From Styela clava (taxonomy: Eukaryota > Chordata > Ascidiacea > Stolidobranchia > Styelidae): a DNA stretch of 64,000 nucleotides. Both the position numbers and the translations under genes were made by a program. Positions 1-64,000 of this stretch are shown here, in pieces (the stretch's first letter is position 1; every line of letters starts with the position of its first letter). The notes beneath the pieces are model-generated. The model was not told where the DNA came from and did not search any database. It was given only the letters and a program-made list of their open reading frames with translations. The stretch lies in contig NC_135252.1 in the NCBI RefSeq assembly GCF_964204865.1, forward strand, positions 5,663,383 through 5,727,382. Reading direction: 5' to 3'.

Positions 1-2410
1 TGTAATATCCTGATACTTCGTCGTTGATTTTCCAATTTTGCATTCATTGTGTCTACTCTTCTATTTTCTAGTCTCGCAGAATTCAAAGCGATATTAGCTT
101 TACTTTGGACCTGGAAAAGTTTGCAATGTACTAATTTTTGATGTTTTTTGATATTCTAATCTTCATTTGATATCCCCATTTCCGAAAAGTGATTCTTTAA
201 AAGTTCAGATTGGCGTTTATGCATACAGTTCAACATACCACACGAGCCTACTTGCCTCTTTTATTCTCTTTTCATGTATACCAATTCTTTTTCCTAATAA
301 CTTGTTCATCCCACAGCAACGTTGCAATCTACCAACCCTTGTGTAAAGAGTGTTTACTATTCTATCTTGCTTGATCAAGGTTTCATTCATTGAATCAACA
401 GCTTTTTTAATGGTCGACAAATCTCCTGTCTCTCGAATATTCTAAAAAATGAAGTCCGTGTGATGGCGTATTGGGGATGATTGTTTTAGATATTTGTTTA
501 GAAATTTAAAACTTCAATATCTCTACCTGCCAAGAAGAATGCGTTGACTCAGTTCTATGTTCTGTATCGTCATTTTCATGTGTCCGCTCTCGTCCATTTG
601 GTCCAACCTGCCTCTTTATTGTAACGCTTCTAATTTTCAGATGTTTTGTGATATTTGATATTAGTTCGGCTGCAACATATCACCACGAATGTCACATTAT
701 TGGACACGAAATGTACAAATTGATCGTTATGTGGGATGTGGGCTCTATATGATTCGTTTTCTGTGTGCGATGACAACATCAAATTTGAAAATTGCTCACC
801 TTGTGGCGATGCCGCTTTCGCGTTAGTGGTCAGGTGAAGTCGTGGATACTACTTCATTTTGGCTTTCGTACCCATATATTTGAGCATCGCTCTCTTTTTT
901 TAACTGGTACTTTGTTCAAATAATTCACAGCTTATTTTTTATGTTCTCACCGTTTGTACGAGTTTGTTGGACAAGATATCTAAATTCCTCTCTCGTTGGT
1001 GAAGATGTCTGCGTTTCTTCTTCAATCGTATGCTTTTCCAAGTTTTTACTTACTTTCAACATGTTACCATCTTGCCGTGTAATGCCGTCAACTCTCTCTG
1101 TAATATTTTGCATTGTTTTATGAATTGAACATTTTCGTGCCTGGAAAACTAGATACATTTATCGAGTTATCTAATTGAAAAATTTTCGTGTCTGTACTAA
1201 GATTCATGCTCCGATCCTAATGGGTTTTGTGATGCTATAATTTAAATGCTACAAATTAAACTCACTTATGGTGGAACTCGTGATTGGCTCACGAGTCTGT
1301 AACTTGAGGTCCTGCACTAATCTTTCCAACGAAGCCATTCTGTCTTCAGACTTCGATTTCCATTTTTCAAAATTACTCATTTTTACTGTCATTTTTCGAA
1401 TTGTTGCTGTCATTTTACCAACTGTCCTCTGTAAATAATGTACTTGGCTGGCCGCGTAATTGGATACATCTGTATTTGATGTCTATAACAAAATAGTAAT
1501 GAAATCAATGTCCAACATAACATAACAGAATATAAATGTAGAGAAGTGTTATACAGTCAAACAGAAGTGTTTTTGCGAAGTGTTAGTCTTACATAGTATG
1601 GGGGAAAAGACGAATACGATGTACTTGATGAACACGAGTAACATTTTGCCCAACGCGGTCGTCGCTTCAATTTGGTCAGTTCTCGCCTCAGTGATGTCTA
1701 AATAAAAGTTTAAATAAAAAAAAGTCTAAATAAAAAAATCACAAGCCAAAACTATATATATATATATATATATATCGGAATACTAGAATTCATCACTTAA
1801 CCTATTGCTAATTATATTAGTATTTATGTCCAGTCCTATTCGTTTCATATTACCTCAGTATTCATTTGATTTGACGATATGCCGGTGTTATGAATTTGCC
1901 TTTTTCTAGCTCTTTGTAAGGCTTGGTAAAAGCTGTTTGCCGATCTTCCTAGTTTCCTCGGTTCATTTCCCTGAGAATACATTGAGTGAAAAATAAAGAC
2001 AAAATTCGACTTTGATAATTTCAAGTGGAATTTTTTGGTTTTCAGAATACTAATATACCATCCAAAATGTATAATATAATTGAATATTTATTAGATGAAA
2101 TAATAGTAAATGTATACTCAACAAAATTATCAAAGCCTTTTGAGAGGGCTATCCTGCTTTGTTTTTTTTTATATTTCGATATCTTTTGATTATATATGAA
2201 GTATCAAACTGACCTTAATACTAATTATACTGATACTAATTATATATATATAATAGGAACTGGTTCTACTAGTACCACTTTTTGCCTGTCGATGGTCTCC
2301 GACATGTCTACTTCATTCCCATCTAACCATGGTCTTTGCTTCACAGCTTCACAACGAAGTTGCTGATGCAATGTTATGAGTAAACATACAACCATGTGGA
2401 TGGCATTCAT
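1..2410 (-). CDS. Coiled-coil protein with possible signal peptide, 5' part of gene (partial, eight exons)
   Basis: I do not recognise the family. Exons, in order: 2410-2279, 1970-1854, 1697-1593, 1482-1266, 1148-929, 629-527, 441-about 244, and 110-1, which runs off the window. All joins keep an open frame; only the donor of the seventh exon (CTC|GTG at 244/243) and the GTGAAT donor at 928 are weak. The first exon starts at an ATG followed by a short hydrophobic stretch (MVVCLLITL), which could be a signal peptide. Exons 4, 5, 7 and 8 carry long charged heptad-like stretches such as MTATIRKMTVKMSNFEKW and TIKKAVDSMNETLIKQ, read here as parallel coiled coil. About 400 residues are visible. 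The C-terminal domain, which would decide the family (for example a fibrinogen-like or collagen-like end), lies outside the window, so naming it would be a guess. Confidence 0.55.
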
Positions 2411-5379
2411 CTTTCATGCATTAATAAAGCAGTATAGACATTAAAACGTAAAACTGCTGCTGTTAATAAAGGATCGATTTAAACGCATTCTTTTTTCAAT
2501 CAGGCTTTTACAAACAATTTTTTAATATTGCATTCAATTGACCTTGAACCAGCTTCTAAAATGTAGAATCAAGCCCAACCCCTATTATTCAATGCAAAGT
2601 TTGCCACCGTTACCAAGCTTCATATTTTCATTTTCAACATAAATAAATTAATGTTTATATCTAAATTCATTTCTGCAAACCAAATTTTCAATTATCGCCT
2701 ATGAACTTTATCTGCCGAAACTTCCAATACGTGTTATTTGGTGTGTACTTTATTTATATATATGATTTGGTCGTTGTCGAATTTGAAGATATTCTCAAGT
2801 GGATTCTTCGACATGAAATATTAGATGAACTTTCAATAATTGCTTTTCAAGCATCTATTGTTCATGTTGAAATTGCCAGTCTGAAAAGTCAGTGTCAGGC
2901 ATTGGAATGCTTCCTGGAATTTGATCTACAACAACCATCATCTGATGGATTGCTATAAACAATTTTACCTCCTACAAACCATAGTTAGTACTAGTTTAAA
3001 TTTAAATGTGGCTGAAAATTTCATAATAATTTGAAGCACTTCTATGTGGTCCTCGACAAACAAATACTTTTTATAGGGCCATAGGCACCACCATACGACA
3101 TCGGTTAGGATTTTATCTTTTAAATTAAAAATATATTCATCTTTTTTGAATAAAGAAAGTCAAATGCGCCTTTCAAAACATCTAACTGGGGTCCTGTAAT
3201 AAATGGACACACCGCGCAGTTGTTATCTTTACCTGGGATTGTCTGATGAAAAACTGGGCGAGGACTCGAATACCTAATTAGTATGACGAACCACATATAA
3301 GCCTACAGTGCTTTATATTCTATTTATATGTCATATCCAGTCGTCTAATTTGAATATGTTTTTGTATATAAATCATCATAACGTGATATTGAGAATGAAA
3401 TACTTCCTATCTAGACGATTCGTCTCCATCGTAGACTTACGCCACCTCGCTAAAATTCGTTTGATCATGGGGGAGACATTTTACATTTTCTTCTCAATTT
3501 CTCGTGTGGACCTACATTTGATTTTAGTACTCATTAGGTATTTTTAGTCTTGGTTTGTCTAAGGTATTGATGTTGGAAAGTTATCTTTTTTTTATTTATT
3601 TTATTAATATAAATAGTTAGTTAGGTGTATTTCAAACCATCCTGGTAAAGCAGCTACTTATTTTTGAAAGGAACATTATTTATCCTTTTCGGCATTGAGG
3701 TAACAAGGCTTGAGGCATAGGACAACGATCTGAAACCTTTACAAGTCCGTCCATTATTGAAAATTTAAATGAAAACAACGACGTGAATCTGAGTGCTTAC
3801 TCGGTAAGCGCGAGCCTGCGTTTTGCCAGCTTTCTGCGATTATATCTTTGTAAGAATGCAAATAATTCAACATATTCGATGACTATGACTGTTTGTAAAT
3901 AATAGCCTATGGTGATAAAACATTTTATTTAGTCCAACTTTACCAACACCTGTATATCATGATGCCCATCCTGAATATGTCAATAAAATATGTATCTATA
4001 TGGTTATTTTTACGAATATTCGAAGCTAATATATATACTCTCGTCTAACGCAATTCACAACACCCTTTGAAAAACATATCCATCTGTACCCGAAGAATGC
4101 TATTTTTCTACGACCGTGAATCATTGGTATCTTACTAATTACTGATGTTTTCAAGTGACACTGAGCCGCTAGCACGTTCGAAAACAATCCTTTCTTTATT
4201 GTGTCATTTCATTAATCATGCTTAGGTAAGGTGTCGAATGGAAACAAATTTCAAGTAGATGCTTTGAAATTTTGGACAATCATTCGTGCCGTGCATTTCT
4301 GGTTCCAATTACCGAATTTGGCCTTTATCACGAAAATCAGAATGCTCAAACGAATTTGATATTGAGTTGCATATGGCCGTGTCTTTTTGGTTGTAAATGT
4401 CCCATTCTTCCATTTCCGGTCTAAAAGTGCTTTTTAGCAGATTTTTATTCAGTGGACAGGATCCAACAGAATGCAAACATAACAATGAATGATATGTCTG
4501 ACATACGATTGATGTGGAAAATTGGACTGGTAATTTGGAGAATATTGCAATGCATGGCCCATATGTCGTTATACTTTGCCTAGCATGAGCCATAGCAGTT
4601 TACATTATAAACAAAATGTTTTTTTCGAAGTGGCCAATTATCAATAAGAATTATATGTGGCCCTGCATTTAGTCAGATTTCGAGTCTTCTGATGGACTTG
4701 AATTCTGTTGGTCGTTCAAAGTCACAATTTGTTTTTTTGATATCGTTAACTATGAATTCATGTTTTTATGGCTCCATCACAAGAAAATCTTGGATATGAC
4801 AAAAAATATACATCAGCAAAATAGTAGATGAATGGCCACTATTGACTGTGTTACAATAGTTTTGAGCTGAAGGATGACGCGTCATTTTTATTTTTCTAAC
4901 AATTGCAAAAGAGACTTCTGTTAATTTCAAACATTGTTGCAAATACTGTATATTATTCCTGCAAATGACGATCTCTATTTACAACAAAATTGATAACATA
5001 TTAAACTATAAAAATATATAAAATATTCTGTGAAATATATAAATTGATAAAAATATGCAAATACAAAGTTTTTATGAATAATAAGTGCTGCTTTACATAC
5101 AGTGAATAATTTAAAAAATGCATTAGCAGACAATACACGTTATTAAGTGCAAACACCCCAAAAAACATGTAACTGATTCATTTGAAAAGTATGCGCATTG
5201 GAAGTATTTAATGATGTGTTACACTCCTGTTTATGACAAAACATATGCTTCTTGACAATGACGGCATTGGTAATGTTGTTAGGGGTAACAAAGTCTTAAA
5301 ATTCCTGTGATCAATAGCGCAAGACGTTCCGTAAATATTTCCATCTGGTTAAAATTTCACTGCCTTTTGTTTTGTTATG
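2411..5379. other. Intergenic stretch, no gene supported
   Basis: About 3 kb between the coiled-coil gene and the 3' end of the next gene. It is AT-rich and holds short ORFs on both strands (the longest about 85-94 codons at 2701-2958 plus and 4309-4593 minus), but none has a recognisable domain or convincing flanking splice sites. The part next to 5380 presumably includes the 3' UTR of the downstream gene. I saw no clear inverted repeat here. Confidence 0.5.
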
Positions 5380-8300
5380 CTAATGTCTATCCATTGCTTC
5401 TCGTATCACGGGATTTCTATAATGTCTTGTTGATCTTGATTTTGTTTTAGGCGAGAATGTAAACTTCGGTCTTCTGTCTCCACCATTGCTGCTGCTACTA
5501 CTAGCGTTGCTGTGAGTACCAAGTGAGTTTTGCGAACTGGATTTTATTTGAGGTCTAATAATGTCGTCATCTCTTAATCTCCATTTTCTGTTTGTGGGAT
5601 CTGTACGATTCCCTGTTGGAGGACTTGGGTTTCTTAGCCCATTTGCGCCAGATTTCGGACGCCTCTTCAATCCTGTGTCAACTTTTTTTCGGCTTGCCAG
5701 AATGCTCTCTATCCTTCTTTTGGCCAAATTCGAAATTAGGTCATTATCTGAATGGTTGTGAGGCGGTAGTCTTGGCTGGTTATTTTTACGTGATTTTTTC
5801 AACTTTTTACCGTTTTTCTTTGAGGAACCATTTGTCACAGGCGTCGTTGAGCGAACCCATTTATCATAGGCGACACGGTCATCAGTTACAACAGATCTTT
5901 GGCCTTCTTGAATACCTTTTTGGGAATTTTGTTCCTTGTTTTTGGATTTGCTACTTTCTCCCACCCCAAGGAAACTCTTAAACAAGCTCCCCGTTTTTTC
6001 AAAAAATCCTTGTGAATGCGGAGGCTTCTCATCGACGTTTTGTCTTGGCGGAGTCGCTGATCTCGGGCGGGTATTTGATTCTACCACAGGATTGCTGAAA
6101 GACACCGTTATTGTGTTGGCCGATTTTGGTCGCGGTTTGCGAGGTTTTGATTTTTCCACAACGTCTGGACTTGCCGATGAGCTACGTAACTCAGAAAATG
6201 TTGATCCGATCGATTGCTTTTGTTCCATGGCTGGTGCTGAAAGACACAATAAAATTTTTGTGTTTATGTGCCAACTACTGAATGGTTCTATTTGTACGTA
6301 TACAAAAGTCTCTACTTACCGGTTCTCGGTCGTTCTTTTCGTTTCTTCACTTTTAGTTCAGCGTGTTTTTTGACGAATGCGGCTGAATTCGCTTCCGTAG
6401 TTTCTTTTCTTCGCCGAAGTAAAATTTCCCTAAATCAAGAGATTTCAATTAAACTTTGCATTTTATGTTGTGGGCATACAATTATACAATGTAAGTAAAT
6501 GTAAAGTAGGTCCCGAACTGCACCAGAGCCGCGGATTCTATTTTATGATGTTAATTTTTGTTTTATTTGACACTTTGCAACCTAACGTTGGCAAAAAAGA
6601 GATTACTATTGAGAATCTAAGACGACATTTTGTAAAACTCATTAGTGTCAAGTTATTGTGTTCAAGAATTCATGTGGACCTTCTAATCATATTTTATCAC
6701 ACGCATAAATCAACGCCATAAACGATATAGACGGCGTTGAGCATCACAACATTTCAATGTAGCGATGAACTCTTGCCGCTTGCCTGTCTTTGGCTTTCTT
6801 CCACACTTCGTATTGCTTAAGGGCTCTTTCATGCTTTTCTTCAATATCATTTTGCTCGTCAATGAGTCGAGATGTTTTCTTACGTTGTTTCCTTAGTTCG
6901 TTTTGCTTCCTAGCGCGAAGTTGAGCATCTTTTCGTCTCAGCCAGGCCTGAATCGCAGGGTTGTCCGTGTTCTTCAATTGATGATCTGAACCCTGAAAAA
7001 TTATTGTTTGTAGGGAATTGATATTTTTAAATAATAGAGAGCTGACGCCATTTGAAAGAGAATTATATGAATTAATATATTCGGTAGAAATTGAGTATAG
7101 TTGAAAAAATATGCAAGTTCTAGTATGTCTACTTCAAGCTTCAAGTATGTCTACTAACTAACAGGGACGTCGAAATTTTGGACTTTTCTGTGTACATGGC
7201 GAGTGAATAAAATATGTTCATATGACATTATACATGACTACAAAACAAATAGCGCCTTCTAAGTATATTATGTGACATTATATCAATTATTTATATTTAT
7301 ATTCTACCTTACTGGCAACCAGAAATTCACCTCGTCTAATCAACAAATGTCACTTTAATTCAGGGTATTTTAAAGTGCCAACTCACTGGATATTTTGGTT
7401 TATCTGTTGATGGTTCAGAATTCCATGAACATTTTATTGGTCCTGATCCTGGTCGGATTCTAGGATAAGAATTGGTTGAATTGGACGTTCTATTCAAAGA
7501 GGACGGCGCGCTCTCCCTCGATGACGACCTTCCCATGCTTTCATCTCTTCGATCATTTATGACACCCTTTGTTTTCTTTTTCTTTTTAGTCAACTTTGGT
7601 GACGAACCTGGACTCCTTCTTTCAGATGGCAAACGAGCATGAATTCTTCTCGTACTTTTGGGCGGAGTACTCCAAGCTGGGCCACGATGAACTGGTGCGT
7701 GGGTAAGAATGACTCTATTAGTCTGCGAATAATCTTCAGATCGATTTCTTTTTCTGCCATCCATCGCCAGCAAATAGGATAGATAGTAGTAAGGAAACGC
7801 ATGTCCAGGTATATTATGGTCTTTGTAGAAGTTGTAGTCATCTCGTGATTGTTTTGTATGTCGCTCGCTTTGTGGCCTGTCTCCCCGCCTACCTAAAAAC
7901 GAGTTGTTGTCATTAACTGAAGAAGGATGTTTTGTGTTGTATAATCCAGGAGCAATCGCGATCCGCACAGACTTATCTTTTTTCTTCTTTCTGTCGATTT
8001 TCTTTTCCATGTCTTCTGTGAAGAGAACTCTTTCCAGTTTTGGTTTTTCTTCCATGAAATAGTGTTTTTCTCTATCTTTACTGCTCGTGGATGATGATTT
8101 TGAACGAGACTTTTTATCTTTTTTCTTCTTAGATTTTTTATTGTCACTACTACTTTTATTTGATGACACACTTGCGGAAGAATCACTTCGTGCTCTTTGT
8201 GATTTTTTAGCAGTTGTGGGGCGTTCTTTTCTGGAATTATCTTTTTTAAATATAGAATGGAATTTTGAACTATGTGAGGAACTTTTAGATGAGCTACGAC

Positions 8301-11300
8301 TTCGCGAACGAGAGGCTTTACTGGAATTTTTCGACGATGACTTTTTAGGTTGTTTCTTTTCTGTGCTGCTGGCACGAGATGTTCTGCTCGTACTTCTAGA
8401 GGGCGATCTAGTGCTACTTCGACTCGAAAGTGAACTTTTTCTGGATCCAGTATCAGCAGAGCTACTTCGGCGTCTTCGTGCATTTTTAGTTTTCTTTCCA
8501 CTTCGACCACGTAGCAGATCGGCTAAACTTGTCTTCTCACCGGATTTTGACGAAGATCTACCCACTCCCTTTTCGAAAGAAACGGAACGTTTTTTGTTAT
8601 CTTTCTTGGGATTCACTTTGTTTCTCTCTCTTCCGCGACGTGCTGTTGTATTCAAACCGCCCATTTCTCTTGACAAGTTATGGAGTCTACCGTCTAAATA
8701 AACCTGTAAAATTATTTTTAAGTTAAAGTTCGTGGATGTTCAGTAAAACATTACTTAAAAAGCTCTAACTCTTTTCGAAGACTTTTGGAATAGTAATAAA
8801 ATGTGACTCAGAAAATTATACAGTCACTTTGTAAATTTTATATTACTACTTACCGTACGTTCTATAGGTATTGAAGATGTCAAAAATTTAATTTCAACAT
8901 TGAGATTAGTTACTTACCCAAGTGACGTTCTTTTCTCTAAATTTCTTGATTTGCTTTGGTGACAAAGGTCTTGGTTCTCTTTCGTATTCTCTGAATTGCG
9001 CACCTGCTTTTCGTAGTTCTACTTCAAGGTGTTTTTGCAAATACTCTTGGGCAAGAAGACTGTTAAGCTTCTTTTTGTGATGATCTATCAGGCGACGTAA
9101 TGATTTTTCTCCTACAACAACAAAAATGCAATGTATTGAACATGACTGATCAAACAAAATCGATAACCTATATTGCAGTGGTTTCAACCAGTATTTCGAT
9201 AGTATTGTCCAGGTGTTTCGCGAATTTACATTCAAATCCGCGTGTGTGTATTATTATTATTATATGCAGGCTACATTGTTTAAATTTAATCAAACACTTT
9301 TTAGGTTTGTTATTATCAAATTTGCTACACCTTAAGATCATTTTGTTTTACTGGTATTAGTTTATATATATAAATATATATGTTTATAGTTCGCAATTCT
9401 TCTTACGGCCTTACAACAATGGATCATTAGGAAATATATTTTAAAAAAAACGAAAGATAAATACAAAATTAGAGGTTTTTGTATGAGGCAAATAAACTAT
9501 TGTACAGAGGTTCCTCGAGCCTCTGAAATATCTTTGGTGTGCCGTTCCACCAAAATTGTTCCATTGATCTATTGTAATACTGCTCATGCTCAGTGTATGA
9601 ATAAGTTAGTGAAATTTAGAAGACGATTTACAACACGTACACAGAAGAAAACAGTTATCACCAGAGTTGTTTCAAGCTTGAATGAACATTTTTGATAGTA
9701 AGTTCTAGAATTCTACTTGGGGAGTTATCCTACTCTCCTAGAAGTAAATCAACGTACCTCCTCTAATATCTTCAGTATATGGCCATGGAAATCCTTGCTC
9801 TATTGGTCCTTTGATGTATGGATTTTGTACTGGTAATGGCGAAGATTTTTCGGTCAGTAATCTTTGAACTGATTTCGGTTTTTCTTCTGAGAATGTATTC
9901 AATTTATAAAATAAGTATTACTGAGGTCATTTTTAAAAATAACAAAATGATAATGTCGAAAAAAATTCAAAACTATCTATAAAATACACAGTAAAATGTG
10001 CTACCTACCTTTTTTATGTTTAGAGTGTTGTCGTTGCCTGGGATATGCCGAAGTTGGTCGTTTTCCCTGCCTGCTTGGCGGCCTGTCTTCAGCTGCCGAT
10101 TCTGTATCTGATGATGGACTCGATGCAGATGTAGTCAATGTATCTCGGGTTTCACTTCCAGTCGAAGTGATAGTTCGTTGAATTTTGGAAACCTGCTCTG
10201 GTTTTGATTCGTTTTGAGTTCTATTTAACTCGTATAAATTGGATTGTTCTGAAAGTGCGATTAAAACTTTTGGAGATTCGTTTTTAACAGAGACAACGCT
10301 GCTTTTACTGGTAGAACTAGATGATCCCTTTCGCAGTCTTTTGTGCTGCGGTTTTCTTTTTTTGTTTTCTTCGTCTGAACTTGAGGTATTATCACTACCA
10401 CTTCTATTGTTGGGCTTTGACAAAACCCTTTCAACGTTTTCTGGTTCTGGTTCAAAGTCTCTGCGCAATTTCGCACTTCTTGGTCGAAATCGTCTATTCG
10501 CTTGTTGTTCACGAAATTTTCGCAGTAATTCGTCGTCTGTCGACGATGAAAATTTGCCGTCTTTTGGGGAAGCAACCTCTAAGTCTGTCGTGATTTTTTC
10601 ACTCGATGAATCGCTCAGGATGCTTTGCAATAATCCTTGCTCTGATTCAGTTGTTATGGAAGAATCTTCATTATAAGACTGCTTTGAATGAGATGATCCT
10701 ACAGAAAAAAAATATTTCGGACTATAGAATGGACTGTACTGCTCGTCAACATTTCAGGTTGTTTATGACGACATAGATCTTGAAGGCAAATCTTGCACTT
10801 ATTGATTCGTCGTGTTTGTGGGAAAGTAGGCAAAGACATTATAGTAAACTGAGCCAAGAGCTCGAAAGAGGTTTACGGAATCGTGAAATATGACTGATCT
10901 TGGTAATATAATTAGGCCTATTTTGATTAACAATATTCCATTTTTTTGAACACTCTAATGCAACAAATTTATGCAACAACAAGAACACTGCTATATATAG
11001 AGTCAGATGTTTAACCAAACGATAACAAAAGTTGTATTTGTAAGCGTATAGTGATATTTAATAAAAATAATACGTAAGCCATAATAAGTTATATGGCGAT
11101 TGCTATGTTTGGAATTAATTAATTACTTTTCCTACAAGAATACGATGCCACTTTCTTGTTTTGATGAATTGAATTCAATAATTAAATTAAAACAAATCTA
11201 TGCTGCAATGTTTACCCGAATATGACGAATTCCCTTTGGTATCTTTTAATACCTCCTGTTGATCCCCGTTTACTTTGATTTCGCTTGTGTAGGTTGATGT

Positions 11301-12282
11301 AGTTGACGATTTGGATGACGTTTCTGTGTTGAAGAAACGTGGGTTAGAACTTAGCTTGTGAGTGGAAATGGGCCGATACAAATCAATCCCTAAAATACTC
11401 CCCGCTATTTCGCTATTTTGATACCATCCCAGAATGCCTTACAAAGTTTTACGCAGTTAATAGGACTGAATTTTTAGTTGCGATTTCGAAACGTAACTAT
11501 TGACACCCTTCCATTTAAATTAAGATTTGATCCCTCAAATACACCAACGATATTGTGATAGTTGTCCTTGTATTTTTCTCACCTTTATTATTGGGATCAA
11601 GATTTCTCAATATATCTGGAGTGTTTTCTGTGTCTTTTATTGTTGAGCTGGACCTCAAAGACGAGGATTCTGAAGAAGACAGCAGCTGATCGTCTGTCAG
11701 GAAAATTCAGAGGTTATAAATTAATTCAATAACGGAATTACTAATTTTCGGCGGAATCAAAATTCTGAATAAGAATAAATCGCGAAGAACGTGCCGATGT
11801 ATGATAATATTTCAAGCTCTCCATTGAAATAACCGTTTATTTTACTACAATATGAATATGAGTCAATATATTGCACAGTATTTTTTTCAATACATCGCAT
11901 AATATTTCCATCAGAATATGTGCTCTTCCATATGACCACATTGTCACTTTGCCACATATTGGTGTCGTCAGCTCAAATTTTATGCTCAGCACCTTATACC
12001 CCTACAGCAATGAAAAACATGTTAAACTCCTACCCATATACTCCATCTCTGAGGCCTGCTGTGGAATATATTAAGGAGGTAAAAATTCAATCAAAATAAT
12101 AATTATTTACCCAAATCCGAATGTGATAACGATTTTACAACTTCCCGTTCACTTCTATATGAAGATGACGAATTTGACGACGACAAGTATTTGTTGGGGG
12201 TATTCGAGTGTACAACCCGAATTTCTTCGTCCTCATCACTGGAACTGCTAGAAAGACTCGGTCTGATCTCCTCCGAATTCAT
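5380..12282 (-). CDS. Basic Ser-rich coiled-coil protein with a weak CCDC181/MAP9-like segment, 1332 aa
   Basis: Ten exons: 12282-12111, 11693-11583, 11389-11216, 10698-10009, 9886-9758, 9111-8918, 8703-7387, 6992-6748, 6429-6320, 6236-5380. Phases close throughout and the sum is a whole number of codons ending in TAG. The start is the ATG at 12282 inside an acidic Ser-rich opening (MNSEEIRPSLSSSSSDEDEE). The 1317-bp seventh exon is an extreme Ser/Lys/Arg-rich low-complexity region. Exon 6 holds a charged helix and the segment REPRPLSPKQIKKFREKN; exon 5 holds NPYIKGPIEQGFPWPYTED, the least repetitive part and a good homology probe. Exon 8 carries AIQAWLRRKDAQLRARKQ followed by a long Arg/Lys/Glu coiled coil, resembling the repeated xxxxWLxxK helices of the microtubule-associated proteins CCDC181 and MAP9. 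A cytoskeletal or ciliary role is inference from that short resemblance only. Confidence 0.7.
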
Positions 12283-14367
12283 GGCGAAAGACAATGAGTT
12301 GGTTGTCAACAAAACTATAATTGGAGGCTGACTACACTCTAAATTGCCTTTTGTTTATTGTTCTGTTTTTACGCAGTACCCTTTCATTTAAGAAACCGCT
12401 TCTTCAATGTACGTATCACCCCATGCCACAGTGTATAAAGGGTTAACTATGTATCGGGACCAATATTCTAACAACAATGAGAACTGTAATAAATATGTCC
12501 TCGTTGTGTTGTCTTCGCAACGTAAACCAGGCCTGACGAGATATTGTTTTCTGACAATAAACTAACACGAACCAACGCGGTTTGGCGATTCAATCAATTT
12601 AAAATGAAAGCCCCAATCAAATGAAAAAAATAACTACATCGAGGTTGTCAGTTTCCCATTCGGCTCGATATGAGCATGACATTACATGATCAACCATCTG
12701 TTCGATACGTTTTCCTATTATGTATAGCCCATGCGTGAGACATTGCACATTAGGAGCACTAGATTGGCATTTGCAGCTACTTATACTTCTCAATCCAAAC
12801 ATGAATGCATTTCGATTGTCTCAAATAAAGTTACAAATAGGCTAGCATTTTTTTCTATCATCTAAGAATATTATAAATTTTATGACGAAACACAGTATTC
12901 TATTCACAATGACAACCACTATAAAGCTATCTTGTCTCAACCGAACCTCAACTATAAAATAAGCCCACAATATGATATTACATACTTTGAATTGACGAGA
13001 AAGCATGTAAACTGGTAGGTTACTTCAGCGTCGCATATTTATCGTTTCGTATTATAGTGCTGGACTCGTCCTGCGCTCGGCTTTGGAAGAACTTAGACTA
13101 TAGAAACTCAAAAAGCTTTATTCGACTTTTATGAGCGATTCTACGGTATAAAGTAAAAACAACACCCATAGGCAAATAAAGAGCCGCGTATAATACGCTC
13201 AGCTGTATAATAAATCCGTCGATGCGTGTACACTTCAAACTCGCCCCGTTGTAATACAATGAAATTCTTTTCAATGCGATCGACCATATTAAAAGTAGAA
13301 AATTTGGTAAGTTATCTATTTTAAACTTAAACGTCAACATTCTTTTATTATGGCGTGCTTTTCGATTAAAATGGAATAATAGCCAATGTCTTCATATTGA
13401 AATTGAGCGGATTGCTGGCCCATGAAACTGTCAGCTATTGTTTTTTTTTTTGGTGGTTTAAGCCAATAGTCGTAATTTTTTATATTTTCATGTTGCCAGA
13501 ATTTACAACATACTGTTTTTATTAATACTTCCTGTACAACTACAACGATTGGTAAGCAATTTAAGAGATATTTTAAATTGCCTAAATCGGCTCAGCAGTC
13601 TTGTTCGATTGGTAATTGTTACAGGCTCGCTCATATGAAAACCCCGCGAATTCTATTTAATACGGCACTCGTAGTATTATTTGCAAGCCTAGCTAATCAT
13701 GTTGCCTTGGCAACGCGGCGAACCTACTCGGATCGTTCTGGGAGTGAGCCATTCATTCGTCAATTACGTGGTATCAAATGAATGATGGCCTGCCGAATGG
13801 GTGGTTGTTTCAATGGAATGAAAGCACTGTCTACTACAATAGCTTAGCGAACAAACTTACCTAGGCCGTCTCGTTCTTACAATTACAAAAGTAAACGTTT
13901 GCTGTGTCAACAATCCTTTGACATAAAATTTGTAATTATGCCATATATTAAACCAAGTTTTAGGGGACAGGTTCACTGCAAACACAGAGTAAAATACGAG
14001 GTTGTTTGAAAAGTGTATTCCTAGAAGCGTCTTCGACCTTCTGTTGCTGTTCATCGACGCTATTGCTACGCTTGGCAAATTAGTAAGCCCGACATACCCA
14101 AAGTAAGTGCAAAGTACAAATTCCATCCACAAATGTCTTTTATAACGTAGTCCCATTTCCAACACCCAAAAAGATCATGATATTAATAATAATAATAATT
14201 ACAAGAGATTCATAGCTACTGGAAGCAAAGTTGTCGTTGTTAATGCATGTAACTAATAAGTTTATTAAAATATTATTTCTTTTTGCGATTATGGGATCTT
14301 CGAAACAAGGCTGATGTCTTGTTTCAGCCACTAGAGGACGCTTCGAGTAAGTAGGCCTATGTAAATA
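12283..14367. other. Intergenic stretch with one possible short secreted ORF
   Basis: Upstream of the coiled-coil gene. It contains its presumed promoter and 5' UTR, short shadow ORFs on the minus strand, and the separately listed 48-codon ORF at 13626-13772. I saw no conserved domain or RNA gene here. Confidence 0.4.
13626..13772 (+). CDS. Possible short secreted peptide ORF (48 aa), speculative
   Basis: The internal ATG of a longer frame gives MKTPRILFNTALVVLFASLA, which has the basic start, hydrophobic core and small residues of a signal peptide, with a plausible cleavage after ALA near residue 26. The remaining 22 residues are basic and include a dibasic pair (TRRTY) and end in RQLRGIK before a TGA. 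This architecture fits a small secreted peptide or a neuropeptide-like precursor, but the ORF is short, it has no neighbour support, and it is the only plus-strand gene candidate in the left half. It could equally be chance. Confidence 0.22.
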
Positions 14368-15191
14368 TCGTCACGCTAATAACGGAATTGCGTAAATCAT
14401 TTTTGGCGATTTTGAGTTTTTTATAAAATAGGTATTTATGTAATGCTGCGCTCCTGTCTGTTAACTCAGATTTTATTTTAGGAATTCCGAAACCCATAAA
14501 AATGGAGATTTAGTATGACATGCACATTTGTGTAATTGTTTCGTCATAATGAATTATCATTGTTACCGCGGGACTATTGTGACGTCACAAAGGCAAAATA
14601 ACCTCGGCGACGTATTTCCGAGTTTTTGCATCTCGGATTCTAGCTTAGCGCGTATTAATTTGAATTTTTACTACAGTATAGGAAGACGTGCACTTGTGAT
14701 ATTCACTGTCCGAGTCCAATTTACCTTGTTTGGCTTTTATATTGGGTGCATTGCTGTTTTATTCTTTATATTTAATCTTAGTCTTATTTCGGTGGGTGTG
14801 CAGAACGTGTTATATTGATGAAATATATATTTTTGAACATAAAAAATAATGTAATTGAAACTGATTAGCTATTTTGGGGATTAGACATTGTAGATACTGA
14901 GAATTACATTCGTTTTTGGAATGTTTAGTTTTCAGGACTGGTGCATATAGTGAAGTTGCAAAATTGCGTATGTCCCCAAGTCATAGACACATTTCTGTCT
15001 AAGTCACAGTGCGCCATTATGACGTCACTTAACTGCGCCATACAAATTAACTTAAATCCGGCTACGATCAAAAAATTGAACCATGGCAAATTATTGACTC
15101 TCAATTGCATAACAAAATCATTAGGAAGTTTTTTACGTTTTTCTCGAAACTGCTAAAAATGACTTACGCAATTCGGTTATTAGCGTGACGA
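14368..15191. mobile_element. 824-bp TA-flanked long-inverted-repeat DNA element (mariner-like, non-autonomous)
   Basis: The left end begins TCGTCACGCTAATAAC and the right end is its near-exact reverse complement; the arms match over about 40 bp with two differences and then decay over a further 20 bp. Both ends abut TA (14366-14367 and 15192-15193), the target of Tc1/mariner elements. The interior has short ORFs (for example 14528-14818 plus) that show no transposase motif, so this is best read as a non-autonomous derivative. The superfamily is inferred from the TA and terminal repeats only. Confidence 0.6.
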
Positions 15192-16359
15192 TATGGTGGT
15201 GCGCGAGTTAGTTAGTAACACATACATGGAATATGTTTCAGTGGTAATTATTGCATTTTGATATATTCACTCCGCACCTGCCCAGTCATGAAAAATCATC
15301 ACCTTTAAACTAGAAAAAAAACATGAAAGCAATGTTCAAACATAGCGATACAGAAAATGGATTGGCCCAATGCTTGCGGATTTCCCCAACACTAATTTAA
15401 CAGAACGGTATATTGGCCCAATTCGTGTTTGGCAAAGCGCTGTTTTTTTCACGTTGGATATAACAAGCTTCAATTTCTAGAAATGCAGTTTATTGTATAC
15501 CCTACTTTATATTTCTCAACTTAACGAATATAGCCTACATCTAACGCATCGATTTGTCTCCGTGATTCGATAATAATTGATTTTTATCTTGGCATGATTT
15601 CTTATTTATACTAGTTTACTTATATGTAATAATAATATGGTCTCTGTTTCTCTGATAATTTTGCCATGTTCACTCAATACCTAAAATGCATTTGATGACT
15701 ACGGAACAAAATCTTACTGTCAGTATTTTTCTTCTTCAAAATTCCAATATTTTCTTGAGTGTCGTTACCATGGTCCATGGCTACCTGAATTTATATTTCT
15801 TCTATTTACCATCCTTTTTGTCGAAGTCTCTTTCAGCTTTGACGTATAAATTCTTGTTTTTGCAACTTCATTTGTTGCTATGTATCACTAGAAATGAACT
15901 GACTTTCACAAAATAATCACAAAATTTAGGTATATTAGTTGATATAACTTTTATTTGAAATAAGCTTGATCCGATATTTTCATAAGTATCATCTTGATAG
16001 CCACCAGCTTCTTTTTATTCTTGTTATTACTGTAACTCTGTAAAGGAGAGGAAATCATCATTTACAGATCAAATGCAGTGTGCCACAAAGTATTGAAATA
16101 TTTAATTTCTCTTATATTACAAATCTCATTTGTCATTCATGCATATTCCATTAATCTAATGAATATGCACAAATCTAAGCTACAACGCGAACACGGATAG
16201 TTGTAGACACGGGAACAAAGCTAATCGCGCCTTTAGCTATTAGTCAAATGTTATCGTGCTGGCGAGATGTAGGAAGTAAGTGGAAGGTGGTCCCGGCCAA
16301 GTAAATTATATAGTTGACAAATGAGCTGCATTATTTGTATGTGTAATGCTTAACTAATA
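15192..16359. other. Intergenic stretch, nothing recognised
   Basis: About 1.2 kb of AT-rich sequence between the mariner-like element and the 3' end of the TIL gene. The 76-codon plus ORF at 15686-15916 is hydrophobic and has no splice or domain support. The part next to 16360 should contain the 3' UTR of the TIL gene. Confidence 0.45.
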
Positions 16360-17192
16360 TTAATTACTTGGGGTACACGAAACAATTTCCAATGTACCAT
16401 TTTTTGCTCTTGCTGCTTCCACACAAGGTTCTTCTCTCACGCAAGTCTTGTCTGTCAAACTTCTAGGTATATAACCATATTTGCAAGTGCAGAAATCACC
16501 CACACCGCATGGAGAGAAACAAATACTCATACCATCTTCTGCAATATCATAAAATTCCAGGTTTGGATTGTCGCATGTTCCACCGCATGGTTCACAGTCA
16601 GTATAAATACTTCCTTCTGGACATGACTTATCTGTATATAATACAAAATATAATATATCTCGAAAAAATTTGGAAATTAATATCTATCACATTTTAGTCT
16701 TATTTTCTATTTATATTCGTTGAGTCAATATTTAAGATTGAAAATTTTGTCCAATGGTTTGATTAAATCATATTAATCCAAGAGAAACAACCAATATATT
16801 TTACCATTCAGCATGGAAGTAAACTTTAAAATACCGAAATAAAATGCATGATTTTTAAAATATGCACAATGTAATGTACGCAATTGTTCAAAAGTTGGTA
16901 TACCTGGAATTCTCAAATAACAGAAAGGATATCATCAGAAGTCAGTGATATGACTAAAATACCTATATTTCAAAATTGTCGCCTGAGAGCGCTCAACAAA
17001 CTGCCTTATTAGTAACTAACTATTTTGCTATATACGTCGTTCGAAAGTCATTTCAGTCAATTCATACTCCAAAAAGAATCATGTTTTGGAACAGTAATAC
17101 AAATAAAGGCGAAAATACACAGTCTGAATAGCTAACTCACCTGTGGAAACGGCACTCGCAAATGAAAAAATTAGTAATATAAAGGTAAGCAT
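16360..17192 (-). CDS. Secreted TIL-domain (trypsin-inhibitor-like) cysteine-rich protein, 107 aa
   Basis: Two exons, 17192-17141 and 16631-16360, joined in phase 1 across a 509-bp intron with gtgag donor and a tatacag acceptor. Exon 1 encodes a clean signal peptide (MLTFILLIFSFASA). The mature part has cysteines at residues 21, 30, 33, 37, 55, 59, 65, 67, 81 and 87, which reproduces the ten-cysteine TIL pattern: CPEG opening, CxxCxxTC core (CEPCGGTC), CxC pair (CTC) and the closing KTCVREEPC. An eleventh cysteine (103) lies in a short tail ending at TAA. TIL domains commonly act as serine-protease inhibitors or as modules of secreted adhesive and mucin-like proteins; a single-domain protein with a signal peptide favours a secreted inhibitor or defence role. 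The loop between the fifth and sixth cysteines is only three residues (FSP), so inhibitory activity is not assured. Confidence 0.8.
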
Positions 17193-18154
17193 AGTGAGTG
17201 GCGAACCTATAAACGAGAATTTTCTTTAGTGTTCTTAAAAACCTTAGTTTACAGATATGTGTTACATGCTAATATGGAAATGGTGAACGAAATACAAAAG
17301 TTGTAACGGTAACTGTTCTCAAATATATCTTGCAATTATGTAACTGCACACTAAAGCTTATCATAATATTGATATATGTCGCATATAAAGTTGCAAGATT
17401 GGATACTGTCTGTTATTCTCTTGTGTCGTTATGTGAGAATATGAGGAGCTGCCTAAACCACAGTAAGGATGAGGTTTCATTAAAAGAGGCCTATTCTTTG
17501 AAACTATGCATTTTCGTTCTATAAATTTGGGTTCAAGAATGAAGAGTACGCACTATAAAGCATTCACTGCGTGATTGTTCTCAATAACTATTCTATTGAG
17601 ATTGTAATTACCACAGTGATGCTTGTGTACTATTCAAGTGTTAATAACGTTCTGGGAATTCGGAAGGAAAGAATTTGTTTACAATGAGATTCACCCAGTC
17701 TGAGGCTAAGAAGGTCAAATTGTAGAATGGAAAAATTGGCATTTACAGTATAAAATTAAGTTTTCTCATTCAATACATTTCATGCTATAGTAATTTGATC
17801 TGACTAATTAATTTGACTTTTAGAAGACTAGTAATTGATCAGTGTAAAAATGAAATGCGAGCCTGGATTATTTCTTAGATTTGCGACTGAGTGCAAACGA
17901 ATTTCATAAGAACATCAACATATTACGTTATAATACTCAGTGAATACCCTTTTTCCCGATCATTAATCCGTTAAACTGCGATCGAAATCATATCAATTCT
18001 CGAATTCAGTTAAAGCATCATATAAAGGTTTTTGCCTGTAATCATATTACTATAATAAATGGTCACTCAAGTCAGTAAATGTAAATATTAGGCTCCTACT
18101 ATAACCTGATTTGTACATTTTAAAATGTGATATTTCTTACAATGTGGTATAAAT
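17193..18154. other. Intergenic stretch, presumed promoter side of the TIL gene
   Basis: The sequence next to 17193 should contain the TIL gene promoter, but I could not identify a specific element. The rest is AT-rich with one 64-codon plus ORF (17330-17524) that has no recognisable features. Confidence 0.4.
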
Positions 18155-18830
18155 CAGGGGTGACCAACCTGCTTTCGACCGCGATCGACTAAAATCTTCA
18201 AAATAGATCGCGATCGACAGATCGATAACAAGGTCCTACACAAAAACGAATGGGCACTGAATGTGCAGATAACTGCACACACGCATTTTAGTCGTAAATG
18301 TTGGAAATTCCTCAATGAACCTTGCCAAGTATTATCCAAACAGCGAAAATAAATATTCTCAAACCATGAATGTTACATGACTGCTCCAACTTCAGTATCT
18401 AATCTACAATTTCCTCCAAACGCGATTTCTCGCTTGCTCAGAATTAGAACAAATTGGGCATTTTGATGCCACTGCTACCATTGCGAATAAAATTTATCAC
18501 ACTACTCTTGGAGTGAGACAATAACTTTCGTATACTGCAGAAGTTATTGTATGATTGTTTGTCAGTCTAACCACGCGATATTCGGCACTTCATTTTTAAA
18601 CCTTGGCAGCGGAAAAATTTGCATTTGTTGTGTGATAATATGCTTTATCGGGCTTGCCCAGACTCAAATACTGTATGTGTATATTGTATTTTGCGCATGT
18701 AAAGTACGGTATTCTTCCTGTTGCAAAACACACAACTGGTTCGAGGCAATTTTTGGGGGTATTTCAAGAAAATTCTTTCAACATCAGACGCGATCGATTG
18801 CTCGAGACGTGGCGATTAAACCGTAATCAG
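18155..18830. mobile_element. hAT-type terminal fragment (left end only)
   Basis: At 18155 the sequence begins CAGGGGTGACCAACCTGC and is followed by repeated GCGATCGAC motifs, a common layout of hAT ends, and closely resembles the terminus of the better preserved element at 25609-27290. A second GCGATCGA motif occurs near 18792, but I could not find a matching right terminus or target duplication, so the right border given is only approximate and the copy is probably broken. Confidence 0.45.
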
Positions 18831-19351
18831 TAAGTTGGCAAAATCATTGGAAAAGTGTAAATGCATACAGTACAAAGAAAATTGCGCAGGTTGTTCACTT
18901 TAAAGTCATGGGCGTAATTTACAATGCATGCAACGTCTATTTCTTCTAGGCTCCGACGGCCATGTTCCATAACAGTGTCTAGGCAGCAATAAGTTAAATG
19001 TGACGGAACATCCAAAAGTTAACCAGCTGCTCACACACGGAAAACACACAAAATTAGCTGTAGGAATCTTGCAAATGGTGAAATAATATATATATATATA
19101 TAAATGTTCTGCACAGTTAACCCTTTCTTGGGGGCCAAATGAAGCACTTTACTGATTGCTTATTTGTTCAATGACACAGTTTTCAGTATCCCGTTATAAG
19201 GCACAATCTGAGAATCGCCATATGCAAAATACATGCAAAGCACTTGAAGGGGCTAGCTTTTGCGTTTGACATGCACGACTCGGTAACGAGTGATAACATA
19301 GTTTACTAATAAATTTTCATGGATATTATGAATGAAAATGATGTTCTGATA

Positions 19352-22300
19352 TCATGATGTTAAGCTAGCTAATCGATCAACTTTGTTGGCTAATCCACTT
19401 GCTTCTAGTTCTTTCATAAAATCTGTTGGTCCGTCTTTGTCAAGAACATTTGAAATTTTTTCCAGGAGTTCCTTGGTCTGTAGTAATATAAATTTGTATT
19501 TATTTCCCATACCGTGCTGGACTCAATTTAAAAAAAAAACGAAAATTGAGTGCATTCATAATGCCAAAGTAACTATCTTAGAACATGCCTTACCCAAAGC
19601 ATTCAGCTATGAGATAGAGTGACCTGACATGGGCAAACTACGGCCCGCGGGCCAAATCCGGCCCGTTGACTAATTCAATCTGACCCGACTGATGCTGCCA
19701 CAACTAAACTAAAACCAAATGTTGATGTTTCAGTTAATAAATAGCTCAAGAAATTTGTTGGAATTGCGATTAAATTTAGTTTTGGCACGAGGCTCATTGT
19801 TTTCCACTTTTGCTTTTGTAACACTGTGAATAAAATTTTGTTCATAAAATGTAACATTTAACGTCACGCTTACATGGCCCGCCAGTCTAGGTGGGCAAAT
19901 TTTTTGGCCCCTGGCCCATAAAACCTTGCCCACCCTGGAGCTAGACCTTAGCAAAGAAATGAACACACAGTCAACATTTTGCAGAAAAGGCAGTATAATC
20001 GATTCAGTATTTTTTTTAAATCTTGTAACATTGCAGTTTTGTTTTACACAGTTTAATGCTATGCTGCTGCCTACCTGCTTATATTCAACTCGTAACTGCT
20101 TAATTTCTTGCTGTCTTTTCCATTGCTTTTTATGCATTGCCTTCTCTATGTCTTTGTACATGTTTTGTCTCCTTTTTTCAACTTGTCTCGCCATTTCATC
20201 ACACTCAGCATCGACCTGGAAAAAAAAATACGTCTCACCATCATTGTTTGATATATAAAGTTACATATGATATGTTTGACTAGAATTACACAATGTACCC
20301 TCTTTTTTAGATCTTCTCCTTTCATTTCTATACTTGACACAACACTTTGAGATTCCAAAATATTGCCACCTAGCGTTTCAATCTTGCTTGTTAAAGCTTT
20401 CGTTGATTGCTTCAACCGACGGCGAATCTCTTTGAATTTTTGTAGAACTTTCAGCGGTGCGATCTAAACGAGGATATTTTAAGATATTTTGTGGTATATA
20501 TGCAAAGCTATCGAACGTGGACTTCTTCCAGCACATTTGACCTTGGAACCTTGGTTAGATGTCAAAGCTTATATATTTACACAGTAGTAATTAAAATTAC
20601 TTTTTGCTATTTGAGTGTTGTTTTAATTATATTGGTTTACGGCACAATTCGCTAACGACTGAGAATTTTTTTTTTCCTCGGCAACCAGATGTATCAATTC
20701 CGTGTGTTTGTCGTAATTTCGTCGTTTGTTTTAATTAGATGTTTAATTCTAAATATACTCAATAACTTTGTGCATTTTTTGTTAGAAATTTGGTACAGTC
20801 GTCGGTAGACTGGCATCCCCCGCTAATCCATTGGTCTAATATATCTTTAGACCATGCTATACATAATATCGACCTATTTGTGTATAAAACTCACCACGTT
20901 CTCTATGTTTTAGATGTTGTTTTAAATCCCACTTATCCGCACGATCAATAACAAATTTTGTAACATTTAAGTATTGATTTACCTTATGGTCTTTATGACT
21001 GTCTTCCAACGCACAAAGTGGACATAAATTGCAAGCACATGTTTCGCACCACATCAACAGTTCCATGTGAAATTGTCGATGACGACTACACTCTGGATAT
21101 CGAGTCTTACTTTCAACTTTGAATCTCACAACTGCCTGAAATTTAACATATTCACTAAATCAGATGATGTACAACTTACTAAACTGATTTTTATCTGTCA
21201 AGTCTGGGTAAATTTCACATTCTCCTTCTTCTGGAGTCATAATTAATGAAAGGGAGATGTCTCTCAACCGGAATCACTGCTAGAATCTTGTATTTTGAGT
21301 CAAAATACAAGATTCTAGCGGTGATTCCGGTATATGTGGATTTATTGCAAACGGATTTATATACTTGATTTACTATCACGCTGTCCTGTATTTATGTATT
21401 TAACTATCATTGATTATCGGCGTCGTGAATTCATTTCGTTTTAATCATGGCAATTACGACTTCTTTCCGTGATATATTTAGAGCAGGTTTACAATAATAC
21501 GGGAATTTAAAGTAAATATAACACGGTATTGGTCTAAATATCTACAGTAAATTTAAAGATGATTGAATTGTTTATTCGACACACTTTTTATAGAATGTTT
21601 GTGACATTGACTAGTTTTAAATGTCAATATGCGATTGAATAAATAAATATATCTATCCTCTTATTATTTCGCTTCATTGGAACTGTTAATAATATTCAAT
21701 ATTATACATATGCTTCTACTTACTTGTTCTAAATTAACGTTCCTGGGTAAGCAATCAACCCCTTCTGGTCCGTATTTAATTATATTTCGACATGTCGGAC
21801 ATATAAACCTGCTTCTTTTCTGAAAAACATAACCATTTTTATAAAGTTAATCAATAGAACATTTGATCAGTCTCGAATGCACAAGAATTTATTCACTTCC
21901 ATATCCAGTGTTATATATACAAGTCCGAGCTTCCCCAACTACTCAAAATTTGTTGCTCGAGAATGTACTTGTGGAAATTTGGTTTTTGTCTAAAATATTC
22001 GAAATGTCATACATGGCAGCAATATCTCGGCAAAATTTGGCCGACTAAATCCATATATTCGGAAAATTTGAATGGTTATACCGGGACTCTTCATATTCTA
22101 TTACTTTATTGTATCGGTGAATAATTCAGAACAGGGGTGGGCAAATTACGTCCCGCGGGCGGGTTTTCATCCGGGCCACTCATGCCAGCTGAAATTATGA
22201 CTGTATATTTTATGAATATTAATTTCCGTTGAAAATACCGATGAAAATAACGTCATAAAATCCCGATTGTTACTTTGTACTTCTCATTATTATATAAACG

Positions 22301-22605
22301 TTAGCCCAGCTGTTGGACTAGTTTTTGTGAATAGAGTTTTGAGCCTCCAGCCGAGTAAGCAACTGGCCTACTCAAAAAAGTAATTGCCCACCCCTGGTTT
22401 AGAAACTCATATCTACAAACCTGTAAAACTAAATCAGACGTTGTAATCAACATTTCAGTACAGTTTTTACAGAAAGTATGAGAACAGGGTAGAAATAACG
22501 GTTTGTCGTACAATTCCAAACATTGTGGACATAGTAGTTCGGGAGGAATACTTGGTAGGTTTGGTGACGTTTCTGGAGGAAGATCCACGACTCTAGATTC
22601 AACAA
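19352..22605 (-). CDS. TRIM/RBCC RING-type E3 ubiquitin ligase without C-terminal domain
   Basis: Exons: 22605-22421, 21819-21724, 21135-20895, about 20444-20299, 20215-20075, 19477-19352 (TGA). Exons 1-2 make a C3HC4 RING finger split by an intron: CPQCLELYDKPLFLPCSHTF and CKNC, then FICPTCRN. Exon 3 carries a B-box (CSRHRQFHM, then CETCACNLCPLC and DSHKDH). Exons 4-5 are charged coiled coil. The last exon ends LASLTS with no SPRY, NHL or other substrate domain. The known RBCC role is ubiquitin transfer with coiled-coil dimerisation. The RING exon has no ATG and needs one base from an upstream exon, so the start is missing; a candidate 5' exon is listed separately. The acceptor of exon 4 is unsure: the best-looking site at 20461 is out of phase, whereas the weaker one at 20445 keeps frame. 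Introns contain two hAT-like MITEs and a hairpin. Confidence 0.75.
19619..19937. mobile_element. Small hAT-like MITE in TRIM intron
   Basis: The left end holds CATGGGCAAACTACGGCCCG and the right end is GGCCCCTGGCCC followed by TTGCCCACCCTG; the reverse complement of the latter (CAGGGTGGGCAA) matches the left core. The flanks GAGATAGA (19611-19618) and GAGCTAGA (19938-19945) agree at seven of eight bases, fitting an 8-bp hAT duplication, although the left terminus then has a few extra bases before the repeat. The element lies in the last TRIM intron. Confidence 0.5.
21268..21331. repeat. Near-perfect 32-nt-arm hairpin in TRIM intron
   Basis: The left arm (from 21268) starts ACCGGAATCACTGCTAG and the right arm (to 21331) reads back as its reverse complement with one mismatch; the arms are separated by a single base. 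It sits alone in the intron between the second RING exon and the B-box exon. No target duplication is visible. It could be a tiny foldback element or give a stable hairpin in the pre-mRNA. Confidence 0.7.
22132..22396. mobile_element. 265-bp hAT-like MITE in TRIM intron
   Basis: The left terminus is CAGGGGTGGGCAAATTACG and the right terminus, read on the other strand, is CAGGGGTGGGCAATTAC, so the terminal repeats agree over about 15 bases. The flanking octamers ATTCAGAA and GTTTAGAA match at six positions, consistent with an old hAT duplication. It begins 24 bp downstream of the RING exon donor and has no coding capacity. Confidence 0.65.
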
Positions 22606-22716
22606 CTGCAATGTAAAATGAATGCAATGATCAACAAAATTCATAGCATTTTGCCGGTACGTTTACACATCAAATTTTAAAATATTTGGAAAGAATATAG
22701 GCATATGTACAATACC

Positions 22717-23221
22717 TCTAAATAAACGTTATAAATCTCGTTTTCGGCAAAACAGAATAATTTGTCTTCCAGCGCATCAACGGCATACAGGACAAAGGTT
22801 ATATATATATGGAAATATTTATTGCTAAAGACAATTATCAGTCTTTCCTCAAAATAACGTTTTTGCAAAAACTTTCTCATCGCATATCCCTACTTAAGAT
22901 CATGAGGTTAAATAAGGTTGTCTCGGCATTTGGCAATTCTATTTCGCAGTCTCGATAATTATATGTTATGGTCTGACCTGAAGCTAAATAATCATCATTT
23001 GCCAGGAGACTCATGTTGTTTATTCTATATTCCAAGGACTCTAATGTGTATTTTTCTACTTCTTCTTTTTCTATTTTTTCTTTGATTGTTATTTCTGGTT
23101 GTTGTTCTTTGATTTCTTCTGCTTCAAAAGGTTTGAATCCAGGCATATATATATTTTTCGGGATCGTTTCCCGATAACAGTATTTAAAGTATTTAATTGA
23201 TAATGTCTGTTTAAGAAACAT
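22717..23221 (-). CDS. Candidate upstream exon(s) of the TRIM gene, or a frame-broken separate ORF
   Basis: An ATG at 23221 opens a 114-codon frame with acidic, helix-prone sequence (EAEEIKEQQPEITIKEKIEK). It stops at 22877, where an overlapping frame starting at 22880 continues with coding-like sequence (YAVDALEDKLFCFAENEIYN) up to a GAG|GTATTG donor at 22717. A 2-nt shift joins the two, so this may be a frameshifted gene piece or a sequence error. A donor inside the first frame near 22971 (TCAG|GTCAGA) is in the phase the RING exon needs, so a shorter first TRIM exon is also possible. I could not choose between these. Confidence 0.3.
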
Positions 23222-25056
23222 AATATGTTTATATAATATATATTATATACAATCACCAGAATGAATTATCACAACCAGCAGAAGAGTGAACAACATACAT
23301 ATCATTTGTTTCCACACTTCGAAATAAATACCCGAATCGGCTCAAATGTTTATTTTCACATATATATATATATACGGCCAAAACTGATATACTGTGATTG
23401 TGATCAATTGACTATTGTACGGTCGTTGTCCGTTTCAAAAGATTGCACAAGTTGAAATAACGTTTAAAATAAATTTTGTTTTTCAAGGTATTATGTCATT
23501 TTATATGTATAACTCAGACAAGAAGCAAGTTAACAAAATGCGGTACATGCCGATGATACCTACACACATGTCGAGCATATAATCCACATTTTATCATTAC
23601 CAAGTCACACTGACCGCCCTGAAAACTAAATACGAAACCGTCTCACGTTCTTCCATAAGTTTTAACCCAGTTTAACCGCTCGTAAATCACAACCCTAGAT
23701 AACATGCCTACATGGTATCATATTTTCTTGTACGCTAAAGCATCGTAAACCGATATCGACTTTAACCACTCAAAACGTCGTCGAACTCGTTTGGTAAACC
23801 TGACGCAACATCTACTAGATTTATTATTGCCATCAAACGATAGCCGCAGGCAACGTATCTGCTTTTTACTTACCACGAGTGCCGTTAGAGATGCTTATCC
23901 TAATTAGAGTGAATTGAAATTACATTTGTATATTTGATTGTCTCAAAATCACGATTTTCCAAATATCTTATTTCTAATACGTTTTTTTTTAAATTTTTTC
24001 CGGCATTCGGTAGTCATTCAGTTTAGTTGCGCTCATACCCAGTATGACGTGGGTGATATTGAATTTTTTGAATTTCATCACAGTGGTATGATATTAGCTG
24101 CATAGTTTCTGAGGTTTGATTGCAATTGACAAATTACAAGCAGGAACAAAAACGTTAAATTATTGAAAAGATATTTTTTGGCAATTCATTTTATTTTTTT
24201 AGTATGCCATTACTTCCATTATATTCTTATGTTAAGGAACACGTCATCGCCATTTTCGGAACAAACTTTTACCAAATTTTACTTCTAATAACATTTTGCA
24301 CATTTGATATTTAGTTTTGATCTTGTTGTCCCTACCAGTTCATCTCTGAGGCTACAATGAACCGAGTATACCAACCAGCCAATGAGTAGCCTATTACGGT
24401 ATATTGGTGATCTTTAAACGCGTTTTGCTACGGACGTCAATTTGTGGGATAATGCACTTGCTTCAACTGCATGTAATTTCACAATACTACTCTTAAGCAA
24501 TAGCTTTATCGCTAGAACGTACTATGTAAAGTCTAACCATGGATTCATACATTGTTTACGTGGAAATGCATTCAGTGAATTATCATTATGCTAAACATCA
24601 TCCGTGTAAGAGGTATGGGCATGGTTGAATATGTCAATGTGGAATTGACAAACTAAATTTTAAATCTTACGAAATGAATTCTTTTTTATCTCTAACATGC
24701 CATCCCTCGTTCCTGTATTTCTAAGCGTTTAAAAGTGGTTGTTGTCATCGGATACTCGTTTCATAGTATAATATGATGTTTCAAGTGAAGAATCGTGAAG
24801 GTGAAAGTAGAAAATTTATCAATAAATCTAAGTGAGACTGTTTTGACAGGAAAAGAAAAGGAACAGTTTCGAAATTCTTTTTTTCCGATACTGTTTGTTA
24901 CCACGAACAAATGACTAATAAAATCGACAAGTACGATATAGTGTTTGATGGGTTGACTAGGGACATTGATTCGCCACCTTTTCAGCGTGCAAAGCTCATG
25001 GACCCCCAAAAGTTTATATTCGGACCCCTAGGATGGACCCCCGGTTGGAAATAACT
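23222..25056. other. Intergenic stretch with a hAT-like terminus at its right end
   Basis: There is no supported gene. Near 25000-25057 the minus strand reads CAGTTATTTCCAACCGGGGG followed by two GGGGTCC blocks, resembling the ends of MER5/Charlie-type hAT elements; the matching other end was not found. The 82-codon minus ORF at 24761-25009 overlaps this relic and is not taken as a gene. Confidence 0.4.
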
Positions 25057-25608
25057 GACTTAGGATGTCTTCCTATTATGAATTGCATTTATGACACTCT
25101 ACACTGCATAAATTGTATATTTGTTACAATGAGTGTTTTCTGTTATGATGCCGTTTAGTACTGTATTTAAAATTGCAGTTATGTCATATCCCTGAGGTTG
25201 GGGAATGTGTCACAGAGGAGAGCAAGGTAATCGATATCTAACAATGGGCAAACGTTATGATGCAACATTTGAGCGCTTCAGTGACATCCGCATGCCTTAC
25301 GTAATACAATAGTAAACTTAGAAATCTGTTCTTTGTTGACTTCCGATTTGAATAATAACTGTTTTGCTGATGGAAATGAAGTTACTTCCCGTTCGTAACA
25401 ATCAGACAATTGGTAAAACCCCACACCTACAATTTTACCTATTATTCAATCAAAGTCGTTTTTGTTCCAAAATTTAATCTGTATAACATTTTATAAAACT
25501 GGCGTTTGTTTATTCATTTATATTTTAATCCGGTGAATGATGTCGCAACTTTTTTTCTTTGAAAAGGGTAAAAACCAAAAACGGTCGAATAAATGAATTT
25601 GTTCACAT

Positions 25609-27290
25609 CAGAGGTGGCCAACCTTTCACATACCATGCGCCACGTTTTAAACATAATGTTTCAGATGCGCCGTAAATCTCTTGTATACCCACGCCTAATG
25701 TCCGCTTCTTGTTGAAATTATAAAATTTATCATACACACACATATATACACACGTATATGTAGTTTTTACAATTTACAACTTCACATGAATAGAAATTAA
25801 GCAAGGAAGTATAATAAATAGAACTGATCAATTTTATTTAAGTACCGCCTTTATGAGACTTTTGCTGCTGTTTTACTTTCGCCAGTTTTTTTATTCTTGG
25901 AGTTAAGTTTGTTACTGAGAGGAGCAGTGCATTCTTCAAATTTGAATGTAAGTCTTGACCTCGCTTTGCTTTTAATTAGTTTCATGGCAGAAAATGTTTG
26001 TTCACATCTATATGTCGTTCCGAAACGACATATAAAACCCTGGGCAAATTTTCTCAGTTCTGGAAAATTTTCACGAGGTAACGTTTGCCAGAACTTGATC
26101 ATGTCAGATGCACTTGGGACTGAAGAATGCTCATCAAATTTAATTTTCAATGATGGATGAGTTTTCAAGTCAATTAGTTCCAATTGTATATTGCTTGGCA
26201 TCTTCATTATGTTTAGTTCACTAAGTGAAAATAGGTTTATAAAAGCAAGTATAGAGTCTTCTTCTTTTGAAATATCATGAAAACGACTTGAATGAATGAA
26301 TATAGTATAACGTAAGTAAGTAAGTAATGAATGAATATATAGTATATATATATAGTTAACTCAATGAAAATTCTCGTATCCACGCAAAAATTCGAGCAAT
26401 TTACGATAAACAGATTACGATTGATTACGAAACAGGGAACCATTGTGACGCCATGCTTCAAGTAAAAACTACAGCCTTCCTGAAAGTAGGAGAAAAACGT
26501 ATTCTGTCTTATGAGCATTACGCAATAAAGCTGTTTTTACCAACGAAGAGAAAAAGGTACGAATAAGAAGTAAAGTTAGGCGTAATATTGTGACAACAGG
26601 CCTTTAGTATCAATATCTACTCTACTCTACCCTCGATTCTAATTGGCCTTTGTTAATCAGCTGTTTGGCCTAGCGTCGCGTGATTTTACTCCAGGCTTCT
26701 TCAAAATTAGTACTTGCGTCACAGCAAGCGATTTTACGCTTCGCTTTTGTTGACAACGGTCATTTGAAGTTTGGATGTAAAGGTGGTATTTAAGGGTCAT
26801 TTTCAGCATGTTGTGGGTGATTTATAATAAACTTTTTAGGCTTGGGCAATTCAACTGGTTGTTCAATAGTTATTGGGAGATATTTGGGAAGTCTGGGCAA
26901 TGGAAAATCCATGTTTCAAGCTGATAAATGACGATTTTCTATTTTTCCAGAAGTTCTGAACTTTTTACTCCAGTAGGGAAAAAATAGTAAATTTTACTAA
27001 TTTTTGCTAAAAGTCTAGAATGAATGTCATAAAGTCCGTCCAAAAGCTAACGTCGATAATCGCCTGTTGTTCCTAATTCCAACAAGCCGTAAGTGGACGA
27101 CGTGGAGTAAGGAGAATAGATTTTAGGTACAATCAAAAGTCACCATGTAAATCGCAAAAAAACGGCTTGGCGAGGAGAAGCCGAGTGCAATTAACAATTT
27201 TGGCATGAAAAGGGTTAAAGATGCAATGCGCCACCTCTAATCATGCAATGCGCCACGTTTGGCGCATGCGCCATAGGTTGGCCACCCCTG
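25609..27290 (-). mobile_element. hAT deletion derivative with terminal repeats and 8-bp target duplication
   Basis: The left end is CAGAGGTGGCCAACCT and the right end, on the other strand, is CAGGGGTGGCCAACCT (15 of 16 identical). The flanking octamers GTTCACAT (25601-25608) and GTTTACAT (27291-27298) match at seven of eight positions, the expected hAT duplication. Subterminal ATGCGCCACGTTT motifs occur near both ends. The element is 1682 bp and contains only the C-terminal part of a transposase, so most of the gene has been lost. Confidence 0.85.
25851..26207 (-). pseudogene. hAT transposase C-terminal fragment (dimerisation region)
   Basis: A 118-codon frame inside the hAT element. It carries the characteristic hAT C-terminal block: a FWQTLPRENFPELRKFAQ stretch, then FGTTYRCEQTFSAMKLIKS and KARSRLT. 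This is the hATC dimerisation region seen in transposases and in domesticated relatives such as GTF2IRD2, EPM2AIP1 and FAM200 proteins. The DDE catalytic core and BED finger expected upstream are absent within the element's borders, so it cannot be an active transposase. Confidence 0.8.
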
Positions 27291-27298
27291 GTTTACAT

Positions 27299-29726
27299 AT
27301 ATTTGGAAAATCCTCCTCTTTAAGTTCAAAAACTAAACATACCAATTTAATATAATTGGACAATTTTTACCCTATGACTTAATTTTCCGAAAACGATAAG
27401 AAATAATTCCAGGTTCTTTGAACTTTTCAGAGTGAATGCAATAAACACATTCAGCTCATCTGAACGGAGCAAGAAAATAGTTCCGTAAGATTCAGATTCA
27501 AGACTTTCTCGTGTCGCGGTAACAAACAAACTCATATATATCTATATCTATATACAAATACCAATAATCACAACCTGACATCATATCTATTTTGTATAAG
27601 AATTTAATTACATTCCATTCTACGCTGGAGGATTCGATTAAAGTCATCATACTGCGTAAAATATTCAAGATTGGTGGACGGGTCCAAAAATAATATCAAT
27701 AAAAATCTGATATGAAGTAGAACATTACAGCATATTTCGGTATATTTAAGAACTTTATTACACGAATTGTGTGAAAGCTCACAATACGGCAAATCCCTTT
27801 ATTCTTCTCGGTAGTGCTTAGAATGATCATGTAAAAAATCATTTCCCACTTCTATTCAATATCAATGAGAAAGTCAAAATAGAAAACAAAATACAAATTG
27901 GCATTGGGCAGAAAATGAAAAGTATTGCGTGAAAAAATCAATTTTAATAATAATACAACATTTAAAAAAAGTGGCAGTGTTGGTAACGGGCAGTGAGGAA
28001 AGTTGGTTTCACACCCCGTTGTCTATGTAAGCATTGAAGCGAAACAAACAAACAGAAAAACTAGTCAAAGAGGAAATCATGTTTCAACTGCACAAAAACG
28101 TACTGGATTACGTTCAATAAATTTGGGTTGATTGGCGGATGCGATTTTGCTAAATATAATAAAATGTGCAAACGAAGATTTCTCCAATATCACGTTTTTT
28201 TTCAGACAATTAAGCAGAAATCGGTCGCACCTTTATTTAAGATAGTCTTACTAGTAATTGCAGACACAAAAAATTGTTTTATTTTGTTATTGATCATGGG
28301 GCATTGTTAGGGGTCCTTGCAGAAGTATAAAACGCATGAATTTCTGAAGGAAACGGTTGTTCAAATTTATTGTTACACCGAGTTTACGCGTTTTTATAAG
28401 ATTGTGTATATTGCAACAGGATTTTGCTATCTATGTTTCCTAATATATGGCAGTGGCAATCACGTGTGCTACTGGTATAGGCTTTGCGACGCCAAGAGTT
28501 TTTTACCAGATAAACTAAAAACTCGTTTCGCGGGCACACCAAGGCACTTCTCCGCGGGACGCACAATTCTTCCTGGCGGGCCAGCGGGCCGCAGTTTGCA
28601 TACCCCTTTCATGGAGACAAAAGCTGATGTATTTCTTTTCTTATATATATATGTTACATTATTAGTTTGAAATTATTATCATGTAGTGGATGGAGACAGA
28701 TACTGATGCATCAATCATCATTTTCAAAACAATTTGTCAATTACGAACCCACAGAAAAGTAAGACATGTAAGAGGTCAGTTCTATGCAGTCGATCATTCC
28801 ATCGAAATATAGTGGGCGAATACGTCATGGTTTGGATTCGTCGAAATCGCCACTAAATCTTGGTCTTACCTGGCAGTACACCAAGTGGACTTCTCGGAGC
28901 ATGAAACGGCCAAGTTGTCAATGGCAAAAGCCTTTCCGGACCCCAACCTTTTTTGTTAAATTCCTCCCTTTGACTATTGTGCAACTCTCTATTCCTCTCT
29001 CACTACAGCACTACGTATAAAAAATACTTTATCTGTTCAATCGTTCATGGATTCTTTACTACTAGAGTCATGTGCATGTAGCACTACCGTACTGTAGGTG
29101 GTTATATCGAAACACCCAATGACAAGATCGCGGCTTCCCTGAATAAACCAATTTAATAATCCACACGTGAATTCCCACCTGGTTAGGGAAGTTCGAGCTT
29201 AAATAAGTTGACTAATTACGTGGTATATTTTCTCGAGACACAATAGAACAAATGTCCAATATTGCACCGGCATTTATTCTCATGATAATGATAATCAATA
29301 TATCAGACATGGAATGAAACTCAAAAGCGATGTTTTCTATTTGAGTCCATGACACGAAATGACATTAAGAACAAAATAGTAACTAAAAAAATATAGGATC
29401 ACGTCGCACGAGAGTAGCACCATAATATTTGCATTATTCTCCAGGCACTGGCATAAACACTAACATTTTCATACTTGTTTTAGAGCGGAAGAAAATGCGC
29501 CATTATCTTCATGTATTTTACTAGCCTATTATATATAGTAACATGATAATTTATGCACACAAGGGATAAGCCAGCAAAAAAGCTGTATATTTACTAAAAA
29601 TTATGGGAAAAAAATAACATTGCAGTTTCATTCCCGCTAGACATGAACATCAATGTAAAGAGGAATAGTTAAAAAACAACGATAGAAGAGATCAAGATCA
29701 TCTCATGAAATATGATTTTGAAAACT
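27299..29726. other. Intergenic stretch with a hAT-like end near 28.5 kb
   Basis: No gene is supported. Around 28530-28610 there is a GC-rich block with GCGGGCCAGCGGGCCGC followed by AGTTTGCATACCCCTT, which on the other strand resembles a hAT terminus of the CAGGGGT...AAACTGCGGCCCGC kind; no partner was found. The stretch also includes the 3' UTR of the neighbouring 25-exon gene. Confidence 0.4.
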
Positions 29727-32700
29727 TCAATTTTCAGAAGAGTCAGAATCAGCATCTAGAATGGTGGGATCAAACATTAAAGGATCATGGAGTATAGTGT
29801 CATGGCTAGCTTTTCGGCCACTTTTCTTTTTAATATGTAACTCTTCTCGGATTATGGACTCTTTGCTACCTTCCACCTTTGATTTTATCATTTTGACGTT
29901 GACATTTTCAGAAGCAGTTGTTTTGGATCGCTGACCATTTAAAATCAAGGGGGAATCTATTTTGGAGGCAGTGGACAAATTTACTGTTCTTGTCATATTA
30001 GTTACAGGTATTTGAAAACTGATAGCGGTGGATGTTGACAAAGAATCTTTTTCAGACTTTGACACCGCCATAGAATTCCCCATTCTCGACTTTACAGTTT
30101 GCGTAATAGCTTGAAAAATTTTAGAATTAGCGTTTGAAATGCTTATAAAGCCATTGTTATTTTTCTTTACATTTCCACGCTCCGAACTGTTTTCCACAGA
30201 ATGTTTAGCAGACATTGTAGTACCGACAACAGCTGTAACACTTGTTGCTGTTGAATTTGTTTTTATAGTATCATTTCTGTTTAGAGATTCAAGAGTAGTT
30301 GCAACGTTATTTGAGGTAAATGAACTTATAATGCTCGGGTTTCCGCAATTACTATTAGATTGATTTTGAGTTCTTGAAACTTGTGAATTCGAAGAGTTTG
30401 TGTGAATTCTGGAAGCAGGTAGGGCAAGAGATCCCAAGTTCCCCAAGAAAACTCTCTGTGGGATCTGGCAACCAGGGGTAATTTTTTGTGCAGGAAGCAA
30501 TATCGGCACAGTTGTTCCAGCAATTGATCCATTAATGGCATTCAGGCCTGATGTCCAATTTCCAGCGTTAAGTGAACCGGTTATATATACTGGTAGTGTC
30601 AATGTCTGAGCTATCTGTGGTCCAGCAGTGGTAGTTTGGTTCCAATGAACAGTTCCGCTGCTTACAGACGTGCTGGTGTTGGCACCATTAGGAACATTGG
30701 ATATCGAGCCACTCAACGTATTGGCTTCACTCTCTAATATAACACTTTTTACTCTATTTTGAAATGCCGTTGAGTTGTCAGCATTCCCTTGTAAGACTTT
30801 GGAAGAGACCGATGACAAGTTATTATTGGCTTTGTCCAGTAATAAAGCATTTTTAGAAGATTGGGCCACGCTTGCCGAAAGTTTTTGAGATGTCGATTGG
30901 GAGACTTTTGATGAACTGGCTACAAATTTTTGAGAAATCTGTGTTGTGGGAAAAACGACAGTCTTCGTCAACCTAGAAAAAAAGATCATTCAGGTTCACT
31001 AAAAATCAGTCGCAAATATTAAACAAGCAAATTCCAATATGCAATTTTGATATCACAGGAAATTTTGAATGAGGCACTGAATTGTTAACATAAAATACTT
31101 GAGCTGGAAAATTATATTCCTTAATTACCAATTTGTAAACCAAAAAACGAACATCTTACCAGTGCCCATTGCCATCTACATAACGATTTCCAACATTATT
31201 TGTCTGAGCGATTCTCGGGGTTGATTTTAACGAATTGAGTGAAGACAAAACCGAATCAATTTGCTGCACTTTCATCATGCTTTGCGATAATGTTTCGGTC
31301 GTTGTGGCAGAGACAGGTGTCGAGTCTGTGGTCGCCACTGTTCCTTGTACGTATTTCTTTGTGATAGGATCGAATTTGGCTTTGGCCACTTTCTTTACTG
31401 TATTTCGAATCCTTCGTACATGCTGCATTCGTGGTGGAGTTTGTTTCAGAAAAGTTGAATTGACGACTTTCGCTTGGAGAGAAGTTGAAGATTTACTTGT
31501 GGGTGTCGTGGTTGGATGCACGGCCTTCAACGATCCTGAAGATGTACAGAGTCGATTCGCTTCAATCGTAACACCAGAAGGGATTCCAATGTTTGCTGAT
31601 TAAAATTGTTTCGATTAGTTTGACAAGGCAAATGAATACACAAAAACCAACTCTGCAATATTGTTCTATAGCACGGTTTGTTAACCAAGGGACACCCTAC
31701 GCAGGAGTATTAATCAAGAGGGATGAAAACGTTGATTCTTTTAAGTTTTGTTTTTTCTTAAATAATCCAGTTGCAAATCTGTATCTGTCTTAGTTTTGGT
31801 TTTAGGTAGTGCCCTGTGACCATTTTTTGGTTTGGCTGTACAGATATGAAAATTTCAAAAATGTGATTTTTTCACAACCCTCATAATGTAACATAAGTTA
31901 ATTTGGTTCTACTGTGGCGATGTATTTGTTTCATTAAGCATACAAATACAAACCACAGTAAACCAAACATATTACGAATGAACTTACTTTGTCCAAATTG
32001 ATTGCCCTTGTTTTGCTTCATGAAAGCATTGACATTAGGTTTAATATTGCATGGGACAGGTTTTGACAAAGTTTGGGAAGCCTTCTGACCTGAAAAGTAA
32101 TATTTCAGACATGTGGTATTTGAAAAACCAAAACGAAAGTTCAAATGAATATAGATACTCAAAATCTAGAAAATATTCAGGTGAATTTAGTTAACTGAAC
32201 TATAATTTCTTTGTTTAACTTCAAATGGAGTAAACTTAAAGTTTGAGTTAACTAAAGCTTTCTAAAAAAAATCAGCTAGAGTAATAAGAAAAACGGTCAT
32301 CTGAATGAGGACTATGCTTTCCAGGCCAGAGTGAAATTGATTGCGTTTACAAAACCAGATAGCTCACCTATCATGCTTAGAATGTTTTGTTGAACCCCAG
32401 CAGTGTTTGATGTTTTCAGAACTAAGCCCCGCTGTCCTACAACTGGTGAAGCATTGTTTGTTTTGTGTACCAATGCAATCTGTGACTGCAACGATGCCGA
32501 CGCATTGTTGACGACAAAAAACTGCTGACCCGCCTGGATAAAACCAAAACACAATTACTCAAATTTCAACAAAGTAAATAGTAATGGTGGATCGACTGTA
32601 TTGTTGACACTTTATGACAAATTTGATATTCCCAATAATAACAGGAAGTACAGTATGTATTTTTCTTTCATTAAAATAGTTTAATATTCAGATAATTTGT

Positions 32701-35700
32701 ATTTAGAATAACCGTACCTAACACTGTGGATAAATAAATAAGATCTACGTACTATAGAACATATAAATAATAAAAATATTCAATACCTGTAAACTTGAGA
32801 GTTGTGTTTTCACCGATGACCCAGAGGTTGGTGGATTGTGGCTCGTTGACAAACTATTGTTTGCGATTGGAATGTTTTGACTTCCAGAAACTATATTAGA
32901 TTTCATCAATGCACTGACTGGTATAAGTAGCATATTCTGCAAAATGGAAGTGAAATCAAAAACGAAACTTGCTCAAATACTAAAATTCCACCACTGATTA
33001 CATCGAGTGATTTCAAACTCAATACTATTTCAACGAAATTATTTGTGACGAAATATCTCAATAGCCTATAGAGGTTTTATTCAACTTAAAAATTATACTT
33101 CGGTATGAATCCTAAGAAAAATACAGCAAAGGTGCCTACTACATTGCTAATGCTGGCACAAGCGCAGCTTGTAGGAATAGGAAATTTAGTAAAATGAAAG
33201 GACAACAAAACTACAGCACAGATAATATTGTTGTCCGATCTTCAATACAACAATTATCCCTGGACTGCAAGTGTGTAAACTGTAAACATTAAACAAATAA
33301 CTGGTGCATTGATTCGCAAGTTATTTTACATTTATCATACCAAATGCAAGGTTTCAAGTTGTACTATTGGCTAATTGCTATTGAGACTAATCATTATTTC
33401 AACTTTGGCATTGCAGTAAAGCATCCTATATCTCATTTACCTGTTGACCTCCACTGTTGTTTACCATGGTGCCAGGTGGAACAATGACTTTGATGACGTT
33501 TCCATTCTGCGACGCACTCTGCATGAGAGTAACTGGCAACACAGGATTTGTCAATATAGTGGATGACGGAGCAGGATTTTTACTAGACGATAAAACACCA
33601 CCACCTGATGGACTCAAAACGGTTTGAGTTACTTGTCGTGGAATTTTCTTTGCAAGTTTACGAGGAGTTTCAGGCGTGCTTGTCAACTTATTAGCAGTGG
33701 TCTTCAAAGATGATTTTGATGTCATGTCTAAACGAACTGTATAAGAAAAATGTCACTTATTAATAATTTGGAAACAATTTCAACCAGGTTCAACAAGCTG
33801 AAGACAAGACTTGTTGTTGAAGAAGTTTGAGCCGAGCATACCAAAATAGATGGGTCTGGAGCTACCAGCAGTGGCTCAGGCTCCAAATCATCTACCGGTA
33901 GTTAATTGTCTACATTTATAACTTTTTAATCCTTTTCAACTTTTGATTTTTTCTAAATTCTAATTTTTAATAATAATTTAAAAGCTTCATGTTGTATTTT
34001 TATATTTAACAGTTTAATTTTGATTCCGTGAAACTACACTGATGTTGCAGGGTAGTGGTCATACCAAATAACCTTAAATGTCCAGAGATGGAGCCGAGCT
34101 GTGAGGTGAAACTTACCTTGAGTCACAGCTTGTCTAGATCCAACAGAAGCTTTTGAAGGAGTTGATTGCATGTGTGAAGGAAGCAGAGTAGAAGTCGACA
34201 TATTAAGATTTTGTAAAGAAGTTTGTGTGAAACGTTGTGATGACCCAGATGCAGTACTTTGTGGTATTAGTCCAAGGGATACTGTGGAAATGATAGCAGA
34301 TGGTTGACCATTAACCAGATCGCCAGTTTCAGTCGAACCGTTCGAATTGAGGTTACTAATATAACGTGTTGTTGACGTTTTGGGAACAGAAGTCTGTTTA
34401 TCCGCAATAGATCCACTCAAAGTTGCAGATTGAAGTCTGTTATTATTGTTTGTTAGAGGAAGGCTGTAAGTTCTTGTCAAACTGGACGGACTTGAATCTT
34501 TGGGAACATTAAAAAGCGAAGGTGACTGTCGAGAAGATGAAAATTGCTTCAGAGATTCAGTTTCCACTTCCTGTAATATAGTGTGTAAAAATAAATTAGT
34601 ATTCAATATGAGATGCATAACAGAGTGAAAAATTGATGCAGTAAACAAATTCGATAGAAGTCAGAATATATATGTACTTTTACAATTTTACACTTAACAA
34701 AAAGAGTTCAAAGCAAAGAAAACAGATGCTCGATTAAAAGGGTTGATGGCTAAGCCTGGTTGCCTACAGGACTTGGGATTAAAACCATGTTCATATGAAG
34801 TAAAGTAAGAAATCGAAAGTTTGGGCGAAATGTCGGATCTTATAAGACTCTTGAGAAAATTTGGAAGAAAAAGTAATAGCCTTTTGGCAACTTTTAACAA
34901 AATGTATTATGGGTTATAAACCTGAGAAAGCTGTCTGGCAAGCATGCTTGTGTATTGATCAATGGCAGGAGACGACGGTAGTTTAGGAGAATTGATGTCT
35001 TCTGCGTCCTTTTGAAGGCTTTCTAGTACTCCTTCAATATCCTGCAACTCCTCGGCAGAAATGAGTGAAGAAGTTAATTCTTCCTCCGTAGTGAAATTGT
35101 CACCTGCATACAATAAAGCGAATATAAAAAAGAGATTGCAACCGATACATAGACATATTCAAGACCATTGGTCCCTGAAGTTAGTTTTCTGCTGGAGTCA
35201 AGTGGTGTTCTCAACATAGCAACTATGAAAGAATGATAATTGCTATATATCCTATAAATAATGCTGTTATAATACAAATACCTCACTAGTCTGTATCAAA
35301 AAAAAATTCTAAATGCAATTTTCTTAATTAAGGCTGCTTTATTTCAAGAAATGTTCTTGATGCAAATGAGCTCTCATATTGAAGAAAATATAACCACTAT
35401 CTACAATCTATTTATTTGAAATACCTTGGTCACGAAGAAATGAGAAAAATGAAAATACCTGTGTTTGTCTTTTTATTAGTAGTTGCAACTGAACTACTTC
35501 CAAACGTATAATGTACACATTGTGATTGGTTGAAATCCTCAATGGGAGGAGGCTGTTCGTTGGTATTGTTAGATCGTGGTGCAACACATACAACCACTGG
35601 TACATCTTCTTGCACCAATTTGTTATTATTGCTTCCACTTTTGGAAACAGGAGACCACGTTGGTTTTGGTGTAGATTCTGACACAACTGGTATTTCGAAC

Positions 35701-38700
35701 TTATTATCTTCATGGTCGGGAGTAGGGGAACTTGCATCAAGAAGCAAAGCACGTTCTAATTCTTCAGCACCCTTATCTAAATTGAAGAATAGAATATTTA
35801 ATAGCAGAGTAGAGTTACAAAAATTTAAACCAGGCTTTAGTGTATATATAAAAATTAATTCGTAAACCAGAAATAACATAAAACAACACAATCCTAGCTC
35901 TCAGTTTTTAAAATTTAACTTGGTCTATATACGGATTTTTATATAAGTGAAACGCATGCTCAATAAGTATGCATTTTATAGAAAAAGCATATCAAGATAG
36001 CATTTTTACTAGTATCAAAAGATAGCAAAAACTTGATATTGATATCTTATAGAAAAGAAAGATTGTAATAAGATCATTGATCATACGTGACACAAGTCTA
36101 CATCACACTCACCAGTGGTAAAAAAATCAAAATCTTGAGGATCTTCTGGTAATTTATCGAAAACACCATTTAACATTATTTCATGACCTGCAAAAACAAT
36201 ATTTAGACAATATTTTATACTAACTCAGAATGTACCATCATTTTAATGACAAGGTGAAATACTCTATAATTTAATAAAAGTGATCAGCCTACAGTATTTT
36301 CATAACATTGCTTCAGTAATAACGAATTAATAAGCGATTCATACCAGTCAAATAATGCAAATCCTCTTCGCTTGTGTCGGATGGTTTGGTATCATCCAAA
36401 TCCGAAACATCAATGTTAGTGAGTAATCCCTTATCGCAAAGTTTTGAGGCTTCAATTCTCATGTCTGTTACTATGGCTGATGATGCTTTCAAAGGTGAAG
36501 AATCAGTCTGTAATATATGGTCAATTTACAATATTATTACTCATATTCAGGGGTCAAAGGTTAACAAAACTCCATATATATAGTCTCTTATAATTCATTA
36601 TTACAGTGAGCGGGAGAATTCATCTCTGAAAATTCATTAGGGTAACAACATACTTTTTAGAAACTTTTAACAATTACAATTATCGAATAACAATTTTTTT
36701 TATTTCTGTGCCTATTTGAAAACTTATGTAGATATAATATACTATACGTTTTTTTATTTTAAGATTCTAAATAATTTGTTTTAACAGTTGCTTAAATGAT
36801 CGTTAACATTTACTTCATTAACTTTGTAATACGACTTATGATAAAAAGATAATACGTTGTTCAGTTTCGATATACAAACATAAATAATAACTACAAAATA
36901 AGCAAGAAATTCAAATACATATATTGGTATATTGACACAATGATTATAGACCTGGTTTATTTCCTTTGATGAGGAAATTTGCTTTTGTGCTTGATCCTGA
37001 ACAAGCTCTTGACTTTCATTGTCTTCAATTTTTCTCTTTTTCTTCTTTTTATGCTTCTTAGTCAATGGTAACAATTTTGTCCGTTTTCTTACTTTTTTAA
37101 CCTTCGGAAATGAAATAGGCATATAAATACAAACTGTTGCTAATAACACGCAACAAAAACGATAAACATGGATGTATAGTATTTGCATCCTTTTACACTG
37201 TACTAGAATTATCATTGCATAGCAGACACAGGATTTTAATATCTAGAATCAATGCACTTGTTGTCACTCAGACTGCAAAATTTTACATTGTAAGGTTCTA
37301 CATCAGGATAGTTGATTTCTAATATCTTTAGGACATCATTGGATTTATTAAAAAAAATAACACAGTTATACAGGTAGACCCAAAGCCATGAACAATATAC
37401 CTATAAAGGACTCCTGTGGTGTGTGTACCAGGTTAGGTTTCCATGATAATTTCATTCCAATTTTAGTTCTATTACGAGTTTGGGACTGTCTGTGTTGGCC
37501 AAGTGAATATACCCCCTGCCCATAGGTTTCAGTCCCTTTACACAACTTGATGTAAAGAAGGCGAACAAAATTAGTTACCCTCATTATGGTACACATACTT
37601 CTGAAGCGCCAAAAATACAATATAAATTTACCAATATCAAAGGTTCAGGAACAATATCAGCTGTTGGTTGCATGCTCTGATTTAATTTATACAGACATTG
37701 GCTCGGACAATGCCATATGTGCTCTTTGCAATACAGTGCATATGGTAAAGCAGGTGCATCGCAACACAGTGCATTGTTAACAGAAAGATGGCATCGTTTT
37801 CTTTTCTTGATTGCAGAAGATTGTGTTCTGCACAAATGAGAAAAAAATTAAAATGCATAATTTTGCAAATTGTTTTCATATCACAAGTCCGACCAAAGGT
37901 TATGTAGATGATTTAAAATTTCCTTCAAAACAAAATTACTCTTCTACGATATCTAATTTACAGAAAAGTAAGCATACATATTAGCAGCATCAAATTGCAA
38001 AGTGGACTTTAAGTATTTTCCAGTCATATTTGCATCATCTTTGTAAGCATCCATCACAAGTTCAAGCTCTCTTTTATCTCTGCATAACTGTTCTTCTAAT
38101 TTCTTATATTTATCTCTCAACTGTTGAGTGTGAATTGTGTAACAAATCTCCTCTTCATCATTCCTGTGGATATCAATAAGTAAATACAATTTGCAATAAT
38201 GTAAAATTGATTCTAAAAAGGTAAGAAAACAAGGCTTAGTGAAACTGAATAGCTACATTTGAAACAAGGGATTAACCCTTCACTTGCTTCTATAGAATAT
38301 GATTTAACAGTTTCTAATTATCATGCCTGTTATTGATAGCCTCTATAAACTTGAATACCTTTCTTACAGACACAGATACTTCTAATATATATTTGGCAGA
38401 AACTAATTATGCAGCGATTGCTAGAGATGTTGTTATTAACATTCTTTATATGTCAAATAATGAGCTACATGAAAATTCTATAGTTAAGAGATTCCATAGT
38501 TCAGTCCAATTCCGAAATATGATGAAGTTAACATTAAAAATTGATTGCGTTTATTTTAGACTGGGAATTTCTATATGGAGCATATATTATTAATGTGAAA
38601 CCAAATTAAAAAAAAAACGAACTGCACAGAAATTACCGACAATACTAAGGCATTGTACTTGTCACCTCATATTTCATAGAATGAATCGTTTTGTGCGAAG

Positions 38701-41700
38701 ATCACAAAAGGAATCCAATAAAAATAGTTGTAAACAGAGCCTTCACCATACCATTCACAAAGCAAATTTTTTGAGACATATGTCAATGCAACTCTAAAAT
38801 GAATTGATTTTTCACTTACATTGCTAAATCTGGATCACAAGTCAGATCCCCAACTTTGTTGGAATTCTCAACAACATTTTGTGATAGTGCCTCTAATTCC
38901 GATTGGAAATCTTTCTCATTCTTGAAATCCTCTAAAAATTTCTCATGGTGCACAGTGGCTTTCAAACTTGAAGTACATTTTGTGAGCGAGTATGAGTTCA
39001 ACACTGTTTGTGAAGTCGCATAAGCTTTGAGAAAATTTGTATCTTGCAAACTTTTTAAATCGTTCTTATAACCTTTTGGTTTTGATCTTGAGGCTACAAA
39101 TTTCCGTTTCATAACATGCTTTTTCAATAGTCTGTGTTTCAAGGTCTTAGATTTATCTGGTAAAAATAGAAAAAGATTTGATGAAATTAAAACAAAAAAT
39201 ACTGATTAAGAATATAAAATTGAAGTCCAAATATTGGAGTGAAAGTGGAATTAAAAACTGGTGATATACAAAAAATATTACCACATCTACATGACATACA
39301 AAAATAAATATGATTCATGTCTAGAATTCAAAAAGTGAAATCCTGCAAAATATGCCAAATCTGGCAAGATATGAATGAGAATTATTATATCGATCTCAGA
39401 GAAGTCAAAAGTCAGTCACTTTGTTGTCATGAAATATGGACTCTGATACTAAATTGACACAGAGCATTCATAATCAAAATTAATCATCCGATTTCCTTAA
39501 ATATCAAACTACTAAGACTAGGTTATGTTTCGAATTGTAACATAAAAACGCACAATAATACCTGTTTCAACACCGGATTCAGTCGTTACATAGTTTGTGA
39601 GAAACAAGTCATGTTTTAAAAACGTCAAGCCACTAATATACTTGGCCAGCTTATAGAGTGAACGAGGAGCACCATGTGGTACAGTCGGTAGTTCAATAGA
39701 TTTATTACAAGACAGAAACATTTGTAAAGCAACATCTTGTGAAGAAGTCTGAAATATATGAATAAGTATGAATTCTAAATTTATTTCCATAGAAAACCGA
39801 GTAAAAATATCACGTCATCAATGACATACATACCGGTATTGTTTTCTGTTTCTTGATTTTCAGTGACTTAACATTTTTGCCTTTTTTCTGCAAGTTTGTA
39901 ATTTGTTTATCGTTTGGTTTCAGTTGCTTTAACACAGCTGTAGCGGGCATAGGTTTGCTTTTCTTTGACTGAATCATGTCGGAAGGCTTCTAAATGGCAA
40001 AGAAAGCATACTTAATAGATACTATGAAATCTAATAAACAATCGATAATTGACTAATATATTTCCACATGGTGATTCTAATATACCAAAACTAATGACCT
40101 AATAAACTTGAAAATATAATTTTCATTTACTAAAAAATGGATTTCGGATTTGTTAAGCTAAATAAAGATAAAAAGCTAATTATTCCAATTATTTTATATC
40201 ACTTCGTGAATAAACTATTCTGAAAACAATAATTGTTTAGCTGAATATCAATTTTTGGATTTCGTTTGTCATCAACTGATAGACGATTGCCAAAGTAAAT
40301 ATACATTCTATGTGTATACGCTTTGTTTACTTTAATTTGCTTTCAATTGCTCTATAAATTAATACCTGTTTCCGTTTGACAGCTACTTTACCAGCAGTCT
40401 TCTTTTCCTGAAGAAAACAAATACAAAGTTAATGCCGAGCGGAAAAATCATATAGATAATATTCAATGTCAATCATTCAACTTTTTCAAATATAGAGATT
40501 AAAATGCGAAGTTTACCTAATTCTAGATCTTGTAGACATTAGAAATTTCGATATATAAGCTGTAGTGCAAAAACTCGGACGTAAAAATACAGACTTGTTA
40601 TATTATTTAGAAAGAAGAGTACCGTACCTTAAATTCCTCAGAAATGCTTGCTCTCTCTAAATTCGGTTGTTGAACTGTGTATCCTGGAATGCAAAACAAC
40701 ACCATTAATGTTATCACAGAGCTCCAAAGTAACTAACAAACCTTATAAAGTACCTTATCATGAATTTGACCGTAGAAGAATTTGTTCAAATTTTTATATC
40801 TATTGCTTGAATTTATACTTATAGATTTAATCCATGAACAACTGAAAATTAGATAAAAATTTAGACTAACCTCCATCAATTGTCTGTATATTTGATATGA
40901 AGTTTGTTTTAGAAGCTGAGACAGATGAAGCAACTTTTCCCATTTTAAACAAGATTGGGCTGCCTGTCCCTGATAACAATAATTGAAAAAAAAAATCCAT
41001 TACCAAAGACATATCTCAAAATCCAAGTAATAGCCAAACATAAGAAACGCTTGATAAATACTAAATCCATCCTAATAGTTTTAAACTGGCCCTTTCTATG
41101 TTGTTAAAACCACTATTAATAACTGTCCTTTATGTGCAATTAGTATTTACCTTTCAATGTAGAAGTTTGAAGTGATGAGGCGTATGCTCCCATATTAGGA
41201 TGCACAATCTTCTTCTTTACATTAACCTTCTTTGCTTGAATGTTAATAGAAGGTGATGGTTTTCTGTACACATAATTGAAAGAATATTAAATATCTTAGA
41301 GAATAGCATATCACAAAATACACTATTACAAAACCATATCTGCATTACAAATATGCGTGAATAATACCAATACAAATTATTCAACTAATTAATACTGAGG
41401 CAAGTACATATAAACAACACTCTGTACTGTGGATGAGCATTAAACAAGACATCACTGAAAAAAACAATGTCAAATTGCATACTTTTGAGACATCATGGTC
41501 ATATTGTTAGTATTCGATGGAGCCTGGACGACCGCTATACCCATGGATCGAAGTAATGATATTTGTTGCTGTGTTGACATGTCACTGCGAGAATTCAACA
41601 CATCAACGAGTTTTTTCAACGTACTTTCATCCACAACAACAGACTGAGTGGACACCTACAAACAAAAACACCAGAAAATTTACAAGCAATCCCATTGTTA

Positions 41701-43291
41701 CATCAGTACAGGTTTTTAGATTGAAGTGTAGAGAGAGGCACATATTACAGTGAGGATCACAAATAAAAATTAACCCTTTACTCACTACTCACCTTATTTG
41801 GAGTTTGAGTAATGCTACTTCCAATACTTGTAGGAGTGGGGCTCTTTGGAAAAGAGTTAACTCTGTGTGTCTGTGCCTTCGTCGCACTTGATTCAACTTT
41901 CTTGTAATACGGAAATACACTACTTGATGTTGAGTTTTTCACTACATTCAGACGAACAGCCTGAAGAGGTTGCTGAGAGTTGACAACTGTATGAGATTTC
42001 TGATCATTTGATTGAGCAAACTGGGTGAGATTGGTTGTAGATACCGGAACCGTTTTGAAAGCTTTCATCATGTTACCTTCAGACATTTTCATGACAGGCA
42101 TTCTGTTGGGAACTGTAATTTGTTGTCCAACTTTCCTAACAACACAGTATTTGGATATTTTATCTTTAGTAGGAGTTGAATTGGATCCACCGAAACCTGC
42201 CTTGTCTGGAACATCTACTCCTCCAGCCTTCTGAACAATTGCAGAAACTGGTTTTAAAATTGACAAAGGTTTCATAACACATTTCGCATTTGATACATTA
42301 ATCGGTGATGCAAATGTCACTGTTTGTTTGAGCAAATTTGAAGGTATCGGCTGACCAAGTGAAGGTTTATTCATTCCAGTTGTTGTTACAGTCATTTCAG
42401 CACCAAAATGTTGACTGCAAAGCCTTAACAAAAATAAATATTACAATACTTGCAGTTATCTTTCTAAAAAACAGAATACCATACAGGTTATTATCATAAA
42501 AAAAATCTCAAAGTAGTGAGAAACTTCTCTATCTAGCATTTGGTAATAGATTTGAAGAGAATATTAATCTGGTGAAAGGAATTCTACATAAAAGACACAT
42601 AGTTGCACTAAAACGTAATATAGTACTTTATTGCACATCCAGGATTTTACTTTGATCCTGATATCCTGAAAATGTGATTAAATTTTGCAAAACGAAAACT
42701 AACCTTTTTCCTTTTATATTGACCAAGTTCGTACAGCGCAAATTGTCAAAGGACACATGACTGCACAAGGATGCGACAGTAACACTACCTGCACTTGGAG
42801 AATGATCTGCCAAGTCGGACAGAAATACTTGTTGTTGAATTCCATTCGAGTGTAACTAAAAATATTTTTCATTAGTCGCAAATTTTTTCACTGCATCAAA
42901 ATATTACAAGGCAAAACAAACTAGAGAGATCTTAACTTATGTAGAGATCTAGAGTACTAGAGATCTAATTATGTAACTAATACTTGAATATATATCAATA
43001 TAAAACATATTTCATGACATATATTTACCCTAAAAATATATATATTTATGGCCCTGGCTTATACTGCACTCCATCGTATAAGAAAAAATTCATGCTAACC
43101 TTCAATGGAGATGTTACAATCGATCTTCCAGAAGTTGAAGAGACAGAAAAGGTTGTGCTACCACATGGTGGAGACTGCTGCAACAATGATGGGGACAGAT
43201 GATCATTCAGACCTTGCAATGTGGTGGAAGAATCCCCAAAGAGCCCATACAGTGAAATTTGTTCTCTCTGTGAGTTGTCCTCATTGTCCAT
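29727..43291 (-). CDS. Large zf-C3Hc3H chromatin-type protein (KANSL2/INO80D-like), about 2083 aa, 25 exons
   Basis: Exons: 43291-43100, 42855-42704, 42423-41793, 41655-41483, 41263-41151, 40969-40871, 40683-40628, 40407-40366, 39989-39834, 39748-39562, 39156-38820, 38163-37962, 37805-37632, 37101-36952, 36507-36345, 36187-36113, 35776-35459, 35103-34922, 34570-34117, 33736-33441, 32936-32787, 32533-32368, 32089-31988, 31595-31160, 30972-29727. All phases close. Exons 2-3 encode CSHVSFDNLRCTN then LCSQH (C-x9-C-x11-C-x2-H); exon 13 encodes CHLSVNNALCCDA then YCKEH. These match the zinc-binding zf-C3Hc3H module of KANSL2 (NSL acetyltransferase complex) and INO80D (INO80 remodeller). Exon 12 is coiled coil; exon 14 is a Lys-rich nuclear-localisation-like stretch. 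The C-terminal half is Ser/Thr/Asn/Gln-rich and ends acidic (DADSDSSEN). Known relatives are about 500-1030 aa, so this protein is much longer. Exon 13's acceptor was chosen for phase; a better-looking one 22 bp upstream breaks frame. Confidence 0.75.
37408..37610. mobile_element. 203-bp MITE in intron 13 of the zf-C3Hc3H gene, diverged relative of the 48.5-kb palindrome
   Basis: The left end reads GGACTCCTGTGGTGTGTGTA and the right end, on the other strand, GGCGCTTCAGAAGTATGTGT followed by ACC. Both resemble the terminal repeat of the element at 48511-48620 (GGTACTCCTGAAGTATGCGC). No target duplication is recognisable, so this is an older copy. It accounts for the 84-codon minus frame here, which I do not treat as coding. 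Confidence 0.5.
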
Positions 43292-43753
43292 CGCTGCAGA
43301 TAGTAGTCAAACTAAAAAAAAAATGTAGGAATATACACTCTGTTTTTCTAAATAAATACTTTCGAGCTAAAAATTAGTGAAACAAGTGATTCTAATCTAG
43401 ACTGTGGCTCAATAAACTGCAAATTATGCCATATTAAGATATAATACAAATGTTATTATATAAAATAATCATTAAAAGTAAACTTCAGAGGCGGTACGTG
43501 TGTCATCGCATTAAACTTGACTTGTCAAATTCAGATACACCTTTCCTATTGATAAATATGAACTTGAGATAACACGAAAATTCAAGCAGATATCGGACTG
43601 AATGACTACGATTTTTTGATAGATCTCTAACAAATGATGACTAGTAAACAATCATAATTTAACAATAGCAAAAGTAACAAACACACACTAAAATCTAGGA
43701 CATGATGATCAGTATGAATGAAATAAAAAGATCTTCATACATATGAAATGTAC

Positions 43754-43883
43754 CTTTACAGAAATATTCCACAACCAGAATAAATACTTTATTCCTTCGA
43801 ATGTAGAATAATCCTTCAAGGATTTTAATTCATTAAAATCCTCAAAAGAAGATATGAAGTCCATCATCTTTTCCATCACTGAG
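43754..43883 (-). other. Possible isolated exon upstream of the zf-C3Hc3H gene
   Basis: A tatttcag acceptor at 43884 and an AAAG|gtacat donor at 43754 enclose 130 bp. From an internal ATG the frame reads MEKMMDFISSFEDFNELK and stays open to the donor. Joining it to the first coding exon of the downstream gene (acceptor before 43293) puts that exon out of frame, so if used it would be a 5' UTR exon with an upstream ORF, or belong to something else. Confidence 0.25.
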
Positions 43884-44414
43884 CTGAAATAGATTAAAGA
43901 TGAATAACAACACGGATTAATTATACAGAAAACAGATAGCCACAAATATTATAACTTCAGTACAGCTAAGAATTGCACCCAGATTAAATAAAATCAATTA
44001 TAACAGTAAGTGCAACCCCCTCTTTTACGAGACAGTCTGGGCCCTCCTATTGGCAAACGGGCACTGCGCAATAAACTGAAAGGAAGCGCAATCTAAAAAC
44101 GTCACCTTTGGATTCCCTGGAAAAAAAATGATCTGATTTACCAAAGGAAAAAATTTTACTGTAGCATTCGCGAGTTTCAAAAAAAAAACACAATTATGTT
44201 ACATGACAGACAAAGCATGTCGCGACCGATTTAAATTATTATCGAGACAAGCATGGTTTTTATTTATTTATTTTTGTTTCCTTTGTAACTTATCTTAGGT
44301 TTCTTTTACCTCATTATATCTCTGTGATTGTGTGCGAGTGTGTGAATTAATTTAATACTTTTACGTGAGTGACACTTCTTATGGCAAAACCTTCAATCCT
44401 CTGGCATATAATTT

Positions 44415-44865
44415 AGGTCTCATGTAGTTTCGTACCTAACATACTTCTAGTGGGTGTACCATGACAATTTTTTCATGTATCAATCCTAACCCCCACCTGA
44501 CTACACCATCCAAAAATTACATCAACACGACGTCACAGTAACGTAATAGAGCCCTTCAAACTATACGAACTGCCATCCAAGACGCGCAAACGAGCACCCG
44601 AAATCGAACAGTTATGTCTCTCGTTTTTTCGTCGCAACGATTCCAATAGGAGAGAGATCGATAATGTCAGTCAGTTCCTTATCGTCGGCGCCAATGCCAT
44701 TTCGGGCGATTATACGTATATTTGGCAAGCTCTATGAAGTGATTGTGATGTCGTAGTGACATAATTTTTGGATGGTGTAGTCAGATGGGGTTAGGATTGA
44801 CATATCAAAAAATTGTTATGCTACGCCCACTAGAAGTACGTTAGGTACGAAACTACAAGAGACCC
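44415..44865. mobile_element. 451-bp foldback (long terminal inverted repeat) element
   Basis: The left arm starts AGGTCTCATGTAGTTTCG and the right arm reads back as GGGTCTCTTGTAGTTTCG. The arms stay similar for roughly 110 bp and more weakly for another 40, passing through CTACACCATCCAAAAATTA on one strand. The octamer TATAATTT lies immediately outside both ends (44407-44414 and 44866-44873). No transposase frame is present. The 8-bp duplication fits hAT, Merlin or P-like elements; the terminal sequence does not decide which. Confidence 0.75.
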
Positions 44866-44873
44866 TATAATTT

Positions 44874-45075
44874 GGGTCTAGTGTAGTTTCGTACCTCAAG
44901 TATTTCTAGTGGATCGTAGGTATACTTTGGCAAGCTCTATGAAGTGATTGTGTGTGATGTCATTGTGACATAATTTTTGGATGGTGTAGTCAGGTGGGGG
45001 TTACGATTGACATGTACAAAAATCGTTATGCTACGCCCATTAGACAGTTAGAAGTAAGAAACTACACAGAGACCC
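44874..45075. mobile_element. 202-bp second copy of the foldback element, in tandem
   Basis: It begins GGGTCTAGTGTAGTTTCG directly after the TATAATTT that closes the first copy and ends GAGACCC directly before a third TATAATTT (45076-45083). The right arm is largely intact, but the left arm continues for only about 60 bp before joining right-arm sequence, so the middle has been deleted. Confidence 0.7.
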
Positions 45076-45795
45076 TATAATTTAACATGTTCAATAAGCT
45101 ATAAAGTTATTAATAACACAGACTAAATAGGATTTACATATGCCAACTCGCAGACTAGGGTAATGCAGTAATATAATTTTCTTAAAATTATTGTGTCACA
45201 CTTCTTTTATTCTTGATTTCCAATTATTGCCAAAAGGCAGAGGGTGCAAAAAAAACTATTGCTGTATTCTGGTATTGGTTAACTTAAGTATGATATGATT
45301 CTGAAATCAACAAGCCGTGACTTGTCAGAATAATCCTAACCTAAATCAAAAGTGCTGGTGCTGCCATTTCCTTGTCTTAATTTTAATGGGTTAGTTTGGC
45401 AGGTTTGAGTCAGTTCAATTATGAACTAACTAGTCTTGCTGAAGTGCCTAATACTTGCAGATGATAGGTACATTCGATTCTGAACTACACTGTATTGTGT
45501 TTCCGGCATATAATGTGTTGATTTGAAAATATATTCTTTTCGTCAGTTCGTCGCCATGTGCAATATCATCTACGCTACCGGGAAACAAAGACTCAAGTGA
45601 CGGCAAATACACAGACGCCCCTCGAAGATTTTAATGTAGCCTAGTCATGTACACCAACACTAGCTCACATATACGCATAAAAATATTTAAACCAAATACC
45701 TCAATATTCCTCATTAAATCCATCACTTTTGCTATATTATTAGTTCTCAGCAAATTCGTATTTATCATGGAGGAAGGTGACCAAAGCGAAAAATC

Positions 45796-45807
45796 CAAGA
45801 TGGCGGC
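45796..45807 (+). promoter_or_regulatory. YY1-like motif in a CpG-containing block
   Basis: CAAGATGGCGGC matches the YY1 consensus often found just inside animal promoters. It lies in a locally GC-richer block (about 45770-45900) containing several CGs. No gene model starts here, so the assignment to a promoter, and its direction, are inference; the 25-exon minus gene about 2.5 kb away is one possible target. Confidence 0.25.
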
Positions 45808-48510
45808 GAGCGCCTTTTCGCGGCCGTTTCACATAGCGTAACATACAACCGCCGTTGTAAGTAGAGCAATACGCGCGGCAGCACGACAAGGGTTTTTGAC
45901 AGTGCATTTGAGGTGTGAAGTTGCAAAAAGGCTATTAAATCTGTATTAAAATTTTCCTTATAATGAGTTTTGCTAAAATGCGACATAAATGTTCCTTTGA
46001 ACCCCAGGTGCATGGTATGGTGATTTAATTTCTCTTCCCAAAACGGTCACATACAACAGATTCACGGCCCAAATTCCATATCCAAAGTGAGGATGAAGTC
46101 GTCGAGAGAAATTGGTTACGCCATCAACTGCTTTTTTCTGGTTCACGACAGTTCGTTCCATGGATTTTTTTTGAAACGTGCTGATTTATTTCATAGCCTC
46201 ATGTAAGTTATCGAAACATTTTCATACCTTATTGTGAGCTGGCCCCGTATGCGATATGGTTACAAAAAGTAAGCCTTTGCGACAGACAACGGGCGTAAAC
46301 CGAAGTGTTGCAATACAGTTGGACTTGCAAAAGATTATATTAAAGTTTTGGATGCTGAAATGAGTGTGAGCAACCACGGTTTTCTCAAGTGCAGGCCTTG
46401 GGAGGGGGGGGGGGTCCTGAATCAGAATTGCGCTGGAGAGAATTGGTCAATTCGCGAAAAAAGATTATATGACGTTGCGAAGTTATTAAATGCATTATTG
46501 TGTTAAACACCTTTTTCTTCAATCCTCGTTAGTACAAAACAGCTGATTTCACGGTGAAAACACACAGGCGTAAACACGATTGTTGTAAGCCAGCGGATGA
46601 ATATGTATTTGCGTCGCAACCAATCGTGACCGTTTCTCATTTATGACGTACATTTTCGCTGCAGCGAGGAGTTCAGTAGCAGCTGTTCTAAAAATAAATC
46701 CATCCACAGAGAAATGTGATGAGGGCGACTTGCATGTTATGGCGGAGTAGCCGTTACTATGCGTGGAATTAACAACGCCTTTCGGAATACCAGAGTGCGT
46801 TGTTTCATGATTAATTCACCGGTGAAGAATACAATCAGCCTATCATTATTTTTCATCAAAGCCGCCCAGCCTCAACAAATAGATAAGTTCAAATATATTA
46901 AGTAGACTTTCTTCACATTGCTCACCAATATCACGTAAACGGTATTTGTGTAACATTTTAAAATAATGTCCTCCCAGAAGTCGAAACTCACCTCTGCCGG
47001 TAACTAGCGAAACGCCTCTCTTGTTTAACTTTTTGCATCTGACTAAAAATGTAGGAATGAAACGCTTCAATCTTCAACTCCATAACTAATAGGCAAAGCC
47101 CACCAGTCATACCCTACGTACGTCTGAACTATTGCCTCGGCATCATTGGTTGAAACGTACTTCGTTCGACGTAAAGAAAAAACGGACGAAGATCACCGTT
47201 GCATATGATTGATTGGCTGTATCGTACATACTGCAACTCTTTCTTATAGCAATTCAATAACGTAGTGTGTGTGGCTTTATCTTATGATTTGAATAAAATG
47301 AAGTATGGGAAGAGACCTTTTTTCGTTTGCAATGAGAGAGGAGATGAAGAAGTAGGGAAGATACACGTGTCGATAGGCGTAGTAATTTGGCCATCGCGTA
47401 GAGTGATTCCGCTCTCCGAATGTTTTGACGAGTTAAAAAACTCGGGGGTGTTTCTAGACAGTCTTTTCACTGCGATATGCCTCCGCGATCACGTGGTTTA
47501 AAGTAGCCTTTGCTTAGCCTTTTTTCGCGCTTTATGTCATGATTATCCACATTTGGCACCCGAGCTTAATAATTTCTAATATAGGTCAACTGTATGAATG
47601 ACCAGAAAGAAAAAAATTATACACTTACTCCAAGAGTAGTTTGGTTGTGAAAAACAAGACTCAGCTTCCCTGTCTTGGACTCAATACATCGGCATCTAGA
47701 ATTTTTGAATGCCGGTTCATAACTGACAAATGCAGAAGCATATTCGACAGCTCTAATAGATCACGATTGTTACATACAATCTGACCAATTCCGATATCAA
47801 CGATTAGTGTCACATTTCATATATATAGTTTTCACCCATTCAAGGTCCAACCGTATATCAATCTCATTTTTTCATCGCTTTCACGTATGTATATGATCGA
47901 GTTGATAGTTATTAGCAATACCTTTCGAGCGCTGCCGCCATTGCTAGACCACTCGTTTTGGATAATGACTGGCTCGAATTCATCACGTGATGCGTAGTAA
48001 GTGACATTTTCTCTCGTAAACGTCACCATCCAATAGTATTCCAGTGATGTCGTTAGCATTTGTTGTCAATTTGCCCGTGGCTAGTCTTGCATGTTCGATT
48101 CCCAACTTTGACGTTAGATCGCGCATATTTCCCTGATTGAGGCCAAGTACTTCCAAATTTTCACAAGCTTTGTCCTATTATACTGCTTATCATTACAGAT
48201 CCACAAGGTTAGATAATTCTGATTATTTGCATGATTTGGAGAAATGTATGTATGTTTATTCGTCTTGTAATAGTGAAAAGTATAAATAAATTGACAATTA
48301 ATAATATTTGAGATGGGATGCATGCACAAGACCTACTGGCCTAAAACACAAATGTGTGGCGTTAGATTGAATAGTATAATATGGTCCCTTATACAGACAG
48401 TTGTGAAAGTGGGGCAATGGGTTGGTGTGGTGAAAGTGGTCAGGGAGAAGTATACAAAACTGTTTATACATGGGAGTTTATAAGACAGGGCAATATATAT
48501 AAGTAGGGAC

Positions 48511-48620
48511 GGACCTCCTGAAGTATGCGCACCAAGATGGCGCACAACCTGAACTCAGGTTGTGTACCAGGTTATGGTTCAGGTTGTGCGACATCTTGGT
48601 GCGCATACTTCAGGAGTACC
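48511..48620. mobile_element. 110-bp palindromic MITE with perfect 8-bp target duplication
   Basis: The arms at 48515-48553 and 48577-48616 are inverted copies (CTCCTGAAGTATGCGCACCA on the left), separated by about 23 bp. Outside the termini the octamer GTAGGGAC is present exactly on both sides (48503-48510 and 48621-48628). The terminal sequence on the other strand is GGTACTCCTGAAGTATGCGC. It has no coding capacity. The perfect duplication and well-matched arms indicate a recent insertion. Confidence 0.85.
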
Positions 48621-49888
48621 GTAGGGACAACACAACACCAAATATACATAACGATGAAATTAAAATTTTGGCGTAAATGCAGCACCCTTGAGTGGTGATA
48701 CCATATAATATGAATGGGCGAAGTATTGTAATACTTATGCTATAATCAGTTTTATTTATTTTGTCTTAAACATTTATTTTATCGTCTATTATGCTGATTG
48801 TGGAATCGAAATGAACTTATACTATCCTCCACCCGACAAGACCGTTGAACGGATGCTGCACCCTGCTATATGGACCTATAGCGCCGATATCGGAAACGCG
48901 AAGCAATATTTTTTAAGCACGTGTCCATTGAAATAAATATAATGGCCCGTACTCATCCTTTACTCGATAGCTTATATCCCTGTTTTGCTGTTTAACAGAA
49001 TTGGACTCCAATTGTCAAACCAAACAAAGAGAGAGATCTCATTAATGACCTTTCATTTCAGTCACCCCGCTGTTAATTAATTAAGAATTCGCTGATTTTA
49101 TTGATTATTTAAAATGCGTAACTCCCAAACTTTTCCACTGATTGTTTAAATATGCATGCAACTGCATTTTTTGCTATAGGATCATAGGTGAACTATGTAT
49201 GTCTGAAGAAGTCTGACCTTGGTGAGACGGAACGTATATACGGAAATATATTTGTGTTAGTGTGCAGCAAGACTCTTGAATCACTCAGTACAGTAGCTAT
49301 GTTGTATTTTTTCTCAAGGGATGAATTATCTGTGAAAATATGTCGCAAAATCATTGATTTAAACATTTGTAATCTTCGTTGTGAATTGTCTCGGAAAATC
49401 TATATTCTTCTCATTTTGTACGCTCCCAGAATAGGTTGCTATCATAATTGGGCGTAATTTCATTGATTTTAGAGTATTTGGAACTCCATATCCAAATTTT
49501 TAAAAATTATTTTCTCATAAAATATTAGAGATTGATAATTATTCGCATTTGGTAAATATTTGAATGCATCAAATAATGTAGTTTTAGGTTCACAGCATTG
49601 CCTATGGAACTGTTAATTATTAAATGAGACGGTTCCATTTCATTTGAATCCACGAACCCATGACAATTGCACCTGCATACTATTGCACATATGGACTTTT
49701 TGTTTTACGGATATTTGAACCCATACTAACCTTAACCCATGGGTTTTAGCACCCGCACATAGATTGAACCCGCGGATATACACATGGGTTCAAATGTACG
49801 GTTACCAAATGAGACTGACTCCAACAATATTCATAGCATGTTTACTTTTATTGGACACGTAGTGGACATAACGATCGTTTCAATATTA

Positions 49889-49919
49889 TGTTGTTGTTCT
49901 TGTTCTTGTTCTTGTTCTT
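49889..49919 (+). repeat. Short TTGTTC microsatellite
   Basis: About four and a half units of a TTGTTC-type hexanucleotide repeat in otherwise unremarkable intergenic sequence. Confidence 0.8.
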
Positions 49920-50376
49920 TGACACGTTTTTAAAAAGTCGCTTTTCTCTTTGATTACTGGACTAATTGCTTTGAAATTTTCAGTGGTTGAAGATGAAATT
50001 TTTCTCCAGAAGGCTATTACTTTTATTTATTTCAAATATTTCTGTTAGCTCTGTAAGATTTGTTTTTGTTTGCTATGACGTCACTAAACGTTCTGCAGAT
50101 ATCGGACGCCATTTTGTGTCCAACGGACCATCTTGCAATTTCAATTCACGCTGTCACAAGACAGGAGTTCTGGTACCGTAACACAGCGCGGTGACACTGA
50201 ACTAACTCGTAGCTGTCAAAAGCTTGAAAATCCATACAAATATGAGAAATAAAAAGATGAAACTTGGCAGGTGGGTAGAGTTGTGTTTCTTTTAACCATA
50301 TTTGAAAGTTTCGCGTTTCTACATTTGAAGGAGGGGGAATAGGGGGTGTGCATTTCCGATACGTCGATAATATCTT

Positions 50377-50603
50377 TGTCAACCAATTTACGGCCACCGT
50401 GTTTTCGTCTGTTTGATTGCTGTGATGTGGTGCTTTGTTTATAATTTAACGAGTTTTGTTCGAAATAACCTTGTTCTTGAAATATATGACGGTCAGAAAT
50501 GCAATTAGAAGCCCAATGTTTTCACGCTGTCACAAGACCAACAATTGTCAACCAATTTGCGACCACCGTGTTTTGTCTGTTTGATTGCTGTATGTGATGC
50601 TGC
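50377..50603. repeat. Imperfect direct repeats in the gene-poor interval
   Basis: A block beginning GTCAACCAATTTACGGCCAC at 50378 recurs at 50547 as GTCAACCAATTTGCGACCAC and continues similar for about 55 bp (through TGTTTGATTGCTGT). A second shared motif, TTCACGCTGTCACAAGAC, occurs at about 50147 and 50521. The arrangement suggests a local duplication or two overlapping copies of a dispersed element. I cannot assign a family. Confidence 0.55.
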
Positions 50604-52394
50604 GTATGCGATAGTCTCGACGCAGCATAAACGATGATCAAGGCTTGAAATCCGTGGTCGCACACTGGTCGGTCGCAAATACGTCTTTCGAGTGCCGTAC
50701 TTTGGGGATTTGTATAGCTTCAACCCTTTGTCGTAGAAAGTTAATACGAGGTTTAGCGTGTAGAATAAATGCCGCCAATGCACCCACGGTGAAAAAATTA
50801 ACGGGTTAGATATATTGGTTTTTGTTTTATAGCGGTTTGAATGAAATTGTCCGCAGACTGGCTACACCACCCTAGGCCTGGTGAGTTGTCCGTGTAGTCG
50901 AATTGTCCATCAGCCCTAAACGGCTATGACAGTCACTGTACCAAAAATTGTACCCCGATTCGGCTGGTGTTAAGTTGACGCATTTTATTTAGTAACGTTT
51001 TTATCTGAAATGTTTGACTGTGGTTCGGTACCTGATCCGATAATACGGTACATAATTGACTCATATCACGAGATATTTCAACTGATGTTTCAATTGTCAC
51101 AGGACCTAAAATATCTATGACAGTCCCTGTACCGTCACGGTACCCCGATACAGGTACTGGTAAGTCACCGCCGGTATGTTAGTCGTTGGTCACCGCATAT
51201 GATTTTTGGGGAATTGTTCTGCGTGTCCATATATTTGAGCATTGCTCTCTTGTTCTATGTGTGTTTATTTTCAAATTTGTGTTAATGTAGAACATTTTCA
51301 CATTTTAATTGTCCGTATCAATATGTATATTAGAAATATTTATTCAATTGAGGAGACTAATTGTAGATCTTTGGGCCATATCACATTTAGTCTAGGCCAG
51401 ATTTACCTATAGGCAAAGTAAGCGGAAGCCTAGATGCCCCAAGCCTGTGAGCGTTGCCAGAGATGCTTGAGAGGCCAGTTTAACACTTTACAAACCTGGT
51501 ATTTTTTTATCAGATTGATAATTCTTGTTGCAAATATTTATCGTTTAAAATTTAAAAAACTAAACACGATCAGATAAATGAATTCGTTTAATTTGAAACA
51601 AAAGAGTGCTAATTTGAAGTAACAGTTTGTACTCTAATAATGTCTTTATTTTTTAGGGAAAAAAGATCTATGAACATCTATACTAATTTATCTAAAAAAC
51701 AACGAAGATTTATTATATTTTTTATCGTGAACCCATTTATTTTAACATTTTATTACAGCACTGAATTCGTTAAAATGTTGTTAAATTCAACTTACTATAC
51801 AATCTACATGATTAGCATACGCATCTTGTCTGTAATTAAAATTTCATATTTTGCGCAATCCCAATTTTTTTTTATAACATAATATATTTATATAATCCAA
51901 ATGCTTACACTCGTCATTGGTATGAATACTAATACGTGGACAGTGAATGAAATCGAAAAATAAAAGCTATCGTGTAATCCTCCACACGCGATGTACTTCA
52001 AACAGTATAGAACCCGATTCATTCCTAACTAAACTAATTTTAAATTTAATCTAAATTGATCGCTTGAATCTTCAGTGTCTCGTCCCTGGTAGTCAAGATC
52101 AAATGTGGATATGAAAGTGTATTTTTTTAGTATTTCATATAATATATATATATATATTCTTCTGCATATATGATGCAAAAACAAACACAACACTTCGTTC
52201 TCAAACAATCGATGAATTAAAACGCTAAAATAATCGAAGTTGAAATAAACGATTGTTTCTATCTTTTTGCGATCCTTGTTCACGGTTTCCGTCTCTCATA
52301 TGTCTGTGTTCAGTGAGATATCTTCATGTGACTGGGATACACTTGTGTGATATGGAGAAGCCACTGTGTGTGTCGCCACGGCTATTGACAGGAA

Positions 52395-52400
52395 TTTATT
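52395..52400 (-). terminator. Polyadenylation signal AATAAA of the 403-aa gene
   Basis: On the minus strand AATAAA lies 37 bp beyond the TAA at 52438, implying a very short 3' UTR. It supports the choice of the last exon. Confidence 0.6.
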
Positions 52401-52437
52401 CACTATAGGACAAAAAAACCAGATAGATTGCTTCAAA

Positions 52438-55400
52438 TTAAGTCCGTGAATTAGCAATTTTGCGAAACTTGATGCTCTCACCTCCTTCGACACTCGAATC
52501 AGTAGGATCTCGCTTTCCTCTAATAGATGGGGAGGACCTTCGAATAGCCACAGGAACTTTACTCAAGGGAGACATCCTTCGTCCAGTTGATATACCTTGA
52601 TTATTTCTTCTAAAAGCGCTGCAACAAGTGTTGAATATACCGGCAGTTAAGCAAGTACATTTAATCTTATTTCAATACTTGTATAACCAAACATACATTG
52701 AAAATGTGTCAGGTAACATACTCTGCGTTCACCGACTGACTTTTAGTAAATTCGTGGTGCATATTCTCTCATGAAAAATTTGCATTTTTTAAGCGGTAAA
52801 TGTAGACGTGCGTCTCAGATGCTTTCGTAAATAAAATAAAATGGAAATTCTATTCAGAAAACTGTTCGCGATGAATGTCAGGCTAATTTTATGGAATAGT
52901 GCGTCCTCGGATTTCTGGATTCCTGACTATTAATGGTCTACTATAAATTTCGATAAGTTTTAATTTTTAAATAAACGAGATTGATTTCATTATGGAATAA
53001 GAATTTTTATATTTAACCAGGCAAGTCTAATTATATGATGTACCATGGCATCATGCCCGATTGCCAGACCAAGTCGTTTGTGGGAATTCTTTACCAGGTT
53101 ATCTTTCCAGATGCTCGGCTTTAGATTATGATATTATGTTCAGGCATCCATGTGCCAAAAAAAGCCTTATCATCATATTCAATAAGATACGTAGTAGATA
53201 ATTTCCAAAATGTCTTCACCTCGTCCCAGCCACAATTCCCACAGGACCACTGTTACATTTCCTTTTCACGCAAAATAAGTCTCCAGATGAGTTTTTCAGC
53301 TGCTTCGAAGTTTTGAGTATCCCGTAGTTGCTCTAAAGTTATAATGTGAACTCAATTTAGGTTTGTCATGTTAATTAAAGTCAATGTAGATCGTTTTTTT
53401 TTTCAAGATGGTTAAAAGAGAAGTCTATATTTGTAGACATCACTTGGGCACTACAGCCGTAAGCCAGAATAACAAATAGAATTTCTCCTCATGCAAAAAT
53501 CGATCATCTGGGCATTGATCTTCAACCGGTTTCCGCGGAACACGAAAACGGGTTTTCCGTGAAAGACTTTCAGGAGTTCCGCGTCAAATTACTGCTTCAA
53601 TTTCTTTCTATAATTGATATATTTTATGATATAAAATATTACAAATTTTATATCAACTTATTTGGTTTTAGGTCGAGCCTGTTGCGTGATAATTAAAAGT
53701 AACAGTGCGAATATTCTTTGAGTTTTTATGACATCATAGGAGGAATTTCATTTATTTTAATTTTTATTTAATTTATTTATTAATTTAATTTATCATTAGC
53801 ATTTGTCAGTATACTAGGCAATTTGCTAATGATATCACAACGAATACAATTATATCAATTACTTTGTTATGGTGGATAGATATCTGAAAACAAAAACAGA
53901 CACTCAAAAACGGTTATTCCGGAAAATTCTGAATTTTCATTTGCTGTTCAGCAAAAATACGTAATATAAGAAGTTGTCCCGAGGCTTAAAAAGGGGTTGA
54001 ACATCACTGAATTAGCAGACCCCAACAGAACCTGTTTGATGTTATTTATCCCCATTATCTCATTGTCAATTTTCGCGCAAATGCAATCGCCAGAAACTCA
54101 GTTTTGTCGTTGCCTTTTCGAGATATTGTTGCTTACAAGCCCGATTCAGGCACTATTGTACTATGAATATCTCCAGCCCCGTCATACTAATCAACTCTAG
54201 CAATAGCAACATTGGCTCTGACAGAAAGAAGTCGACCGAATTTACACACTATCCGTGAAAAGTACAAAACCCGGTTTCTTATTATTCGAAATTAGGAATA
54301 TAGTGTTATCAACCAACTTTGTTCTGAAGATCTTGTTCCCCAAATGGGCGTTGTTGTGACGGTCGCAATGTTACTGCATTAATTTCCATCGTTGACTTAG
54401 GAAGAAAGCATGCACCTGTAATATTAGGATTAAAAAAATGTTATTTATTATTTTTTAAAATGAACATCAGTGATTTTGCTAGAAGAATCAAAGAGGAACT
54501 TCCGTCTCCACTAGTTCAACTATATTTTGTTAATAACGTTAATGTGAATAAATGTAGCTTTTTCAAAAAGTTTTTGTTACACTTATTTTAAACATGTACA
54601 AAAGTAGACGAAGAAACTGTGCACAGGCATTGCTTATGCATAATTTAAACTAAAGAATAATAGAAGTTAAACAATGTTTCTTAAGTTGTACCTGCGCTCG
54701 GTATAAATTCGCCATTTTTAGTTATTGCACTTCGCACGCTGACTGGTCCACTTTGGCATTGGTCGGTGTAGTAAACGATAGGAGATTGGTGATACGTTGC
54801 ACTACCATGCTTCTTACGATGAATATTTCGACATCCATGGATCTGCGTAAACAACAGAAGAAAATATATACCGATATTAATGACAGCAAGTGCTGTGCAG
54901 AAGCGTAATAGCCATTTTGCGAAAAAAAGTTACAGAAAAAATTGCGTGGATGGCCATTCACCTAAAACACTTATCGGAAAGTGCGTTATTGGTGAATTGT
55001 CATTTGAAGACATGTGTGTGAAAGAAGTATTGGAAATTGTATACGGCAACAGTGTACCTTTTTGGAGTACCAAACGAACAAACCATGAAAATATGATCTA
55101 AGTTTAAATTACCAGTAACGTACATGGACATGGCCAAACCATGGTAGGCGAGATTCTGATGCTGAATATAATAATATAGTTGTTGTGATTATTCATTACG
55201 CATTTAAACTTACGTGGTTTTGGTCTTTGTGCTGCTCACCCTGGCAGGATGAAATATTGAATCTTAGTGCAGCTTGGAGTCGGTTCCCAATCAATCCGGT
55301 TGCTCTCAGTTCGCGAAAATTCCGAATTAGTATATATGTATAAGAGTTTCTGCAAAATGATAAGCTATTGAATACAGTGACAGTACTTTATAGTTTCATT

Positions 55401-57010
55401 TGAAAATATAAAATATTTAAGTAATCAAACTGAAAGTTAGATGAAAAACATGCAATACACATCTTCTGGAATCAACCACATCTTTTTTGATCCCGTGAGA
55501 TTGAGGTATGTGACAAAGGCTCGAAACATGAAAACTTTCGATGCTCACCTGTATGCATCGGCGTGTTGTTGGTGATGACAAAACGGCCTGAATTCATATT
55601 TGATTTCTCGAATTCCGTGAAATAACATTGGAAATCTGCTATCGTAACGAATGCCATGTTGCTGATTAGATCCCCAACTTCTCAACACTGCTGCAGGAGG
55701 GCCTGATGGAACACACCGGGAGCTTCTAGATATAATGGCACCGATCACATGTTATATAATTCATAGGATAAAGGTTAACAAATTTGCTATCATTTTACTT
55801 GCTACGCCGTATGGCGATGTTCAGTGAACTGACAACTTTGTTTCGTCTTTTTACTTCGCTATTGACTGATGTCGGCCGATCAGGGACTTCGCCATCTGCT
55901 GCTTCTTCTGTGTCCTCAAGTGTCATATGGATGAGATGTAAAGCCCTAAAACACATCACATTCATTCTAGTAAACCAAGATCAATGACTGATAGAACATA
56001 GACTACACACATACCATTCACACCAGAACATTCTCATACCATCAACTTCGAGTTGCGAAATACCAATGGTCAGGCCCTCGGCGTCACCATAATTTTACGT
56101 TTTGGCCGATTGCAATAAACAGTTGCACGCCCCTGGTCTAATCTCTAATTCTCCAAAGTACAACACCGTCTTTTATGTTAATACGTATATACGTCAGAGC
56201 AGCTGAAATAGGTATCGAAATATGGTCCAAATCGCCTATTGAATGGCCTTCCCCGAAGGGCTGGCTATTGGACTGTTTTTAGGACAAATACACAAGACAT
56301 GTACAGCCAAACAAGTGTGGTGTTTTATGTAAAGGCTTCTACTTGAATAAATGACTTTGAATGTCTCCGGCCCAAATTAAAAAAAAAACAATGTGCCATA
56401 ATCTGTGTATACATTTTATTTAAAAATAATTCTGATAACAGACTACAGCCATGCTATGAAAGCCTATGATACTGTGGAATGGAAAACTCACGCATACGGA
56501 CGATTTGACTCGCAGTTGAAAGGTAACTCTTCCTCATGTAGATTTTCGCAAATTTTCCATCCAAATATAGAATCACCCTATCAAAAATAGAATATACAAT
56601 ATATAGGTACCTCATTATGCAAAAATCCTCGATTTTAGGTTACGAAAGTCTATATCAGAGTAGTAAATACCTTATCACTACGAAATATAAGATTTGCAAA
56701 AATAATTCCCGATCTTCCGCAAACTGTGCGCGTAACGTATCAAGTAAGCACATGCAAGCAGTTTAGATATCGATAACACACATGTAGCCTATAAATGTCG
56801 AAGACGTCTTAGCGCACTTTACTTTAACTCATCCTGACAATGATTTGGAATACCCTACTCCACTATAAAGTGACTTACCTTCTTGGATGTCGTTGTCTGC
56901 TGGTTTTTAGAGTGAGGTGCGAATAATGAATAAAGTTCATCCGAGAATTCCGTGACTGGAGGATCTAACAAGTCATGACACGACATCCTCAACCCAAAGC
57001 TTCCGTGCAT
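52438..57010 (-). CDS. Unrecognised 403-aa protein with recurring CxSGP motifs, nine exons
   Basis: Exons: 57010-56879, 56577-56492, 55945-55799, 55725-55549, 55349-55214, 54842-54692, 54415-54318, 53332-53220, 52609-52438 (TAA). Every junction is in phase, which is strong support because single exons are short. The start is the ATG at 57010 (MHGSFGLRMSCHDLLDPPVT); a second in-frame ATG eight codons on is also possible. The motif CxSGP occurs three times: CVPSGPPAAVLRS in exon 4, CQSGPVSVRSAIT in exon 6 and CNSGPVGIVAGT in exon 8. Exon 3 is acidic then basic and exon 5 is mixed (RNFRELRATGLIGNRLQAAL). The C-terminus is basic and Ser-rich (RRSSPSIRGKRDP). There is no signal peptide or transmembrane segment. 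I know no family with this layout and propose no function. It lies head-to-tail downstream of the 823-aa gene. Confidence 0.7.
53513..54009. mobile_element. Degenerate hAT-like MITE in an intron of the 403-aa gene
   Basis: The left end is CATTGATCTTCAACCGG followed by TTCCGCGGAAC and a later GTTCCGCG; the right end, on the other strand, is CAGTGATGTTCAACCCC. The first 15 bases of each agree at 13 positions, and the TTCCGCGG block is typical of some hAT ends. The flanks do not show a convincing 8-bp duplication, so the copy is old. It lies between exons 7 and 8. Confidence 0.45.
56100..56135 (-). mobile_element. Possible hAT-like terminus near 56.1 kb
   Basis: On the minus strand the sequence ending at 56135 reads CAGGGGCGTGCAACTGTTT, resembling the CAGGGGTG starts of the other hAT relics. 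No partner end or duplication was found. It lies in an intron of the 403-aa gene. Confidence 0.3.
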
Positions 57011-57523
57011 ATGTCAAGAGGAAAATGGCGTGTGGCGAAAAGTCTACGCAGAACCATCCGTAGAGAATACAGTGAGAGAGATGTAGCTGAACGGGCGACC
57101 ATGGTTTTATTGTGACGCCATACTAACCTAGGCTCAACGGCCGAAAGCTTGTGTGTCACGATTCACGATGGTTTAGCATTCAACAAATAAACTGGCGCAG
57201 TATGGCGCCATTGTTATGTTTTTTTCTAGACTAGAGTGACGCATGGAATGGTGGTAACAACGGTGGGTGGAAATAAATTTTGTGCTAAGCGTCTATGATC
57301 GCACTAGGAGTTGTAGTCGAATTACCTTATCAAATAATAATAATACTCCGCATTTTTGCATGACGTCGATCCATTTTGATTCTTACAAAAAAGAGAATAT
57401 CATTTTATACAGGTAACAAAATACGAGTAAGCGGAATAGCACGACCTATTGAAGTCCCTTCTTGTCATGAATGAAACTCAATATATATACGGATATCAAC
57501 ACAAATGTGGCGTTGTTCATAAG

Positions 57524-57529
57524 TTTATT
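57524..57529 (-). terminator. Polyadenylation signal AATAAA of the 823-aa gene
   Basis: AATAAA on the minus strand lies about 27 bp after the TGA at 57557, a short 3' UTR like that of the neighbouring gene. The next gene's first exon starts about 510 bp further on. Confidence 0.6.
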
Positions 57530-57556
57530 TAAATTACCAAACATATTTTATCACAA

Positions 57557-60500
57557 TCATTTGACTCCGTCGTTCGTCCCACGAAAATATTTCGAAGCGT
57601 CGTAAGTTTGCACTGTCGTTGCATGTTTTTTAATATCTACATCTTTCGCCCCCTCAGAAAGTGACTGGAAAAGAAAAATTGAATAAATAAAAATTTTTGT
57701 TTTAACGTTTGAATATCAAATTCAATATGTAACGATCTCCTTCATTTCTCCTAGATTTAAAATTGATCTGGGCAGTGTGCATGATTCCAATATGTTTTTT
57801 TTTCTCAGAACAATTTTTTGGTTTATGAGATTAAGGCAAAAAAGCAGCACATAAAAATATTTGGATATGAAGTAAGGTTGCCTGAAATATAGATCCTTAA
57901 CTTGGATAAGCGATAAAGTCCTCGCGGTAACATAACTTCACAGTTGGAAAATGTGAGATTTTTATATGGAACACTTGGTGGTGAAAATTTAAGCATGGGA
58001 AGAAAAAAAAAAATAGTTTGATCAAACGTATTTATAAAGTAGCTACCATACCTGTGACAATTAAGGTAATCAACTAAAAGGAACAGATTACAATAATAGA
58101 TTGTTAACAACAGAACATTTATATTCAAGTTGGTTTAAAGAAACGTTAACTCACCCTCACATGCTTCGAAGATTTCGAATACAAAGACTTTTTAGAGCTT
58201 GTTTTTCTGTGGTCGATAGATCTTGAAGTACTTTTTTCTTCCGCGTCCGGCAGTGGAGATCGTAACTTTATTTTGGGCGAATTTTCTGACGATATAAGCT
58301 CTTTGGTAACTAGCGTTTCGTTTTCAGAGAACAGACTATACGGTATTGACAACGAGACATTATCGTCATCTTCGTCGATTTGAGTACTTGCATCTTTTTG
58401 AGTTGTATTAGGTAATGCATCATTGTCGTTCACGTCATAGACTGGGTGGTGAATTTCAGATATTAGAGTGCTATTATGTAAAGGTGCAACTTGAGGCTTG
58501 TTGCGTACGGAAAGATTTGCGATCTTTCCAGCAAAAAGTGTACTTGATGAGGTGCCAGGTGCTTTTACCCCCGTTAAATATGAGAATGTATATGGTTTCG
58601 TGAACATATTGGACAAATCTTTTGGTAATTTGGGCTTTCTTTTATATACAATTTTTTCATCTACTTTTATATGGTATTGTCCATGTGTGTATGTTCGAGT
58701 TTTTTTGCTTCCCTGTTTGCTTTGTTGAGTAGGCCTATTGTTTTTTTCCGGAACGGGTCCCAATCCTCTTCTGTGGCCGATTTTCTGGTTTTCTTCTGAA
58801 GTCTTACCAACTGCCTTGAATCGAACATTTTTCTTTGGGGTAGGATATACTAAATCTTCTCTTGGCTGTTTTAAAGCTTTGGCGCCGAATTCAGGCAAAT
58901 TGATTTTAGCGCCGAGGTGTTCTTGATTAGGGTGATGATTGTCATGTGAAGACGCTGGTGTGCAAGGGGGTGCGTTAATCTCAGGGGGTGGGAGGGTTAT
59001 AGAGATGCTTTTTATTCCATTGTCATTGTACCCCTCATGTTGTTTATCAAATTCTGCGTTCGGTACTCTTTGAATTGAATTTTTCATTTCCGTTAAGATA
59101 ACTTTGCCTGTCAACTTTGATGGCTCTTCCGGAGTTTTAAGTTGTTCGTCAATGTCCCATGGTGACGTATCTTTACTCCTGGATACCGTGTGATTTTCGT
59201 CGGCATCATTACGATGATTGTATTTTAACTTGATAGGTTTGTCACTTTGTTGATTTTGCGACAAGTATTTGCGTTCAACACCTTCGACATACAAAGCTTC
59301 TTCTGGTCGACCTGAATAATAGGAACAGAATAGGATTGTGTGGTTTGATTCTTCGTCACAATTTACGAATAGTTATTATATTAAATAGTTTAAAGCTGTG
59401 TACGGTAAATATCCTTAATGGCGCCTACGAACCAAAATTGGATTTAGACATAATATCTTTATTAATATTTTTCAAACGATGTGAACGACATAAAATGTGG
59501 GTGCATGGATATCACAATACAACCTGTGGGAATGTAGATCACGCCGGGATTATTTTTCTGCAGCTCTTTCTTTGAAGAAAAGTACGATTTCGGTAAATTT
59601 CTTCTTCCATTATGAACAAGATATTTCCATAAATGCTCATATGTTTGCTGGAAATGCTGACCAACTAAATCAGCGGGTAATTTGTCGAAGGAAAACTCTC
59701 CTATTTTCCGGTCAATAGTTGACGATTTTTCTTGCTGGTTAAACGCAGCTTTTGCAACGTTTTTAACACCTTTGTTGTCGACTAATCGCATATATTCTTC
59801 GGAATACAGGATGGAGTTTGATTTTTGCAGAACAGTGGGTTCTTGTTTGTTTGTAGTTCGTTTGTCTTTTTCCATTCTACCCAATAAACTTGTCAACAAT
59901 TTTTTACCAGCTTGAGTTTTTGGATTCGGATCTGGATTTAAGATGCGAGAAAACGTAGATTGATTATGTGTATTTGCTATGCGATCGACTTTCGTAACAG
60001 GAGCCGCTTTCTGCTCCAAGTTTGGGACGAACATATTTGTTTTTGTGAACATTCTGTGAAGAATTATAGTACGTTACTGCACGTCAAATCTTTTACAGTT
60101 TTGAAATAATAATACCATGATTTCAATGAATGACAATCTAATCACTTGCAATAGACTCAATATTACAGTGCTTATTGCAGAATTCATAAGTAATTCAATA
60201 TTAGGAACTCATAAGTTCACTGATTTTCTCAAAATGCGGAATGCAAAGAGGCATTTATGCTTGGTGCATAAAAATATTTGTTGATAATTAGAACTACATT
60301 CACAAATATTTTTCATGCAGTATATTTTTTAATTTAGGAGCTGATGTTGATATCAATCATCAGGAACAAAGAAAAAAACTTAATTAGTAATTTCTTTCTG
60401 AAATATAATACAATATCCCAAATGGTACCTTTCACTTTTTTTGCTTCTCATGTCTCCAAAATCAAATGTGTGTAAAACAAATTTAGGTATCTGTTTCTTA

Positions 60501-62476
60501 TTGTCTTCACCTCTGACGTCTATCTGCATCTAAAATATTATATTACGTTTTGTATATCAAAACAGGATTAATTGAAAACAAAAATGAGGATGTGGTTTTG
60601 TTTGTTGTGTTTGGCCGCACTTTCGTCGATGGTTGAACCACTTGCTCCCTTACAACCAACGGTCTTGTCAAGGGCCATTAAACGCCGTTGAATCGCGATA
60701 TCAGATCTCAACAAATTTAAGTGTTTTTGTCATTGTTTGTACCAACCACATGTTCATTGAATTCGTGATATATGAAACCTATTATGGGTCAAATTCTAAC
60801 AAAATAACTTTTACGCAATAAGACTGTTTAACTTTTCTCTCTCTCATTAATCAGGAAAATAGTTACTCTCACCCATATTGGTAGTCTATTTTTAGTGATA
60901 TTACTGCTATAAAATATACTAGATTATTATTGATGCTTGGCTACATTTATAAACGATTTTTTGAATTCGAATTTCAGAAAAACTATGGCAAAGGTATTGG
61001 CGGCTCGTCGTTAACCATGTATGAATATGTGAATTGTGAATATGTGGTTAAAATTTGTTAGCCCCTCATTTTTACAAATTCATCAAATATTGAACATGTC
61101 ATTGATTTGGAAAACCTTTCGAGTTGGATTATGTTAGTAGCTGATAGTATACAAATAGTTTTTTTCGTGCTGTGAATTCCAAATTTTGTCAAACTTTTTT
61201 CCTGTACTGAAATGTCGCTGTGGCATCACCGCGCATGTTTTTTTTACTCTGATGTGCGTCAAAATACATATTGTAGCCAAATTCACATCACGTCTACGTA
61301 ATTCGTGTCTACCTTACCTCTTCCACCTCTTCTCTATATTCGCTGACAACATCAGCTTGTTTCTTGATTGGTGGTAAAGGCGGATGTTTGACGAGCGTAG
61401 TTGCATCACCTTGTTCACCTTTGAGATTCGGCGTTTGCTTGACTGTTTCATGTCGGTACGCCTGTACAATTTCATGGGAAGTATTTCCATCGAGAGCATT
61501 TCTTGTCCACTCGGCGTCCTCGTCTTCTTCGTCAAATTGATAGTACCGTTCGTTTGCATCATGTTTGGGACCAAGGCGGTGTGTTTCGGTTTTTTGTCCT
61601 CTGATGTATGGCGCTGCAGTGTGAGAGTTTTCAACGGGTTTGTCGTCCAGCTTGGGCAGGAAGCGAGGACGTTTTCTGCGCGCATATTTAGAAAGGATTG
61701 CTTTGCCCGCGTCCGATTCATTATTAGGGTGTCTCCGAAGGACTTGATCAAGATACAAAGTTTGGTTCCAAAGAGAATTCTGATAAAAGAATGATGATTG
61801 AAAAGCTACCTGTAATTAATTAAATTACATTGAAAAATTGTTTGGTAAGCGTTGAAACTAAGTAATTACATGGAGTATTTTTCGATTCTAATTATGCAAT
61901 ACTTAGCTATATTTTTTGAAGTTATAGGGCCGATAGTTTTTTAATTCACGTAGAAACGTGTAGGCAATATCTCGTTAATACAAGTTCGCTCACATTGCCT
62001 TGTAAACTCATCCATCCTCGATCTCCAATCCCAACATGCCGCACAATTTCGGGAATTTTGAAATTCTAGAAATCAAGACAATATGTTTTATATCAAGTAA
62101 ATTTGCTCAATTTGTACACGGTTGCAAATAGAATAACATTCTTCGTGCTCGGATGCCAAAAGAATTTTAATAGTGGGACCGAAGGAAAACATAAAATATA
62201 TATATAATAAGTTATAATAAACTTTAAATATATATGACACCAGAGCGAACAAACTTTGAAAATTATAGACAAGCAGAATATTTTGGTAATAATTAGAAAT
62301 ATATATAAGCAGGTGTGCGTACAAAAGTTAAATAAAAAAAAAGGGGAATCAGAATTACTCACTCTATAACCATTGGATAGTAGGAGGTCGTGCTTTGTCG
62401 ACTTCCCTTTTTTTGCATAATTATCCGCGGCGTTGTGAAGACGTGCGATGATAGCAGGCAGGTTGAGGGTGGACAT
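57557..62476 (-). CDS. Unrecognised 823-aa protein, six exons
   Basis: Exons: 62476-62363, 61779-61318, 60529-60429, 60053-59524, 59311-58155, 57664-57557 (TGA). Phases close at each join, giving 824 codons with stop. The start ATG opens a compact helical segment (MSTLNLPAIIARLHNAADNY). Exon 2 is charged and contains an acidic run (YYQFDEEDEDAEW) and a proline patch (KHPPLPPIKK). Exon 4 carries the best candidate for a conserved domain, FDKLPADLVGQHFQQTYEH and LWKYLVHNGRRNLPKSYF. The 1157-bp exon 5 is low-complexity, Ser/Lys/Pro-rich, with short basic patches such as KKNVRFK and LPKDLSNMFTKPYTF. There is no signal peptide or transmembrane segment. The overall style (helical start, long disordered basic tail) resembles cytoskeletal or ciliary scaffold proteins, but that is only an impression. 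The neighbouring 403-aa gene follows in the same orientation. Confidence 0.75.
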
Positions 62477-63040
62477 GATATATTATTGTTGCCTCTTATT
62501 TCTTTACAAAGGATATATCATTGTTTTTGAAACTGCACAATGGTGCGGTGCAAACAATTAACTAATCAAATAGTTGAATCAACCCAGAGGAAATAAACCC
62601 ATGCGACCATTAACTTAAAACACTAACATAAAGGGCACTATAACTCTCATCTTGCACGAAACATTTCCTCTCGTAACCTGCAAAATAATATGTCTACAAC
62701 GGAAGATGAAAATAGTAAAGCAGTCAAATCTTTATTTCGTTCGTTGACTTCAAAGTCTTGCGGCCTAAAATGTTCTACGATTGAGCCCACGGTTGATAAC
62801 AATGCTGTCGGTCGAATCTAAGCTTACCGATCAAAAGACTACAATGTTTTATACGCGCCTAACAAAAGAAATTATTGGAAAGCAAACTTGATTTCGCCTG
62901 ACCTTTCCGCAGAAACAACAAGGGAATTTAGTTAACTTAACAAAACCAGCGGAGTGCAAACACACGATCAATTATTTTACATGAATGACCAGTGACAGTT
63001 CCCTACCTCGTGTCTTTCGGGAAAGGACAGCAATAAAAAA
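62477..63040. other. Upstream region of the 823-aa gene
   Basis: This should include the promoter of the 823-aa gene. On the plus strand an ATG at 62690 opens a 43-codon frame (MSTTEDENSKAVKSLFRSLT) to a TAA at about 62822; it looks protein-like but has no clear donor or domain, so it is noted rather than called. Confidence 0.3.
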
Positions 63041-63480
63041 TTAAATAATTCGGCTTTCTAGGTCCAATTTGTAAACCGCGCATTGGTGAATATAGACATG
63101 TACGTGGTAAACTGAATCCACAAGGAAGAATAAAAAGTTCCAACCTAGATTATTAAAGAATTTATAGTCCAGCAAACAGGTCTTTCCTAAACAAAATACA
63201 GTCGCCGAGCACAACAATCTATACCACGTAATGTGTATTACCGTATCGCGTCCAGCCAAACAAAAAACTTTCAATCAAATATATCAAACTGTAACTAACC
63301 GACTTGACTAGCAATTCCTGTTTTCCATCCGACAATAAACCAGTACTCACTCCTTATACACCATTCTCGCAAACAACATGAATTAAATGGGTATTGCCCT
63401 GAAAGTCCCACGCCATGTTTGACCAAGCTCCGTAATCCCACTTGATAGAATGGTTCGAGATAATCCCACGCCCTATTCAT
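63041..63480 (-). CDS. Candidate two-exon small protein (91 aa), weak
   Basis: Exon 1 runs from the ATG at 63480 to an AGGA|gtgagt donor at 63351 (MNRAWDYLEPFYQVGLRSLV), and exon 2 from a ttgtttag acceptor at 63187 to the TAA at 63041 (start RKTCLLDYKFFNNLGWNF), joined in phase 1. The second half is hydrophobic (WNFLFFLVDSV) and may span a membrane. No family is recognised. Good splice signals on both sides are the only support, and it might instead be the 5' UTR of a gene or chance. Confidence 0.28.
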
Positions 63481-64000
63481 GATGCATCAGGAGAGTTGTC
63501 GACCAATATTTGATTTCGAAATTTTTATACTAATTTAATCACGTATGATATATTGTATCAAACGGATCATTGGAATAAAAAGTCCAGAATGACTTGAAGA
63601 TATCAATTTCGAAGATGATTTGATTAAATTAAAAGTATTTGCCCTTTATAGTGTTGGTAAAATATTACATTGTACCGCCTACAATAGGCACGAAGTATAT
63701 GTTTACACGTGTTTCGATTGATCACACAAACAAGTTAGAATTGTTTCGGTTTGTTTGGGGCGTCATTGTCTAAGAAAGTAACAGTTTAGCCCCACGTTAT
63801 AATAACAGTGAAACGATAATTATGTTATTGCACAGAATTTATTAATACATTTAATAGTATGATATTATGTCATCCATAAGCAATTATTAAAACAATTACA
63901 AAATATAATATTTGTTCAATAAATGATTGACATCAAATATACATAAGTCTGCACACATTACACAAAATACTGCTTCCAATGGGTATAACACATTACATAG
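63481..64000. other. Right-edge intergenic stretch
   Basis: About 0.5 kb of AT-rich sequence. I see no gene, repeat or RNA here. Confidence 0.45.

Follow-up and report, generated by a model that had tools for sequence, protein, structure and literature searches.

A 110-bp palindrome flanked by an exact 8-bp duplication in Styela clava: very probably a MITE, more likely than not of Merlin type

Elements of the Merlin superfamily carry terminal inverted repeats (TIRs) of 24–462 bp with a conserved terminal 5′-GG and are flanked by target site duplications (TSDs) of 8 or 9 bp; the new families in the cited part of that work also begin with GG, and a Merlin from Ciona intestinalis is present in its published alignment (PMC8101967). 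Merlin-like MITEs of Nosema bombycis, with 8-bp TSDs and TIRs of 24–34 bp, were assigned by TIR and TSD (PMC4405373), while insect MITEs have been assigned to 16 superfamilies including Merlin, with a mean length of ~383 bp given for Merlin MITEs (PMC5199201). ISApl4, a bacterial relative belonging to the IS1016 group of IS1595, has ends GGGGCTGTACTAGA, which begin with GG, and generates 8-bp repeats, A/T-rich ones being preferred (PMC12561309). MITE size in general is given as 80–500 bp (PMC2874221), and a MITE of Ciona intestinalis is named as Cimi-1 (PMC12865960). P elements, another 8-bp superfamily, have TIRs of 31 bp in Drosophila (PMC7776569) and 27–31 bp in Anopheles (PMC1562414).

The window, i.e. 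the whole stretch of 64,000 nucleotides of Styela clava DNA analysed here (35.4% GC; all coordinates refer to it), contains a 110-bp palindrome at 48511–48620. The left arm (48511–48554, + strand; starts GGACCTCCTGAAG) and the right arm (48577–48620, − strand; GGTACTCCTGAAGTATGCGC when read from its outer end) are each 44 nt long, complementary at 41/44 positions and separated by a 22-nt centre, or loop (48555–48576, + strand). Arm mismatches are at positions 3, 4 and 30, so that the two termini (GGACC on the left, GGTAC on the right) differ at positions 3–4, and beyond the first four bases the inner arms (48515–48554 and 48577–48616) match at 39/40 positions, the longest exact block being 25 nt. 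Both ends of the palindrome are directly adjoined by the octamer GTAGGGAC (48503–48510 and 48621–48628, both + strand; 8/8 identical), with no ninth base matching. Over end shifts no larger than 6 bases and repeats 6–12 bases long, this was the only exact 8-bp register, shorter registers being parts of it. The inverted-repeat search itself gives arms of 46 nt, because two bases of each duplication, which runs from GT to AC, are counted in. The near-perfect palindromic arms and the perfect 8-bp duplication described in an earlier note on this DNA are both confirmed.

Among 20 dinucleotide shuffles, none contained an exact inverted repeat longer than 14 nt whose partner lay within 600 bp, and those that reached 14 nt numbered zero to two per shuffle. 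A scan of the whole window for an octamer duplication together with matched termini (element of 60–900 bp, octamer made up of three or more kinds of base, termini sharing their first two bases and matched at 11/14 or better) returned one match, which is the 110-bp element (12/14). Of 30 shuffles scanned in the same way, 27 contained no match and each of the other three had a single match, at 11/14.

The small size of the element, its long inverted ends, the perfect octamer duplication in a single register and the lack of coding capacity together point to a MITE, i.e. a non-autonomous cut-and-paste DNA transposon, whatever its superfamily, with a probability of about 0.93. At 110 bp the element is too short to encode a transposase, and four of the five overlapping stop-to-stop open reading frames (orfs) of at least 45 aa have no Pfam match above cut-off, one match being sub-threshold (E 0.056); the fifth (48613–48765), which overlaps by 8 bases, was left out of this search. 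The element would have inserted once at GTAGGGAC, a movement that would have duplicated the octamer. A DDE transposase, encoded by some longer relative at another genomic site and acting in trans, would recognise the termini (GGTACTCCTGAAGTATG...), excise the element and join it to the target at strand positions 8 bp apart, and repair of the 8-bp stagger would then produce the target duplication. The anatomy supports the earlier reading of the locus as a MITE with an 8-bp TSD, but the accompanying suggestion that the family was recently active is not established, as a single copy gives no date: its octamer is intact, and its three arm mismatches may predate insertion. The CpG level of the element (4 in 110 bp; observed/expected 0.53, vs 0.95 window-wide) is equally uninformative as a hint of age.

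Within the window, the only matches to CTCCTGAAGTATGCGC with up to three mismatches were at either end of the palindrome itself, and no close second copy of the element was seen. In viral contigs, neither the TIR pattern nor the inner-arm pattern had any match (0 each), while two matches to the loop pattern, with surroundings unlike the element by eye, were rejected as chance. In genome contigs the TIR pattern was found in nine stretches, all prokaryotic, in which matches to the 19-nt end extended over at most 22 nt; these were also rejected, since a 19-base pattern with two Y should match exactly ~7 times by chance alone in 257 billion bases, both strands counted. Searches of literature text with pieces of the element's ends gave papers unrelated by title, and a paper on coral MITEs (PMC2872659) is, in its cited part, not relevant to the element.

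The window contains other inverted repeats. In a nested arrangement at 44423–45003, TGTAGTTTCGTACCTAAC (44423–44440) pairs with 44840–44857 and TAACCCCCACCTGACTACACCAT (44487–44509) pairs with 44981–45003; by eye, this is followed in tandem by a further, incomplete copy, and the whole looks like a repeat element with a truncated neighbour. A short palindrome at 21279–21319 has exact 20-nt arms with 1 nt between them.

A segment of 203 bp at 37408–37610 (+ strand) is bounded by what appear to be diverged versions of the ends of the 110-bp element, matching the GGTACTCC end at 17/22 positions on the left and 17/23 on the right. When the window, less 48480–48640, was scanned with the 23-nt end and with the same end shortened by one base, the two best matches were those at 37408 (17/22, one base deleted) and 37588 (17/23), which are in inverted order and 180 bp apart. 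Such an end pair with scores of at least 17 was found in 0/100 shuffles, and pairs of at least 16 and at least 15 were each found in 1/100. In addition, 48561–48580, comprising part of the loop and four right-arm bases, matches 37422–37441 at 18/20 positions (E 0.018 within the window). No octamer duplication directly adjoins the GG ends of this segment. The best octamer repeat around it among 14 by 14 end positions, the exact ACAATATA (37392–37399 and 37617–37624), lies 8 and 6 bp outside those ends, which, if moved out to the octamer copies, show little inverted match, and it may be a chance match in AT-rich DNA. On this sequence resemblance, the segment is likely, although weakly and not certainly, a distant relative of the 110-bp element. 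The claim in the earlier note that the termini recur here has moderate support from the paired, inverted end matches, which the shuffles did not reproduce, but the ends are diverged and lack an adjoining octamer; the view that the element belongs to a family gains moderate support from these ends, but not from any close second copy in the window. The segment may resemble Cimi-1. Literature text searched with pieces of it gave no match.

By analogy with published features, Merlin is the favoured but unproven superfamily for the transposase that would have moved the element, at slightly better than even odds. Both termini begin with GG, the TSD is exactly 8 bp and the TIRs, at 44 nt, lie within the Merlin range. 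The earlier note had left the superfamily open while setting hAT aside, which was a fair assessment, and Merlin is a published superfamily that matches GG ends combined with a duplication of 8–9 bp. The Merlin terminal motif is GGNRM, which fits the right end (GGTAC) and misfits the left end (GGACC) at the fourth base; GGNRM together with Merlin was not found among the literature matches listed. Among the 521 orfs of the window (stop to stop, minimum 45 aa), 20 stretches were scanned with Pfam and none contained a DDE_Tnp_IS1595 domain. A single duplication cannot tell Merlin from other superfamilies with 8-bp TSDs, such as hAT and P.

Less probable, although still a serious competitor, is movement of the MITE by a P (THAP9-like) element, a hAT element with unusual ends, a Mutator-like element or an undescribed superfamily. 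hAT elements usually end in CAG or TAG and their target pattern is nTnnnnAn, while the P target is the palindromic GTCCGGAC; GTAGGGAC fits the hAT pattern and agrees with the P target at 6/8 positions. The GG ends differ both from the usual hAT ends and from those of Drosophila P elements. TSDs of 8 bp, as found here, are described for hAT (PMC2874221) as well as for P elements and P-MITEs (PMC1562414; PMC7776569), but hAT TIRs are given as 5–27 bp (PMC2874221), vs the 44-nt arms of this element. The only hAT evidence that the analysis gave for the window is orf 25854–26360 (− strand), which encodes the C-terminal dimerisation domain of hAT proteins (PF05699 in Pfam; E 1.1e-05). This orf is itself likely a hAT transposase remnant or a domesticated gene; together with the GC content it gives the window a eukaryotic look. 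Comparison of two orfs with PDB yielded nothing of use. It is highly improbable that the element represents an undescribed MITE family with GG ends and 8-bp duplications, moved by a transposase that is neither Merlin, hAT nor P, of which 37408–37610 would be an old branch.

Outside the transposon readings, a hairpin RNA gene or regulatory palindrome has very little likelihood. As RNA the element would fold very strongly (−79.2 kcal/mol, z −13.8; 0/200 shuffles equally good), but long-armed MITEs fold in this way by construction, an exact octamer adjoining both ends is not expected for a hairpin gene, and the window contains no Rfam match at or above the gathering score of the family; the hairpin gene was rejected on these three grounds. 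Least probable of all is that the palindrome arose by chance or is a false foldback introduced in assembly, since, although only one copy is in hand, arms that differ at 3/44 positions and a directly adjoining octamer are not expected from a foldback artefact, and the shuffles fall short of the element in both the inverted-repeat and the octamer scans.

The 110-bp element, read as a MITE, is a well-preserved case of a common genome parasite in which both ends and target are clear. As such the finding is an ordinary one, which would gain in interest only if a live source were discovered. If the genome contains a live Merlin source, the element would offer a compact test substrate for end recognition by its transposase; otherwise it is a matter of routine repeat annotation.

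Compared with the known systems, the element shares short length, bounding TIRs and an 8-bp TSD with the P-MITEs of Anopheles gambiae (PMC1562414), to which it is likened by description, although TIRs there are 27–31 bp and P-derived ends have been demonstrated. Two differences count against Merlin: insect Merlin MITEs, as summarised in the cited part of that survey, average ~383 bp vs 110 bp here, and ISApl4, as described in the cited passage, favours A/T-rich octamers, whereas GTAGGGAC is not A/T-rich. The Merlin-like MITEs of Nosema bombycis, again likened by description, are similar in their 8-bp TSD and in having TIRs of at least 24 bp, although these are 24–34 bp long there vs 44 nt here. 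With Merlin/IS1016 elements, by published criteria rather than by a Merlin sequence, the 110-bp element agrees in its GG termini, in the range of its TIR length and in its 8-bp TSD.
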